Shown: positions 1 through 64,000 of the stretch, piece by piece | How positions within the stretch are numbered: position 1 is the first letter of the stretch | How the letters are laid out: each line of letters starts with the position of its first letter | Source of the DNA: Byssothecium circinans | Taxonomy: Eukaryota; Ascomycota; Dothideomycetes; Pleosporales; Massarinaceae | Assembly (NCBI GenBank): GCA_010015675.1 | Contig: ML976987.1 | Location: 536,790-600,789, forward strand | Direction of reading: 5' to 3' | Length of the DNA: 64,000 nucleotides | Position numbers and translations under genes: made by a program | Notes under the pieces: model-generated | Databases searched by the model: none | Seen by the model: only the letters and a program-made list of their open reading frames with translations | What the model was told of the DNA's origin: nothing

Positions 1-3000
1 AAAATACTAAGACAGTGGAATACCAACAATCTGATAAAAAGCCTTTATTAAGCTTATTGCGAATATAGCTATAGTATATATATATATGTATATTTAATAT
101 AGTCTAACTTTAACGTTGTCTAGTCCTTTACTTAGTTGTTTTATACGAAGATTTTTTATAAGTAGATATATTCTATCCCCCTTCTCTAGCTAAGGTGCCA
201 TTTTTTTTTTTATGTTTGCATATAAGATACTTTTGCGTTATGCCGTTTCAAGGCTAACCTATAACTATTGGTGTACGTTCTTTAAGTCCTCTATTATTAT
301 TAAAGCTGCTGCTGCCTTGCCTCCTAGTAGTGTGCGTATAAAGAGATTTAGGTATTTCCTATAGTTTACATAAAAAGGCATCTGTCCTATAAATTCTAAT
401 ATCTTATTATTATACGCTAGTTAAGCTATAGGTAAAAGGGAAACCTAATTATTCTACTAGGCGTTGCTATAGATTTATAGATATATCTTTATTATATAAT
501 TTATTCTTTCAGTCTGTCTATCCGTCTGTAGATAATATGCTGTAGATAGCTTACGTTTTATTCTAATTATAGCTATTAGCGTTTTCTAGTAGTTTAATGT
601 AAAGAGCTTATCTCTATTACTAATAATTAACTTTAGCATGCTATAGTATCTAATAAGTTGATCCAAGATTATATATCTAAGTTATTCTGCGTTATAGTTG
701 TTTCTAAATAGTACTATTTCCACGTATTTTATAAATCTATTAATAATTACTAAGATAGCGTTAAAGGTTATTCTAGTTGTAAAGTCTCTTAATACTAGTA
801 GACCTATCACGAAGTCTATAAAGATATCTTCTTATAGTTCTTTTAGTAACTTAATAGGTTGCATTTCTCTATAGGATATGTGCGTGCTATGCTTGTTTCT
901 TTAGTAGTCTGCACATTTACTAATAAAACGTGTAACCTTTTCTTTTATACTTTTAAACTTACAATTCCTTTAAATTAGTTTAATAGTCCTTTAAATGCTA
1001 GGGTATCTATATATAAGGTTATTATAATATTATTATATAATCTCTTCCTATAATTCCTCTAGTACTTTATTATTAATTCGTAAGATACTATTAAGCCACT
1101 AAGCTAATCCTAAGGATCCGTCCTTATTAGCTCGCAATATTAGTGCTTTAATAGTTTCCTCTGTTCCTATGATATTACTTTGTTAGCTAAGGGCGTTAGC
1201 TCGTCCGTTGTCCTTGCTAGGTATATACACGATCTTAAACTTATATTATCTAAGCAACTTAGACTATCTAACTTATCTTCTATTAAGTTGTTTTGTCATC
1301 GTAAAGTAGAGTAGGTTCTTATAGTTAGGAAAGATAGTAAGTTTAGAGTAACTTTTTACGTAAACTCTCTAATATTTTAGTGAATCTATAATAGCTATTA
1401 GCTCCTTATTGTATACGTTGTAACGTTCTTTTAGTCTAAAGAACTTTCTTAAGTAGTAGGTAATAGGATGCTATTAGCTATTTCTTATTTAGCTAGCTGC
1501 TACTCTAAGTATAAGGTTAGACATATCTATTTTAATCCTTATTAGTTCTCTACTCCTAAATGCTACTAGTACTAGTAGGCTTATGTATTTCTCTTTTAAG
1601 GTTCTAAAGGCCTTTTCTTATTCCTCTATCTATATAAAGTGTACGTCCTTCCTAGTAAGTCCTACTAGGGGTAGCGTTATTAAGGCGTATTCCTTAATAA
1701 ACTTTCTATTAAAGTTGCAGAATCTAAGGAATTCTTACACTCCCTTAACTATTATTAGTACTGGCTAGTCCTATACTACTTATATCTTCTTAGGGCTTAT
1801 CTTAACCCCTATAGTATTAACTACGAATTTTAGGAAGTTAAGTTCTTATAAAATTTACACTTTTCTAGCTTAAGGCGTAGGTTTATAGTATCTAAGTATA
1901 AAAGTACTTGCTTAACATATCCTACATGTTCTTTAATATTTTCTAAATAGATGAGTATGTTATCTAAATATGCAATTATAAAGATATCTAGGTGAGTTCG
2001 CAATACGTTATTAATTAACACTTAAAAAGTCGCTAGGGTATTAGTAAGACTAAAGGGTATTATAGTATATTTATAGTATCTATACTATATCCTAAATACT
2101 ATCTTATATTCTTTACCTTCCTTTATGCAGATTAGATGATATCCGTCTTATAGGTTAAGGGCCGTAAATTAGGTAATAGGTAATAATTCTTAATTATAAT
2201 CTTATTTAATTTCTAAAAATCTATATATAGTTGTAGTAATCTGTCCTTCTTTAGGGCGAAGAGGACTAGGTATCTTACTAGTAACTTTAACTCTCTAATA
2301 TAGCCTTTTACTATACTCTTATTAATATAGTCTTATAGAGCCTTTAGCTCTTTCTCTAATAATTAATAGATTAGTCTAAAAGTTAGTTACTTTCCTTCCT
2401 ATAGCGTAATCTTATAGTCCTAGGGTTAATGCTTAGGTAGCGCTATAGTGCCTACGTCTTCTTAAAAGAGGTACTTCTATTCTCTATGCTCCTTAGAGAT
2501 CTCTAGAGGTGCCTTCTTCTCTTTTACTTTTACTTATTAATCTATTAACTAAATAGCATCTGTAGAGTTGACTATTCTCGCTAAATACGTCTTTATTAAA
2601 GTAATATTATTAATTACCTTCTTATCTACTATTAATCACTGCTAATGCGTAGGCCTTAAAGTATGCTAGCAGGTATAGTTTACTAACAATATTATATTAT
2701 TCTTCTAGTTAATCTCTAGGTTATGTTCTTTTAGCTAAGAGATTCCTAATATAACGTCATAAGTAGCTATCTTGAAATAGTCTAAGGTGATCTATTTGCT
2801 ATAATAGTAGATTTTTATAAGTACTAAGGTAACTTCTTATTATATCTCTAGTTGCTCTAGCATTGCTTATCCGTTTACTATAAGTAGTAGGTAGGGGTGT
2901 CATTTTAGTATTAGTTTTAGTCCTGCTAAGATTACTATTATTCTTAAGATATAGTTTACTTATAACCTTAAATCTACTAATGTCTTTATCCTTTTTCTAC

Positions 3001-5157
3001 TAAGATAGATTAAGATCTTAATTAGTCGCTCTCTTCTAGTTCCTAGGGTATATAACTCTTTCGCAGCATCTAGTAAGGCTCTAAAAAAGTCTTTCTAAAT
3101 CTATTTTCTTTCTTTTATTTAGCCTACTCTCTATAGTCTAGGTGCAGGCACGTCTGCTACTCTTCTTAAGTATAGATATTATTAATAATCATATTTATCT
3201 TTATAAGTGCTACTAGATCCTCTGTTCCTAGGAACTAGGGTTGTGATTATTTATCGTACAAGTATATTAAATACTTATTATTGTAACAGTTGTACTATTT
3301 AAACTTATAGTCTTTTTTAATAGTTAGAAAATAGTTTGCTTTTACCTTTATATTATAGTAGGTGAGATAACTATTATTATTGCACTAAGTAAAGCTAAGC
3401 TATCTGTAATTACTATTTTAATAGTCTATATCGTACCGCAATTTTTTAGCTATTTTAATCTATTGTGTTGCTCGTTAGATACTTCCTGCTATAAGCTCTT
3501 AGTCTACCTAGTTAGCTTACTTCTTATAAGCTTTCTCTTGCCTATGCCTTAGCTTCTATTGCTTCCTAGGCCTAGGGTTCGGATCTTTATATAGGTACTT
3601 GTCGTTGAGTCCTACGCTAGGCTTTAGGTACTAGTTATTGTACCTTAAATATCCTTAATCTATTAGTTCATTACTATCTAGTGTAACTTTGCTATTATAC
3701 TATATTAGGTCTTTATCCGTCTATTGTAGATAGTTCCCTTGCGCAATTTTAGTATAGTATAATTTAGAGTTATAGGGGTCTTAGTTTTTTTTCTTAAAGT
3801 ACTCTTCTTTTCTACTAATAATCTAAAGAGCCCTATTAGCCTATAATATCCTATTATTATCCTTAGCTTGTTCGCTAAGTAGGTAGTCCTAAAGTTATTA
3901 TTCTCTCACGTTAAGGGGTTAGTTAAGGTTATTAAGAAAGTCCTAGACTTTGTTATTTATAGTATCTACTTCTTTATTATGCTATATCTAATTAGCCGCT
4001 TTACTAACCCTTTTTCTAATAGATAACTCTTGTATTCTCTACCTAACAGCTTTTCCTCTTTCTTCGCCTAAATCGATTACTTCCTATTCATCATCTTCCT
4101 TAACGTTAGGGAGGTAACCTAAAGTATAGGATACTATAATTATATTTAACTATTATTAGACCGTATGCTTAGCTTGTCCTAGCTTAGCGCGATAGTTCCT
4201 AGTAATGTAGCTAGTTTTTCTACATAAGTAGCACGTCCTAGCTTCCTTCTTATAGTAGTGGCCCTTCCCTTTCCCTTTCTTAATATTATTAAGCTATATT
4301 AGCTATAGCCTATAGGGGTCTAAGTATCGATTCTTCTACTTTGTTATAGGGAAGTATGTAAAAAGGTGATAATAAGTAAAGGTAATATAGTAAAAGAAGG
4401 TTATAGTTAAATTATCTAATTTTTCAAAGTACTGCTAAGGAGTTACTATATACTAACTATCTAGATATTCGGATTATAGTTATCCGTTCGGATAATAGCT
4501 ATCCTTAGTTTTAGATTAGTTTGACTATTGTTTTAGTCTTGATACTAGATTTTAAGATATCCGTAGTATTACTATAGTTTTACTATAGTTTTATTATTTC
4601 GGATATCCTATATCCGTTATTTTACTGTAGTTTGGTTTTACTATCGTTTTACTATAGTTTAGTATTTTTTGGCTTATCCTATAGCCGTGTTTTAGTTGTT
4701 GTTTTGTTGTTTTGGTTGTTTTTAACCAATTGCCAATATTGCAATAGTTGGTCGAAAAGACCGTTTTACAAAGCTCCCTTATAAATCTAGTTTAGAAGAT
4801 ATCGCTTAGCTTTTAGTTGTATATAGTGTATAACTATATACTCTTTAGGTAATATAAGTTATATTACACTAGCGTGAAGATTACGCTCGTAATAAATTAT
4901 TTTAGCACTTTTTACAAAGTATACTTTCTTAAAATCGTCTATTAATCAAGATTATAATTTGCTAACATAAGTAAATATGTTATAACGTTTGTTAGATAGA
5001 ATATAGTAGTTATTTTACCTATATCTAAGTTTTATAGGACGATACTATTATAGTTATAATTAATAACTATAGTATTACTTTTACTTAAAATACTAAGACA
5101 GTGGAATACTAACAATCTAATAAAAAGCCTTTATTAAGCTTATTACGAATATAGCTA
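1..5157 (-). mobile_element. Gypsy LTR retrotransposon A, RIP-degraded, cut by the window edge
   Basis: On the minus strand, broken frames follow the Gypsy order gag, RT, RNase H, integrase. A gag zinc knuckle (CYLCRK followed by a worn H/C half) lies near 4200-4260. The RT active site reads YLDNILIY near 1950, a mutated YLDDILIYS. The integrase lies near 300-950, with a CADYQRNKH zinc-binding piece, a DFVIGL piece and YYLQTDRQTER. A purine tract (AGAAGGGGGATA) near 165-180 suits the polypurine tract. Bases 1-97 match 5088-5157 plus 7011-7028, so these are the 3' and 5' LTRs, and the left LTR runs out of the window. Stops are almost all TAA/TAG at Gln or Trp positions, as RIP leaves them. The exact LTR inner edge and primer-binding site could not be fixed. 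The element is dead. Confidence 0.85.
4450..4700. repeat. Short repeats in the leader/LTR part of element A
   Basis: Units such as GGATATCCG, TTATCCG and TTTTACTATAG recur many times in about 250 bp, partly as palindromes (for example ATCCGTTCGGATAA near 4490). They lie between the gag frame and the 5' LTR of the minus-strand Gypsy element, so they are probably LTR or leader sequence. No coding frame is visible. Confidence 0.5.
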
Positions 5158-7008
5158 ACGTAAAGCACTACTGAACCGCCTACACCACTGAACTGCCTAT
5201 GATTCTTTGGCAACACCAACTCCATCTTTAACACAAAAATGCCTTAATAATAAAGGTCTGAACGACTCTAACATAAAGGCAGACTACAGCTTACCCTTAG
5301 CGCATACAATAGAGGCCAATTCTAAAGCTATTGAAGCGCTGCTAAGGCCTTTAACGTTAAGCCTTGCGTCTTTACTAAACGCGCTAAAGGAATACCGTTT
5401 TAACTAGAAATGGTACTAAACTGTTTAAAACTATCCTTAACTAAGTAGGAAACACTTATCCTATATATTCTTAACCTTAATTCGCGAGGATTCGCGCCTA
5501 CATTAGATGAAGTGTTAGATATGGCGAATAAACTACTACGTAAGTAGGGTAGTAAAAAAGTAGGCATTAACTAAGTAGAATAGTTTATAAACTATTTAAA
5601 ATAGTTATAAATAGTTTAGAACTATTTAAAGAACTATTAGAGGGCACTATAGAAAGATCCTAAAGTAGTTAGTGCGTAGTTTAAGCTTATATAGAATACT
5701 AAAGTAAAGTACGGCGTACACGATAATAATATATATAACTTTGACAAGACTAGCTTTTAGATGGGTGTTATTAGCTTTATAAAAGTGGTTACTAGCTTAG
5801 AGAAGTAAGAAAGGCCTATAACAGTTTAGCTAGGTAATAAGAAGTAGGTGACAGATATCTAGAGTATATATTTAAATAGTATATTCACCCTACTATTTAT
5901 TATATATAAAGAACGCGTTTATATCTCTTTATAGTACTAGGAAGCTAATATACTATACAATTAAAAGCTCTTAGTCTTAGAGAATGGATAGACAACTAAT
6001 AAGCTTAGTCTCGCGTAGTTAAAGCACTTCGATGAGTATATAAAGGCAAGAACTATTAGCGTCTATTAGTTGCTAATTTTAGATCGCTATGAAAGCTACC
6101 TAAATTAGGATTTTAAGGATTATTACAAAGATAACAAGATTATTATGCTTTATATGCCTACGCACTTATTACACATCCTTTAGCCGCTTAATGTGGTGTT
6201 ATTCTCGCTGCTTAAGCATAAGTACTTTAAGACTATTTAGAACTTAGCGCGCTAATACGTTTTTTACGTTAATAAGGAAGCGTTCCTACTAGCCTTTAAA
6301 GACGCGTTTTTAAGCGTATTTACGGTTTAGAACTGTTAAAAGGCCTTTAAGGCAATAGGGCTAGTCCCTCTAAACGCGTAGGTAGTGCTTAATTACCTTA
6401 ATATGCGTATACGCACCTTACTAGGACCCCTACCACTAGAAACGCCGTAGTAATTAAGAATACCAAGTAATACACGCGAATTTAGCTTATAGTTAAAGCT
6501 AGTACGTGATTCTATTACTTAGTTACTACGGACGGCTTAGGGTAGGCTTTTACAGCTCATTAAAGGCGCTAAATTAATGCTGCATAGTAGCGCCCTAATA
6601 AAAGCGCGCATTAAAGAGCTTAAATAGCAACTTGCAGTAGTAACTAAGTGAAAAACACGCAAGCGCAAGTATCTTTAGAAGGGCGGCACTATAGAGTATA
6701 GTCCTATAGCAGACTAAAACAGTTCTAAACTATTAGGAACTATTTAAAACTATAAGAGGGCGAGGGTAGAGGGTGAACGCGAAGTGCAATAACTAGGTGT
6801 TTGCCACTGCAGCAACTGCGGTAAGGCTAGGCATAACGTGAGAACATATTAAATAAATAAAGAGGGTTCTTCTAAGTTAGAGGCTAGTACTTAGTTTATC
6901 ATGTTAAGTAGTAATACGGACGATAATGGCGATGAAGTTAAGTAAGTTAGTATTGCTAAGGAATCGTAAGCAGTTCGGTGGTGTAGGCGGTTTAGTAGTG
7001 CTTTACGT
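5158..7008 (+). mobile_element. Pogo/Fot1-like DNA transposon, copy A (1851 bp)
   Basis: It is inserted in the 5' LTR of Gypsy A. The uninterrupted site at 60-75 reads AATATAGCTATAGTATA; here a TA duplication (5156-5157, 7009-7010) flanks the transposon. The terminal inverted repeats begin ACGTAAAGCACTACTGAACC and contain a tandem ACCGCC/ACACCACTGAAC-type module. The plus-strand frame, read through RIP stops, is a CENP-B/pogo-type transposase: a helix-turn-helix region (NSRGFAPTLDEVLDMANKLL), DDE-domain pieces (YNFDKTSFQMG, VLENGQTTNKLSL, LLILDRYESYL, LLHILQPLNVVLFS) and a C-terminal CSNCGKARHN zinc knuckle. The catalytic-region DGHESH-type motif is altered to DRYESY. The copy is inactive. 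Confidence 0.9.
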
Positions 7009-7028
7009 TATAGTATATATGTATATTT

Positions 7029-8162
7029 AATAAAGTACCTAGGTTTAGTATAGGTACTTTTAGACTTGCCTATACTAAGTCCGCTATATCTATCCTAGTA
7101 TAACTCTAAAGCTAACTTATATAACTCTACGTTAATTCTAATAGATTCCTAGTATAGTTCCTCTAAGGTTATTAGAGTAGCTCTAGATCTTATAAGCTTA
7201 GTCTTAACAGTATCCTTAAGGCCTTATCTATATATAGTTATAAGCGCCTTATTATCCTAGCTAGTCTAGACTACGTAGTATTAGAACTCTATAGTGTACT
7301 TAGCTACTAATCGTTTCTACTATAGGCGCTGTACTACTTATCCTGTAATAGATACTTTGTTTAAAACTCTAAAGACCTGTTAGAGATAGGTTTTAAACTA
7401 AGTATAGTCCTTAAAGAGTATTACAACTTCGTTATTATTATTGTCTAGGTTTAAGTATTTAATAAGGTAAGAGTTAATCTATCGTTAGGTGTCGCTGCGC
7501 ATATAGGTCATTACGAAGGAGGCTTTATCAGTTTCGTCGATAGAGTTAGCTGTAAACTTAAAGTATAGCTTAAGTTATAGAAGCTATCCTTTAAGCTTAG
7601 TGCGATCTCTATAAAAGAGATTAGGCTTAGTAACCTTACTAGCGTTGCTATAAGATTAGGTATCATGTGTCTTAGACATTCTTCTAAGGGTATTTAAAAT
7701 GTTAAGGTCTAAAGGGGGGCTTATTACTAGGGATAGCTTAAAGAGCTTTTAGGTAATAAGGGGATGCTTAGATTCTAGAGCTTAGTTAGTTCTCTTAAAG
7801 AGATATTAATTCGTGATATACGGTAGTACTCTAATAGTACGTTATAGTATTTATCTAAAGGGTGTACACTTAGTAAACTTAGGTAAGCTTGTAATTATAG
7901 AGTATAAGATACTAAATAGATTGTAATCCTAAGAAGAGGTTAAATACAACTTCTATAAGGTAAAGGTTAGATCTATCTATATACTAGTTACGTCCCTTTA
8001 TCCTATCTATCCTATCTGTCCTAGTCCTTTGTAGGACCTCTAGGACTTCTAGGACGCTAGGATAGTTATATAACCTTGCTTACTATCCATAACTTCCTAT
8101 CTAGTTATGGCGCGCAGCTGGTTATTATATCAGTATAGCAACCCTACATCTAGATTATAACA
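7029..8162 (-). mobile_element. Gypsy gag fragment
   Basis: Minus-strand translation near 7050-7480 gives a gag-like region: a VFRVLNK piece, then AKYTIEF, then GLKDTVKTKL and ITLEELYQESIRI. This is the capsid pattern of fungal Gypsy elements. It stops abruptly at the LTR of element A on the left and at truncated pogo copy B on the right. No LTR of its own is visible. RIP stops are present throughout. It is not the gag of element A, which lies near 3900-4900. Confidence 0.65.
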
Positions 8163-8849
8163 CTAATATACTATATAATTAGAAGCTTTTAGTCTTAGAG
8201 AATAGATAGATAACTAATAAGCTTAGTCTTATATAGTTAAAGTACTTTAACGCGTATATAAAGGCAAGAACTATTAGCGTCTATTAGTTGCTACTTTTAG
8301 ATAGCTATAAAAGCTACCTAAATTAGGATTTTAAGAATTATTATTATAATAATAAGATCCTTATACTTTCTATACTACTATACTTATTATATATCCTCTA
8401 GCTACTTAATATAGTATACTTTTTACTACTTAAGTATAAGTACTCTAAGATTATTTAGGGCTTAGTATAAAAGTATATTTTTTATATTAATAAGAAAGCG
8501 TTCTTACTAGCCTTTAAAGATATATTTTTAAGCGTATTTATAGTTTAGCACTATTAAAAGGCCTTTAAGGTAATAGAGCTAGTCCTTTTAAATACGTAGG
8601 TAGTACTTAATTACCTTAATATATATATATATATACCTTACTAGGACCCCTACTACGAGAGATACTATAGCTATTAAGGACTCTAAGTAATATATATAAA
8701 TTTAGCTTATAGTTAAAGTTTATATATAATTCTATTAATTAGTTACTATAAATAGTGTAGGATAGGCTTTTATAGCTTATTAAAGGTACTAAGTTAGTGC
8801 TATATAATACTATACTTATAAAGTTACGTATTAAAGAGCTTAAATAGTA

Positions 8850-10733
8850 ACGTATTCTACTACTAAGATAGCTAAACTACTAAGATAGCTACTTTTCCTT
8901 GGCAACACTAATACTACACTTATCACGAAATACCTCTACCACTGAACGCGATACTTGTTCAACAAGAGGCCAGAATTAAGCTTACCCTTCAAGCTTACTA
9001 TTTAGGCTAATTTATAAGCCTTCGACGCGCTGCAGTAGCATTTAACGTCCGCTATTAGAGCCTCTCTAACTGCCTTAACGGAATCACCTTTTGCCTAATA
9101 ATAGTACTAAACTATTTAAAACTGTCCTTAACTAAAGAGGACACACTTATCTAATATATCCTTAACCTTAATTCGCGAGGATTTTCGCCTATATTAGGCG
9201 AAGTGTCAGATATAGCAAATAAACTGCTACGTGAGTAGGGTAGTAAGAAAGTAGGCATTAACTAGGTAGCACAGTTTATAGACTATTTAGAACAGTTATA
9301 AATAGTTTAGAACTATTTAAAGGACTATTAAAGGGCACTACAGGAAGATTCTAAGGTAGTTAGCATGTAGTTTAAGCTTATGCGGGACACTAAAGCAAAG
9401 TACAGCATATACAATAATAATATATACAACTTTAATAAGACTAACTTTTAGATAGGTATTATTAGCTCTATAAAAGTGGTTACTAGCTTAGAGAAGTAAG
9501 AAAGGCCTACAATAGTTCAGCTAGGTGATAAGGAGTAGGTAATAGATATCTAGAGTATATATTTAAATAGTATATTTACTCTACTATTTATTATATATAA
9601 AGGACGTGTCTATATCTCTTTGTAGTACTAGGAAGCTAATATACTATATAATTAAAAGCTCTTAGTCTTAGAGAATAGATAGACGACTAATAAGCTTAGT
9701 TTTATATAGTTAAAGCACTTTAACGCGCATATATAGGTAAGAACTATTAACGTTTATTAGTTGCTAATTTTAGATAGCTACGAAAGCCACCTTAATTAAG
9801 ATTTTAAGGATTATTATTATAATAGTAAGATCTTTACGCTCTATATACTACCATACTCGTCACATATCCTCTAGCCGCTTAATGTAGTGTTATTCTTGCC
9901 GCTTAAGTATAAGTACTCTAATATTGTTTAGGGCTTAGCGTAACAGCGTGTCTTTTATATTAATAAGGAAGCGTTCCTACTAGCCTTTAAAGACGCGTTT
10001 TTAAGCGTGTTTATAGTTTAAAACTATTAAAAGGCCTTTAAGGTAATAGGGCTAGTCTCTCTAAACGCGCAGGTAGTACTTAATTACCTTAATATATATA
10101 TACGTACCTTACTAGGACCCCTACTACTAGAGACGCTATAGCTATTAAGGACTCTAAGTAATGCACACGAATTTAGCTTATAGTTAAAGTTTATACGTAA
10201 TTCTATTACTTAATTACTATGAACAGCGCAGGATAGGCTTTTACAGCTTATTAAAGGTACTAAATTAGTGCTGTATAATACTACGCTTATAAAGGCGCGC
10301 ATTAAAGAGCTTAAATAGCAACTTATAGTAGTAACTAAGCGTAAAACACGTAAATGCAAGTATCTTTAGAAGGGTAGCACTATAGAGTTTAGTCTTATAA
10401 TAGACTAAGTTAGTTCTAAACTATTAAGAATAGTTTAGAACTATAAAAGGGCAAGAGTAGAGAGTAAATATAAAGTATAATAACTAGGTATTCGCCACTA
10501 CAGCAACTGCGGTAAGGCTAGGTATAACGTGAGAGCATATTAAGTAGATAAAGAGGGTTCTTCTAAGTTAGAGGCCAGTACTTAGTTTATTATATCAAGT
10601 AGCAATGCAGACGATAATAATAATAAAGTTAAGTAAGTTAGTATTACTAAGGAAAAGTAGCCGTCTTAGTAGTTTAGCTATCTTAGTAGTTTAGCTATCT
10701 TAGTAGTTTAGCTATCTTAGTAGTAGAATACGT
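8850..10733 (+). mobile_element. Pogo/Fot1-like transposon, copy C (1884 bp), inserted in copy B
   Basis: Flanking TA duplications are clear and copy B resumes exactly afterwards. The ends read ACGTATTCTACTACTAAG. The subterminal region is built from a 17-bp unit (AAGATAGCTAAACTACT) present about twice at the left end and four times at the right. The internal frame matches the transposase of copies A and D over the whole length, including the C-terminal zinc knuckle (CSNCGKARYN), but carries many RIP stops. Confidence 0.87.
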
Positions 10734-10914
10734 TAACTTATAGTTATAACTAAGTATAAAATATATAAGTATAAGTATATTTAGAAGAGTAGCACTATAG
10801 AGTATAGTCCTATAGTAAACTAGAATAGTTCTAAACTATTAAGAATAGTTTAGAACTATAAAAGGGTAAGAGTAGAGAGTAAGAGTAAGATATAATAATT
10901 ATAATAACTAAGTA

Positions 10915-13900
10915 ACGTATTCTACTATCAAACCGCCTACACCATTAAACTGCTCATGATTCCTTAGCAACATTAACTCTATCTTTAACGCGAAAATGCC
11001 TTAACAACAAAGGTCTGAATGACTGTAACACGAAGGTAGACTACAGCTTACCCTTGACGCATATAATAGAGGCCAATTTGAAAGCTATTAAAGCGCTGCT
11101 GCAGCCTTTAACGTTAAGCCTCATGTCCTTACTAAACGCGCTAGAGGAATACCTTTTTAACTAGAAACAGTACTAAACCATTCAAAACTGTCCCTAACTA
11201 AGCAGGAGACACTCATCTAATACATCCTTAACCTTGATTCGCGAGGATTCGCGCCTACGTTGGGCGAAGTATCAGATATGGCGAATAAACTATTACGCGA
11301 GCGGGGTAGTAAGAACGTGGGCATTAACTAGATAGCACAGTTCATAAATTATTTAGAATAGTTATAAATAGTTTAGAACTATTTAAAGGACTATTAGAGG
11401 GCAAAGCAGGAAGATCCTAAGGTAGTTAGTGCGTAGTTTAAGCTTGTATAAGACACTAAAGCGAAGTATGGCGTACACAATAATGATATATATAACTTTA
11501 ATGAAACTAGCTTTTAGATGGGTGTTATTAGCTCTATAAAAGTGGTTACTAGCTTAGAGAAGTAAGCAAGGCCTATAATAGTTCAGCTAGGTAATAAAGA
11601 GTAGGTAACGGATATCTAGAGTATATGTTTAAATGGTATATTCATCCTACTATTTATTATATATAAAGGACGCGTCTACATTTCTTTATAGTACTAGGAA
11701 GCTAATATACCACGCAATTAGAAGCTCTTAGTCTTAGAGAATGGATAGATGACTAATGAGCTTAGTCTCGCGTGGTTAAAGCACTTTAATGCGCATATAA
11801 AGGTAAGAACTATTAGCGTCTATTAGTTACTAATTTTAGATAGCCATGAAAGCTACCTAAATCAAGATTTCAAGGATTATTGTCAAGATAATAAGATCCT
11901 TACGCTCTGTATGCCACCGCACTCGTCACACATCCTCTAGCCGCTCGATGTGGTGTTATTCTCGCCGCTCAAGCGCAAGTACTCTAAGATCGTTTGGGGC
12001 TTGGCGCAACAGCGCGTCTTTCACATTAATAAGGAAGCGTTCCTACCAGCCTTTAAAGACGCGTTTTTAAGCGTATTTATGGTTTAGAACTGTCAAAAGG
12101 CCTTTAAGGCAATAGGGCTAGTCCCTCTAAACGCGCAGGTGGTGCTTAATCACCTTAATGTGCGTATACGTACCCCACTAGGACCCCTACCACTAGAGAC
12201 GCCGTGGTAATTAAGAACTCCAAGTAATACACGTGAATTTGGCTCGCAGTTAAGGCTTATACAAGATTCTATTACTCGGTCACCACAAACAGCGCGCGGT
12301 GGGCTTTCGCAGCTCGTCAAAGGCACTGAGTTAGTGCTGCACAATACCGTGTTTAGTCATCTGGCGCACGGGCTCACCTGACGCACACTTTGGCCGGGAA
12401 CACCAAAATTACCACATAATACTAACTCGACCAATATGGACCCAATTGAGGAGGCGATTGTGGCGTTGAAATCCCTGGAGCTTAGAGAAAAACTTAATAT
12501 CTCTTAGACTGCGAGAAAATATGGTGTTGAACGATCAACTCTATCATGAAGGTGGCATAAAATCTAAGGCTCCCATGCAGCCTAGTATAAGAATCAGCGA
12601 CTTCTAAATAACCGTCAAGAGCAAAAGCTTATACAGTATATTGAGAGACTGTGTGAGCGAGGCCTACCGCCTACTAAGAACATGATACGCAACTTTGCTA
12701 GTAAAATAAGCGGCTAATAAGCAGGGAGCTCATGGCTAGATTAGTTCCTTAAGCGTCACTAAGTTGACCTAGTATCTAAATGGACAACTAGCTTAGATAA
12801 AGAGAGAAAAAGAGCTAATTCTACCTTTAAGTACGCGCTATATTTTAAGCTCTTGAAGCGCAAAATTGAGGAATATGAAATTGAGCTAGCAAATATGTAC
12901 AATATGGATGAGAAGGGCTTCCTAATCAGCGTGCTGTCAAAGATGAAGTGAATCTTCTCTTGATAGAGGTATGAGGAGGGAGGAGTCAAGCAGGCTATAT
13001 AGGATAGTAATCGCGAGTAGATCACGATGATTACTTATATATGCGCTAATAGATCGTCACTCTCTCTAGGCCTTATCTATCAGGTAGTTTCAGGTAATAT
13101 CTAAGACTCATAGCTATAGGATTTTAATCCTATAGTATATAAGGCCTTCTTCGCCTCATCGCCTAGTAGCTAGACAAATAATCACCTTAGGCTTTAATAG
13201 TTAAAGACTGTCTTTAATAGAGAGACTAAAATAAAGTTACTATAATAGTAATACTAATTACTTATCCTTAATAGCTATGGCTCCTACGTGAATATAAAGT
13301 TCATTAAGTACTGTGATGATAACTAGATCCTCCTAGTAGTCTATCCTCCTTATAGTACTTATACTCTACAGCTGCTTAATGTCTACCTATTTAGCCCTCT
13401 CTTATAAGTATATAGCTTAGAGATAGTACGCTTTATAGAAGAATTATAAGCCTTCTCTACTATAACTAAGAGGGACTTCTTTCACATGTTCTAGGCTGCG
13501 TAGGAGAAGGCTTTTACGACTAAAAATATCCTCTTAGGCTTTGAAGCCTACAGTCTCCACCCTTTCAACTCTAAGGTTATCCTAAGCTAATTTAGTAATC
13601 CTAAGGTAGAGCGACCTTCCTCTAGCGAGAGCTTAAGGTTAGTCATCATAGCTAAGGATTAGAGAAAGATTACTAAGCTTCTAAGGGTAGTTATTAATAA
13701 CGTTTATAACTCTAAGGCCTAGTAGCTCTTACAGATAATTCACTCACTATTAACTTAGAATATACTCTTGAAACACGAGAATGAAGGCCTCAAATAAGCG
13801 CTAGTGAATAAAAAGAAGTGCTAGCAGAGAGGTAAGGCTCTCTAGCTTAATTAGCCTCTTAATTAGGATAGTGGAGCTATCTTCTAGAGCCTAAATAAGG

Positions 13901-14894
13901 TGTAGTAAGCTTATAATTATAAAGCATAGAAAGAAGTAGAAGTAGAAAGAGAGAGACTTTAAAAAGAAGAGGATATAAAGCGCAAGGCTAAGGAGAAAGT
14001 AGAGAAGTAGCAGGTATTAGAGGAGCAACATCGTCTAAGGGCTACTTAAAAGGAGATGTGACTCTAGAAGGAGGTATAGAAAAAGTAGGAAATAGAGGAT
14101 AATAAGCACGCCTAGGAAGTAGCTACGTAACTTAAAAAGGATATCTAACTTACTAAATAAGCTTAAAAAAGGAGGGTTTAATAATCTACTATCCCTTAGG
14201 AGGTTAGTAGTGGCGAGCAATCTGTTCTTAAGGTTAATTAAGCTCCCCTAGCGATAAATTGCTAGGGGTGGTAGATTAACCTCCCTTTAAGGTATCATAA
14301 CTAGATAGCAGTATAGAAATATTCTCTATACTCAATTACCTATTACTCTATAAAATCTCGCGATATTATAATTTATATTAAGCTGTACAGCGTCAAATGT
14401 ATTTATTAATTCTCAGCGAAAATCGTGCGTTAGGTGAGCCCGTGCGCCAGCTGACTAAACACGGTACTGCGCTTATGAAGTCACGCATTAAAGAGCTTGA
14501 ACAGCAACTTAAGGTGATAACCAAGCGTAAAACACGCAAGCACAAGTATATTCAGAAGGGTAGTACTATAGAGTATAGTCCTATAGTAGACTAGAACAGT
14601 TCTAAACCATTAGGAATAGTTCAGAACTGTAAAAGGGTAAGGGTAGAGGGTAAGGGCAAGGTGTGATAACTACGACAACTAGGTGTTCAGCGCTATGGCA
14701 ACTGTGGTAAGACTGGGCATAACGCGAGAACTTGTCAAGCTAATAAAGAGGGTTCTTCTAAGTTGGAGGCTAGTACTCAGTATATATTTTTAGAGAGCGA
14801 TGCGGACGATAATGATGATGCAGTTAAGTGAGTTAGTGTTGCTAAGGAATTGTAAGCGGTTTAATGGTGTGGGCGGTTTGATGGTAGAATACGT
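10915..14894 (+). mobile_element. Pogo/Fot1-like transposon, copy D, split by element J
   Basis: It is flanked by TA (10913-10914, 14895-14896). Without the insert it measures about 1860 bp, like copy A. The ends are ACGTATTCTACTATCAAACC with an ACCGCC-type subterminal module. The transposase frame is the best preserved of the set: 11880-12340 and 14395-14830 keep CpA and CpG sites, for example intact MPPHSSHILQPLDVVLFSPL at about 11911-11970. It is still interrupted by stops upstream. Confidence 0.88.
12347..14464 (+). mobile_element. Second pogo-type DNA transposon J (2118 bp), inserted in copy D
   Basis: TA duplications flank it (12345-12346, 14465-14466). Its TIRs are about 40 bp with two mismatches, starting CCGTGTTTAGTCATCTGGCG. 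The transposase frame starts at an ATG at 12436 (MDPIEEAIVALKSLELREKL). It shows a psq-type helix-turn-helix (LNISQTARKYGVERSTLSRR), a CENP-B-like DNA-binding stretch (RGLPPTKNMIRNFASKISG) and the DDE-domain opening YNMDEKGFLI near 12900. Further pieces lie at 13080-13600, with the GHGSH-type motif mutated. Its sequence is unrelated to copies A-E outside the family folds. The 3' half is far more AT-rich than the 5' 700 bp. Inactive. Confidence 0.88.
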
Positions 14895-14926
14895 TATTTA
14901 GTACTATAGTAACTATAGTAAGACTA

Positions 14927-15923
14927 ACGTAAAGCACCACTGAACCGCCCACACCACCGAACCGCTCAAAAGCTTGGCATTAGAAAATCAAAACAGGATA
15001 TCTTAATAACAAAGCTAAACCTTAANNNNNNNNNNNNNNNNNNNNNNNNNNNNNNNNNNNNNNNNNNNNNNNNNNNNNNNNNNNNNNNNNNNNNNNNNNN
15101 NNNNNNNNNNNNNNNNNNNNNNNNNNNNNNNNNNNNNNNNNNNNNNNNNNNNNNNNNNNNNNNNNNNNNNNNNNNNNNNNNNNNNNNNNNNNNNNNNNNN
15201 NNNNNNNNNNNNNNNNNNNNNNNNNNNNNNNNNNNNNNNNNNNNNNNNNNNNNNNNNNNNNNNNNNNNNNNNNNNNNNNNNNNNNNNNNNNNNNNNNNNN
15301 NNNNNNNNNNNNNNNNNNNNNNNNNNNNNNNNNNNNNNNNNNNNNNNNNNNNNNNNNNNNNNNNNNNNNNNNNNNNNNNNNNNNNNNNNNNNNNNNNNNN
15401 NNNNNNNNNNNNNNNNNNNNNNNNNNNNNNNNNNNNNNNNNNNNNNNNNNNNNNNNNNNNNNNNNNNNNNNNNNNNNNNNNNNNNNNNNNNNNNNNNNNN
15501 NNNNNNNNNNNNNNNNNNNNNNNNNNNNNNNNNNNNNNNNNNNNNNNNNNNNNNNNNNNNNNNNNNNNNNNNNNNNNNNNNNNNNNNNNNNNNNNNNNNN
15601 NNNNNNNNNNNNNNNNNNNNNNNNNNNNNNNNNNNNNNNNNNNNNNNNNNNNNNNNNNNNNNNNNNNNNNNNNNNNNNNNNNNNNNNNNNNNNNNNNNNN
15701 NNNNNNNNNNNNNNNNNNNNNNNNNNNNNNNNNNNNNNNNNNNNNNNNNNNNNNNNNNNNNNNNNNNNNNNNNNNNNNNNNNNNNNNNNNNNNNNNNNNN
15801 NNNNNNNNNNNNNNNNNNNNNNNNNNNNNNCATTTAAATTGTTATTAAAGGTTGAATATTTGATTTTCCTTGCCAAGCTTTTGAGCGGTTCGGTGGTGTG
15901 GGCGGTTCGGTGGTGCTTTACGT
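14927..15923. mobile_element. TIR element K, interior mostly unsequenced
   Basis: It has perfect pogo-type ends (ACGTAAAGCACCACTGAACC, with ACCGCC/ACACCACCGAAC module) and TA at 14925-14926 and 15924-15925. The inverted similarity continues inside the TIR through CTCAAAAGCTTGGCA. The 3' inner sequence matches the start of element L at 26980-27025. The visible interior is not the transposase of copies A-E, so this is either a non-autonomous relative or an element with different cargo. 805 of its bases are N. Confidence 0.7.
15026..15830. other. Assembly gap (805 N)
   Basis: A run of N inside TIR element K. Nothing can be said of its content. Long open frames predicted across it are artefacts. 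Confidence 0.99.
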
Positions 15924-17190
15924 TACGTAGAATAATACTTCTTAGGTTTCTAACCTTAAGTATCTATTACCATAGGATATTAGTCTATTATTAGCTAATA
16001 CTACTTATATTAAACGTTCTTTATCTTAATAGGGTATATTAAATTTTTTAACTACTTATAGGGAGATAATAGTCTATATAGCTCTACTATTTACTAGTAC
16101 TATAAGTCTGTATCTATATATACGCACTTTTACTTTTAGTTAATAAATTAGTAGCTCTAGGTATTATATATTATATAAGGTTATTATAGGAATCCTTTTA
16201 CTAGCGTAACTTTATCCCTAGTAGTATTCTAGTTTTTTAATCTTTAAAGCTTCCTTAGAAACTAACCTACTCCTTCCTTCTTAAAAAAGTAAGTCTAATA
16301 GCTATTCTTATAATAGGCTATCTATAATAGGCGTACGTGCTCTATTAATAAGTTATCCCTTTATAAGAAATCCTTCTAAAGTTTCTCTAATAGGTGTCTT
16401 TAATATAAGTTATTAAAGCACTAGTTATAGGGTAAATTAATATGCTTATTAAGTACTAGGGTTTTTAGCTTTATAGGAAACTAGGTTATAGCTACTAGTT
16501 TATTACTACAGGCTACCTATTCTTAATACTAGTTATTAAGTATTATTTACTAATATTATAGGGAATTGCCTTGCTTCCTCTAGCAAGCATCCTTCTTAGA
16601 TTTGTAAGGAAGGGTAGGGAGTACATAGCGTCTATAGTCCTTATCTAAGTATTCTCTTAAGATTAGTAGGTTATAATTATAACCTCTCTTATCCTGCGCG
16701 GCTTTTTCCTTGCATAAGGTGTAGTATATATAGTTAAGAATTATCTCGCACTATACTTAATCTATCTTTTCGTGCTCTTAGTCTATAGGGTGCCTTAGGG
16801 GGTATTAGTATTAGTAGTCTTTAATATTATATTTTAGAGTATTACTATCTATTAATCCTACTAGCTAATATCCTATGATATACTTACTTAACTAATGCGT
16901 CTAGTAGTGCTTATTATAGCACTTTTACTATCTAACGCGTTCGTGTTATTATTACTAATTATTAAAGTAATAAGTATAGTAGGCTACTACTAGATAATTA
17001 TTATCTAGGATTATAATATATAATATCCGCCTAGGTTATTATCTTACCTTATCTTGTTTACGTTTATAGTAGAGGTATTAATCTTCTTAGTAGTAATACT
17101 AATTAACTTTTTAGTATAAATTCTTTTTTAGTATCTTTACTTTAATATAATCTCCTCTATTAGGTAGGCTTTAAAGTTATATAGCTTCTT

Positions 17191-17372
17191 TATTACTAAG
17201 GGGTATACTTGCTAAGCCTAATCTGTATTAGGGGAGGATAGTTAGTGTATAGTATATACGTTAGGTAGTTTACCTCTTAAACTACTAAAGCACACTACCT
17301 AACATATATACTATATACTAACCATCCTCCCCTAACACGGATTAGGCTTAGCAAGTATACCCCTTAGTAACA
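17191..17372. repeat. Hairpin replacing the 5' LTR of element G
   Basis: Two 78-bp arms (17191-17268 and 17295-17372) are inverted copies differing only by transitions. They are separated by 26 bp. The right arm plus loop (17269-17372) equals the last 104 bp of the 3' LTR. The left arm is that same LTR end turned round, and it abuts the TTCTT duplication. The other roughly 377 bp of the expected LTR are absent. Confidence 0.85.
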
Positions 17373-20300
17373 CTTTAACTACCTATAGGTTTAAGAACCT
17401 AAACGTATACTATAGTAGCTCCCACTACCCTACGTGCTGCTAGTAGTAGTGTTAACACACCTACTTTAAGTCTAGTATTAGTAATAGCTAACTAGGCTAA
17501 CTAGATACAGTAATAGGCTGAATAGATTGATAGGTTGATGTAGGTGATTGCTTAACTCTAGGCTAAGGACACTGTACCCTGTGGAAAGATTGCGGTGCTA
17601 GAGAAGTACGATAGAGGATAAGATAGCTTAAAGCTATTCCTTACTAACATAGATTTATACTGTCAATTCAACTCTATAATAGAGGACTAGGACAAGATTC
17701 TCGCAGCTGGCATGCACCTAAAGGATAGGGTAGCTACTTAGATGCAACCCTTTATAGATAACTATCTTATAAATGAGATAAGGCATTGCAAAGATAACAT
17801 GAAGGCTATCTTCAAGAGCTAGACAGCGTTTAAGGAAGAGATTTAGAAGGTGTTTAGAGAACTTAATGAAGAGACCTAGGTAGAGCAAAAGATATCTTAG
17901 ATCTAGTAGAAGAAGTTAGTCACTAAGTATATAATAGAGTTTAAGTAGCTACAGTTAAAGATTAATTAAGATAACGCGCTGTTACACACAGCCTTCTACA
18001 ATAGGCTGAAGGAATTAGTCAAGGATAGGATAATCCATCATAATAAGCTAGATAACTTGCAAGATATAATTAACCTAGCTACTTAAATTAATAATAGGCT
18101 CTATGAATAAGCACTATAGAAGAAATAAAGGGATATAATAATCATTCCTAACTCTAGAAGATATTAAAAACTAAAGACACTATAATATAACCATGATAGT
18201 AATATGGTAATAATAGACAAAGTCTAATAAAAGAAGTAATTTAATAAAGGTAAGGGAAGATAGCTAGATAGCCTAACCCACGAATAATGCTAGGAACGCT
18301 TTAAAAAGAAGGCATGTCTTTAATGTAGTGAAGTAGGACACTTTTATAGAAACTACCTAAAGAATCAAGGATAAGCTAGTAAGCTTAGGGTAATTAAGAT
18401 AGGAATAGTTAAATTTAAGGTAACGGGGCCTAAGGAGGATAAATTAGAGGAGCTATAATAGCAGCCTACTCCTTGCCTACCTCTAGAGCAAGATTAGATG
18501 ACAGAATCATCTAATTATAATAATACGGAACTTATCTTAACCTAGATGACAAGCTTTAACATTAAGCATGAGAAGACTTAACCCTTAAACTAGATAGATA
18601 ACTATGAGGTCCTTTAATAGCTCAAAGATGATCTATGCTAGATATGTGGCGACAACGCATATAAAGGAGAAAAATGCACTTAAGACACACTAGTACGCGG
18701 GGGTCACACTAACGAAGCAGTAGTAGCAGTAATAAAGGAGCAAGGCTTACAGACGAAGGTACGACAAATTAAAGTCAATAATAAATATGATAAGGTTAAT
18801 TAGTATAACTACACGAGGGAATACTACGTGAGTTACCTATAAGAGAGGCAGAGTATGCGTTATACACCTAGATAAGCCTCTTACACCCTTCTCTTAGAGA
18901 AGGACTATATAGAGGATAACTACTATATACACCATTTCAAATACTAGTAAGTAAGGCATGAACGCCTAAGCTAGAGTAGATACTATGATACGTACTACTA
19001 ACTACACTAGCTAAGCAAGCATGTTACAGGATATTAGCTAGCTAATAGGATAGATAGGGAAGTAATAACGTATAAAAATAACTAGTGCTTATACTATTAC
19101 CCTATAAGATATTCTTTAGATAAGGGACATAAGGAGCTTAAATAAAATAAGTGTAATATACTCCTAGGATGTATGTTCTACCTCCTCTTAAAGGAAGAAG
19201 TAGCATAGGTACGGCATAGAGCTAACTATAGGCTATTGCTTCCTTTTAAATACCTAGCGACGGTATGCTAACGCTACGAATTCCTAGCGCTTCCCGACGA
19301 GACTAAGGAAGACACGTTCGGACGAAAAATAGCACTTATATAATAAGTATGGTGAACGTTGCTGGAGACGTAACACTAGCTACAAGGCTATCTAGAAGAT
19401 AAGGCAGCTAGAGATGATATCTCGTACACTTAAACTATAAGACGCCCGCTTAGAGCTATCATGAGGGGAGGAAGTTATGATAACTTACCTTATAACTAGT
19501 ACTTCAAAGATACATGTTAAGTACACCTATTAGAGAAACTTAGGAAGGGTTTTCTAAGGAAGGAAAATGAATAACTAATAAAGCATGATTGCTTATCATA
19601 GATAGCATGCTACGACGACAGCTACTACACATACCTATCTAATAAGTAAAGATTAGGTTAGTTTCTAAAAGGACCTAAGGGATCAAAAAACTAGGAAGTT
19701 ACTAAGGATAAGGTCACGCTAGTAAGGGCATTCCTATAATAACCCTATATAACGTACGACACCTAGATCTACTAGCTTATTAATTAAAGGTAGAGGTGCG
19801 CGTATATAGACGTAGGCTTACAGCACTAGTAGATAGTAGAGCTACTTAGATAATTATCTCCCTATAAGTAGTTAAGAAATATAACATACCCTATTAAGAT
19901 AAGGAACGTCTAATATAAGTAGTATTAGCTAATGATAGACTAATATCCTATAGTAACGGATTCTTAAGGTTAGAAACCTAAGAAGTATTATTTTATGTAC
20001 TTAGAATTAAGGACACGACATCCCTTAACATTATAGATCTTAGTAAAGAAGACATATTAATTAGTTATAATTAGCTTAGAAAGTATAATCCTGCTATTAA
20101 TTAGTAGGAAGGCATGATGTTTAGCTAAGAACTAGCGCGTAAGGTTACTAGAACACGCCACGGAAGATTAAGCCTAGCAATCTAGAGCTTACCTAGTTAG
20201 ACTAGACAGATTAGCAAGATATTACCTTATAAGATTAGGAAGATCTATAAGAAAGACCCTTCGCAAATAAGAGTTATTTAGATATAGAGAGTTACGCCTA

Positions 20301-23300
20301 TAAAGGATAAACCCTAACTAATACTACTACTAGAATATAAGGAGTTTTAAGACCTATTTAAAGAAATAAAAGAAACCGCATTACTAGATTACTAGGACTA
20401 GGATCATGAGATTTACTTAGAAAAGGGTATAAAGCTGCGCCTAGGACTAATATATCCACTTACACTTAACTAGCAGTTAGAACTGCGGGAGTACATTAAG
20501 AAGAACTTAAAGTAAGGATATATATAAGAGAGTGTAAGCCTAATAGCTTTACTAATTCTCTTTATTTTAAAAAAGAATAGAAAGCTACAACTTTATATAG
20601 ATTATAGATAGCTAAACTACGTTATAAAGAAGAACTACTACCCTCTTTCTCTAATCTAGAAACTTATCGACCGCTTCTAAGGAGTTAAATAAATTATGAA
20701 ATTTAATATGTGAGATAGATTCTATTAAATACGAATAGCGAAAGGCTTTGAATAGCTGATAGCCTTTAAGACTCGTTATAGACTATACAAGTATACGGTT
20801 ATACCTTTTAGACTAATGAATGCGCTTGCAACGTTTTAGGTACTTATTAATAGAGCACTCTATAAATACTTAGACGTTTTTATAACTACATACCTAGATA
20901 ATATACTAGTGTATACCTTAGGAACGCTTAAGGATTATATTAAACACGTTAAGAAGGTGCTTAGGAAGCTTAGGGAGTACTAATTACCTCTATAGCTAAA
21001 GAAATATAAATTCTACGTTATAGAGATAGATTACTTAGGATTTATCATCTTATAAGAAGGTATTACCATGGACCTAAAGAAAGTTAAGGCTGTATAGGAT
21101 ATAAAAACGCCTAAGATAGTTAAAGACGTACAGTCCTTTTTAGGATTCATAAACTTTTATTAAAAGTTTATTTAGGGATACTTAAAAACCACGGCGCCTC
21201 TTACAGAGATTACTAAGAAAGAAAAGGGATTCTATTAGAGATAAGAATAGTAGAAAGCTTTTAAAAGGCTAAAGGAACTATTCCTATTAGCCTCTATATT
21301 ATAGATGCACGACCTAGAACGACTACTGCGAGTAGAAACAGATACATTAGACTACGCCCTAGGAGTAATACTCTTATAGCAAGGTAATGATAAGAAGTAG
21401 AGACTAGTATTCTACTACTTATAGAAGTTTATAAGTGTAAAGCTTAATTATAACGTTCACGATAAGGAACTACTAGTGATAGTAGATGCCTTTAAACAAT
21501 AGCAAGCCTAGTTAGTTGGCGCTAAATATTAGGTAGAGGTGTATTTAGATTACTAGAACCTAATAAGTTTTATAATAACTAAGAAGCTTAACTAATAATA
21601 GGTTAGATAGGCTAAATTAATAGTAGATTATAACTTTAAGGTATACCATCGCCTAGGATTACTAAATAGAGCGGCGGACGCCCTTAGCTAAAGATCTAAC
21701 CTTTAGGAAACAGACAGACCTATCACGTATAACGCGGTCCTATGGGAGGACTATGATAGAAATATAAGCTATAATTAACCCTAATTAACTAAGGTGGCTA
21801 GGATTAATTACTAGAGACTAGAGGTTCATGACCTTATAGATTACAATTACTTAACCCTAGAATAGAAGGTAGAATATAACTTAGTAAACTACCTTAAAGT
21901 AAGACTACCTTAAGATAAGGAATAATAGATTATACTGCGCAAAGCCCTCGCACTAACCCTAATACGAAAGCTACACGAGTCTAAGGAATACAGACACCCT
22001 AGGATTAATGAAATAGTTTGATAGATCTTAAACGAGTACTCAATCCCTAATGTACGAAAAATAGTTTAAAACGTAATAGGTAACTATTTAGCATATTCTA
22101 AGAATAAGCCTAAGAGACATAAGCCCTATAGTCTACTCTAATTACTAGAACCACCCACACGCCTATAGATTAATGTTATGATAGACTTTATTATAAAGCT
22201 CCTAAAATTATTAGAACTAGGATTAGCATAGCTATGCGACTTAATATTAGTAATTATTAATTAATTAACTAAAGCATTAATATTCGTACTAATAGAAGAA
22301 ATGGTTACAGCTAAAGAAATAGCTTATAAAGTAACTAAGGCACTTATTAGCTAACATAGTGTACTAGAATAATTCATTACTAATCATAGAACACTATTTA
22401 TCTCTAAGTATTAGAGTACGTTCCTTATAAAGCTTAGAGTTAATAAGAAGCTTTTAACTAGCTTCTATCTATAGATAGATAATTAGATAGAATGAATAAA
22501 CTAGATACTAGAACAGTATCTAAGGATATACGCTAATAAGCTATAGGACAACTAGGTTAAACTCCTGCTAACAGTACAATTAGCCTACAATAGCATAAGA
22601 TCCGTGACAATAGGATACTCGCCGCATTATGCGAATTACGGATATAAGCTAATTACTTATTAGGATCCTAAGGACGTTAAGAGTCTTTTAGTAGAAGCTA
22701 ATAATAAGGCACGACTACTTCATAAATTGCATAACAAATTAAGCTAACAAATTGCTTAACGGAACCTCATGACAGCTAGATTAGTAAATAAGAAAAGGCT
22801 TAAGGGACTAACCCTTAAAGAGGGGGATAAAGTTTTCTTATTATAAAAAAATTTGAAAACTAAATAACCATGCGATAAACTAGACAACCTCTAAATAGGA
22901 CTATTTTAAATCCTAGAGGCTAAGAGACTAGTAACATTCAAACTAGAGCTTCCTAAAGGCATACGCATATACCTTATCTTTTATAAATTACTCCTTAAAC
23001 TAGCACCATAGGACGCTGAAGTTAAGATATGGATTAAACTCAAAGACAAAGATTACAAGGTTAAGGAAGTTAAGGACCTATAGAAATTCAGGCGTTAGTA
23101 GAAGTACTTAGTTAAGTAGAAAGACTAGCTAGACAGCTAGAATACCTAAGAACTAATATAGAATCTTATAGGCTGTAAGGATTTAGTAAAGCAATATTAT
23201 TAATAACATCTAAAGATAGTAGTTCTATGTCTGCTAGGAAAGTAGAAAAGTTAAAAGATAAAGAAGAATTAAAAGAAGGGTTAGAAGAAAGATTAGCCTG

Positions 23301-23329
23301 TAACTAGCCTAGGTTAGTTAGTAGTTTGG

Positions 23330-23790
23330 ATAGTAGTGGTAAAAGAGCTTTAATAGCATCCATATAAGATTCCCTAGCAAAGCCCTTTTAAATACCTATC
23401 TTCTTCTTAAGAGCCTTAAGTTTAGCAATAGATGCCTTCTTATCTATAAACAACTTTTACTCTTTATTAGCGGTTGAGTCTAACCGATCTTCTAGATCTA
23501 ACTTTTAATGATTAAGCTTGACTTTGCGTTACTTAACCTCTTAAAGCTCACGATAAAGCTATTAGCGCTTTTAAGCAAGAGCAGCAAATTCTTCCTTAGA
23601 AGGAAAGAGAGAACACTTCGCCCTAGCTAACACACATTTAGTATAATTGCCCTCTAAAGATAGAAGATAATAGAGGTTCTTCTTATAATAATAATAACAT
23701 GGTTTTGCTACGACGTAGTCTATGGCATGGATCTAGGTAAGATAAGATTATTTACGATCGCTTAATAAGACCTTAGGCATAGTTAGGCAA
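23330..23790 (-). pseudogene. Antisense Cys-rich ORF remnant at the 3' end of Gypsy G
   Basis: The minus strand opposite the segment between the chromodomain and the 3' LTR reads as a protein remnant with RIP stops. A C-x2-C-like start (PCYYYYKK, two Tyr being likely former Cys) is followed by a KCVLARAKCSLFPSKEEFAA stretch and then a charged helical tail (ASIAKLKALKKKIG). The pattern suggests a small zinc-binding protein followed by a coiled segment. From memory, similar antisense frames occur near the 3' end of some fungal Gypsy elements; I cannot verify that here. Function unknown. Confidence 0.5.
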
Positions 23791-23931
23791 GAGATTACAG
23801 AATATCTATAGAGGATATAATCTTATGGTTAATAGAGGAGACGCGCGCTTTATATACTAGCTATAAGCAGGAGCGGCGTAGCGACTAGATCTCTTAAGTT
23901 ATCAGGATGATAACCCTAAAGAGGAGGATAA

Positions 23932-24412
23932 TATTATAAATAGAAAGGATATAGGGTATCCAGAGCTAGACAATGCAGCGTAAGAGGTATTAAGCCTAGG
24001 AGATAGCGACATGATAATGCGCGGGGCAGGTTTACATTAGCAGGTTAGGTGACGTGCTTAGTATACTACGTGCTAAGAGGACGTAGTAGACGTAGTACTA
24101 GGTACTTAGTCTACTACGCCTATTAAGAATGTAGCAGACGTAGTAGGATAAGGTGAAGAGACAGAATAAGTAGTATAAAAGACTAGATAGTTCTCCTTTG
24201 TCTTTCTTCCTTTTAATTCTTCGTAGTCAACTCTTAATAGTTCATCTCTTATCTAGATTAATACTTAGTTATTCTATAGTTAGTTATAGAATTAGTTGCT
24301 TTCGCACGTTTACCTCTTAAACTACTAAAGCATACTACTTAACGTATATACTATACACTAACCATCCTCCCCTAACACGGATTAGGCTTAGCAAGTATAC
24401 TCCTTAGTAACA
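23932..24412 (+). repeat. 3' LTR of Gypsy G (about 481 bp)
   Basis: It ends ...CTTAGTAACA directly before the TTCTT duplication. It starts TATTATAAATAG, a TG-to-TA mutated end, right after a purine tract (GAGGAGGATAA). It matches the minus-strand LTR at 25778-26223, which fixes both borders. Confidence 0.75.
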
Positions 24413-25777
24413 TTCTTTTACTACTTTACTAGCTTTCTTTCTATATACTAGTATAGGTAAGATGTAGACTAGTCCTTTATACGTAGCACTAGTATACTTC
24501 TAATATACTCTAGTATCTAGCTATAGTTAAACTACCTAGTTTAGTACTTTATTTTTAGCTAGACCTTAGCTTAGGCGTAGCGTTTTATCTATCCTTTTAC
24601 TAAAGATTACGGGCTCTACGTTAGTAACATTATTATTAGATAGTTTTATTACCTAATCTAGTTCTAAAGGTAGGCAAAGAGTAGGCTGCTATTATAGCAT
24701 CTTTAGTTTATTCTTCTTAGATCTTATTACCTAGAACTTAACTATCTTAATCTTAATTGCCTTAAGCTTACTAGCCTAGCTTTAGTTCTTTAGGTAGTTT
24801 TTATAAAAGTATCCTACTTTACTATATTAAAGATATGCCTTCTTTTTAAAGTATTCTTAGTGTTGTTTGTAGGTTAAGCTGTCTAGCTATCTTCTTTTAC
24901 TTTTATTAAATTGCTTTTTTTGTTAGATTTTATCTATTATTACTACGTTGCTATTATAGTTGTACTATAGTGTCTTTAGCTTTCTATATCTTCTAGAGTT
25001 AAGAATAATTATTATATCCTTTTGTTTCTTTTATAGCGCTTATTTGTAGAGCCTATTATTAATTTAGGTAACTAGGTTAATTATATCTTATAGGTCGTCT
25101 AGCTTATTATAATAGATTATCCTATCCTTAACTGTTTCCTTTAACCTATTGTCGAAGGCCGTGCGTAACAGCATATTATTCTAATTAATTTTTAATTATA
25201 GTTATTTAAACTCTATTATATACTTTATAACTAACTTCTCTTGCTAGAGCTAAGATATCTTTTACTCTACTTAGGTCTCTTTATTAAGTTTGTTAAATAC
25301 TTTTTAAATCTCTTCTTTAAACGCTGTCTAGCTCTTAAAGATAGCCTTCGTATTGTCTTTATAGTTCTTTGTCTTATTTATAAGATAGTTATCTATAAAG
25401 GGTTATATTTAAGTAGCTACCTTATCCTTTAGGTATATACTAGCTACAAGGATTTTGTCTTAATCTCCTATTATAGAGTTAAACTAATAGTACAAATCTA
25501 TATTAGTAAGAAATAGCTTTAAGCTATCTTATCCTCTATTATACTTTTCTAGTGCTGTAATCTTTTTACAAGGTATAGTATCTTTAGCCTAGAGTTAAGT
25601 GATCGTCTATATTAACCTATTAATCTATTTAGCCTATTACTATATCTAGTTAGCTTAATTAGCTATTATTAATACTAGACTTAAAGTAGGTGTTCTAATA
25701 CTACTACTAGTAGTATGTAGGGTAGTAGGAGCTACTATAATATACGTTTAGGTTCTTAAACCTATAGGTAGTTAAAG

Positions 25778-26223
25778 TGTTACTAAGGGGTATACTTACT
25801 AGATTCTAATCTATGTTAAGGGATGTTAGCTAATAGGTATATACGTTAAGTAGTAAGCTTTAGTAATTTAAAAGGCAAATATATAATAGAGTTTATCTAA
25901 AGACAACTAATTCTATAATAAACTATAGAATAACTAATAAGTCTTAATCTAAGTAAGAGATAAACTGTAAAGAGTTAACTACAAAGAGTTAGAATTAAAA
26001 AGATAAAGGAAACTTATCTAGTCTTTATAGCGCTTATTTTATTTCTTTACTATATCTTTACTACGTCTGCTACGTCCTCTTAGCACGTAGTATACTAAGC
26101 ACGTTATCTAACCTACTAATATAAACCTACCCTACGCATTATTATATTGCTATGTCCTAGGCTTAATACCTTCTACGCTGTATTGTCTAGCTTTAGATAC
26201 CTTGTATCCTTCCTATTTGTAAT
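25778..26223 (-). repeat. 5' LTR of the older minus-strand Gypsy copy
   Basis: Read on the minus strand it runs from TATTACAAATAGG to CTTAGTAACA, about 446 bp. It matches the 3' LTR of element G over its whole length with mostly C/T and G/A differences and small gaps. It is followed on the minus strand by the gag leader. Confidence 0.75.
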
Positions 26224-26663
26224 ACTTCTAGGTAAAAGAGTTTTTTACTAAAAATACTTTCTCTTTAAATATCCTAAGATTTTTAATCTAAGATAGTTTT
26301 TTCTTTGATAGTAATAAGAGCTATTAAGTCTTATATACTATACTCTAGTAAAATACTAAAGACTAAGGTTTTTAACTAAAAAGAGTTTTTCCTTAGAATA
26401 AATAGTAAGAGCTATTAAGGTTAGTCTCTATACTATAGATTATAGTAAAATCTAGCAAAGTGCTAGATAACTATAATAATAAGAACTTAAGAAGAATACC
26501 TAGATAACTAGATCTTAAGAACCTTATATAGTTAAAATAACTATTAGGAGTTTTTAATTTTCTTCTATATAACCTCTTTAAATAAAGAAGGTATTAACTA
26601 AGGTTTTTAAGAAATTTTCCTTAGAAAATAAATCTATTATTAGGACGCTAATAAGGATTAAGG
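26224..26663. other. AT-rich sequence without a recognised gene
   Basis: Heavily AT-biased, with stops in all frames. It may be the 3' internal part of another retroelement, since it ends in an AAGGATTAAGGGGGTA purine tract. No motif was found to name it. Confidence 0.4.
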
Positions 26664-26935
26664 GGGTATATTAAAATATAAGAGTAATTTAATACTTATA
26701 TTAATTTACTCTTATTTCTATATATACTCTTTATTACCTAGTAGTTAAATACTATAGGTTAGTAATCTAGACTATCCTAGATTACTATCTCCTAGGTAGT
26801 TAACTATAGATTAGATAGAACTATCCTAGATTAATTAATTAATTAACTAGTCTAAAGGCCTAGCTAATATTATAGTATTATTAGTTCTTTATTAAATAAA
26901 GAAATAATATTAAGCTAAAACACTTAACGTATTCC
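26664..26935 (+). repeat. Putative LTR start of another retroelement
   Basis: A purine tract ending GGGGGTA at 26657-26663 is followed by TATTAAAATATAAGAG, which looks like a TG-initiated LTR end after RIP. The sequence runs to the TA insertion site of element L and may continue after 29937. No second LTR copy is seen, so this is tentative. Confidence 0.35.
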
Positions 26936-26936
26936 A

Positions 26937-27548
26937 CTATCGAGCCGGCCACACCATCGAGCCGGCCACTTTTTGCTTGGCGGAAAATCAAAGATTCAAC
27001 CTTTAATAACAATTTAAATACTAGAGCTATTAAGCTGAAATTTTAAATACAGATATATATAATATAGACAAAAAGGATTATAAAAAAATATTCTAGGATT
27101 TCTAATAGCTTAGTAAGCTATATAGGTATAGAAAATACTAGGCTACTTTTAGTATATAGCGTATAAGTACCTACTAAACTAGCTAAATAAGTAATAATAA
27201 CTTTAGAGCTAGTTTATATATATATAATACACCTATTAGCACTAAAATTATAGCGTGCAGCCTAGACCTATTAGAGAATTAGCGTAGAGGTTCCTAAAAT
27301 TAGAAATATATAATAAAATATTTTATTTAGCTAGATATTCTTACTTCTTTTCTTTTAATAAACTTTATATATATATATAAAAGTAATATAAATAGTTAGC
27401 TATAAGAAAATAGCTTATATAAGCTATATTATAAGGCAGTGTTAGGATTTTTATAAAAACCTATACTTCCTAAGCTAGATCTTTTAGTTTTAGAGGTATT
27501 TACTTACTTTAAATTTTATATATAGCTTTATTTAGTATATACTATCCT
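26937..27548. mobile_element. TIR element L, left end, running into a gap
   Basis: It starts at TA (26935-26936) with ACGTATTCCACTATCGAG and two copies of a GAGCCGGCCAC module, a third variant of the pogo-type subterminal repeats. Inside, 26980-27025 matches the inner flank of element K. The following 500 bp are AT-rich and unrecognised. The right end is not visible; it is probably in the gap. Confidence 0.6.
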
Positions 27549-28143
27549 NNNNNNNNNNNNNNNNNNNNNNNNNNNNNNNNNNNNNNNNNNNNNNNNNNNN
27601 NNNNNNNNNNNNNNNNNNNNNNNNNNNNNNNNNNNNNNNNNNNNNNNNNNNNNNNNNNNNNNNNNNNNNNNNNNNNNNNNNNNNNNNNNNNNNNNNNNNN
27701 NNNNNNNNNNNNNNNNNNNNNNNNNNNNNNNNNNNNNNNNNNNNNNNNNNNNNNNNNNNNNNNNNNNNNNNNNNNNNNNNNNNNNNNNNNNNNNNNNNNN
27801 NNNNNNNNNNNNNNNNNNNNNNNNNNNNNNNNNNNNNNNNNNNNNNNNNNNNNNNNNNNNNNNNNNNNNNNNNNNNNNNNNNNNNNNNNNNNNNNNNNNN
27901 NNNNNNNNNNNNNNNNNNNNNNNNNNNNNNNNNNNNNNNNNNNNNNNNNNNNNNNNNNNNNNNNNNNNNNNNNNNNNNNNNNNNNNNNNNNNNNNNNNNN
28001 NNNNNNNNNNNNNNNNNNNNNNNNNNNNNNNNNNNNNNNNNNNNNNNNNNNNNNNNNNNNNNNNNNNNNNNNNNNNNNNNNNNNNNNNNNNNNNNNNNNN
28101 NNNNNNNNNNNNNNNNNNNNNNNNNNNNNNNNNNNNNNNNNNN
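27549..28143. other. Assembly gap (595 N)
   Basis: A run of N separating element L from pogo copy E. The right end of L and the transposase C-terminal end of E must lie in or near it. Confidence 0.99.
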
Positions 28144-29935
28144 TATTACTATCTAAAAATATATACTAAGTACTAGCCTCTAACTTAGAAGAACCCTCTT
28201 TATTAGCTTAATATATTCTCGCGTTATACCTAGCCTTACCGTAGTTACTATAGTAGCAAATACCTAGTTATTATACTTCGCGTTTACCCTTTACTCTTAC
28301 CCTTTTATAGTTCTAAATAATTCTTAATAGTTTAGAACTATTCTAGTCTACTATAAGACTATACTCTATAGTACTACCCTTCTAAAAATACTTAAACTTA
28401 CATATTTTTTACTTAGTTACTACTATAAGTTGCTGTTTAAGCTCTTTAATACGCGCCTTTATTAGCGCGCTACTATATAGCATTAAGTTAACGCCTTTAA
28501 TAAGCTATAAAAGCCTATCCTAAGCTGTCTATAGTAACTAAGTAATAGAATTACGTACTAGCTTTAACTATAAGCTAAATTCGCGTGTATTAATTAGAGT
28601 CCTTAATAGCTATAGCGTCTCTAGTAGTAGAAGTCCTAGTAGGGTACATATACGTATATTAAAGTAATTAAGTACTACCTACGCGTTTAGAGGGACTAGC
28701 CCTAAAGCCTTAAAGGCCTTTTAATAGTTCTAAACTGTAAACACGCTTAAAAACGCGTCTTTAAAAGCTAGTAGGAACGCTTCCTTATTAATATAAAAGA
28801 CGTATTAGCGTGCTAAGTCCTAAATAATCTTAGAGTACTTACGCTTAAGTAGCAAGAATAATACTATATTAAATAGCTGGAGGATGTGTAATAAGTATAG
28901 TAGTATATAGAGTGTAAGGATCTTATTATTATAATAATAATCCTTAAAATCTTAATTTAGGTAGCTTTTGTAGCTATCTAAAATTAGCAACTAATAGACG
29001 CCTACTATTTAGCCCTTTATATGCGCGTTAAAGTGCTTTAACTACGTAAGACTAAGCTTATTAGTTGTTTATCTATTCTCTAAGACTAAGAGCTTTTAAT
29101 TATATAGTATATTAGCTTCCTAGTACTATAAAGAGATATAGACGTATCCTTTATATATAATAAATAGTAGGGTAAATATACTATTTAAATATATACTCTA
29201 GATATCTATCACCTACTCCTTATCGCCTAGCTAAACTATTATAGGCCTTTCTTGCTTCTCTAAGCTAGTAACTACTTTTATAGAGCTAATAATACCTATC
29301 TAAAAGCTAGTCTTATTAAAGTTATATATATTGTTATCATGTACGCTGTACTTCGCTTTAGTATCCTATATAAGCTTAAACTACGCGCTAACTACCTTAG
29401 GATCTTCCTATAGAGCTCTCTAATAGCCCTTTAAATAGTTCTAGGCTATTTATAATAGTTCTAAATAGTTTATAAACTATTCTATTTAGTTAACGCCTAC
29501 CTTCTTACTACCCCGCTTGCGTAGTAGTTTATTCGCTATATCTAATACTTCACTTAACGTAGGCGTAAATCCTCACAAATTAAGGTCAAGGATATATTAG
29601 ATAAGCATGTCCTCTTTAGTTAGGGACAGTTTTAAACAGTTTAGAACTATATTTAGTTAAAAGGTAATTCTATTAATACAGTTAGAGAGGCTCTAATAAT
29701 AAACGTTAAAAGCTTTAGCAGCGCATTAGAGGCTTATAAATTAGCCTAAATAGTAAGCTTAAAGGGCAAGCTTAATCTTACCTTCTTATTAAATAAGTAA
29801 CGCGTTTATTAGTTAAGGCATTTCGTAATAAGTGTAGTATTAGTATTGCTAAGGAAAAGTAGCTATCTTAATAGTATAGCCGTCTTAATAGTATAGCTAT
29901 CTTAATAGTGTAGCTATCTTAATAGTACTTTACAT
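28144..29935 (-). mobile_element. Pogo/Fot1-like transposon, copy E, minus strand, 3' end in the gap
   Basis: The minus strand matches the transposase of copies A-D from the N-terminal region (near 29840) to just past the zinc-knuckle region (near 28190). The outer end at 29935 reads ATGTAAAGTACTATTAAG on the minus strand, then four units of the AAGATAGCTA-type repeat. TA follows at 29936-29937. Only about 110 bp of the other end are missing in the gap. RIP stops throughout. Confidence 0.8.
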
Positions 29936-29937
29936 TA

Positions 29938-30185
29938 AATAGATTTATTAAGAAAAGAGAGTTCTTTTAAAAGTAAATCTATATATACTAGAGCTTTTAG
30001 AGATTACTTTAAAGCTAGTTTAGAGAACTTAGAGTCTAAAGAATAGTTCCTAAGAAACTAAGGCCTAGCCTATTATACTATCTAATAGTTAAGACTTTAT
30101 ATTAATAGTACTTTATACTAATATTAAGTTATTTAATAGATTCTAAGCTTATTGGTAGGTGCTAGTTAGTAGGGTGTTTAGGAAA
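29938..30185. other. Last AT-rich segment before the compartment border
   Basis: AT-rich sequence without a recognisable frame, ending at about 30185, where base composition changes within a few tens of bases to GC-rich gene space. It may be the rest of the retroelement LTR broken at 26935. Confidence 0.4.
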
Positions 30186-30755
30186 AATAGTAAGATGTTA
30201 TAGTTTCGTGGCTGACGCGCGCTCTAGGTGGGGCTGCGTGTGGTCCCCGAGGTCAGTCTCGCATCACGTGCGGGACGATACGCACGGATTACCAAGATTG
30301 TAACGCAATTGAGCCGCAATTATAGACAACCGACCGCATTGCTCTGAGAAGTAAGAGAACTCCCCTGGTTCTGTCCGCCGCCGCCACCTTTTGGCTTCCG
30401 CCCTATACTGTCTTCAGACAGCGTCCACGCTACCAAAGGGCCGCAGTTTCGTCGCGTGCCGGACACTAAACAAACAAGTCTGTCCACTTCACCTCCGCGC
30501 CTCGTTCGCCTTCCCTCCCCACTGTTGAACCACGACCTCCGCCTGCTTTACGTTGGGATAAGTACCGCTCAACCACGACTTTTGCCTGGCCCCCGTGGTA
30601 AGCATCCACCCTTCGAGTCCCGGTAGGGAGAGAGCCATCCGTCAAAGAAGGTGCCCTTTCTGCTGGGTCCCCAACACTTCCGCTCCTCCACCAACACACA
30701 GCGCCCGGTGCACTTCCACTGATATACGCTCACCGCATAGAAACCCCGTACGCGC

Positions 30756-30809
30756 ATGCACAATGCCCCCCTCGAGTGCTCGGAGGGTAGGTCTCCGCTC
30801 CCGCCGTGA
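30756..30809 (+). promoter_or_regulatory. Upstream ORF overlapping the forkhead start codon
   Basis: An ATG at 30756 opens an 18-codon frame (stop TGA at 30807-30809) in a different frame. It begins seven bases before the chosen main ATG and overlaps the start of the forkhead coding region. If the transcript starts upstream, this would lower initiation at 30763. No transcript evidence is available. Confidence 0.4.
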
Positions 30810-33313
30810 GCCAGACGCGCAGCAACAATCGGATGCAGACACACCAGATTCGATAGCCACGCCCTCCCGTAAGCGTAGACGAGTAGGCGACCCCCCAAGC
30901 GAAGACGCAAAAGACGCCCGCTCACACATGCAGCTCAACGGTGTGGAACAGGCCGCGCCCGTCGCAGCTGAGGATGCGGCTCGAACTCGCATCACGGAAT
31001 CGGTCGCGAGCGACGACTCCCGGGCCACAATCCCAAACGGTGCAGACAACGAGGTGCCTACAGACGCCCTCGACCGCCAGAACTACATGATTCAGCACTT
31101 GCGCACCCCGTCGACTTACGTTCCTCATGCTGCTGTTGATTTTGCCAACGATCTCCAGCTGCGGAAGATGGAGGGGGACAATGTCCCGGCCTACGCAAAG
31201 ATAGCAGCGCGCGACTGGTGCTTCTTCGTGCAGAAGACGCGCTTCATCATCGGCCGTGCAGACTCTGCCATCCGTGCGAACCCGCACGACAGCTCTCATC
31301 ATGACATGCCGGCACTACCGCCCAGCGACGCCGTCGCAGTCAGCGACTGGGGAGTGGATATCGACCTCGGCCCCGAGCGACAAGTCTCTAGAGTTCACGC
31401 CCAGGTCGACTACGACTCGTCTCTTGAGACTTGGTTTATCACCGTCAACAGTCGCAATGGACTCAAGCTCGATGATTTCACTTTGGCACGTGGCGATCGT
31501 GCGCCGCTTCACTCAGGTATCTGCATCGGTATCCTGGGTACCCAGATGGTTTTTCTCCTCCCTGGCCAAGAAGATGTGTTCCATCCCATGCTATATCGCC
31601 AGCTCAAGACCGACCGCGAAGTAAATGAATCCGATGACGACGGGAACCCGCCGAATCGAACTCTACCCCATGCGCATCCCAATGGTCCGACGCCCAAACG
31701 TGAGCCATACGATCCATTCCCGCCGACTTCGTCGCGCAACAGACAAGCTGCTCAAGCTCAAGCTCAGGGTCACCAACTAACATCGACTCCTGGTCGTCCA
31801 TTGCCTAACACTCCCATGGCATTTCGCTCTTCAGAGAAGCATCCACGCAGCCAAGATTCACCCGCCTTCCCTCGCGGCATGCTGCTCGACTCCACCGAGA
31901 GCATTGACTTAAGTAATGATGCCGCCAAAGATACCAAGCCAAACCTTAGCTATGCGCAATTGATTGGCCAAGCCATTCTAAATAGCCCCGATGAGATGCT
32001 TACCCTTGCGAATATCTACGACTACATCAAAGCCCACTACGCCTACTTCCGGCATACTAGCGCTGGTTGGCAAAATTCCATCCGCCATAATCTGTCTTTG
32101 AATAAGAGCTTCGAGAAGATTGCGCGCCGAACAGACGAACCCGGAAAAGGCATGAAGTGGAAGATTGCAGACTCTGAACGGGATGAATTCATCAAAAAGA
32201 CATTGCTGAATCCTCGCAACAAAGCCGGCAGTGGGCAATCTTTCCCTACAGGCACTTCTGGACCTAGCTCACCCGCGTTAGGCAACCAGTCTGCCCAGCG
32301 TGAATACCGAGAACCGTTTCATGCCTCGGAGCGACTTCAGGGTGCCCTTGACCAAAACAGGACCGGGTACATCAAATCACCTCCACGATCGGCCACGCCT
32401 CCATTGTCTTCGATACCAACGGCTACTCAATCGTTCACTCCGGAGCGCGGCCCTCGCTCTCAGATTCAGATGGGAGGCTATGGACAGGTACGTGACTCAC
32501 CTGGAAGAAATTATACCCCTCCAACACATGTTTTGAGTGGGCAAAGCTGACTCGTGTCTCGGTCATGTTTAGTCAACCACGTTTAGGGATCAGGATCGAT
32601 TCGTGACGCCTGCTAAGAAAGTCCTCTTCCCGGACCCCGAAGAAGGCCATCAACCAGCATTCGCCAAGACGGACGGCGAACATGGTGGCCTAGAATCTTC
32701 CCCGAGCGTAGAACCTGTCAAGCAGAACGTGAGCGGCCTACGCGACGAAGCTGCCAACTCGCCGCCAACCTTATACTCAGACACGCCTGCCAACAATACC
32801 AGCGGCAATCAGGAGGCACACCGAGCAAATACACTAGTAACTCCGTTTGTCACCCGACATGCCCCGCGTCTTGCACCTCCCAGCACTGCTCAGATGCCTA
32901 GCCATTACATCAACTTCTCCAGCCCCGCACCTTTCTGGAAGTTTGTTGACCTTCCAAGTACTCCTGCTAAAGCACCCGTCGATCTCAGTCCGATCAAGAT
33001 GAGACACGATTCCGGCAAGGATGGTGACGAGGAGCCCGCACAGCCGAGTTCGCCGCCAATTATGGGTGACGAAGAGCCAAGTGCGGAGCCTGAGGAGAAG
33101 GCCGACGAAGAGGAGGAGGATGTTGGACCCGAAAGCCCTAGCCGAACTGTTTCGCGTCCGGTGAGTCGCCAGGTCGGGTCGCATCGGTCAAGGTCGAACT
33201 CGAACATCAATGGGTTTGATCCGAAGCCGGTGAATGGAGGAATGGTGCGTGGTGCAAGCTTGACGTCTTTCGAAGAAGAGCCAGAGGAGGAGGGGTTTGA
33301 CCTGTCTAAGTGA
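30763..33313 (+). CDS. fkh2: FHA-forkhead transcription factor (Fkh1/Fkh2 type)
   Basis: Two exons (30763-32487, 32573-33313) joined over an 85-bp intron (CAG|GTACGTG ... GTTTAG) give 821 residues in one frame. An FHA domain lies at about residues 150-275: FIIGRADS, then VSRVHAQVDYD, then a SRNGLKLDD loop, the phosphothreonine-binding pattern. The forkhead DNA-binding domain is at about 393-480 (KPNLSYAQLIGQAIL, WQNSIRHNLSLNKSF, GKGMKWKI). The N terminus carries an RKRRRVGD basic patch; the C terminus is Ser/Pro- and acid-rich with SPSRTV and SRPVSR sites. The FHA plus forkhead pairing is that of yeast Fkh1/Fkh2, nuclear regulators of cell-cycle genes. The ATG at 30763 was chosen because the open frame upstream of it has no other ATG. 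Paralogue identity is not certain. The gene starts under 600 bp from the RIP-mutated block. Confidence 0.9.
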
Positions 33314-34291
33314 GTTGTAACTGATGGAGAGGTTATGACGATGGTGGATGCTAATGTGGACCAGGGGGTTCCAAAAGATTGGCTCTTTCCACCGTGGACT
33401 TGCTCAGCAGCATGGTGTTGTCGGTCGCGGGCCGTAGACTGGCCATACCTATTCTACGAACGAGCATCATTCGAGCACTCCTCTTCAACCAAAACGTACA
33501 GACCTAGGCATTGTATACGACCTAATACAATAACGTCACTAGAAGCGTTGACAATTTCACCGAACAATGATCACGTATCGATTATTCAGCATCACAGAAC
33601 CGTGCATATTTTTCTATTGACTGCGGAAGTCTGATTACGTCTGACAATCGCTTTTCTCTCGGCGCCTCGGCGGCTTTTTTTGTCTTTACCAAGGTGCTAA
33701 TTGTTTGGGTACATGTATTTGTTTCTTCTCCCTCTATTCCGTACAGGAAGATCGTACTGGCTTCCTCGCGCTCTACTTCTCTGTCTGTGTCTCTGATGTC
33801 AAAACTTTTCCTATATTCGTCTTACATCAGGACTATGGGTGCATCCTTCACTATTGCTGGGAATTTTTGTGGACGTCCAAGGGAATGGCGTTAGCGTCAG
33901 TGTCATGCAGTCTCTCCTCTCTCTTAGCTTCTTACGATATGATGTCATAAACGACCCCAATAGCATCCAATGGGCGGGTGGATGATCAAGAGAGCAGCGG
34001 CATTCGTTCGCTTGAACGGTTGTGTTTTTAGTAGTTGGATAGTGAATCAAAATGTGCGGATCTTGTGTAAATTTTTTTTGGCGTGAGGTATGTGATGTGT
34101 GATGCGCTCAAGTGATGAAAGCTCGTTCGCTCATGTCACAAAAGTCTAACAACGACCCGCGCAACCTGATGTACGTTTAAAAACCCTGTTTCTTTCCCAT
34201 ATTGGGCAAAAGCTGTCTTTCCACGTGAGTGGTATACATTCAGACCCATCGTCTTTCACATGTGTACTCCCTCGCTGTCCTCGAGACTGCC
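33314..34291. other. Intergenic region between two convergent genes
   Basis: 3' flanks of the forkhead gene (plus) and the complex I gene (minus). Only short frames are present and no conserved protein was recognised. Confidence 0.6.
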
Positions 34292-35149
34292 CTAGTTTAT
34301 CTCCTTGTGCGGGAACCACTTGCTCGCCTTGAGATTCTTCTCCTCGAGCGGCGCGTCCAGAACACCGAGTCGCCTTATCTCGCCTGCTGAGGGCGCATCG
34401 TCACGCTTTATGTTTGCTTCGGCTTTACGATAGGCGGCTTGGAGGGCAAGGGTGCGAGCGGCCTAAAACAACACATGTCAACAACCACACTCTACCGGTC
34501 AACTCTCGGTCAGATAGTGCCTGGAGGGTATGGATTTATAGAAGGTGAAATGGAATTGACGACATCATGGATATCGAGGTAATAAGGGTGGGAAAGGGTA
34601 TGGTCTACCTCTTTCTTGTGGTGTAGGCACTCGTAGTAGTCTTCGAGAACAGGCTGACATTTCACCTTGCCCTTGTCGTCTTCGGCCGATGTATTTGTTA
34701 CATAGCAGGCGAGAACTTCTTGCCAGAAGGGGAAGCAGCGGGAGGGACCTGCAAGTTTGCTGTTAGCTCGGGTCCCTGGTTTTCTTTGTGGGGTCATGGA
34801 TCCGGAGGCTCAAGCCTGGGGTGTTTGTTGGAGGAGAAGGGCGCAGGAGCATGGGCAGTTTGCGGTCGGGATGGTGAAGAGCGGACAATGGCTTTAGAAG
34901 ATCCAGCGGGGTTCGTGGAGATTCGATGCCTCCTGTAGCAGACTACTCATGCTTCGCAGCATATATTCATGTCGCTCAAGGGTCGTACTGTATCAATGTA
35001 TAGGCCGTAGTTCACGCTTTCGTTGCCGGATCTCCTCTGCCCCTTGCGCGCCCGCTGTTCCTCTCCACTTTGCCTCCCGGAACCTTGTCATAGTGCCACT
35101 GAAAAGGTGCGGTGTACATACCGCCAGCCAGTCCGTATCCTGAAGCCAT
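34292..35149 (-). CDS. Complex I accessory subunit, NDUFS5 type (11.5-kDa subunit)
   Basis: Three exons (35149-35122, 34748-34609, 34462-34292) give 112 residues. The protein starts MASGYGLAGGPSRCFPFWQE and has a twin CX9C motif: C-FPFWQEVLA-C and C-QPVLEDYYE-C, then LHHKKE. This is the NDUFS5-like subunit of mitochondrial NADH:ubiquinone oxidoreductase, an intermembrane-space protein imported through the Mia40 disulfide relay. The C-terminal exon (LALQAAYRKAEA, then EIRRLGVLD) also fits fungal members. Length matches the family. Intron 1 is 373 bp (GTATGT...TTGCAG), much longer than the others in this window; intron 2 is 146 bp. The start exon is only 28 nt. Splice phases agree across all junctions. 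Confidence 0.9.
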
Positions 35150-38100
35150 GGTGTGGGTGTAGATGTGGGGATCGTGATGTTCGTTGGCGCGGCCCTCGTG
35201 AGAGGTGAAGCTCGAGCTAGCTTATGCATTCGATTAGCTAAGCGGATCTTGGCGCAAGGACCGGTGGAGATAAAATTCGTCTCGTTTATGCTTATGTGAC
35301 ATGATCCTATTCCTTTCCTTCAATCATTATTTCATTTGTTTTCAAAAGCGATAATGAGAACCTTTCTAGCTGTTGAGAAGCATGACATTGACCCATAGTA
35401 CTTGAGTAGAGACCTCATTGGAAATGTAATTTGCTCCAGCATTATACAAACCGAGCGAAATGCATGAATAACTTGCTGAATTGACAATTTATCAAAGTCA
35501 ATTCTTATCGGGTCCTTTCCTGTCTCTTTTCTCGGCGCTTTCCCGATATATGGACGCCTCACCTTCTCATAACCGATCATTCCGTTTCCGCTTCGATCAT
35601 CAGCTTCCTCGTTTACTTCCTAGTATCCGTACGCCTTGCGTGTATCTGCCAGTCCCCGTTCAAACTGTTCAACTTAGCGTTGAAGGTCTCATAATTTGCC
35701 GGTGGCCAGGAACAGTGTGATTCACCCAGTCTGCAGCCTTATGGGCAGATCGGCTCCATAGGGCTATTGCAAAACTCTGTATCATCCCACTTCACATTGA
35801 GTCCACCATCGACACTATTTGGGGCCGTCCTTCATGCTCCTTTCCGTTCTCGATGTCCCATCATTCTCGCCTCTCTCTCTGAAATTCTGTGTTTCACACC
35901 CTTCTGCCAGCTGTTACGCTTCCGTCGGACCTCGAGGCTTTTGTTCGTAACATACACTTCGCTTTGGGATACTGAGATCAAAGTAAAGCTGGAGGTGGAC
36001 AACTTCACCCTTGAATGACTTGCTGTTGGGGGAAGCAATCCTAGCGTCGGGTAGTCCTGCGGGGAAAATTGCCGCGGTATATGGATTTTTTTGGGGCAGT
36101 ACTGCACAGCAGGTGAAAATGACCCTCCCTCCTATCGCATAGAGCAGTAGTCTTGGCCATTGACAAGCGAATGCGCCCATCTTTCTACGCTTTCATAGAG
36201 CTTCCTCCCTTTTGACCCGAGAAGACACATCCAACAAGGCAGTCACCGATTATCATGGGCCCGACGTGGTTACAAGGGGGATCACGCCTGAAAAAAGCCG
36301 TAGGCGTAGGCATAGAGACGGGGTTTCAATGTTTAAAACAATATAATATCCCACTCCTTCAGCCATATGAATGTGGGAAGAACTCAGTCAACATCTGCCT
36401 TCCATCACAGTCGACCCAGCTGCTCGATCGTGAAATCTTCAAATACAATCTGAAACGCCTCCTAACTTCTTTAGTCATTGCCAGCATGCATTCTCAGCTT
36501 ATTTGCAAAGCGACTCATTGGTTTCCATGTCAGGTTTCCATCTTTCTCGACACTTTTAGCAGTTCCAATGCATCTGTTGCCCTTGTGTTTGGTGGGAACC
36601 TGGGCATACTTGTTTACGGCAAGACTTCAAGTGCCGCGACGCTTTACGACTAAAGTGATCTAATGAAAAGGAAGTTGGAAGGAGGGTGTCAATAGTTGAG
36701 CAGTAAATAGTAGCGGCGTTCGGAGGGGTGGATTCCTCCCAACTATCAACATAAGGGGCGGAATTTCCGATACTACATGATTTTGAAGTTAGTTCTGGGA
36801 ATCAGACGAGATGTGTGGATTGGTCCCATAAGTGTCTAATAGATTGAATATTAGTGGCCGTTGAATAGCTGACAATACCCGTGCAGTTCTCTAGTCCATT
36901 GGACTAGGGTGTGTTTCTCGATACTGAGTCTGCAAGCCCGTATCCGTACACCCCCCCTTAATCCCTGCTAGGAAACATCTAAATATGGACTTTTGCGTTA
37001 TCGATACTCAATGGTCCTGGGCCTCTTTTACATAGGAAGCATTTGCCGTCATATCTGAGCCTTCACATGTTGGAGACGGCAATTACCCAGTCGTTCGTGC
37101 ACTATATCCAGTTGCAGTGGACAGGGCCCTCAAGGCCCTCAATAAAGACGCTTACATGGCCACAACCTTCGAACATACATAAGTCTGTGAAACTGCTGGT
37201 CGGGATGCACTCTTGGTCGGACTTTGACGTAGACGGTATGTGGAAGTGGAAAAGGAAGTGTGGAGGAAAATCGAGCTCAGGAGAGAATTCAGGAGAGCGA
37301 AGCTCTATTGTATTGGGGTGAGATCAGATGAGACTATATACACAGAGCCGGGAGAACAATCCTCCGATCACCTGATGAGCCCTCATATATCTACCGCGAC
37401 AGGAAGAGCGTGGATGATCTTGCGCAGTAGTCTTAAGAGTGCCACGTTGCGAGATTAATAATATCGGCATTTATTCTCATTGATTATATCGATAACAGGA
37501 CCCAAGGGGCAGTTCACAGGGAAAAGAGGTCAACAAGAAAAACAAAACCAGTGTTTCAGTTTCGTTCAGAAGCTAACGTGAAAGATTTTCTTACTATCTC
37601 CGAGCATACGTAAGTTGCTTTACTTGTCAGTGAACCGTTCTATATTATCACAATGCACGCCTGTGATATAAACAAGCAGTAACTGTTTCTGTGAGCTGAA
37701 CATCCAGTCTACTATAGGAGTGAGCGGACAGTTTTTGAGCACTCACCTTCACGTTGATATCACATGGAGGAGCTGCAACAAAGAAATTTTATCGCAACAG
37801 CTTTCATATCCTCAATTTGGTGTAGCTTTACTAGACCCAGTCTTGTTAACTTTAAGCTCAAATTTCATAAGCAGGGCTCTATATAAAACCACAAATGTAC
37901 AGTACATGCTCGAGATGCAAGTCACCGTCCAACAGTACCTATCTCTATCCCTCCAATACAAGCGCCCAATCATTCCTGTGAGACCATCTCCAGAACTTAC
38001 GTGACTAGGGAAGGAGTTCATGCGAAAGAGCTCCTCTCCTCTTCGCCTTTCTTCCGCCGACCTTTGAAGATTCGCCCTCGTTGGACCCTTTTGCCTTCAT

Positions 38101-40950
38101 CCTTTTCCTTGCGCCTCAAGCTCAAGCTTTGTAAGTCTGGTAAAGTCGAGGGCATTGAAGTATTGGGATAAACTGCCTAGCACTGGGCTTTTATCTTTAT
38201 TCGTGTAGAACACCGATTCCTTTTTTTTGGGGCGGGGGGCGGAGGCTGATTTTCGTGGATCCCCGACGGCATTGGAGTAGGATGCGTGCTCTCCTGGCCC
38301 TGGATGGGTAGCTGTAAGGGACTTCCTGGGGGCGGGCCTTTGTGAGAGAGACTCTTAAGGCGGTTCGATTTGTGGTGATGCTGAGTGTCGTGCCAACAAC
38401 CTCTCTGCGGCCGATGCGAATCTTTCCACAACAAACCCGCGATATCTCACGGTCACTTGGTTCACTCCCCCATTCGTGAACTTGCATCGCGTTTCGTATC
38501 TTTTGAAATATCGTATAACGGCTCTCCTATTGAGCACCTTCACATTTCCAACACTTTACCTCGTCCTCCGTCAATTTGTAGTCCATTGGCCCGGCCTCGT
38601 AGACGCGATTTTTGGTGCACCACTGTGTTTAAGCATCGTTACATTTCCCATCCAACAGGATATTAAAGTCTTCACAACCAGAAAATTAGTAGTATCCGCC
38701 GCAACATTCGCCGGGGCAGGGGGTTTGGAAGACGACTTCGTGGACATCCTGAATCTTGCCTTGTGGCGGACCGTTCTCGTAGAACGCCTGGATGTTCTTG
38801 ATAGAAGAGTGGATAGATTAGAAGAAAGTGACATTATACTATTGGAATTTAGCAGAGTTAGATGCTCTTATAATCTAAGGACACGGTCTTTGAGGAATCA
38901 CTATACAATCCAACTACGCGGATCCTGTGGTACAACTATTGAATTAAACCAGTCCAATGCCATGGAGAGCCTCGTATTTATAGCAGTAAACTTTTGATAC
39001 CTTTTTCAAATTATCTTCAGTACGTTTCATTCCGCGCGCAAATCCACTTCCCTTGACGTTGCACTCTCGCGTATCCCGCTGCCTACTTGTCGATGTCAGA
39101 TGGATGAAGCCTCGTCACTACACACTCCATCACCAGGACACTAACATAATAGCACGAAAAACCAGACACGCGTGGATTTCGAGTCCTATATTCCATCACT
39201 CAAGAAGAAGGCAGGGAGAACATGAAACCGCTCACAAGTATTCAGTGACAGGGAGATCATCGGAGGTGCGAACTAACGACTCGAATACTTCAAAGTCTTA
39301 GCTAAGATCTATCACCGTATCACGACTCAGCCTGAATTTACCCTTCAATGACTAATGATCCACTGTACTCACCAAGGCCGTGCTTAACGAGTCAGGTGAA
39401 ACAGGGGCGAGAATAATCGCCGGCTTTGAATCCACCCGCAAGTTAGCATGCCCGCTACGGACTTGCTGGGATCCTTGGAATTTAGGGCTATTTTCCCCGT
39501 ACCGCAAAATCTGGTTTTGACGAATCCGCTCTTGGTGCCCGAACTACACAGCACTACTCCATATCAAGGCTCATCCAACGCGAAATACTAATATTTCCCA
39601 CCACGCTGAAAGAGGGCGGTTTGAGTCGCAAAAGGGTTAGAATTCGCGGTAACGTCGCTCATTGGCTAATATACGCCGTGGCATCTAAATCAGTCAACCT
39701 CAACTCGTCCAGCTTCCATACGCATTCATGTTTGTAGCAACCATCATACCGTAAAATAATATCCTATCTGCGGATCATATATTGGACCTGCTTCACGATG
39801 CTCTGCGGCATGATTGTGGCCATTTACTGCATTTCCCCTCCCATGTCGGCCACCGAAGCTTCGCAGTTTCGCCCGCTCCATTTCGAATTTCTCAGATGCA
39901 CCATTGCTCTGGCACGCGCCTCAAAGTGTTTCTTGCGTGGTCGCACTACACGGCTCATGCGAACCCTTGTGTTCGCTGCATACCGAATCACTACCAACAG
40001 ATGTCGCTTCCCAACAGGGAAGGGGATATAGAGGAGTTGAGGTGGCTCGTGGGTGACATACACCTCACGGACGGCTTTCAGTGGACCAAGCCACGGACCC
40101 AATATACACATAATCCAGCTGGACATGTGAAGTCTGAGTTGACCTGTCCAGGCTTCGTGGACCTCGGTGGTCAGATGCTTTGCAGCGACAGTTTTGGGCT
40201 CAGGCTGTGAGTTTTGAACCTAAGGTGTCGTGGACTTATAGCGGTGAAGGAACGGCGTTATACTACTCCTCTGGTGTGGCGTAGTATTTACTTTCGCCCT
40301 TTCGGCACATGTGCATCTGACGAGCGATTCTGGTGGATCCCCAATGGTCGTGGTTTCCCCAACACATGGCAGCTCTTCCTGTGAAGGGCTTCCGCCACGT
40401 GCCGTTCTTTCCCCGTGTCTGCAGCACGGCATTGGGCCTTGACCGTTCCTTCCGTTGGAACTCCTACGCCTCTGCCTTGAATGTGGAAGGCCGTCATCCT
40501 CGCATTTGTGTCCTTTGGCCTCGCTGTGCGATAGGAAACTGACCACATTGAAACACCTCCGCTGCTGCCTTTTAAATGTTTGCTCCAATCTTCTCCTTCC
40601 ATCTTTGCCGCGAAGTTTTCCTGCATCAGCAGCCAGCTCACAGCGTGAAGTAAGCGCAAGCGTCACCGCAGCCGGAACCCGCTCCTTCCCTCTCTCGCTG
40701 TTGCCTTCGCCTTCGCTTTCGCCTTCGCCTTCGCCTTTACCACAGGTACCGCCGCCAGCTGTTTGTCCGCCCCAATCTTTATTCTTGCGAGAGCCTCTCC
40801 ATTCCGTGCAAATCTCGTACATATATTACCTCTTCCCCGACACAGACGCCCCTCGTTGTCCTCCTCCACTTCCCCTCCCGCGCAGGTTCTCCCTCTCCCA
40901 CCTACCGAAAGTGGCGACGCGCCAAAAGTGAGCCAACCTTGCCCATCACA
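35150..40950. other. 5.8-kb gene-poor stretch of normal composition
   Basis: All open frames here are short, overlap on both strands, and show no domain I recognise. The longest are a 173-residue plus-strand frame at 38476-38997 and a 200-residue low-complexity minus frame at 40220-40822. GC is not depressed, so it is not RIP-eroded repeat. It may hold non-coding RNA, UTRs, or a multi-exon gene I could not assemble. Confidence 0.5.
40701..40738. repeat. Hexamer microsatellite (CTTCGC)n
   Basis: Imperfect tandem copies of CTTCGC/CTTTCGC in about 38 bp, upstream of the C48 protease gene, within pyrimidine-rich sequence that looks like promoter or 5' UTR. Confidence 0.7.
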
Positions 40951-42838
40951 ATGCCAGTCGAGCGCAACCCCTACAGCGAGCTGGGAATGCCACCGACCCC
41001 GCCGCCCACCATCACGCCGGAAGATGGGTGGAAGCCTGTCGCCACCGACGCACACGATGGGCGCTCGCAAATCTACTCTCGGACGCGCCGTATCTATCGC
41101 ACATGGTCCTACAGGGCGCGCCTGCTGATGACTTCTCGTGGCCTCGATTCGGGTGTCTATGCCCCTACGCAGCGTACTCGACCTTCCCTCCACAACCGCC
41201 GTTATAGTATCGAGGTGCTGCCCGACCACGGCCCTGACCCAGACTACAACCTGTGGCTTGGACTAGCTCCGATCAAGCATCGTGAGACTGACGAGCCAAT
41301 TGCCCGCGCCCCAAACGGTACGTACAAGACCGTGTCAAACCTTCGGCAGTGTTTTACAATATTCACATCAATTGAAGCTGCTGGTGATATTTGGTATTTG
41401 ACCTATGCTGACCTCATCCAGAACCATTCCCCGACCAGCGCCGCTACAAAGAGCTCGGTCGTGTGCTAGATCACTGCTTTCCACGTATAGAGGGCATGTT
41501 CATAGAGCTTCCGAAGCGCTCCCTCACCAATGAGGACTTCCTAACCATTCTCATGTCGGATCACCCATGGGAAGCTTGGTGGCGCGACTCGATTTTAGAT
41601 GTGGCTCTTGAGATGCTATCACTACGGTACAAGTACGTGTCACCCTTCTGGCCCTGCTAAAATAGCTTGAGTGATAGCTTTACTGACCTACTGTAGTGTC
41701 GAGGCCTATGGTATTGGTATCGAGAGTTCGGTCACTGCGCAGGTCCTCTACTGGCCGGGCATTGAAGACGATACGAGCGGCAACGATTACGCCGGCTTGA
41801 GCGAATACAAGAGCATGTTCGAGGACAAGAAGTGGATATTCATGTGCGTATTTCCCGACTTATCCTGAAACACTGGAGGGGCTCTGCTGACTTCGGGTAG
41901 TCCTATCAACGACGGTTATGTGGAGAAGGACGGTTCCTCAACCCATGGCGCGCACTGGTCTTTGATCGCCGTCGATAGAGTCCACCTCATCGCACATTAC
42001 GTTGACTCCCTGTTCGTTGGAAATTACTACTACCGGAAGGTCGCGAGTATCATTGCGACCGGCTTGGGCCGTATACTTGGCGAAGAGTACAAGTTTTCAC
42101 CGGAGATGTATACTCCCAATCAATGGACTCATAATACCTTCAATGGGAACGGTATGTTGCAACACACACCCACACTCATTTGCACAGGCTTTGCTGACTT
42201 TGGGCAGATTCAGGACCATGCGGTCCATTCGTGGTGACCATGATTAAGCACTATGTGTGCCACATAATAGCGAACCAACCCGGTGATATCAGATTGTCCA
42301 TTGAGCGGGGTTTTGCGCCGTATTTCGAAAGACACTTCAATTCTTGTGACGTACGTGGGATACGCCTGAGCTGAAAATGCTCTGGATGAACTTTACTGAC
42401 TATTGATAGGTGCGTTACGACGTGGGGTGGCAGCTTGCGGTCCTCAAGAGAACGCACAATGCTGAGCTCTTGACATGCACATGGGACAAGGCCGTGCTCA
42501 AGGAACCGTGCCGACCGGATTCTACCGCTGTCAAGATTATTGAATCGCCACGGATGTTCTATGAGCCGACTGTCTCTGCAACGTACATATCCAACGCATC
42601 AGAGTGGTATGTGTGGAATGACAACGTTCCGCCGCGCCCTTCGACCCTATACGGTGATCCTTACAAAAACGTCCCTTTCGGCAAGAACAACAGTGAGGTA
42701 CACAGTGATTCCGATACCGAGATGGAGTGCAGCGACGACGACGACAGCGTGGTCGTAATCATCACGGCGGATGAAGGCCCGCCTACCACGGAGGAGAGGA
42801 AGGGAAAGTTGAAGGGAAAGATGGAAGAGAAGCTGTGA
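40951..42838 (+). CDS. Ulp1/C48-type SUMO-like cysteine protease
   Basis: Six exons (40951-41317, 41422-41632, 41697-41843, 41901-42151, 42208-42350, 42410-42838) join in phase to 515 residues. The centre is a C48 peptidase core: WIFIPINDG, then THGAHWSLIAVDR with the likely catalytic His260, HYVDSL with Asp277, and NDSGPCGPFVV with the likely nucleophile Cys330. These enzymes process or remove SUMO-like modifiers. The N-terminal 120 residues are Pro-rich, then basic (RTRRIYRTWSYRAR). The C terminus is acidic with an EMECSDDDDSVV run, followed by a Lys-rich end. Introns are 56-104 bp with GTACGT-, GTGCGT- and GTATGT-type donors. Which modifier it acts on cannot be told; it is not a close match to canonical Ulp1, whose motif is usually DCG rather than SGPCG. 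Confidence 0.82.
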
Positions 42839-43423
42839 GGTCGTGAACAGAATCGACACTGCGATCAAGCATTACGTTCTTTGTCAAGACCTTGGCCGAG
42901 TTTTGCCAACGATTTTTTTTGGACGAAACGAGGCGCCTTCTTGCATGATATGGCGCACAAAACACACATGGTCACTAGCGAATACCCACGATGGAATCTG
43001 ATTTCTTCGGCGTTCTGTCATCTTTGAGTGGATCTGTATGAGTTGAAAGATTGGAAGAGGATACTGGTCTGATCTGGGTTATGCTCTGCACGGAATCATC
43101 GAAGAAATCTGGGCGGAGTAATCACTTATTGTCTATTCCCAACATTGAGACTATACTCTTCTCGCCCAGGCTGTGACGTTGACCGGTATCGTTGCTCGCA
43201 GGTCCTCGATGTTCAGCAGCGATATTTTCCAGCCCTTTTGCCTTGTAGTCGCCGATAGCCCTTTGACAGCACTTGCGCTGGGCATCTGTGTCCTATCAGA
43301 GCAGCTCATTGAGCTAGATCATTGGGGACTGTTCACTAATACCGCCATTCCCATAGAACGCCAAACCAAAGTCATGTGCATAAAGACATATCATAGTTCC
43401 ACTTGCCCTGGGACAATCCTGTC
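42839..43423. other. Intergenic region
   Basis: 3' flanks of two convergent genes. Nothing recognised. Confidence 0.6.
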
Positions 43424-43937
43424 TTAGGCCGCTGACGCCGGCGTCGTCCCGAACTGAGGCCCCGGTCCATTGCCGGAAGCTGGAGCCCCGTGCCCATACT
43501 GATACCCACTTGCACCATTCGCGCCCGCGTTTCCATAATGGCCATACGACGGCGGCGGCATAGTTACATTACCATGCTCGCCGCGCTCCCGAGCGAGCCT
43601 CTCTTGTACTTTGCGGTTGCCCAACTCGGCCTCTCGTTGTTTACGCTGGGAGCGCTTGCGTTGACGCCAGCAGATGGCACAGACGCAGAGGCCGAAAAGA
43701 GCGCAGCAGGCGAGTGTGATTCCGATGACTGAGTGGGGGGTGTTAGTTGTATGTAAATTGAGAATAGAGGGAAAGGTGGAGCTGTGTGAGAGACAGAGAC
43801 GTACTGACGCCGGTCCCGATTCGGAAGGCTTCTGTAGACTTGCTGTGGCTGTCTACGAACTCGGATTCTAAGGTTGCGCGGGCAGCGAGGTGCGCTGTAG
43901 ACGCGGCAGCTGTGATGAGGATTGGTGGCGACGCCAT
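43424..43937 (-). CDS. Small single-pass membrane protein, function unknown
   Basis: Two exons (43937-43805, 43728-43424) over a 76-bp intron (GTCA|GTACGT...CTCAG) give 145 residues. A short Ala/Ser/Thr-rich N-terminal part leads to one clear membrane helix (VIIGITLACCALFGLCVCAI at about 44-63), then a strongly basic stretch (WRQRKRSQRKQREAELG), and a Pro/Gly/Tyr/His-rich tail. The charge layout predicts the basic tail faces the cytosol. No cleavable signal peptide is obvious. An in-frame ATG at 44045 would add 36 residues; the 43937 start has the better context (ACAATGG). No family recognised. Confidence 0.65.
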
Positions 43938-45243
43938 TGTTGATTTGGACAGGCTGTGGTGTGGAGAGGGTAGACCGTCGCACTGGACGAGGGCGAAGTC
44001 TGATGCACAAAGGGGATTGCACAAAGGGCAAGTATTCCCAATCATTAGTTTTATATTTAGGTGGTACCGACTCCTGCTCTCACATCATCACCGGTGGCAC
44101 GATAGAAGTGCACGTTCCCCTTCACTGCGCCACCCCATTATCAAACCCGCCAAATAGCCGTTTCTACAAATCCGTCTTACAAACGAGTAGGTCTTGGACG
44201 CCCGCGGTTGAAAGAATTCCCCGCACACATAATACTCTCTCACCAAAGACCACCCAGAATAACTAACACGTTAATCACTCTCCTTTAACTTTAACAAAAT
44301 ATAGAATTGTAAAGCTAAGCCTGCTCTTTTACGCAGGAGTAGGAAGAGGTTAAAAGGGCTTCGTTGGGGGTAGGTAAATATGAGCTGAAGCCCTTCGGTG
44401 TGCGGCGAATTGTTTCAATCGCGTTGGTCACTGTAAAACAACGAGAGAAAGTACGATGGTGTTGTCCAATCAGCGTTGATGAGAGTCTGTATCGGGTAAG
44501 ACGGCATTCTGAAATTTGTTTGACGGGCGTTGATCGTTTCTCGGGGAATCTTGAATGAGCACACGGGGGGTGGTTGTGGGGCGCGTGGCACATGACGCAT
44601 TGAGGTATGGTTGTGGAGGCGGTGCGAAGAGCAAAGAGCAGTCGCGTGCTGTGATTTTGGATTAGCGCAAACGTTGAAGCAGGTCTTCGTTGACGTACCT
44701 GTGTATCAATACGAGTTAGAGGTTATTAATTCCAGCACTTTGGCGCAGATCTCATCCCAAGCTATATCCTCCGCTGGCCACTCTCAAAAAAGTAACAATA
44801 AGGATTTGTTATCAATATTCTTTGAACATTAGCCTCTTACTCCTACTCATGAACCTCGACTCCCTCCTTATCTCTGTTGCTCTCAATGATGAAGGCGGTT
44901 AGAAGGGCGATAGTCGGTCATGGGCACTGCTTGCGTAGGACGATAATGAAGAGCCCAGGAATCCAAGTAGATACAAAGGCATTGTTGGAAGCAAGAAGTA
45001 AAAGCTTGTCTCGTACTCTCAGGAGTAGCCATAGTATCGCAATATATTAGATGAATGGGCAAACACGCTCTACAAGGACACCGAGTGGCGTAAAAAGATA
45101 TAAGAAGAAATTGCCTGTTTCGCCCGAATAGCATTGCCAGAGAAGACATGAACTGCCCTATGAGATGCCACAATACTGACCGTAAACCAGAACCGCGAGC
45201 AGCGAAGCACCTCATCATCCCCATATTCAACATGCACACACTA
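43938..45243. other. Intergenic region
   Basis: Short frames only on both strands, none with a recognisable domain. Contains the upstream region of the membrane-protein gene and the 3' flank of the Rab5 gene. Confidence 0.55.
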
Positions 45244-46027
45244 TCAACACGCGCAGCCCTCCTTCGGCCCCTCTGGCCTGGCACTCCCAAGATTCACCCT
45301 TGCGTCCTCTTGCCTTCCCAAATTCGTCTGTCCTCCTACACCCCTCGGACCCTTCAGGCTCGTTTCTGGAATAGCATTCGCAATCGCCGTGAACACGTCG
45401 GCAACATTTTGACCAGTCTTTGCACTTGTCTCAAAGAACAACAGTCCCTCCTCATCTGCGTACGCCTTCGCGGTCTTTGCGGGTACTCTCCTCGCATCTG
45501 CACCGTCTTCCTCGGCATTCTCCTCGCCCTCAGCGGCTGGCGCGGCATCTGCGTCTTCTGAGCTCTCCTCATCCGCTGCGGCGGCGAGATCGGACTTATT
45601 GCCTACGAGAGCTATGACGATGCCGGGAGAGGCTTGACGGTGCAGCTCGGCGACCCAGTGCTGGGCTTTTGTGAGCGAGGATGGCTTTGTGATGTCGTAG
45701 ACTACAAGGGCGGCTTGTGCGTTGCGGTAGTACATGGGCGCGAGGGAGGCGAAGCGTTCTTGACCGGCGGTATCCCAGATCTCGAACTTGATGGTTCGTG
45801 TTGGGAGGTTGCATTTTTGGGTGAGGAAGGCGGCTGTCGTGTATGTTAGCAATCAGGCAAGCTGTGAGATACGGAGCAGACTTACCGCCTATTGTGGGTT
45901 CCTTGTTTTCCTGGAAGTCATTGTTGACAAAGCGCATGACAAGGGAAGACTTTCCGACGGCGGCTTCACCCAGCAGCACGAGCTTTACGCTGCTGCTGGG
46001 CTTAGGTTGTGCTGGCGTGTCGGCCAT
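45244..46027 (-). CDS. ypt5: Rab5-family small GTPase (Ypt5/Vps21)
   Basis: Two exons (46027-45886, 45833-45244) over a 52-bp intron give 243 residues. G-box motifs are complete: [11 protein letters not shown] (P-loop), EPTIGAAFLT (switch I, split by the intron), [18 protein letters not shown] (switch II), VGNKSDL (base binding) and ETSAKTG. The C terminus ends in GCAC, a geranylgeranylation signal. An acidic, Ala-rich insert of about 35 residues follows NKSDL ([20 protein letters not shown] region), which lengthens the protein beyond the usual 215 or so and is, from memory, a feature of fungal Ypt5 proteins. Rab5 GTPases act on early endosomes in fusion and vacuolar sorting. The start ATG follows the usual short N-terminal extension ([20 protein letters not shown]). 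Confidence 0.94.
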
Positions 46028-48691
46028 TGTGAGATTGAGGTGGAAGCGGTCGTGTCGCGGTAGCTCGGGAATGGAGATCGAAGGGGAGCGTGTGCCAGCT
46101 CGAGTAAGTTGTGATACTTGTGGCAACCTTCAAGGTCGATGTTTAATGATAAGGGTCGTTGTGTTGTTGTAGGCAGATAGTTTGGAGCTGCTAGGCATGA
46201 CGGTTCTGGGAAGCGCGCAGGCACTGGAGCGATCATCGCGCTAAGCTATATTTGGGGCACTCACATGGCCCCCCAAGACTTCAATGTTGAACCCCTCTTC
46301 AAGTGCTCCCACATCGCATGTTCAGGGAAGACTACAAGCTCCTCGCTATTTATTCTTTTGATTTGGCCCTCGAAAGCTTGATGCTTTGGTTTCTGGGATT
46401 CTATTGTTCTGACGATGATGGAAACTCGGCTGGTGGGATGCCATCAGTCGTACTGACAGTTACAAAGGCCACGACGTTTTGCTATAATTTTACAGATTAT
46501 AAGATGTTCAAGTTGTATACCACCATATATGTCTATTCTCGAGGGCTGGTGCTACGACTGCCGGCTTCTCAATGGAACGGATGGCGATGCGTAAACAAAT
46601 AGACGAGGTTCTTGTTTAACGTTAGTTCTTAGGAGATCAAGTTAGTAACGACCGAGTGTTCATGATGCCGGATTGTTGGCTGACCTTTCTTTACGGAGTA
46701 CCTGGCTCCCTATTCCTATCTTATTACCGATGTATTATTGTATTACACCGTTCTGCCTCCCATATCCCCTTTGCTTGGTTCCTGTCGGTCTGAGCTCTCG
46801 ATCCCTTCGTCAACCTTTTTGGAGACAACATGACCCCTCCCACTGAACGAAATGCCGAGTTTTCACCTATGGGGTGCAATGGAGCTCCAAGTTTGAACAT
46901 CTGCCTCACACAATATTTCATAATATTTTGAAGAATAAAATGTCTTGGCAATCGTGATTTCCGAGTTTCCAATCGCACCTTCTGTGTGCAAAAACATCTC
47001 CACTCCATGTTCAAGAATGAATAGTACACTCTTCTATCTAGCCCACAGCATTCTTCTATCGGCATAATTACAAGATAACCAGCGCTCGCAGCAATCTAGC
47101 TGAAGTGAAGACTGTTTCGTCGGTGTTTGAGCCGCAACAGGAAAAAAAAGTCGAAATACAGCTTGAATGACGTCAGATGTGGAGCCGGTCGCATTGGTTC
47201 AAATGTTCACACTTCGACATTCGGATCGCTAAGCGCCAGGAACACATCACGACTGACGCGGAAGCACCGCACCCACAAAAGCGACCCTTTGCGCACGAGC
47301 TCAGCTTGACGGCCGCTGCAGATTCAGGGCACAAAGCGACAGTGGCTCCCAAAGCCCCAGCAACGGGCTTGCTCACTGAAGCTTCGCGGTCGAGCTTATC
47401 CGGCGCCTTGGAAAGCCGCTTCTGGCCAGGATGCAATTTAGGGACGACATGCGGTGCCTTACCTTTCCCCACAGCCGCCGCAGATTGGAGCTTGCCCCTT
47501 ATTCGCTCGTCCGGCACAGACTGAGCCATGGGGCGATCGCGATGACGCCAAGATGTTATGATATCGGTGGTCCAACAGACTGATGAGAGACAGGCACGAC
47601 AGGTGGACAGGCACAGTTTACGGAGGACTGTTGCGCGCGGAGAAAGGCGCTCGGAGCGGTAGTTCTAGATGATGCGCAGCGAAGATCGTGCCGCTCGCCG
47701 TCCGACGGGAGGGTTAGTGATCGTCAAAGCTATGTGGCTACAATATCAGCACCACCGCCTGCCAGTCATCAACAACCGTGGTGGCACTGTGGCAGTCGGG
47801 GTGATCCGCGCTGTGTGGCTCGAGCGGGCGGGCAGGCAGATCGGCATGCGTCCCAAAACGAGCGTGGTTTGCACTGATGGTTATTATTGAGGCGCTCGAA
47901 TCACGAACGAACCCCGCCCTGCGTTTGGCGACGTCGAGCCGCAAAGCCAGGAACCACACAGGGACGTGGGCATGAGGTTGGAGTCTCCACCACGGCAGGG
48001 TCATCAGGTCGAGCATCATGGTGGAGCAGACCTCTGGAGCGCCCATGCACTTATGTAGAGCAAGGCGACGGAGCAGCCCTCTTATCGGATTCGCAGGGCC
48101 ATCTTGGGCGAGACCTATTATTATAGCAACGCATCCTGGCTGAATTTTGAATGGCATGCGCCACAGAGCGTTCGTGAGATCACGTTGAAGGACCGAGTAA
48201 AGCGTCGGCTGACCGAGAGCACCAGATGCTCGACCGCGTGCTCCCCTCGCAATAAATATTCCGTCTTCACATCTTCTTTGCTTGCCCTGTTCTCGCTGTT
48301 GCGGCTTTGGAGAAAACGGCTGCTGTGTTTCTGTCTCTCCCTCTTTGTCCGCGCCCTGAAACTACCGGAGTTCCTGTGCAGCCGCCTGCTTTCGAAGCGT
48401 TCCGGCCAGTCACCAGTGGACCTCCAGGGTAACGCAATTCCACATTCCTCCGCCTATTTTGTGAACTGCCCCAGCTCGCACACTTCCACTCTCTTACTAC
48501 TTTCCATCTCCTACTTTCTACCTCGACATCTCTTCTGCACTGTCTGCGCTGCACACGTCGGCTGTCTCCGCTACAGCTGTCGTTTGCCTCTCCGACTCTC
48601 CGGCTTGTGCTGTTTTGGCCCTGACTGATCCGACTACGCCTCGCTGCTCTGACGAACAAAGCCGGGGACCTCAAAATTATTCTACCTCGCC
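46028..48691. other. 2.7-kb stretch without a recognised gene
   Basis: The best candidate is a 118-residue minus-strand frame (47529-47173, starting MAQSVPDERIRGKL). It has several Cys but no domain I know, and an equally long plus frame overlaps it. Bases 48440-48690 are pyrimidine-rich (CTCTTACTACTTTCC-type runs), as in 5' UTRs of expressed fungal genes, and precede the zinc-finger gene. Confidence 0.45.
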
Positions 48692-50231
48692 ATGACTGTC
48701 CTCAAGGCACGTCCTTTCTTTGATCTTTCTGCCTCGCTCCGCCTCCAATGGCTCCAGCACTAACACTGTCTCTATCACAGGAACCGATTGCTGTCCGCCC
48801 CACCAGCCAACACCGGCACTCGAGCAACATGCCTGGCTCCCTCCCGAAATCGCGTCCACACTCGCAATCCATGTCCGCCGGCTCTCTTCATCCAGGGCAT
48901 CGCGTCACTCGTAGAAAGAGCATGAGCTCCAATGTGGCTGGCAATATCGCTGCCATGGCTGCGGCGTCCAAGGGCATGTCCGGCGCGCCGCTCGAGGGCA
49001 GCGGCAGCACGTCGCGTCGCCCATCCAAACCGGTGTCGCAGTTTCGCGGGCCCAGCCTGAGCATGACACCCTCCATGGCCTCCAGCGTCCCCAGCAATGG
49101 CTCTGTATTTGGGCCTGGTAGCTACAGCGCGGCCGCCAAGACCGAAGCCATCGCCGACGGCCCTCCGCTCTCCTCGATGCCCGAACACGAAAAGAGCAAC
49201 AGTAAATCTAGAATACGTCGCGCCAGCGAAGGCTCGCGTCTGGGCAAGACCGAAGGCAAGCGCGCAAGTGGTAGCGAATTGAAGTGTGAAAAATGTGGGA
49301 AAGGATACAAGCACAGCAGCTGTCTGACCAAGCACCTGTCAGTCTACCCCAGACGTCCTCTGTCCTCCCACACACTTTCACGGCTCAAGACGAATGCCCT
49401 TCCCCTACGCAGCATGCCCATGAAATGCGTGATGTAAGATTGTCGAATATTGTATTGACGAGAGTAACTAGTTGGGAACATACGCCCGAATGGCAGTACA
49501 CGTCCAAGCTGCTCATCTCCAAGCATCAGCAGGTGCAGCTCCTCGAAGCGGCCTCTGTTCTCGTCGCCATGAACGCTGAAGCCGGCGACAGCGACAGTTC
49601 CTCGCCCTCGCCGCCAGCTTCTGGCTCTGACTTGCGCGACGGATTGAGCTCGACCGACACTACCCCGCCCCCGCAGATGGACGATCACGCCGTGGGCTCT
49701 TTCCCTCGCTCTCACTACGCCAGTCGCTCTTCCAAGCGCTACTCTGCCAACAGCTCTGCCTATAGCCAGTCTTACCAGTCCACTGTATTTTCTGACAACG
49801 GCCACGGCGGTCACTATCGCCAGTGGAGCAACGTGTCAGACCGCCCCACAACTTCGGGCACCTCGGTTGCTGGCTCGTATCAAGACGAGAATGACCAGGC
49901 CGATCTCGCTGCTGCCGTCGGCCTTTTGAGCTGCTCCTACGGCACGCCCAAGTCGGGCCCTGCTCTCCCGCCTGACGTCCCCCCCGTCCCGCCGCTTCCT
50001 GCCAAGTTTTTGGATTTTAGCAATGTGCACTCCATATCCGGAAGCACCACTGTGACGGCACAACAATCTAGCCTGCGCGGTGGCAACTACCGCCACCAAC
50101 ACGACAGCAAGGACGTCGATATGGACGACGAGAGCTTCGCTGACGAAGACGATTTCCGTCGCGGTAACTCGGCGAGTCGCGGGCGCATTGATGAGGACGA
50201 CGACGCTTTTTTCGGCAGGATGGAGGAATGA
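48692..50231 (+). CDS. Single C2H2 zinc-finger protein
   Basis: Three exons (48692-48706, 48781-49337, 49472-50231) give 443 residues. The first exon is five codons (MTVLK). Intron 1 appears to be GC-AG (AAG|GCACGT, branch CTAAC, CACAG). Intron 2 (GTCAGT...AACTAG) splits the zinc finger between its two histidines: CEKCGKGYKHSSCLTKHL|WEH, a C-x2-C-x12-H-x3-H finger. Basic and Ser-rich stretches precede it. After it come a predicted helical EWQYTSKLLISKHQQVQLLE segment, Ser/Tyr-rich linkers, a Pro-rich PPDVPPVPPLPAKFLDFS motif and an acidic C terminus. It is probably a nuclear DNA- or RNA-binding regulator; one finger alone is unlikely to give much sequence specificity. The name of the orthologue is not recalled. 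If intron 1 is retained, an ATG at 48748 would give another N terminus. Confidence 0.8.
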
Positions 50232-52562
50232 TCTTGCTCTGCTCTTTATCCACCGCCCACCACGATCCCACGGCTTGCCTGTCAACCCCAATTCTTTTTC
50301 TGTTTCGAATTGCTCTTTCCGGCCCTGTAACACAACCCAATCAGCAATGTAGCGATCTATCTCCGCAGACTACCTGCGCAAGCGTTTCCGCTAGCACCGA
50401 GGAGAGGGCCTTTGCGTTTCCGAACGTGTCGTTGCTCTTGAGGTTGAAGCTGCGGATTCAGCGCCAGGATCATGAACCAGTCGAGCGTCGAGAGCCTCAG
50501 ACATGTCACTATTTACCAGAGTCTTTTTGTTCCTTTCTTCCGAGCCGAACCCGTCTCTTGACCTTTTTTCATTCCCTCTCGAACACCTTCTTACCTATTA
50601 CTTTAAAACTCATACAAATCCACAACAATTCGATTTATTTCCGGAGACGTGGTGGATGTGGTTTTTCTTCTTTCTCTAGCGGAGGCTTGGAGATGGAAAC
50701 GGTGGAGGCGGAGAGGTGTCAGCTGTGTAGTTCTAGCCGCGCCCTTGGTCGACCCACCCGTATATATAGGTCGTAAGACGCGTCGGAGATGTGTGGGTGG
50801 TAGCAATGTAGGAAGAAATTGCATTTGATGCTGACACATCTTCGATCCTTGAAAAACAACGTGAAGGAGTGAGGAATCAGACGAAAAGGAAATGCGAGAC
50901 TGTGAAGGACCGGAGAGAAAGTCTGGTAGATAAGAGAAGGTCCGACCTGAGAGCTAGGTGGTAGAGGAAGCATGCAAAACACGGTCCGATGAAATCACGT
51001 CGACGCGTTACCTGCCTCTTCCACTAACAACAGCCCGACAGCAGCCATACCCTCCCAAATTCACATGCTCTTCGCTCTCAAAGTTTATTTTCCTCTCAAC
51101 CATCCAACACAAGTACAGCATTTGTGACACGAAATTCGCCGATCATTCTTGGCCGTCTCGAACCCGGAACATTGTGGTCGTAAACATGTGCGCATGTGAG
51201 AGTAGGGGAGCAGGAGGATACTATATAGTCGTAGGAACACATGGTACGTCATTTCGGGCTGCGACTTACACATGGTTGTCGGTTGTACGCGAGTTGGAAG
51301 TTAGATGAGGATCTGCGTCGTGTGTGTTTTGCAGAGGATGCAGTCGGGGTACAGACGGAGTATGACGACAGAGATCGTCGGTTTAACGGGACAGGTGGGG
51401 GCTGCAATGGGAAATGCGGATGCAAGATTGCAGTTCGAGCATTTCATCGTGAAATTGAAGTTTTGAAAGATTCCAAGTGTTCCTGGTGGTGTCGAGCTGT
51501 CTTGTAGTCGTTGAAGCGCTGAGTGTTGAGCAGTCTCGAGTCTGCGTAGATGAAAGCTGAGCAGATCGCCGTCTTGGTGGTCAGGTGGACGTCAGTTAGA
51601 GAATTAACCACCTGCCACTTTCCCGTTAAAGGAGGATGATGGGAGGTTGGCATAATTTATCTGAGCATGTAGCGGGATCGTTGCTGTACCATAGAGGACG
51701 TACTTTGGTAGATCATGCGGTTCGTTGGTGAAGCTCATTGCTGGAGAAACTCAAGCTTATCGCGGTACAGGTATCCACAGTAGCTTTTGATCGAGAGATC
51801 GAGAGATTGAAAGTTGCCAAATACCCGGTTCTGATGGAACGCGTTGAAAGTTGAACATGTGGGCGTCAAAGTTATGGCTGCTGGAGCTTTTGATGTGTGG
51901 AGAGGTCAGGAGGCGGTGAGCTGTTTGCTGAGATGATGCATCGTCGTAGGGGTCAGATGTACTAGTAACCTTTTTGAGTGGGTGCATCGTTCATGCGTTC
52001 AGCCATCAGCGTGACAGCTTGGAGGGATGCGTAACAGCTTCGTCGATACGCAGCTAACTGCTCTGTTTATGGTGCGGGAAGACTCAGCTCGCTACGAGGT
52101 TAAGAGTGTATACTTTGTCCATCATTTCTCCTAAGTACACCAAGGAAAGTGTTCCGTCTCATCTTCGTCGCACGGAGGTTGCAAAAAGTTCCCGGCTTCG
52201 TTTGGCGTAGGCAGTCGCGGTGCTCGACGCCTCCAGGCAACATCTTAAGAGTCGCATCGAGATTGTTGGGTAAGCGTACGATAATCAATAACCTTAATGT
52301 AGCATTTTTCTTGGAAATATCTTCACCATGCAGACTTGCAGGCAATAATGAGGAGTTCAGAGTATCGATGATGAAGTGAAGAGTTTGATGTCGGCAGATG
52401 CAGGATGCTCTTGCTCCCGTTTCACGCACTAGTCCCAAGCGGGTCCCGACTCCACCCCCATCCGAGGCTCCACTGCAAACTTCCGGCGTGAGCTCTTTTC
52501 GAAGTCAAGTGCATGCTTTTGAAGTTTGACGATACACATTCTGCAAGGGCGCAGAGAATTAC
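50232..52562. other. 2.3-kb stretch without a recognised gene
   Basis: Only short overlapping frames on both strands. Pyrimidine-rich runs near 50500-50620 suit a 3' UTR. No protein domain or RNA gene recognised. Confidence 0.5.
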
Positions 52563-53168
52563 ATGACAATGGCTTCCTACACCTCCGAATACCCTTCCTC
52601 TGTTACTTTTGACCCAGCTTACCAGAAGTTCTTTGAAAACTTCTATGCCGTGTCAGATACACCTGACGCACATGAAAAATATGTCGATTCTTTTTCAAAG
52701 GATGCTACGCTTATAATGGCTTCGAAGAGGGCGAAGGGTAGCGAAGGTTTGTTCTTCTGCTCCTTCCGCTTCGCTCAGACTTACCCAACTCCATCCCTTT
52801 CTTCGGTCTCAGCTCTATTTTTTTTTGTTTTCGTCTCTCTCCATACACTAATGCTCGACAGAAATCCTGGCGCTTCGAAAAGGCCTCTGGGAGCACGTCA
52901 ACAGCAGACTGCACAACCCACAAAAGATCTTCCCGTATGGTCCGAACTCTGACGAGGTTATGCTGCACGGTACGGTCAAATATCAAATGAAAGATGGAAC
53001 GGAAGCGCAGAAGGATTGGGCAGCTTATGCGCATTTGACCAAGGCAGATGATGCTGTGAAGATGGACTTTTATCAAGTTTATTTGGTAAGTAGGAGTATG
53101 TGATGGTTTGGCTAGTAATAGCGAAGATGTTGATGGTGAAATAGGATACGGCAGCACCCGCGAAATGA
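52563..53168 (+). CDS. SnoaL/NTF2-fold protein
   Basis: Three exons (52563-52746, 52862-53085, 53145-53168) over introns of 115 and 59 bp give 143 residues. The layout fits a small alpha-plus-beta NTF2/SnoaL barrel: an N-terminal helix (DPAYQKFFENFYAVSDT), HEKYVDSFSKDATLIM, a helical ILALRKGLWEHVNSRLHN, then strands (EVMLHGTVKYQMKDGT, DWAAYAHLTKADDAVKMDFY). Such proteins bind or convert small hydrophobic molecules; no substrate can be inferred. A second ATG two codons downstream (52569, context CAATGG) may be the true start. The last exon codes only seven residues. Confidence 0.78.
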
Positions 53169-53657
53169 TATTGGAGATGAAGTATGGAGATGAATGTTGC
53201 GGACACCAATACTCCGTATAATAGATGTAGAACCAACTGTTACCAACAGTAGAAAGTTAGTGTTTGTGGCCATGCGTGCGATTCAGTGTTACCCTCCCCT
53301 ATATGATACCGTGGTGGAGCATGCCTTCAGGCGATAAAGCAATACTAGTACCACACTTATGACATATTTCGAGTATAAATTAGTCCAGTATTATCCTCTA
53401 TTACCATAAAACCAACTCATGTCAAGTTGTCGATTGCTTGTTCGGCGAACCAGAGGGGTCTGACTCCGCAAGTCCGGTCGGCTAACCGTTTCAGGGGTTG
53501 AATACGATCCGCTTGCGGTACCGCCCCACCACACATTGAAAAATTCCCATCCTTCTTAATTAATGAGATATCCGCGTCACGTTCCTGCCTTTGCTTTTCC
53601 AAAATAGCTAGTATTTATTTATTCTTACGCACAAATTTCTATCAAATACAACAACCA
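53169..53657. other. Intergenic region before the tRNA gene
   Basis: No coding frame of note. AT-rich sequence immediately before 53658 is typical upstream of tRNA genes. Confidence 0.55.
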
Positions 53658-53694
53658 GCCCGGTTAGCTCAATCGGTAGAGCGTGAGACTCTTA

Positions 53695-53726
53695 GGTTTC
53701 ACTTTCTCAGAAAGCGATTGTTCGGC
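53695..53726 (+). other. Canonical anticodon-loop tRNA intron (32 nt)
   Basis: It lies one base 3' of the CTT anticodon, between positions 37 and 38, where the tRNA splicing endonuclease cuts in eukaryotes. Its removal restores the 7-nt loop CTCTTAA. Confidence 0.9.
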
Positions 53727-53741
53727 ATCTCAAGGTTGCGG

Positions 53742-53790
53742 GTTAGTCTCATCCACTTCGAAACGTAAAATCACTTCTAACCCTCCTCAG
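53742..53790 (+). other. 49-nt T-arm insertion with spliceosomal-intron features
   Basis: Starts GTTAGT, has a TTCTAAC branch-like motif 10 bases before the end, and ends CCTCCTCAG, the signals of a fungal GT-AG intron. The last G supplies the first G of the B box, and GGTT occurs at both edges (53741-53744, 53790-53793). GGGTTAG (53740-53746) can also pair with CTAACCC (53777-53783). Excision at GT and AG restores the T stem GCGGG/CCCGC exactly. Confidence 0.75.
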
Positions 53791-53818
53791 GTTCGACCCC
53801 CGCATCGGGCTTTACATC

Positions 53819-53826
53819 TTTTTTTT
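53819..53826 (+). terminator. RNA polymerase III terminator
   Basis: A run of eight T begins seven bases after the tRNA 3' end. Confidence 0.85.
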
Positions 53827-54254
53827 GCGCTTTTTATCGCCACCTACCACTCACTGCTAGTGGTAAATCGTGTTAGCTTTGGTTTTTGAAGTAACCTGTA
53901 AGTTTTGTTTTCTATTCCACTTTGTTGGTGGTGCATGGCGTTGTTTTTGCCATCTGCTAGCCGGTACTTTTATATTGGCGCAGAGATACCGATCCTGACG
54001 TCTAATACATGCTAACAACCCCTTACATATATGATTTACCACAGGTGTACTGTAAGTATTATTTTTTATGTTATTTTATATAAAAGGAAGAAAATGGATG
54101 GCACGATGACCGTTAGGAATGGTGTATGGACGTGATCTGTGCGCTTATCGATAGCAGCAGCACGCCTTAACCCTGCACAAATTTCGAAAATCATCACTTT
54201 CTCTGCACTCGCCGTATCCACAACCCACCCAAGAGAAATCGTCCAGTATCAGCC
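53827..54254. other. Intergenic region between tRNA-Lys and DBP8
   Basis: Holds the upstream region of the helicase gene. No other gene recognised. Confidence 0.55.
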
Positions 54255-55897
54255 ATGTCAGAAATTGATGAGCATGATGGCTCACGCAAGAGGAGAAAGC
54301 TATCCCCGCCAGAAGCCGCCCTTCTACCAGTGACAACCACTTCGCGCATCAAGGCCAAGAACCCAAGCTGGTCGACTACGGTAACACCACCATCCGGGGT
54401 GCCTTCAGTGCCTGATACAACTTCCGAAAAGACGACGTTTGCTTCGATTGGTGTGGCCCCTTGGCTCGTTTCTTCTTTAGCGTCTATGGAGATAAGGAAG
54501 CCGACCAGCATTCAGAAGTCGACTATTCCTGAGATCTTGAGAGGAAGAGATTGTATTGGTGGCTCACGTACGGGAACGGGCAAGACCGTGGCTTTCTCGG
54601 TGCCGATTCTCCAGAAATGGTCAGAAGACCCATGTGGTATCTTCGGCGTGGTCAGTCTTTTTCACATCAAACGAAACAGCTTCAAACTGACCTTATCTTA
54701 GATTGTAACGTTAGTATTGCTTGTGCAGAGTATTAACAGGAGGGGTACTGACTGTTGTGCAGGCCGACAAGAGAGCTAGCCATTCAGATCTATGAGCAGG
54801 TCAAAGCCATCGGCTCACGACAGTCCATCAAAGCTATTCTTATCACAGGTGGCGCCGATCAGCAAGAGCAAGCGTTGCAGCTTGGTTCACGGCCTCACAT
54901 GGTCATCGCCACTCCAGGACGGCTGGCAGAGCATATCAGGACTTCCGGCGAAGACACAGTCTGTGGTCTACGACGCGTGCGATTCGTCGTCTTTGATGAA
55001 GCTGATCGCTTACTATCGCCCGAAGCTGGCATGCTACCCGATCTAGAGACCTGCTTGTCGATACTCCCCAAACCTGATCAACGCCAGACGCTTCTATTCA
55101 CTGCTACTGTCACACCGGAAGTACTGGCTCTGAAAGAACGGCCGCGCCCTGCTGCAAAGCCCCCTATATTCGTCTGCGAGGTCGATACACAGATGCCCGC
55201 CATTCCCAGAACCCTACATCAAACATTTCTCCAGACACCCGTCACCCACAAGGAGTGCTATCTGCACGTTCTGCTCGGTACACCAGGTGAGTTTTGCATG
55301 CCCGAATTTTGAAGTGCCATCTCAAGTATCTACTGCTAATTGCTGTCAGAAAATCTCAAGAAATCTGTCATCATCTTCTGCAATGGCAAGAAAACCGCTA
55401 CACTTCTCGAACATATGCTGCGTCTGCTCGAATGGCGCGTGACATCCCTCCACTCCGATCTCCCACATTCTGATCGACGCAACAACCTCGCACGCTTCCG
55501 TGCTCAAGCCGCGAAGATCCTAGTCGCCACCGACGTTGCAGCTCGAGGTCTCGACATTCCTGAGGTGGGATTAGTCATCAACTACGACATCCCGCGTGAC
55601 CCAGATGACTACATCCATCGTGTCGGTCGTACAGCTCGCGCCGGTCGCTCTGGTACGAGTGTGACGTTCGTAGGCCAACGTGACGTAAACCTCATTCATG
55701 CGATGGAGTCACGTGTAGGCTCAGAGATGGAAGAGTTCGAGGAAGAAGGCGTTAGCATCGAGGGAAGAGTGGTAAGGGACGCCCTGAAGCCCGTCACGGA
55801 GAAAAAGAGGGAGGCTATTCTGCAAATCGAAGAAGACAGGGATGTGCAAGGAAGGAGGAAGACCGGCATGAAAAGCTTGAAGAAGAAGCGTGCTTGA
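54255..55897 (+). CDS. DBP8: ATP-dependent RNA helicase Dbp8
   Basis: Four exons (54255-54650, 54702-54709, 54763-55286, 55350-55897) give 491 residues. DEAD-box motifs in order: Q motif ([15 protein letters not shown]), SRTGTGKT (I), PTREL (Ia), TPGR (Ib), VFDEAD (II), FTATVT in place of SAT (III), IIFCNGKK (IV), ARGLDIP (V), [11 protein letters not shown] (VI). The basic tail [10 protein letters not shown] and the TAT form of motif III fit Dbp8, a nucleolar helicase for 40S ribosome assembly. The second exon is only 8 nt: it supplies most of a VIVTPTREL junction, and without it the conserved motif Ia context is lost. Introns of 51, 53 and 63 bp have normal GT-AG ends and CTGAC- or CTAAT-like branches. 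An N-terminal SRKRRKL patch may be a nuclear localisation signal. Confidence 0.93.
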
Positions 55898-56454
55898 GCT
55901 GGGATGATGGGGTGACCCGTAACTTGAGGTACATCGACAGATCTATTACGGACCATATTTAGAGAAATGCTAGCGATAGCACCAAGTCGGCTTACATCTA
56001 GGCCCTCGTGCTGCCTCGGAAGCTTCCAATACGGCATCCTTGCAATCAACCTTGTTCACGCTGGTTATGTGGCACAGGACTGCTGCGTCTGACCATTCTC
56101 CACCAATACTAGGTCCGTTTGCCAGCTAGTATCAGCAAACTTGGTCCGTCGCATGTGTATCTATCGTACGGCGGTATACATCTGGCCACCCCATAAATTC
56201 AAGTTACGTGACACTTGTCGACCTTCAGAGTATCGTGAGTTTACGTATTGCTGGGGGCTTTTCTCAATTCCAGATTTACCAAATCTACAAATTATCGCAC
56301 CGTGACCCCTCCATGGTTCTGCGACCATCTCTAAACTACAGGCCCTAACCATCAGTCTTCCGCAAGATTGACATACTTTTTTACTATTCCATTCGCTACT
56401 ATGGAATCTCCCGGGCTCTTGTGTTCCCTCGTCTGACATATTGCAAATAGGAGT
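55898..56454. other. Intergenic region
   Basis: 3' flanks of DBP8 and of the Ulp1-like pseudogene. A 92-residue minus frame (56439-56161) has no recognisable domain. Confidence 0.5.
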
Positions 56455-58215
56455 TCATACCTTTATTTTATTATCCCATGTAATGAATCTACCTCTGTCG
56501 ACTAATATCTGAGCTAGCCGCCTCATCGTGATGACTAGAGTTACGGTCATAGATCTGTCAAAGCACCCGTCCTTGAGCGCTTCAAGCATGTAGACACCAC
56601 AATCATCGCCTGACTGCTCCACCCACTGTGCCTGCTCAACCTGCACGTTGACCTACGCTCTAAACCCAGGTAGGAATTTTGACACAACGTCCACTATTTG
56701 TGGGAGGAGTGGTACAGACTTCCACGTATGTTCGTGGCGCAGTGCCAGACTGTTAAACACGAGTATGCGCCGCGAGTTGGTGGCGGGATTGACGATAGCA
56801 TGCACGGCGGCCCAATGCTCCCCTGTTGGATTCTATCCAAACAGGAGAGCATTAGTAGGGATATCGTCGTTTCGAAGTGGTTGGATGTCAAGCTTCCGAG
56901 AAACCTTGTTTATTTTGCTTCTTCATACTGTCTGGACTTCCTCTGGTGAAGATGTTGGGTAGACGTGGTCTTTTGGATCAGGACAGATAAAGCCCTGATA
57001 CAGCGGAAAGTTGTTTATTGGGAGATAGAAGGCTCCAGGCATACGAGGCTCCTCTGTAGCCTCCATGACCCAATTGATGACTGAGGTTGTTAACCAACCC
57101 CGACCTCCGCCGCCTCGAAACGCCACTGAATCGACGTCCGTCAGCCGCAAAGCCACTCGATGCAGTTGGGCGAATGGCGGGCTTTCGATAGCAACGGGAT
57201 CTGCGCTGTATTTGGCAGCAACATGGATGTAGATGATGTAGAGGTAAGGTGCGACCGCAGAGCCATTGAAAGCCTCGTAGTCAAGGTAGTTGGCATAGTT
57301 GTCGAGATTTTGTAGCTCTAGTCTCCTCCTCTGCACTTCTCCTATCTCTTTTGGGAGGGTAAAGTGAATATTCAGGAATGTTGACAAAGTGTTGATTTCG
57401 TCCATCCAACATGTAAACTGCTCAAAGCTGCTGTCATCAAGCTCCAAGCTTGATAGTCTTGTAGGCAGGTTAAATGTACGCGTTTCATCAACATTTTTCT
57501 CCTCCACTGTGCTGTCGCCTTCTCGAGCCTCGCCAACGTTGGATTCGCATAGTGACGGCACACTCCAAAGGTCATCGGCGGCGTACTGGTGCCTGAGTTG
57601 TTGCTGTACGGTTTTACCCTCCCCTACCACCTAGTTAACAATAGGGCTAGAAGCATCAAGGGCGTCTTCCTTAAGCAGTGTTTTATCGCTAGGTTCAGCT
57701 TTAAGATTAGGAATGCTTAGACTACTGCTGTCGTTGTAGTTAATGCTTGCAGGCGCTGTTAACGTAGGCCTAACGCTTGCACAGTTATCCGTTCCTACAC
57801 CCTTGTCTACAACAGTAGAGCGTAACGGAAGTGATGTTGCGATAATCGCTAGACGTTGATTTGGGATGGTAACTGCGGCCGTGGCGGCAGCAGCGTCTGA
57901 TAATAGTGGCGTGATTTTTTGTTGGCCCAGAGCAGGGGGGGATAGAGTGTAAATGGTAAAACCTTTTACTCTGGAGGAACGAGGCTTTAAAGGGTTCGCA
58001 GTCCACGGGTACATTAGTAGATTAGATGGATCCTTTAAAAGCTGTGTAGCAAACAGGCTATGGCGTTTATACAGCTTAGATGCCTTAAACTCTCTTAAAA
58101 CCTCAGCCTCGTCGGCAGTCTGCGGGACTGGCTCCTCAATACCAAACTCTAGTTCATTTTAGAGCTTGCGCCGCTGACTCTCGCGGTCAGTTGGCACCCA
58201 GCTACGCCAGCGCTT
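56455..58215 (-). pseudogene. Inactivated Ulp1/C48-type cysteine protease gene
   Basis: One minus-strand frame runs about 585 codons without a shift but holds five stops: TAA at 58159-58161, TAG at 57631-57633, TGA at 56923-56925, TAG at 56833-56835 and TAG at 56653-56655. Each can come from a CAA, CAG, CGA or TGG codon by one transition. The C-terminal part is a C48 core: NPTGEHWAAVHAI (His), VFNSLALR, where the usual Asp is Asn (a G-to-A change), and WVEQSGDDCGVYMLE (Gln and Cys). No intron is needed. The N-terminal part starts near RKRWRSWVPTDRESQRR with no certain ATG. The gene is dead as read. Intronless structure hints at a transposon or retrocopy origin, but no repeats or TIRs were found around it. 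Confidence 0.8.
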
Positions 58216-59314
58216 GCGCGCTATTGGAGCACAGGCAGGTGAGGTAGGAAGGAAGCCGCAGCGCCAGCGAACGAAAGCAAGCTAGCTGTAAAATTTTGGC
58301 GAGGTGTACAATAGGTGACAGAAAATAGCGAGTGCAAAGGAGAGCAGTAGTAAGAGTGAGGGCGCGGCGTTGATGGGAGGGACAGTAGCCGAAGGTCGAA
58401 GTGAGGGGAACACGTAGGCGATGGGTAAAGGAAGGAGCTCGACAGAAGTAAATCTTTCGCAAAAAGAAAAGAGAAAATGTGCCACGCCGTAAGCCGAAAA
58501 AGAGAATGAAGAAGTTGATAAGAAATGGTGGAGAAAAAAAGAAATACGGCCAAAGTAAAAGCGGAGAGACATAATTGATGCCAGACATCACGGTATCGCT
58601 TGGTGGTTCGTTTCATGCCCGGAATCGGAGTGCTATGTAACTGTAATTTCGAAACGTCGAAGTAGTGTTTTGTGCGGCACCGAGAGGAAATTGGCCTTCG
58701 TAGGTTTTTATATGCCAGGCCATTGAAGTGAGACAAAGTGAGGGTCCTCGTTTCCCTGAGTACGAGCGACGGGGGGCATACGTTCTTCAGCGGAGGTGTA
58801 TGGAGCCCATGACGCCGGCTTTCCAGGTTGAGTTTTCGCGTCGCGCGTTGTTGAGGAGTTTGCTATGGGCGAGGTGGAGGAGCATGTGGTCGAGTAATTT
58901 GCGATATCAAAGACGATGGATATGGCTAGACTTAATACTTATTGTCCGGTAGTGTCATCGTATTGGCTTTGAACGAGTGATGATTAGCAGACAAGCGCTC
59001 TGTTATTTTAGGAATGTGTGTTGGAAGGGTGGAAAACAGGCATCTGGTACAAGTAGTGCTTGTCTTAGGAGATTTTAACAGGAATACTCAAGGCACCGTG
59101 AACCAGTTGATGCTCACCAAAGGGCTTCCGTTCTTGCAAGGCAATGATGAATCCTAATCAAGACCGTGATTCGTCTTTAGTGAAGATGCTTTATACGAAT
59201 TAATTCCTTATCCGATGCCAACTTCCGTCCCGACTATACGTCCGTCTATGACAGTTAAAAATAAATCATTTGCCACCTTCCCATTCGCCAGGACAATTTT
59301 CCACACCCTACAGT
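58216..59314. other. Intergenic region
   Basis: Short frames only. A 171-residue minus frame (58736-58221) overlaps the pseudogene 5' flank, is rich in Ser, Leu and Phe, and looks like a chance frame in pyrimidine-rich DNA. Confidence 0.5.
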
Positions 59315-60111
59315 CTACCAAAACCAAAGCCACTTCCCCTTTTTCTTCCTCGCATCTTCCTGATGTTTGGCTTGGCCTCGTATCTCTTGCTCGCTACAAC
59401 CCAGCATATCCTCTTCGCCAAGCACAATCCAATCCTCGTCGTCGATGTTCGATGCGGAGGAGTTTGAAAGCGGGAGCGTGGGTGAAGCCTCACGCGGTTC
59501 CATCTTATCCAACGGTACCTCCCTAGCATCGCATGTCAATGATTAATCCGGTATAACTGCAACGATTTAACTTACATGTACTCTCCAGCATCTCTCTTCC
59601 TCCTTAAATCCTCGAGCTCGCCCCGATGATCCAACCACCCGGTCTCTGGTGCATGCAACGCGAGGCCCTTCTTCTCATCTTCCGTGCGTGGGTTGGAAGT
59701 GACAACGTGGATGAAAGGTTCGAGCTTTGCATCCATAGCCCAGCGAACGCTCCAGTTCTTGATGCTGGGTTCGTTTTTCTTGTCTTTAAGGTAGATGTAC
59801 AACACACTCTACCGTCCTTTGTCAGTTTCAATAGTCCTAAGCAGTTAAAGTCAGGTATGAGGTGGGCATGAGCTTAAAAGTGACTGTGTCATCTTTCGCC
59901 AGACGATTCGGCGGACATCAAGGACACCGTTATCATCGAACCAGGTGTCTTCGAAAAGCGTAGTGGTGGATCGGAAAGGTTCTTCGAGGGCGCTGCGGCA
60001 GAGAGCTGGCCACCAGGTACCTTCAATAAACGCGCGAATGCCGGCGGTTTCTTGAGGGCTGAGCGAGAATGTTGAGGGCGAGGGGAGTTGAACGGCTGTT
60101 GAATCGCCCAT
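59315..60111 (-). CDS. Uncharacterised fungal protein with a WxxL motif
   Basis: The ATG at 60111 opens MGDSTAVQLPSPSTFSLS..., with an ETAGIRAFIEGTWWPALCRS region. A second exon from about 59808 codes VLYIYLKDKKNEPSIKNW, WAMDAKLEPFIHVV and GWLDHRGELEDLRRKRDAGE. A third (59522-59315) follows a clear 53-bp intron (AT|GTAAGT...GCTAG|G) and ends DEDWIVLGEEDMLG...KKKGKWLWFW. The junction between exons 1 and 2 is unresolved: donors at 59927 (GTGTCC) or 59916 (GTCCGC) are weak, and one option needs a 2-base change in a GTGTGTTG tract. The DDEDWIVLGE segment resembles an Atg8-interacting WxxL motif in acidic surroundings. No family recognised; about 200 residues. Confidence 0.6.
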
Positions 60112-60735
60112 GTTGAATATAGTATACGTAGATGTGTCACTCGATGTAGGTGTTGGTCTGTGAAGTCGTGTTGACGGGGTAGTCACAGGTTGCAGTGGAT
60201 GGGGGGGAATGTGTGTGCGGGAGTAAAGGTGGGGAGAGAAGAGCGGGCTTATGTATGGGGTTGAAGGAGGGTTGCTTAGTCAGTTTGCAATAGATGGGTC
60301 TAGTCTTGAGAGATGATGAGCGACGTCAAAGTAGGGAAAGATTGATACAGTCACGTGTCAAAAGCCTCAAGCTGCCCTTGATGAGCCCAGACCATGGGGA
60401 AACATGCATTTCTGTTTCAAGAGAAACCGAAAAATTACGCACGTTGGCCAATGATTCGAAAAACGTAAGAGACTGCAACCTGTGTACCTGCGGAAAAACT
60501 GGAGAAATGTGAAAGTTGCTTGGATGAAAAATTGCAGAGCTACAGATGGGTAGGTTGAGAATCCAAGCTGATAGGAAAGGAGAGCTGAAGAATGTTGAAT
60601 AAGGGTTATATAGACGCTCATAGGTGACGGCTTGGATGCAGTTGAACGTATATTAGGAGTGGATGAACGTGTACGTTTGCAGACACTTCGTGTTTGCCTG
60701 ATGAGAGAAGACAGTGTGGGAAGATAGACTTAAAG
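60112..60735. other. Intergenic region
   Basis: Lies between the unknown gene's 5' end and the 3' end of cysteine dioxygenase. Nothing recognised. Confidence 0.55.
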
Positions 60736-61629
60736 CTACTTCCCTCGCTTTTTGTGACCATACTCAGAATACACGGTACACTGCTTGACATGTAATGGGG
60801 TGCCTGTTTTCTCGTTGAAGGTGTGGCAGCCGTACACCGCTGCGTTCGGTGGTGTGTATACTGGCGAACGTTAACGAAGGCACGCAGAACAACATTACAT
60901 AGACGGAGTATCAGGGCGTGTAGTATGAAGAGAGATTTTTTGCGTTGAAGTGCTCTACTTACAGTGCAGTGAGACGGCATAGTCTCTCGGATGTGGATTC
61001 GATATCCGATGCAGACCTAACTTGTCGCTCATGTAGGTCACTTGGTCATGCGAATAGGTCTTTTCGGAGATGATGTCGAGTGGCCGGTTTTCGCCTTGAT
61101 TCAGGCCAACGGTGGGCCAGGCATACCGTGTTTCTGTGAGGGAGCCTTTCAGGATCTTCATGATGCAGTGGGCTTTCGCGTGGCTTTCGAAATACGTTAG
61201 CGAATGGAAAATGGAGGGGTGATTGAGCAGTGAGCGTAAACTGCTGAGATGTAATTTGGATGGTCGTGTGAGATGATTGGAACTTACTCATGAATTGGTG
61301 AGCTTTTGCCTGGAGACCAGACTAGAATCAACTGTTCCCCATCAGCTCAGTTGGCAGCCCGTGGGATTTCTTTGAGGGAGACCCACCAGGTTACTCTTTC
61401 CATTTCCTTTATCTACTAGGTTTCGCGTGTAGTTTTGATCCGGTGCTGCGAACCTATACTGCTGCCATTCATTTTCATAGGATTTATAATCTTCCATCAG
61501 CTTCTGCAGTTCGTTTTCATCCACATCGGAGGAGTCTATTCCGGAGCTCGGGCCAAGAACGTCGCGGAGGGATATGACGAGGTTCTGGAAGGCATTCCCA
61601 GCCGGTGCATCGGCGAGCGGTGTGGTCAT
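60736..61629 (-). CDS. cdo1: Cysteine dioxygenase
   Basis: Four exons (61629-61387, 61331-61288, 61183-60963, 60860-60736) give 210 residues, the usual size. The cupin metal site is present: SPIHDHAKAHC gives the first two iron-binding His and the conserved Cys, and AVSLHLYTPPNAA the third His. NYTRNLVD holds the substrate-binding Arg region. The enzyme oxidises L-cysteine to cysteine sulfinate using iron(II) and O2 in the cytosol, controlling cysteine levels and opening the route to taurine, hypotaurine and sulfate. Introns of 55, 104 and 102 bp have GT-AG ends, and intron 2 (branch GCTAAC, acceptor GAAAG) splits the metal-binding HDH codons (CAT GA|C CAC). All phases agree. It is divergent from DRG1, sharing a 610-bp upstream region. 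Confidence 0.95.
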
Positions 61630-62239
61630 TTTGAAAGTTGATGTTCGGAACAGGACAGTGGTTGAAGATTTTGCAGTCGTGACCTAGCGATACCGGGCAC
61701 GGCCTTATAAACACCGCCAGAGGTCTTGAATTGATTGTATAGTAGCAATGAATTGGCGATAAGCGATGTATCGTTGGCAGCCTGTCACCCTTCAACAAGT
61801 GTCACAGAGCAAATGGGCCACAAACGATTGTTGGACTCAGCTGAGCTATTGCGGCGTATTGTGGGTCCGGATTTTTGGCGAGCTTTGCTATTGATAGAAA
61901 AGGAAATCATCGACTTGAAAGATGGGCGAAGGACCAAATCACAAGATAGACTATTAGGTAAGATTATGTGCGTAGTGGAAGCTGCTAAGCAGTCATGCCG
62001 CCTCCGCACAGGACCAAGCATTGCCAGGTGAGGTTGGAAGGAGTCGCGGCTTGCATCGGAGAAAGGGCGAGGAGGGCTGCTTAGCGCCGGCCCGGATAAA
62101 CCTAGAGCCGTCCGATTGCCCCACGCGGCCTGAAGTCATGTTGTGGCGCCAACCTCGAAATATTTTATATCGACGCAAAACACAACCCAGCAGCCCGCGA
62201 TACCCATTTTGAGAGAATCGCATCCCGTAAACCGACACC
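61630..62239. promoter_or_regulatory. Shared upstream region of cdo1 (minus) and drg1 (plus)
   Basis: 610 bp between two divergent start codons, with no coding frame of substance. It must hold both promoters. No specific binding site can be named with confidence. Confidence 0.6.
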
Positions 62240-63655
62240 ATGGCTACCACAGTAGATAAGGTGAGTCGCAAAACCCGGTGCCATGATGAAGTGGAAGGCT
62301 AATTGTATTTGCGGGGCAGATCAGGGACATCGAGGCCGAAGTAAGACACGCCCACACGCGCCGCCTTTCGATGACTTACGCTGTTGTTTAGATGGCCAAG
62401 ACCCAGAAGAACAAGGCGACTTCCTTCCATTTGGGTACGAAGCCCCGAGCCAACCCTCATCAAGCCTCGTCGGCTCACACACAACAGGTCAATTGAAGGC
62501 GAAGCTTGCGAAGCTTAAGAGGGAACTACTCACGCCATCATCGAGCGGAGGTGGCGGCGGTGTAGGTTTTGATGTCGCCAGGACGGGTGTTGCTAGTGTG
62601 GGCTTCATAGGCTTCCCGTCGGTCGGCAAGAGTACGCTTATGAGCAAGCTGACGGGTCAACACTCCGAGGCTGCGGCATACGAGTTTACAACGGTACTGT
62701 AGACTCCTAAGGCATGGCTTACAGGTTCTGACAGCACCGTAGCTTACGACAGTGCCCGGTCAAGTCCAGTATAACGGCGCCAAGATCCAAATTCTCGATC
62801 TGCCAGGTATCATTCAGGGAGCCAAAGATGGCAAGGGTCGGGGTCGGCAAGTTATTGCCGTTGCAAAGACATGTCACTTGATCTTTATCGTTCTCGACGT
62901 GAACAAGCCGCTGACGGACAAGCGCATCATCGAGAACGAGTTGGAGGGCTTTGGTATCCGCATTAACAAGAGTCCGCCCAATATCGTGCTGAAGAAAAAA
63001 GACAAGGGCGGCATCAACATCACCGCAACTGTACCCCTCACACACATCGACCACGATGAGATCAAGGCCGTGTTGGGCGAGTACCGCATGGCAAACGCCG
63101 ACATTGCAATCCGATGCGACGCGACTGTGGACGATTTGATTGATGTCATAGAAGCGAAGAGTCGGAGCTATATTCCTGTCATTTACGCGCTCAACAAGAT
63201 CGACGCCATCACAATTGAGGAGCTGGACCTGCTTTATCGAATCCCGAACGCCTGCCCCATTAGTGCAGAACACGGTTGGAATATCGACGAATTACTCGAG
63301 CAGATGTGGGAGAAGCTCAATCTGGTCCGCGTCTACACCAAGCCAAAGGGCAAAATGCCTGATTACTCGGCTCCTGTCGTGCTCCGATCCACGGCTTGTA
63401 CGGTCGAGGACTTTGTAGGTTGCCCACACACAAACGATACGTCTCGCTAATCGGTCATGCAGTGCAACTCCATCCATAAGACCATTGTCGAGCAATTCCG
63501 GGTCGCGATCGTGTATGGCAAGTCTGTCAAACACCAGCCGCAACGCGTAGGCCTGTCCCACGAGCTGGCTGATGAGGATATCCGTGAGTCCTGGCTTTGT
63601 TGTTGGCTGGCTGCTCGCACTGACCGAATAACCAGTCACCATTATCAAGAGATAG
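62240..63655 (+). CDS. rbg1: Developmentally regulated GTP-binding protein DRG1/Rbg1
   Basis: Seven exons (62240-62260, 62320-62340, 62392-62434, 62488-62693, 62743-63414, 63463-63583, 63636-63655) give 367 residues, the family length. Motifs: [20 protein letters not shown] with [15 protein letters not shown] at the N terminus, [16 protein letters not shown] (G1), YEFTTLTTVPG (G2), [18 protein letters not shown] (G3), YALNKID (G4), SAEHGW (G5 region), and a C-terminal TGS-like domain ending ELADEDILTIIKR. Rbg1/DRG1 acts on the ribosome with its partner Tma46/DFRP1 to relieve stalled translation. The first three exons are only 21, 21 and 43 nt. Phases agree at all six introns (48-59 bp). Start MATTVDK is in an ACCATGG context. 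Confidence 0.95.
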
Positions 63656-64000
63656 AAGACGTCAGGGGCTCTGAGTCATGACGGTACATAGTCCGTCGAC
63701 GCCAACAACGGTACGTGAGTGGTGAAGAGGCTTCAGTGGATGGCTTAGATGTCTCAAGTCCGTATTCAAGCTAGATTTCCCCATAGGATGGTGGTGAGCG
63801 AGGCGAAGCTCGATACCGCCCAGCATGCTGGAATGGTCGAGGCGCAGTACGAAAGGCTCGAACAGCATGGGCAAGTCCATTACGGTCGAAACAGCTTATG
63901 TACAAAGCGATGGGTGCGATGACTCGTGAGAGGAGGTATAGGCATCTCAACAACGAATAAGAGTCTCCCGAGAGCTAGTCCGTAGTCCACATTGAAAGCC
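63656..64000. other. Window end, no gene recognised
   Basis: Short frames on both strands (for example a 72-residue minus frame at 63880-63662). A gene entering from the right cannot be excluded. Confidence 0.5.

Follow-up and report, generated by a model that had tools for sequence, protein, structure and literature searches.

The 49-nt insertion in the T arm of a tRNA-Lys(CUU) gene within the window (the whole 64,000-nucleotide stretch of DNA that was analysed) is very probably a U2-type spliceosomal intron in a functional gene, one of at least 15 such genes in this genome. From the sequence, we infer that the insertion is cut out by the spliceosome and that the gene is transcribed by pol III. 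Three options had been offered in a first-pass annotation, namely processing of a pol III transcript by the spliceosome, cleavage at a new site by the tRNA endonuclease, and a newly broken gene. The first is now favoured, because the motifs match those of mRNA introns from the same genome, the insertions occupy nine sites, no strict bulge-helix-bulge (BHB) is formed and all Lys(CUU) genes found are interrupted; the other two are disfavoured.

The gene, chosen in the first pass for its motifs and thus not an unbiased pick, has the following parts in window coordinates.

53658-53811, + strand: tRNA-Lys(CUU) gene, contig copy C11, with two insertions, at 37/38 and 52/53
53658-53694, + strand: exon 1 (positions 1-37), with the acceptor 5' strand, the D arm and anticodon CTT
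53665-53676, + strand: A box, within the D arm of exon 1
53695-53726, + strand: canonical 37/38 intron, 32 nt
53727-53741, + strand: exon 2 (positions 38-52)
53742-53790, + strand: T-arm insertion at 52/53, 49 nt, read as a U2-type spliceosomal intron
53790-53800, + strand: B box, GGTTCGACCCC, its first letter being the last G of the T-arm intron
53791-53811, + strand: exon 3 (positions 53-73), with the rest of the T arm, the acceptor 3' strand and the discriminator
53819-53826, + strand: run of 8 T, a likely pol III terminator

Removal of the 32- and 49-nt pieces had been claimed to leave a flawless 73-nt tRNA, and this was borne out: the exons join and every stem pair of the cloverleaf is formed. 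The coordinates and motifs reported for the 49-nt piece also proved exact; it starts with GTTAGT, contains TTCTAAC with the branch A at 53780, 10 nt before the end, and ends in CAG. The 49-nt cut can be placed in five sliding registers, one of which is GT-AG, and an excision scan of the gene yielded six valid excisions, one of them unrelated to sliding. These features of the window insertion are not due to chance, since insertions ending in a like manner interrupt two more Lys(CUU) genes and 12 tRNA genes besides.

The unspliced window gene gave no ARAGORN match, with or without the intron option, and no Rfam match at the gathering score. Once only the 49 nt had been removed, ARAGORN with the intron option reported a tRNA-Lys(ctt) containing an intron of 32 nt. 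The exons of a DBP8-type DEAD-box helicase (window 54755-55897, + strand) start some 0.9 kb beyond the tRNA in its direction of transcription, the name resting on database matches for the first exon of that gene.

Interrupted tRNA genes in the assembly

All comparisons were made within this genome, for which an assembly of 48.4 Mb in 109 contigs was searched. tRNA loci were collected by Rfam (at least 44 matches, with 63 of 1497 candidates scored) and by D-arm, T-arm and anticodon-arm patterns, a subset of the pattern matches being fetched. Among 135 distinct regions, 28 yield a strict tRNA without any excision. The remaining 107 were scanned by trying every 40-75-nt excision, blind to ends and splice motifs, and a strict tRNA was recovered in 15, of which 13 include a GT-AG or GC-AG register. 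The other two positives, L106 (a Glu gene according to ARAGORN) and L098 (one of a repeat family), have no such register. Only two to six excisions were valid in 11 of the 13 recovered genes. For Ser (166) and Arg(CCU) (37), the registers were so numerous that the excision test tells little about these two.

Together with His(GUG) C8 and Lys(UUU) C2, the 13 scan-recovered genes bring to at least 15 the number of tRNA genes with an extra insertion of 48-64 nt. The cloverleaf after excision is strict in 13 of the 15 and has one mismatched stem pair in each of the two added genes (His C8 as judged by eye). The set covers nine amino acids and nine sites, the outermost of which lie in the acceptor stem and the T loop; it is a pattern-chosen, non-random sample and not a census. 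None of the 15 extra insertions lies at the endonuclease-type 37/38 position. The insertion sites are as follows.

3/4: Thr(CGU), Pro(CGG)
4/5: Arg(ACG) (C12)
D loop: Arg(CCU) (C23)
25/26: Ile(AAU) (L136)
Variable arm: Ser(GCU)
50/51: Thr(UGU)
52/53: Lys(CUU) C11 and C4, His(GUG) C8, Asn(GUU) C7 and C63
57/58: Lys(CUU) C24 (L011), Lys(UUU) C2 (L137)
60/61: Gly(GCC) (C30)

The 15 insertions are not 15 independent events, since C11 and C4, and likewise the two Asn genes, probably share theirs by ancestry, and the insertions of the C24 and C2 Lys genes may also be of common ancestry. The pattern that detected both Asn genes starts with TAG before GTTC, so their intron ends are not independent evidence. 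The ends of the Arg(CCU) C23 insertion are ambiguous, since it may also be cut as a GT-AG intron, with a D loop of 11 nt as the result. The interrupted Ile(AAU) gene was observed to have no 37/38 intron; its paralogue L107 has one of 31 nt.

Left out of the 15 were L073 and L086 (inserts of more than 100 nt), a Cys locus (L100), L021, L024 and the repeat family with a tRNA-like head. The last comprises the dispersed repeats L051, L094, L095, L098, L118 and L119, in which the head has an A box and a T-arm-like end, and is possibly a tRNA-derived SINE. L086 (∼1300-1526) and L125 (∼460-680) are related to one another and have an intact T arm and acceptor 3' end, with the two candidate halves more than 100 nt apart; either these are tRNA genes containing multiple introns or a very long one, or they may be relics. 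L100 (286-460) resembles a tRNA-Cys(GCA) gene in which the T loop is shortened and 103 nt are inserted near 37/38.

ARAGORN with the intron option missed nine of 13 interrupted genes and misnamed three, and the Rfam tRNA model matched seven of the 15, two of those only in part. After excision, 11 of 13 were named by ARAGORN as expected, Lys C24 being called Ser and Asn C63 Ala. Use of ARAGORN on excised sequences as a test was abandoned: four of five control dinucleotide pairs gave 25-38 distinct calls, against 54 for GT-AG. The program was thus too permissive to discriminate, and the strict cloverleaf model was used instead. Since both standard tools miss many of the interrupted genes, the same kind of gene may be hidden in other fungal genomes.

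Splice motifs and insertion junctions

The ends of the insertions are GT-AG in 14 of 15 cases and, in the best reading, GC-AG in the other, so that AG is present in all. Every insertion has G at +5 and a YAG end, and 14 have T at +6. In 14 of 15 there is a CTRAY whose A lies 9-12 nt from the 3' end, the exception being Arg(ACG) C12, which has CTAAA instead. By comparison, 3000 dinucleotide shuffles in which the ends were kept gave a mean of 0.64 and a maximum of 4 insertions of 15 with CTRAY. The intron ends of Gly(GCC) C30 fall on GT and AG without any sliding. A chance estimate was made for seven insertions that were found by patterns without AG and are probably independent (L011, L018, L022, L026, L092, L101 and L136, with 2, 3, 5, 5, 4, 3 and 4 registers, respectively; Ser and Arg(CCU) were left out). 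The probability that all seven would include a GT-AG register is of the order of 1e-13 if equal base frequencies are assumed.

The yardstick for mRNA introns was a single gene, RBG1, in which five introns were placed by homology and by the open frame obtained after splicing.

62341-62391: RBG1 intron
62435-62487: RBG1 intron
62694-62742: RBG1 intron
63415-63462: RBG1 intron
63584-63635: RBG1 intron

These introns of the window are 48-53 nt long and GT-AG, with CTNAY placing its A 10-13 nt from the end. One RBG1 exon has protein identity of 92-95% to Alternaria, Setomelanomma and Paraphaeosphaeria and of 91% to Botryosphaeria, which identifies the fungus as a member of the Dothideomycetes, probably close to Pleosporales. 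Measured against RBG1 alone, the insertions in tRNA genes resemble the normal introns of mRNA genes in this fungus.

Cutting of the insertions by the tRNA splicing endonuclease at new, BHB-guided sites, as in red algae and archaea, was weighed against the structure of the junctions. BHB substrates are cleavable by eukaryotic endonucleases, according to the available portion of PMC4090602. In one register the Asn genes almost form a relaxed BHB (central 3/4, outer 4/4), and the window gene has a 7-bp GGGTTAG/CTAACCC stem. This stem, proposed in the first-pass annotation as an aid to a new endonuclease site, is indeed present in the predicted fold, but it is probably a by-product of the splice motifs, since GTTAG at the 5' splice site is the reverse complement of CTAAC at the branch site. 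No strict BHB was detected at the insertion junctions of any of the 15 genes; a 4-bp central helix was formed in no sliding register, three pairs being the maximum. The succession GT...CTRAC...AG is not called for by an endonuclease model. Moreover, some introns follow just 3 or 4 nt of exon, which would leave little mature body for the endonuclease ruler. Overall, endonuclease cleavage at new sites is considered very unlikely.

Cyanidioschyzon merolae and nucleomorphs resemble the present case in having D- and T-arm introns besides those at 37/38, as described in parts of PMC9602550 and PMC4090602. For the atypical C. merolae introns, however, a BHB and the endonuclease are held responsible in the latter source as far as available, whereas no strict BHB was found here. 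Guillardia nucleomorph insertions are given as 3-24 nt in the same excerpt (PMC4090602), in contrast to the 48-64 nt observed here with splice-site and branch motifs.

Recent copying as a common origin of the introns found no support among the introns and loci compared. No near-identical copies were present among the 15 introns, the longest shared exact run in BLAST being 12 nt, and none was detected when 13 of the 15 were compared with the collected tRNA loci and the window. Introner-like elements of Dothideomycetes are an example of short spliceosomal intron gain in the same fungal class, but these are described in the accessible text of PMC4457414 as near-identical copies, unlike the 15 tRNA introns, which are not copies of one another.

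Sequence conservation of the interrupted genes

A 30-nt pattern identified three Lys(CUU) genes in the genome, all with an extra insertion. The same three were returned by a near-identical pattern with up to three mismatches, and Lys-type D-arm variant patterns likewise led only to these. A count of the other Lys(CUU) genes had been proposed as a check on the window gene; with three in all, each interrupted, and no uninterrupted set found, the result argues against a single dead copy. C4 (L010) has its insertion at the same site as C11, with the same first 12 bases, CTAAC and CAG, and a largely different interior, and C24 has a 55-nt T-loop insertion between 57 and 58 (GTAAGT...CTAAC...TAG). 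The single Lys(UUU) gene found, C2, is likewise split at 57/58. Dedicated patterns thus gave three Lys(CUU), one Lys(UUU) and two Asn(GUU) genes, six of six interrupted. No uninterrupted Lys or Asn gene was detected in these searches, which would miss any gene whose D or anticodon arm has diverged, and none of 11 weaker Lys/Asn pattern matches was a tRNA by eye or ARAGORN. A 29-nt Lys pattern revealed no orthologue in viral and prokaryotic (non-fungal) genome collections.

The exons of C11 and C4 are identical at 73 of 73 positions. By contrast, their T-arm introns have drifted (29 of 52 aligned columns) with the splice motifs kept, and so have the flanks (27/60 upstream, 24/45 downstream). 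Given the shared site and first 12 bases, the intron was probably already in place when the gene duplicated, its exons being preserved in the interrupted state; alternatively, gene conversion between the two could account for their alike exons. The exons of Asn C7 and C63 are also identical and their introns different. Four stem pairs differ between Lys C24 and C11, three of them by double changes that preserve pairing (5-68, 7-66 and 50-64). Two of these lie in the acceptor stem and span both introns, and 50-64 spans the T-loop intron. Two further double changes that keep pairing distinguish the interrupted from the intact Ile gene. When the first 36 and last 36 nt were compared, the exons of Gly(GCC) C30 and Arg(ACG) C12 were identical to those of intact paralogues (three Gly genes and one Arg gene).

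These observations bear on the possibility that the insertions have simply broken tRNA genes that are now dead, with intact copies elsewhere. Precedent exists: in the part of PMC4090602 available, short D- and T-arm insertions in eukaryotes other than algae and nucleomorphs usually affect a single gene among numerous synonymous ones, and such genes are taken to be pseudogenes. Intact paralogues of Gly(GCC), Arg(ACG), Ile(AAU) and His(GUG) are indeed present here, in searches that were non-exhaustive. Such decay is nevertheless hard to reconcile with the interruption of all six Lys and Asn genes found, with exons that are conserved while introns drift, with compensatory pairs and with the maintenance of splice motifs. 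We therefore consider dead genes a very unlikely explanation.

Pol III signals and predicted maturation

Pol III signals appear to be in place in the interrupted genes, as read from their sequences. All 15 have a run of at least four T no more than 45 nt downstream, and a B-box match (GWTCRANNC) was present in 14 of 15 unspliced genes, one B-box base being lost in Gly C30, which has no full match. A TATA-like hexamer was found upstream of nine of the 15, the upstream DNA being short at some loci. TTTT occurs in 0 of 13 introns, an avoidance of the pol III terminator that was not significant in shuffles (P 0.06).

In the 52/53 genes, the final G of the intron completes the longer B box. The earlier explanation that the B box stays intact because the insertion ends in G is therefore right for the window gene. 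In both 57/58 Lys genes (C24 and C2), the box is split by the intron, and the sole B-box match, GTTCGAATC, lies inside the intron. Only 25 of 55 aligned columns match between these two introns (L011 versus L137), yet GTTCGAATC is kept. The B-box match GTTCGAATCA, common to both 57/58 introns in otherwise diverged sequence, is a possible intron-borne promoter element. Thr(UGU) has an additional B-box match within its intron.

Spliceosomal splicing is normally tied to pol II, and this, with the incomplete B box of Gly C30, would suit a reading in which the introns are spliceosomal but pol II makes the tRNA precursors, or in which the introns are mainly regulatory RNA and not removable inserts. 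That reading is the least probable of those considered, given the nearby downstream T runs (15/15), the B boxes kept (14/15) and the spliceosomal introns of fungal U6, a pol III RNA, reported in the portion of PMC5832005 available.

Under the preferred reading, splicing by the spliceosome of pol III transcripts, transcription would start from the A and B boxes, in many genes together with an upstream TATA-like site, and would stop at the T run. U1 and U2 snRNPs would recognise GTNNGT and CTRAC on the pol III transcript, and the ectopic intron would be removed by the spliceosome in the nucleus. Only after this excision would the pre-tRNA fold, RNase P and RNase Z then finishing the ends and the tRNA endonuclease and ligase removing the 37/38 intron where present. 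This order is predicted because the T arm or acceptor stem can form only after excision, which would place excision before end processing and 37/38 splicing. In fission yeast, U1 and U2 snRNPs act on the transcript of U6, which is made by pol III.

Such a pathway suggests that the mRNA-splicing machine may be needed to make several essential tRNAs in this fungus. We lean, with less assurance, towards a broader reading in which the spliceosome would be an obligatory tRNA-maturation machine for all tRNA-Lys, tRNA-Asn and several other decoders, often acting before endonuclease splicing, with promoter letters supplied by the intron saving the B box. Introns that break the B box would then be tolerated because they give the missing letters, the final G at 52/53 and GTTCGAATC at 57/58.

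mRNA-type introns also occur in ascomycete rRNA genes (Cubero 2000 and Bhattacharya 2000, as cited in the available part of PMC11889510). Those introns are, like the present ones, in structural RNA, but in rRNA, a product of pol I, and not in tRNA. Fungal U6 snRNA and U3 snoRNA genes, the latter including those of Dothideomycetes, similarly have mRNA-type introns in small structured non-coding RNA genes, and according to the accessible text of PMC5832005, no small structured RNAs other than U3 and U6 are known to be interrupted often by an intron. The case described here differs from U6 and U3 in that many nuclear tRNA genes are affected, at nine sites, including sites inside pol III promoter boxes. 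A literature search, thin on subscription journals and without bioRxiv preprints, turned up no description of such introns in genes for nuclear tRNAs, spliceosomal ones being meant, and in the portion available of a 2026 review eukaryotic tRNA splicing is described as spliceosome-independent (PMC13149111).

If the transcripts are spliced as predicted, decoding of common codons would depend on the processing of pol III transcripts by the mRNA-splicing machine; the RBG1 reading frame contains AAG 26 times and AAA five times. These genes would then offer a natural test of whether the spliceosome needs coupling to pol II, and also of intron gain in essential genes and of the survival of pol III promoters after insertion.

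The canonical 37/38 intron of the Lys(CUU) genes is identical in 30 of 32 columns between C11 and C4, in contrast to the drift of their flanks and T-arm intron. Judged by eye, C24 also contains a related core, and the 37/38 intron may be constrained.
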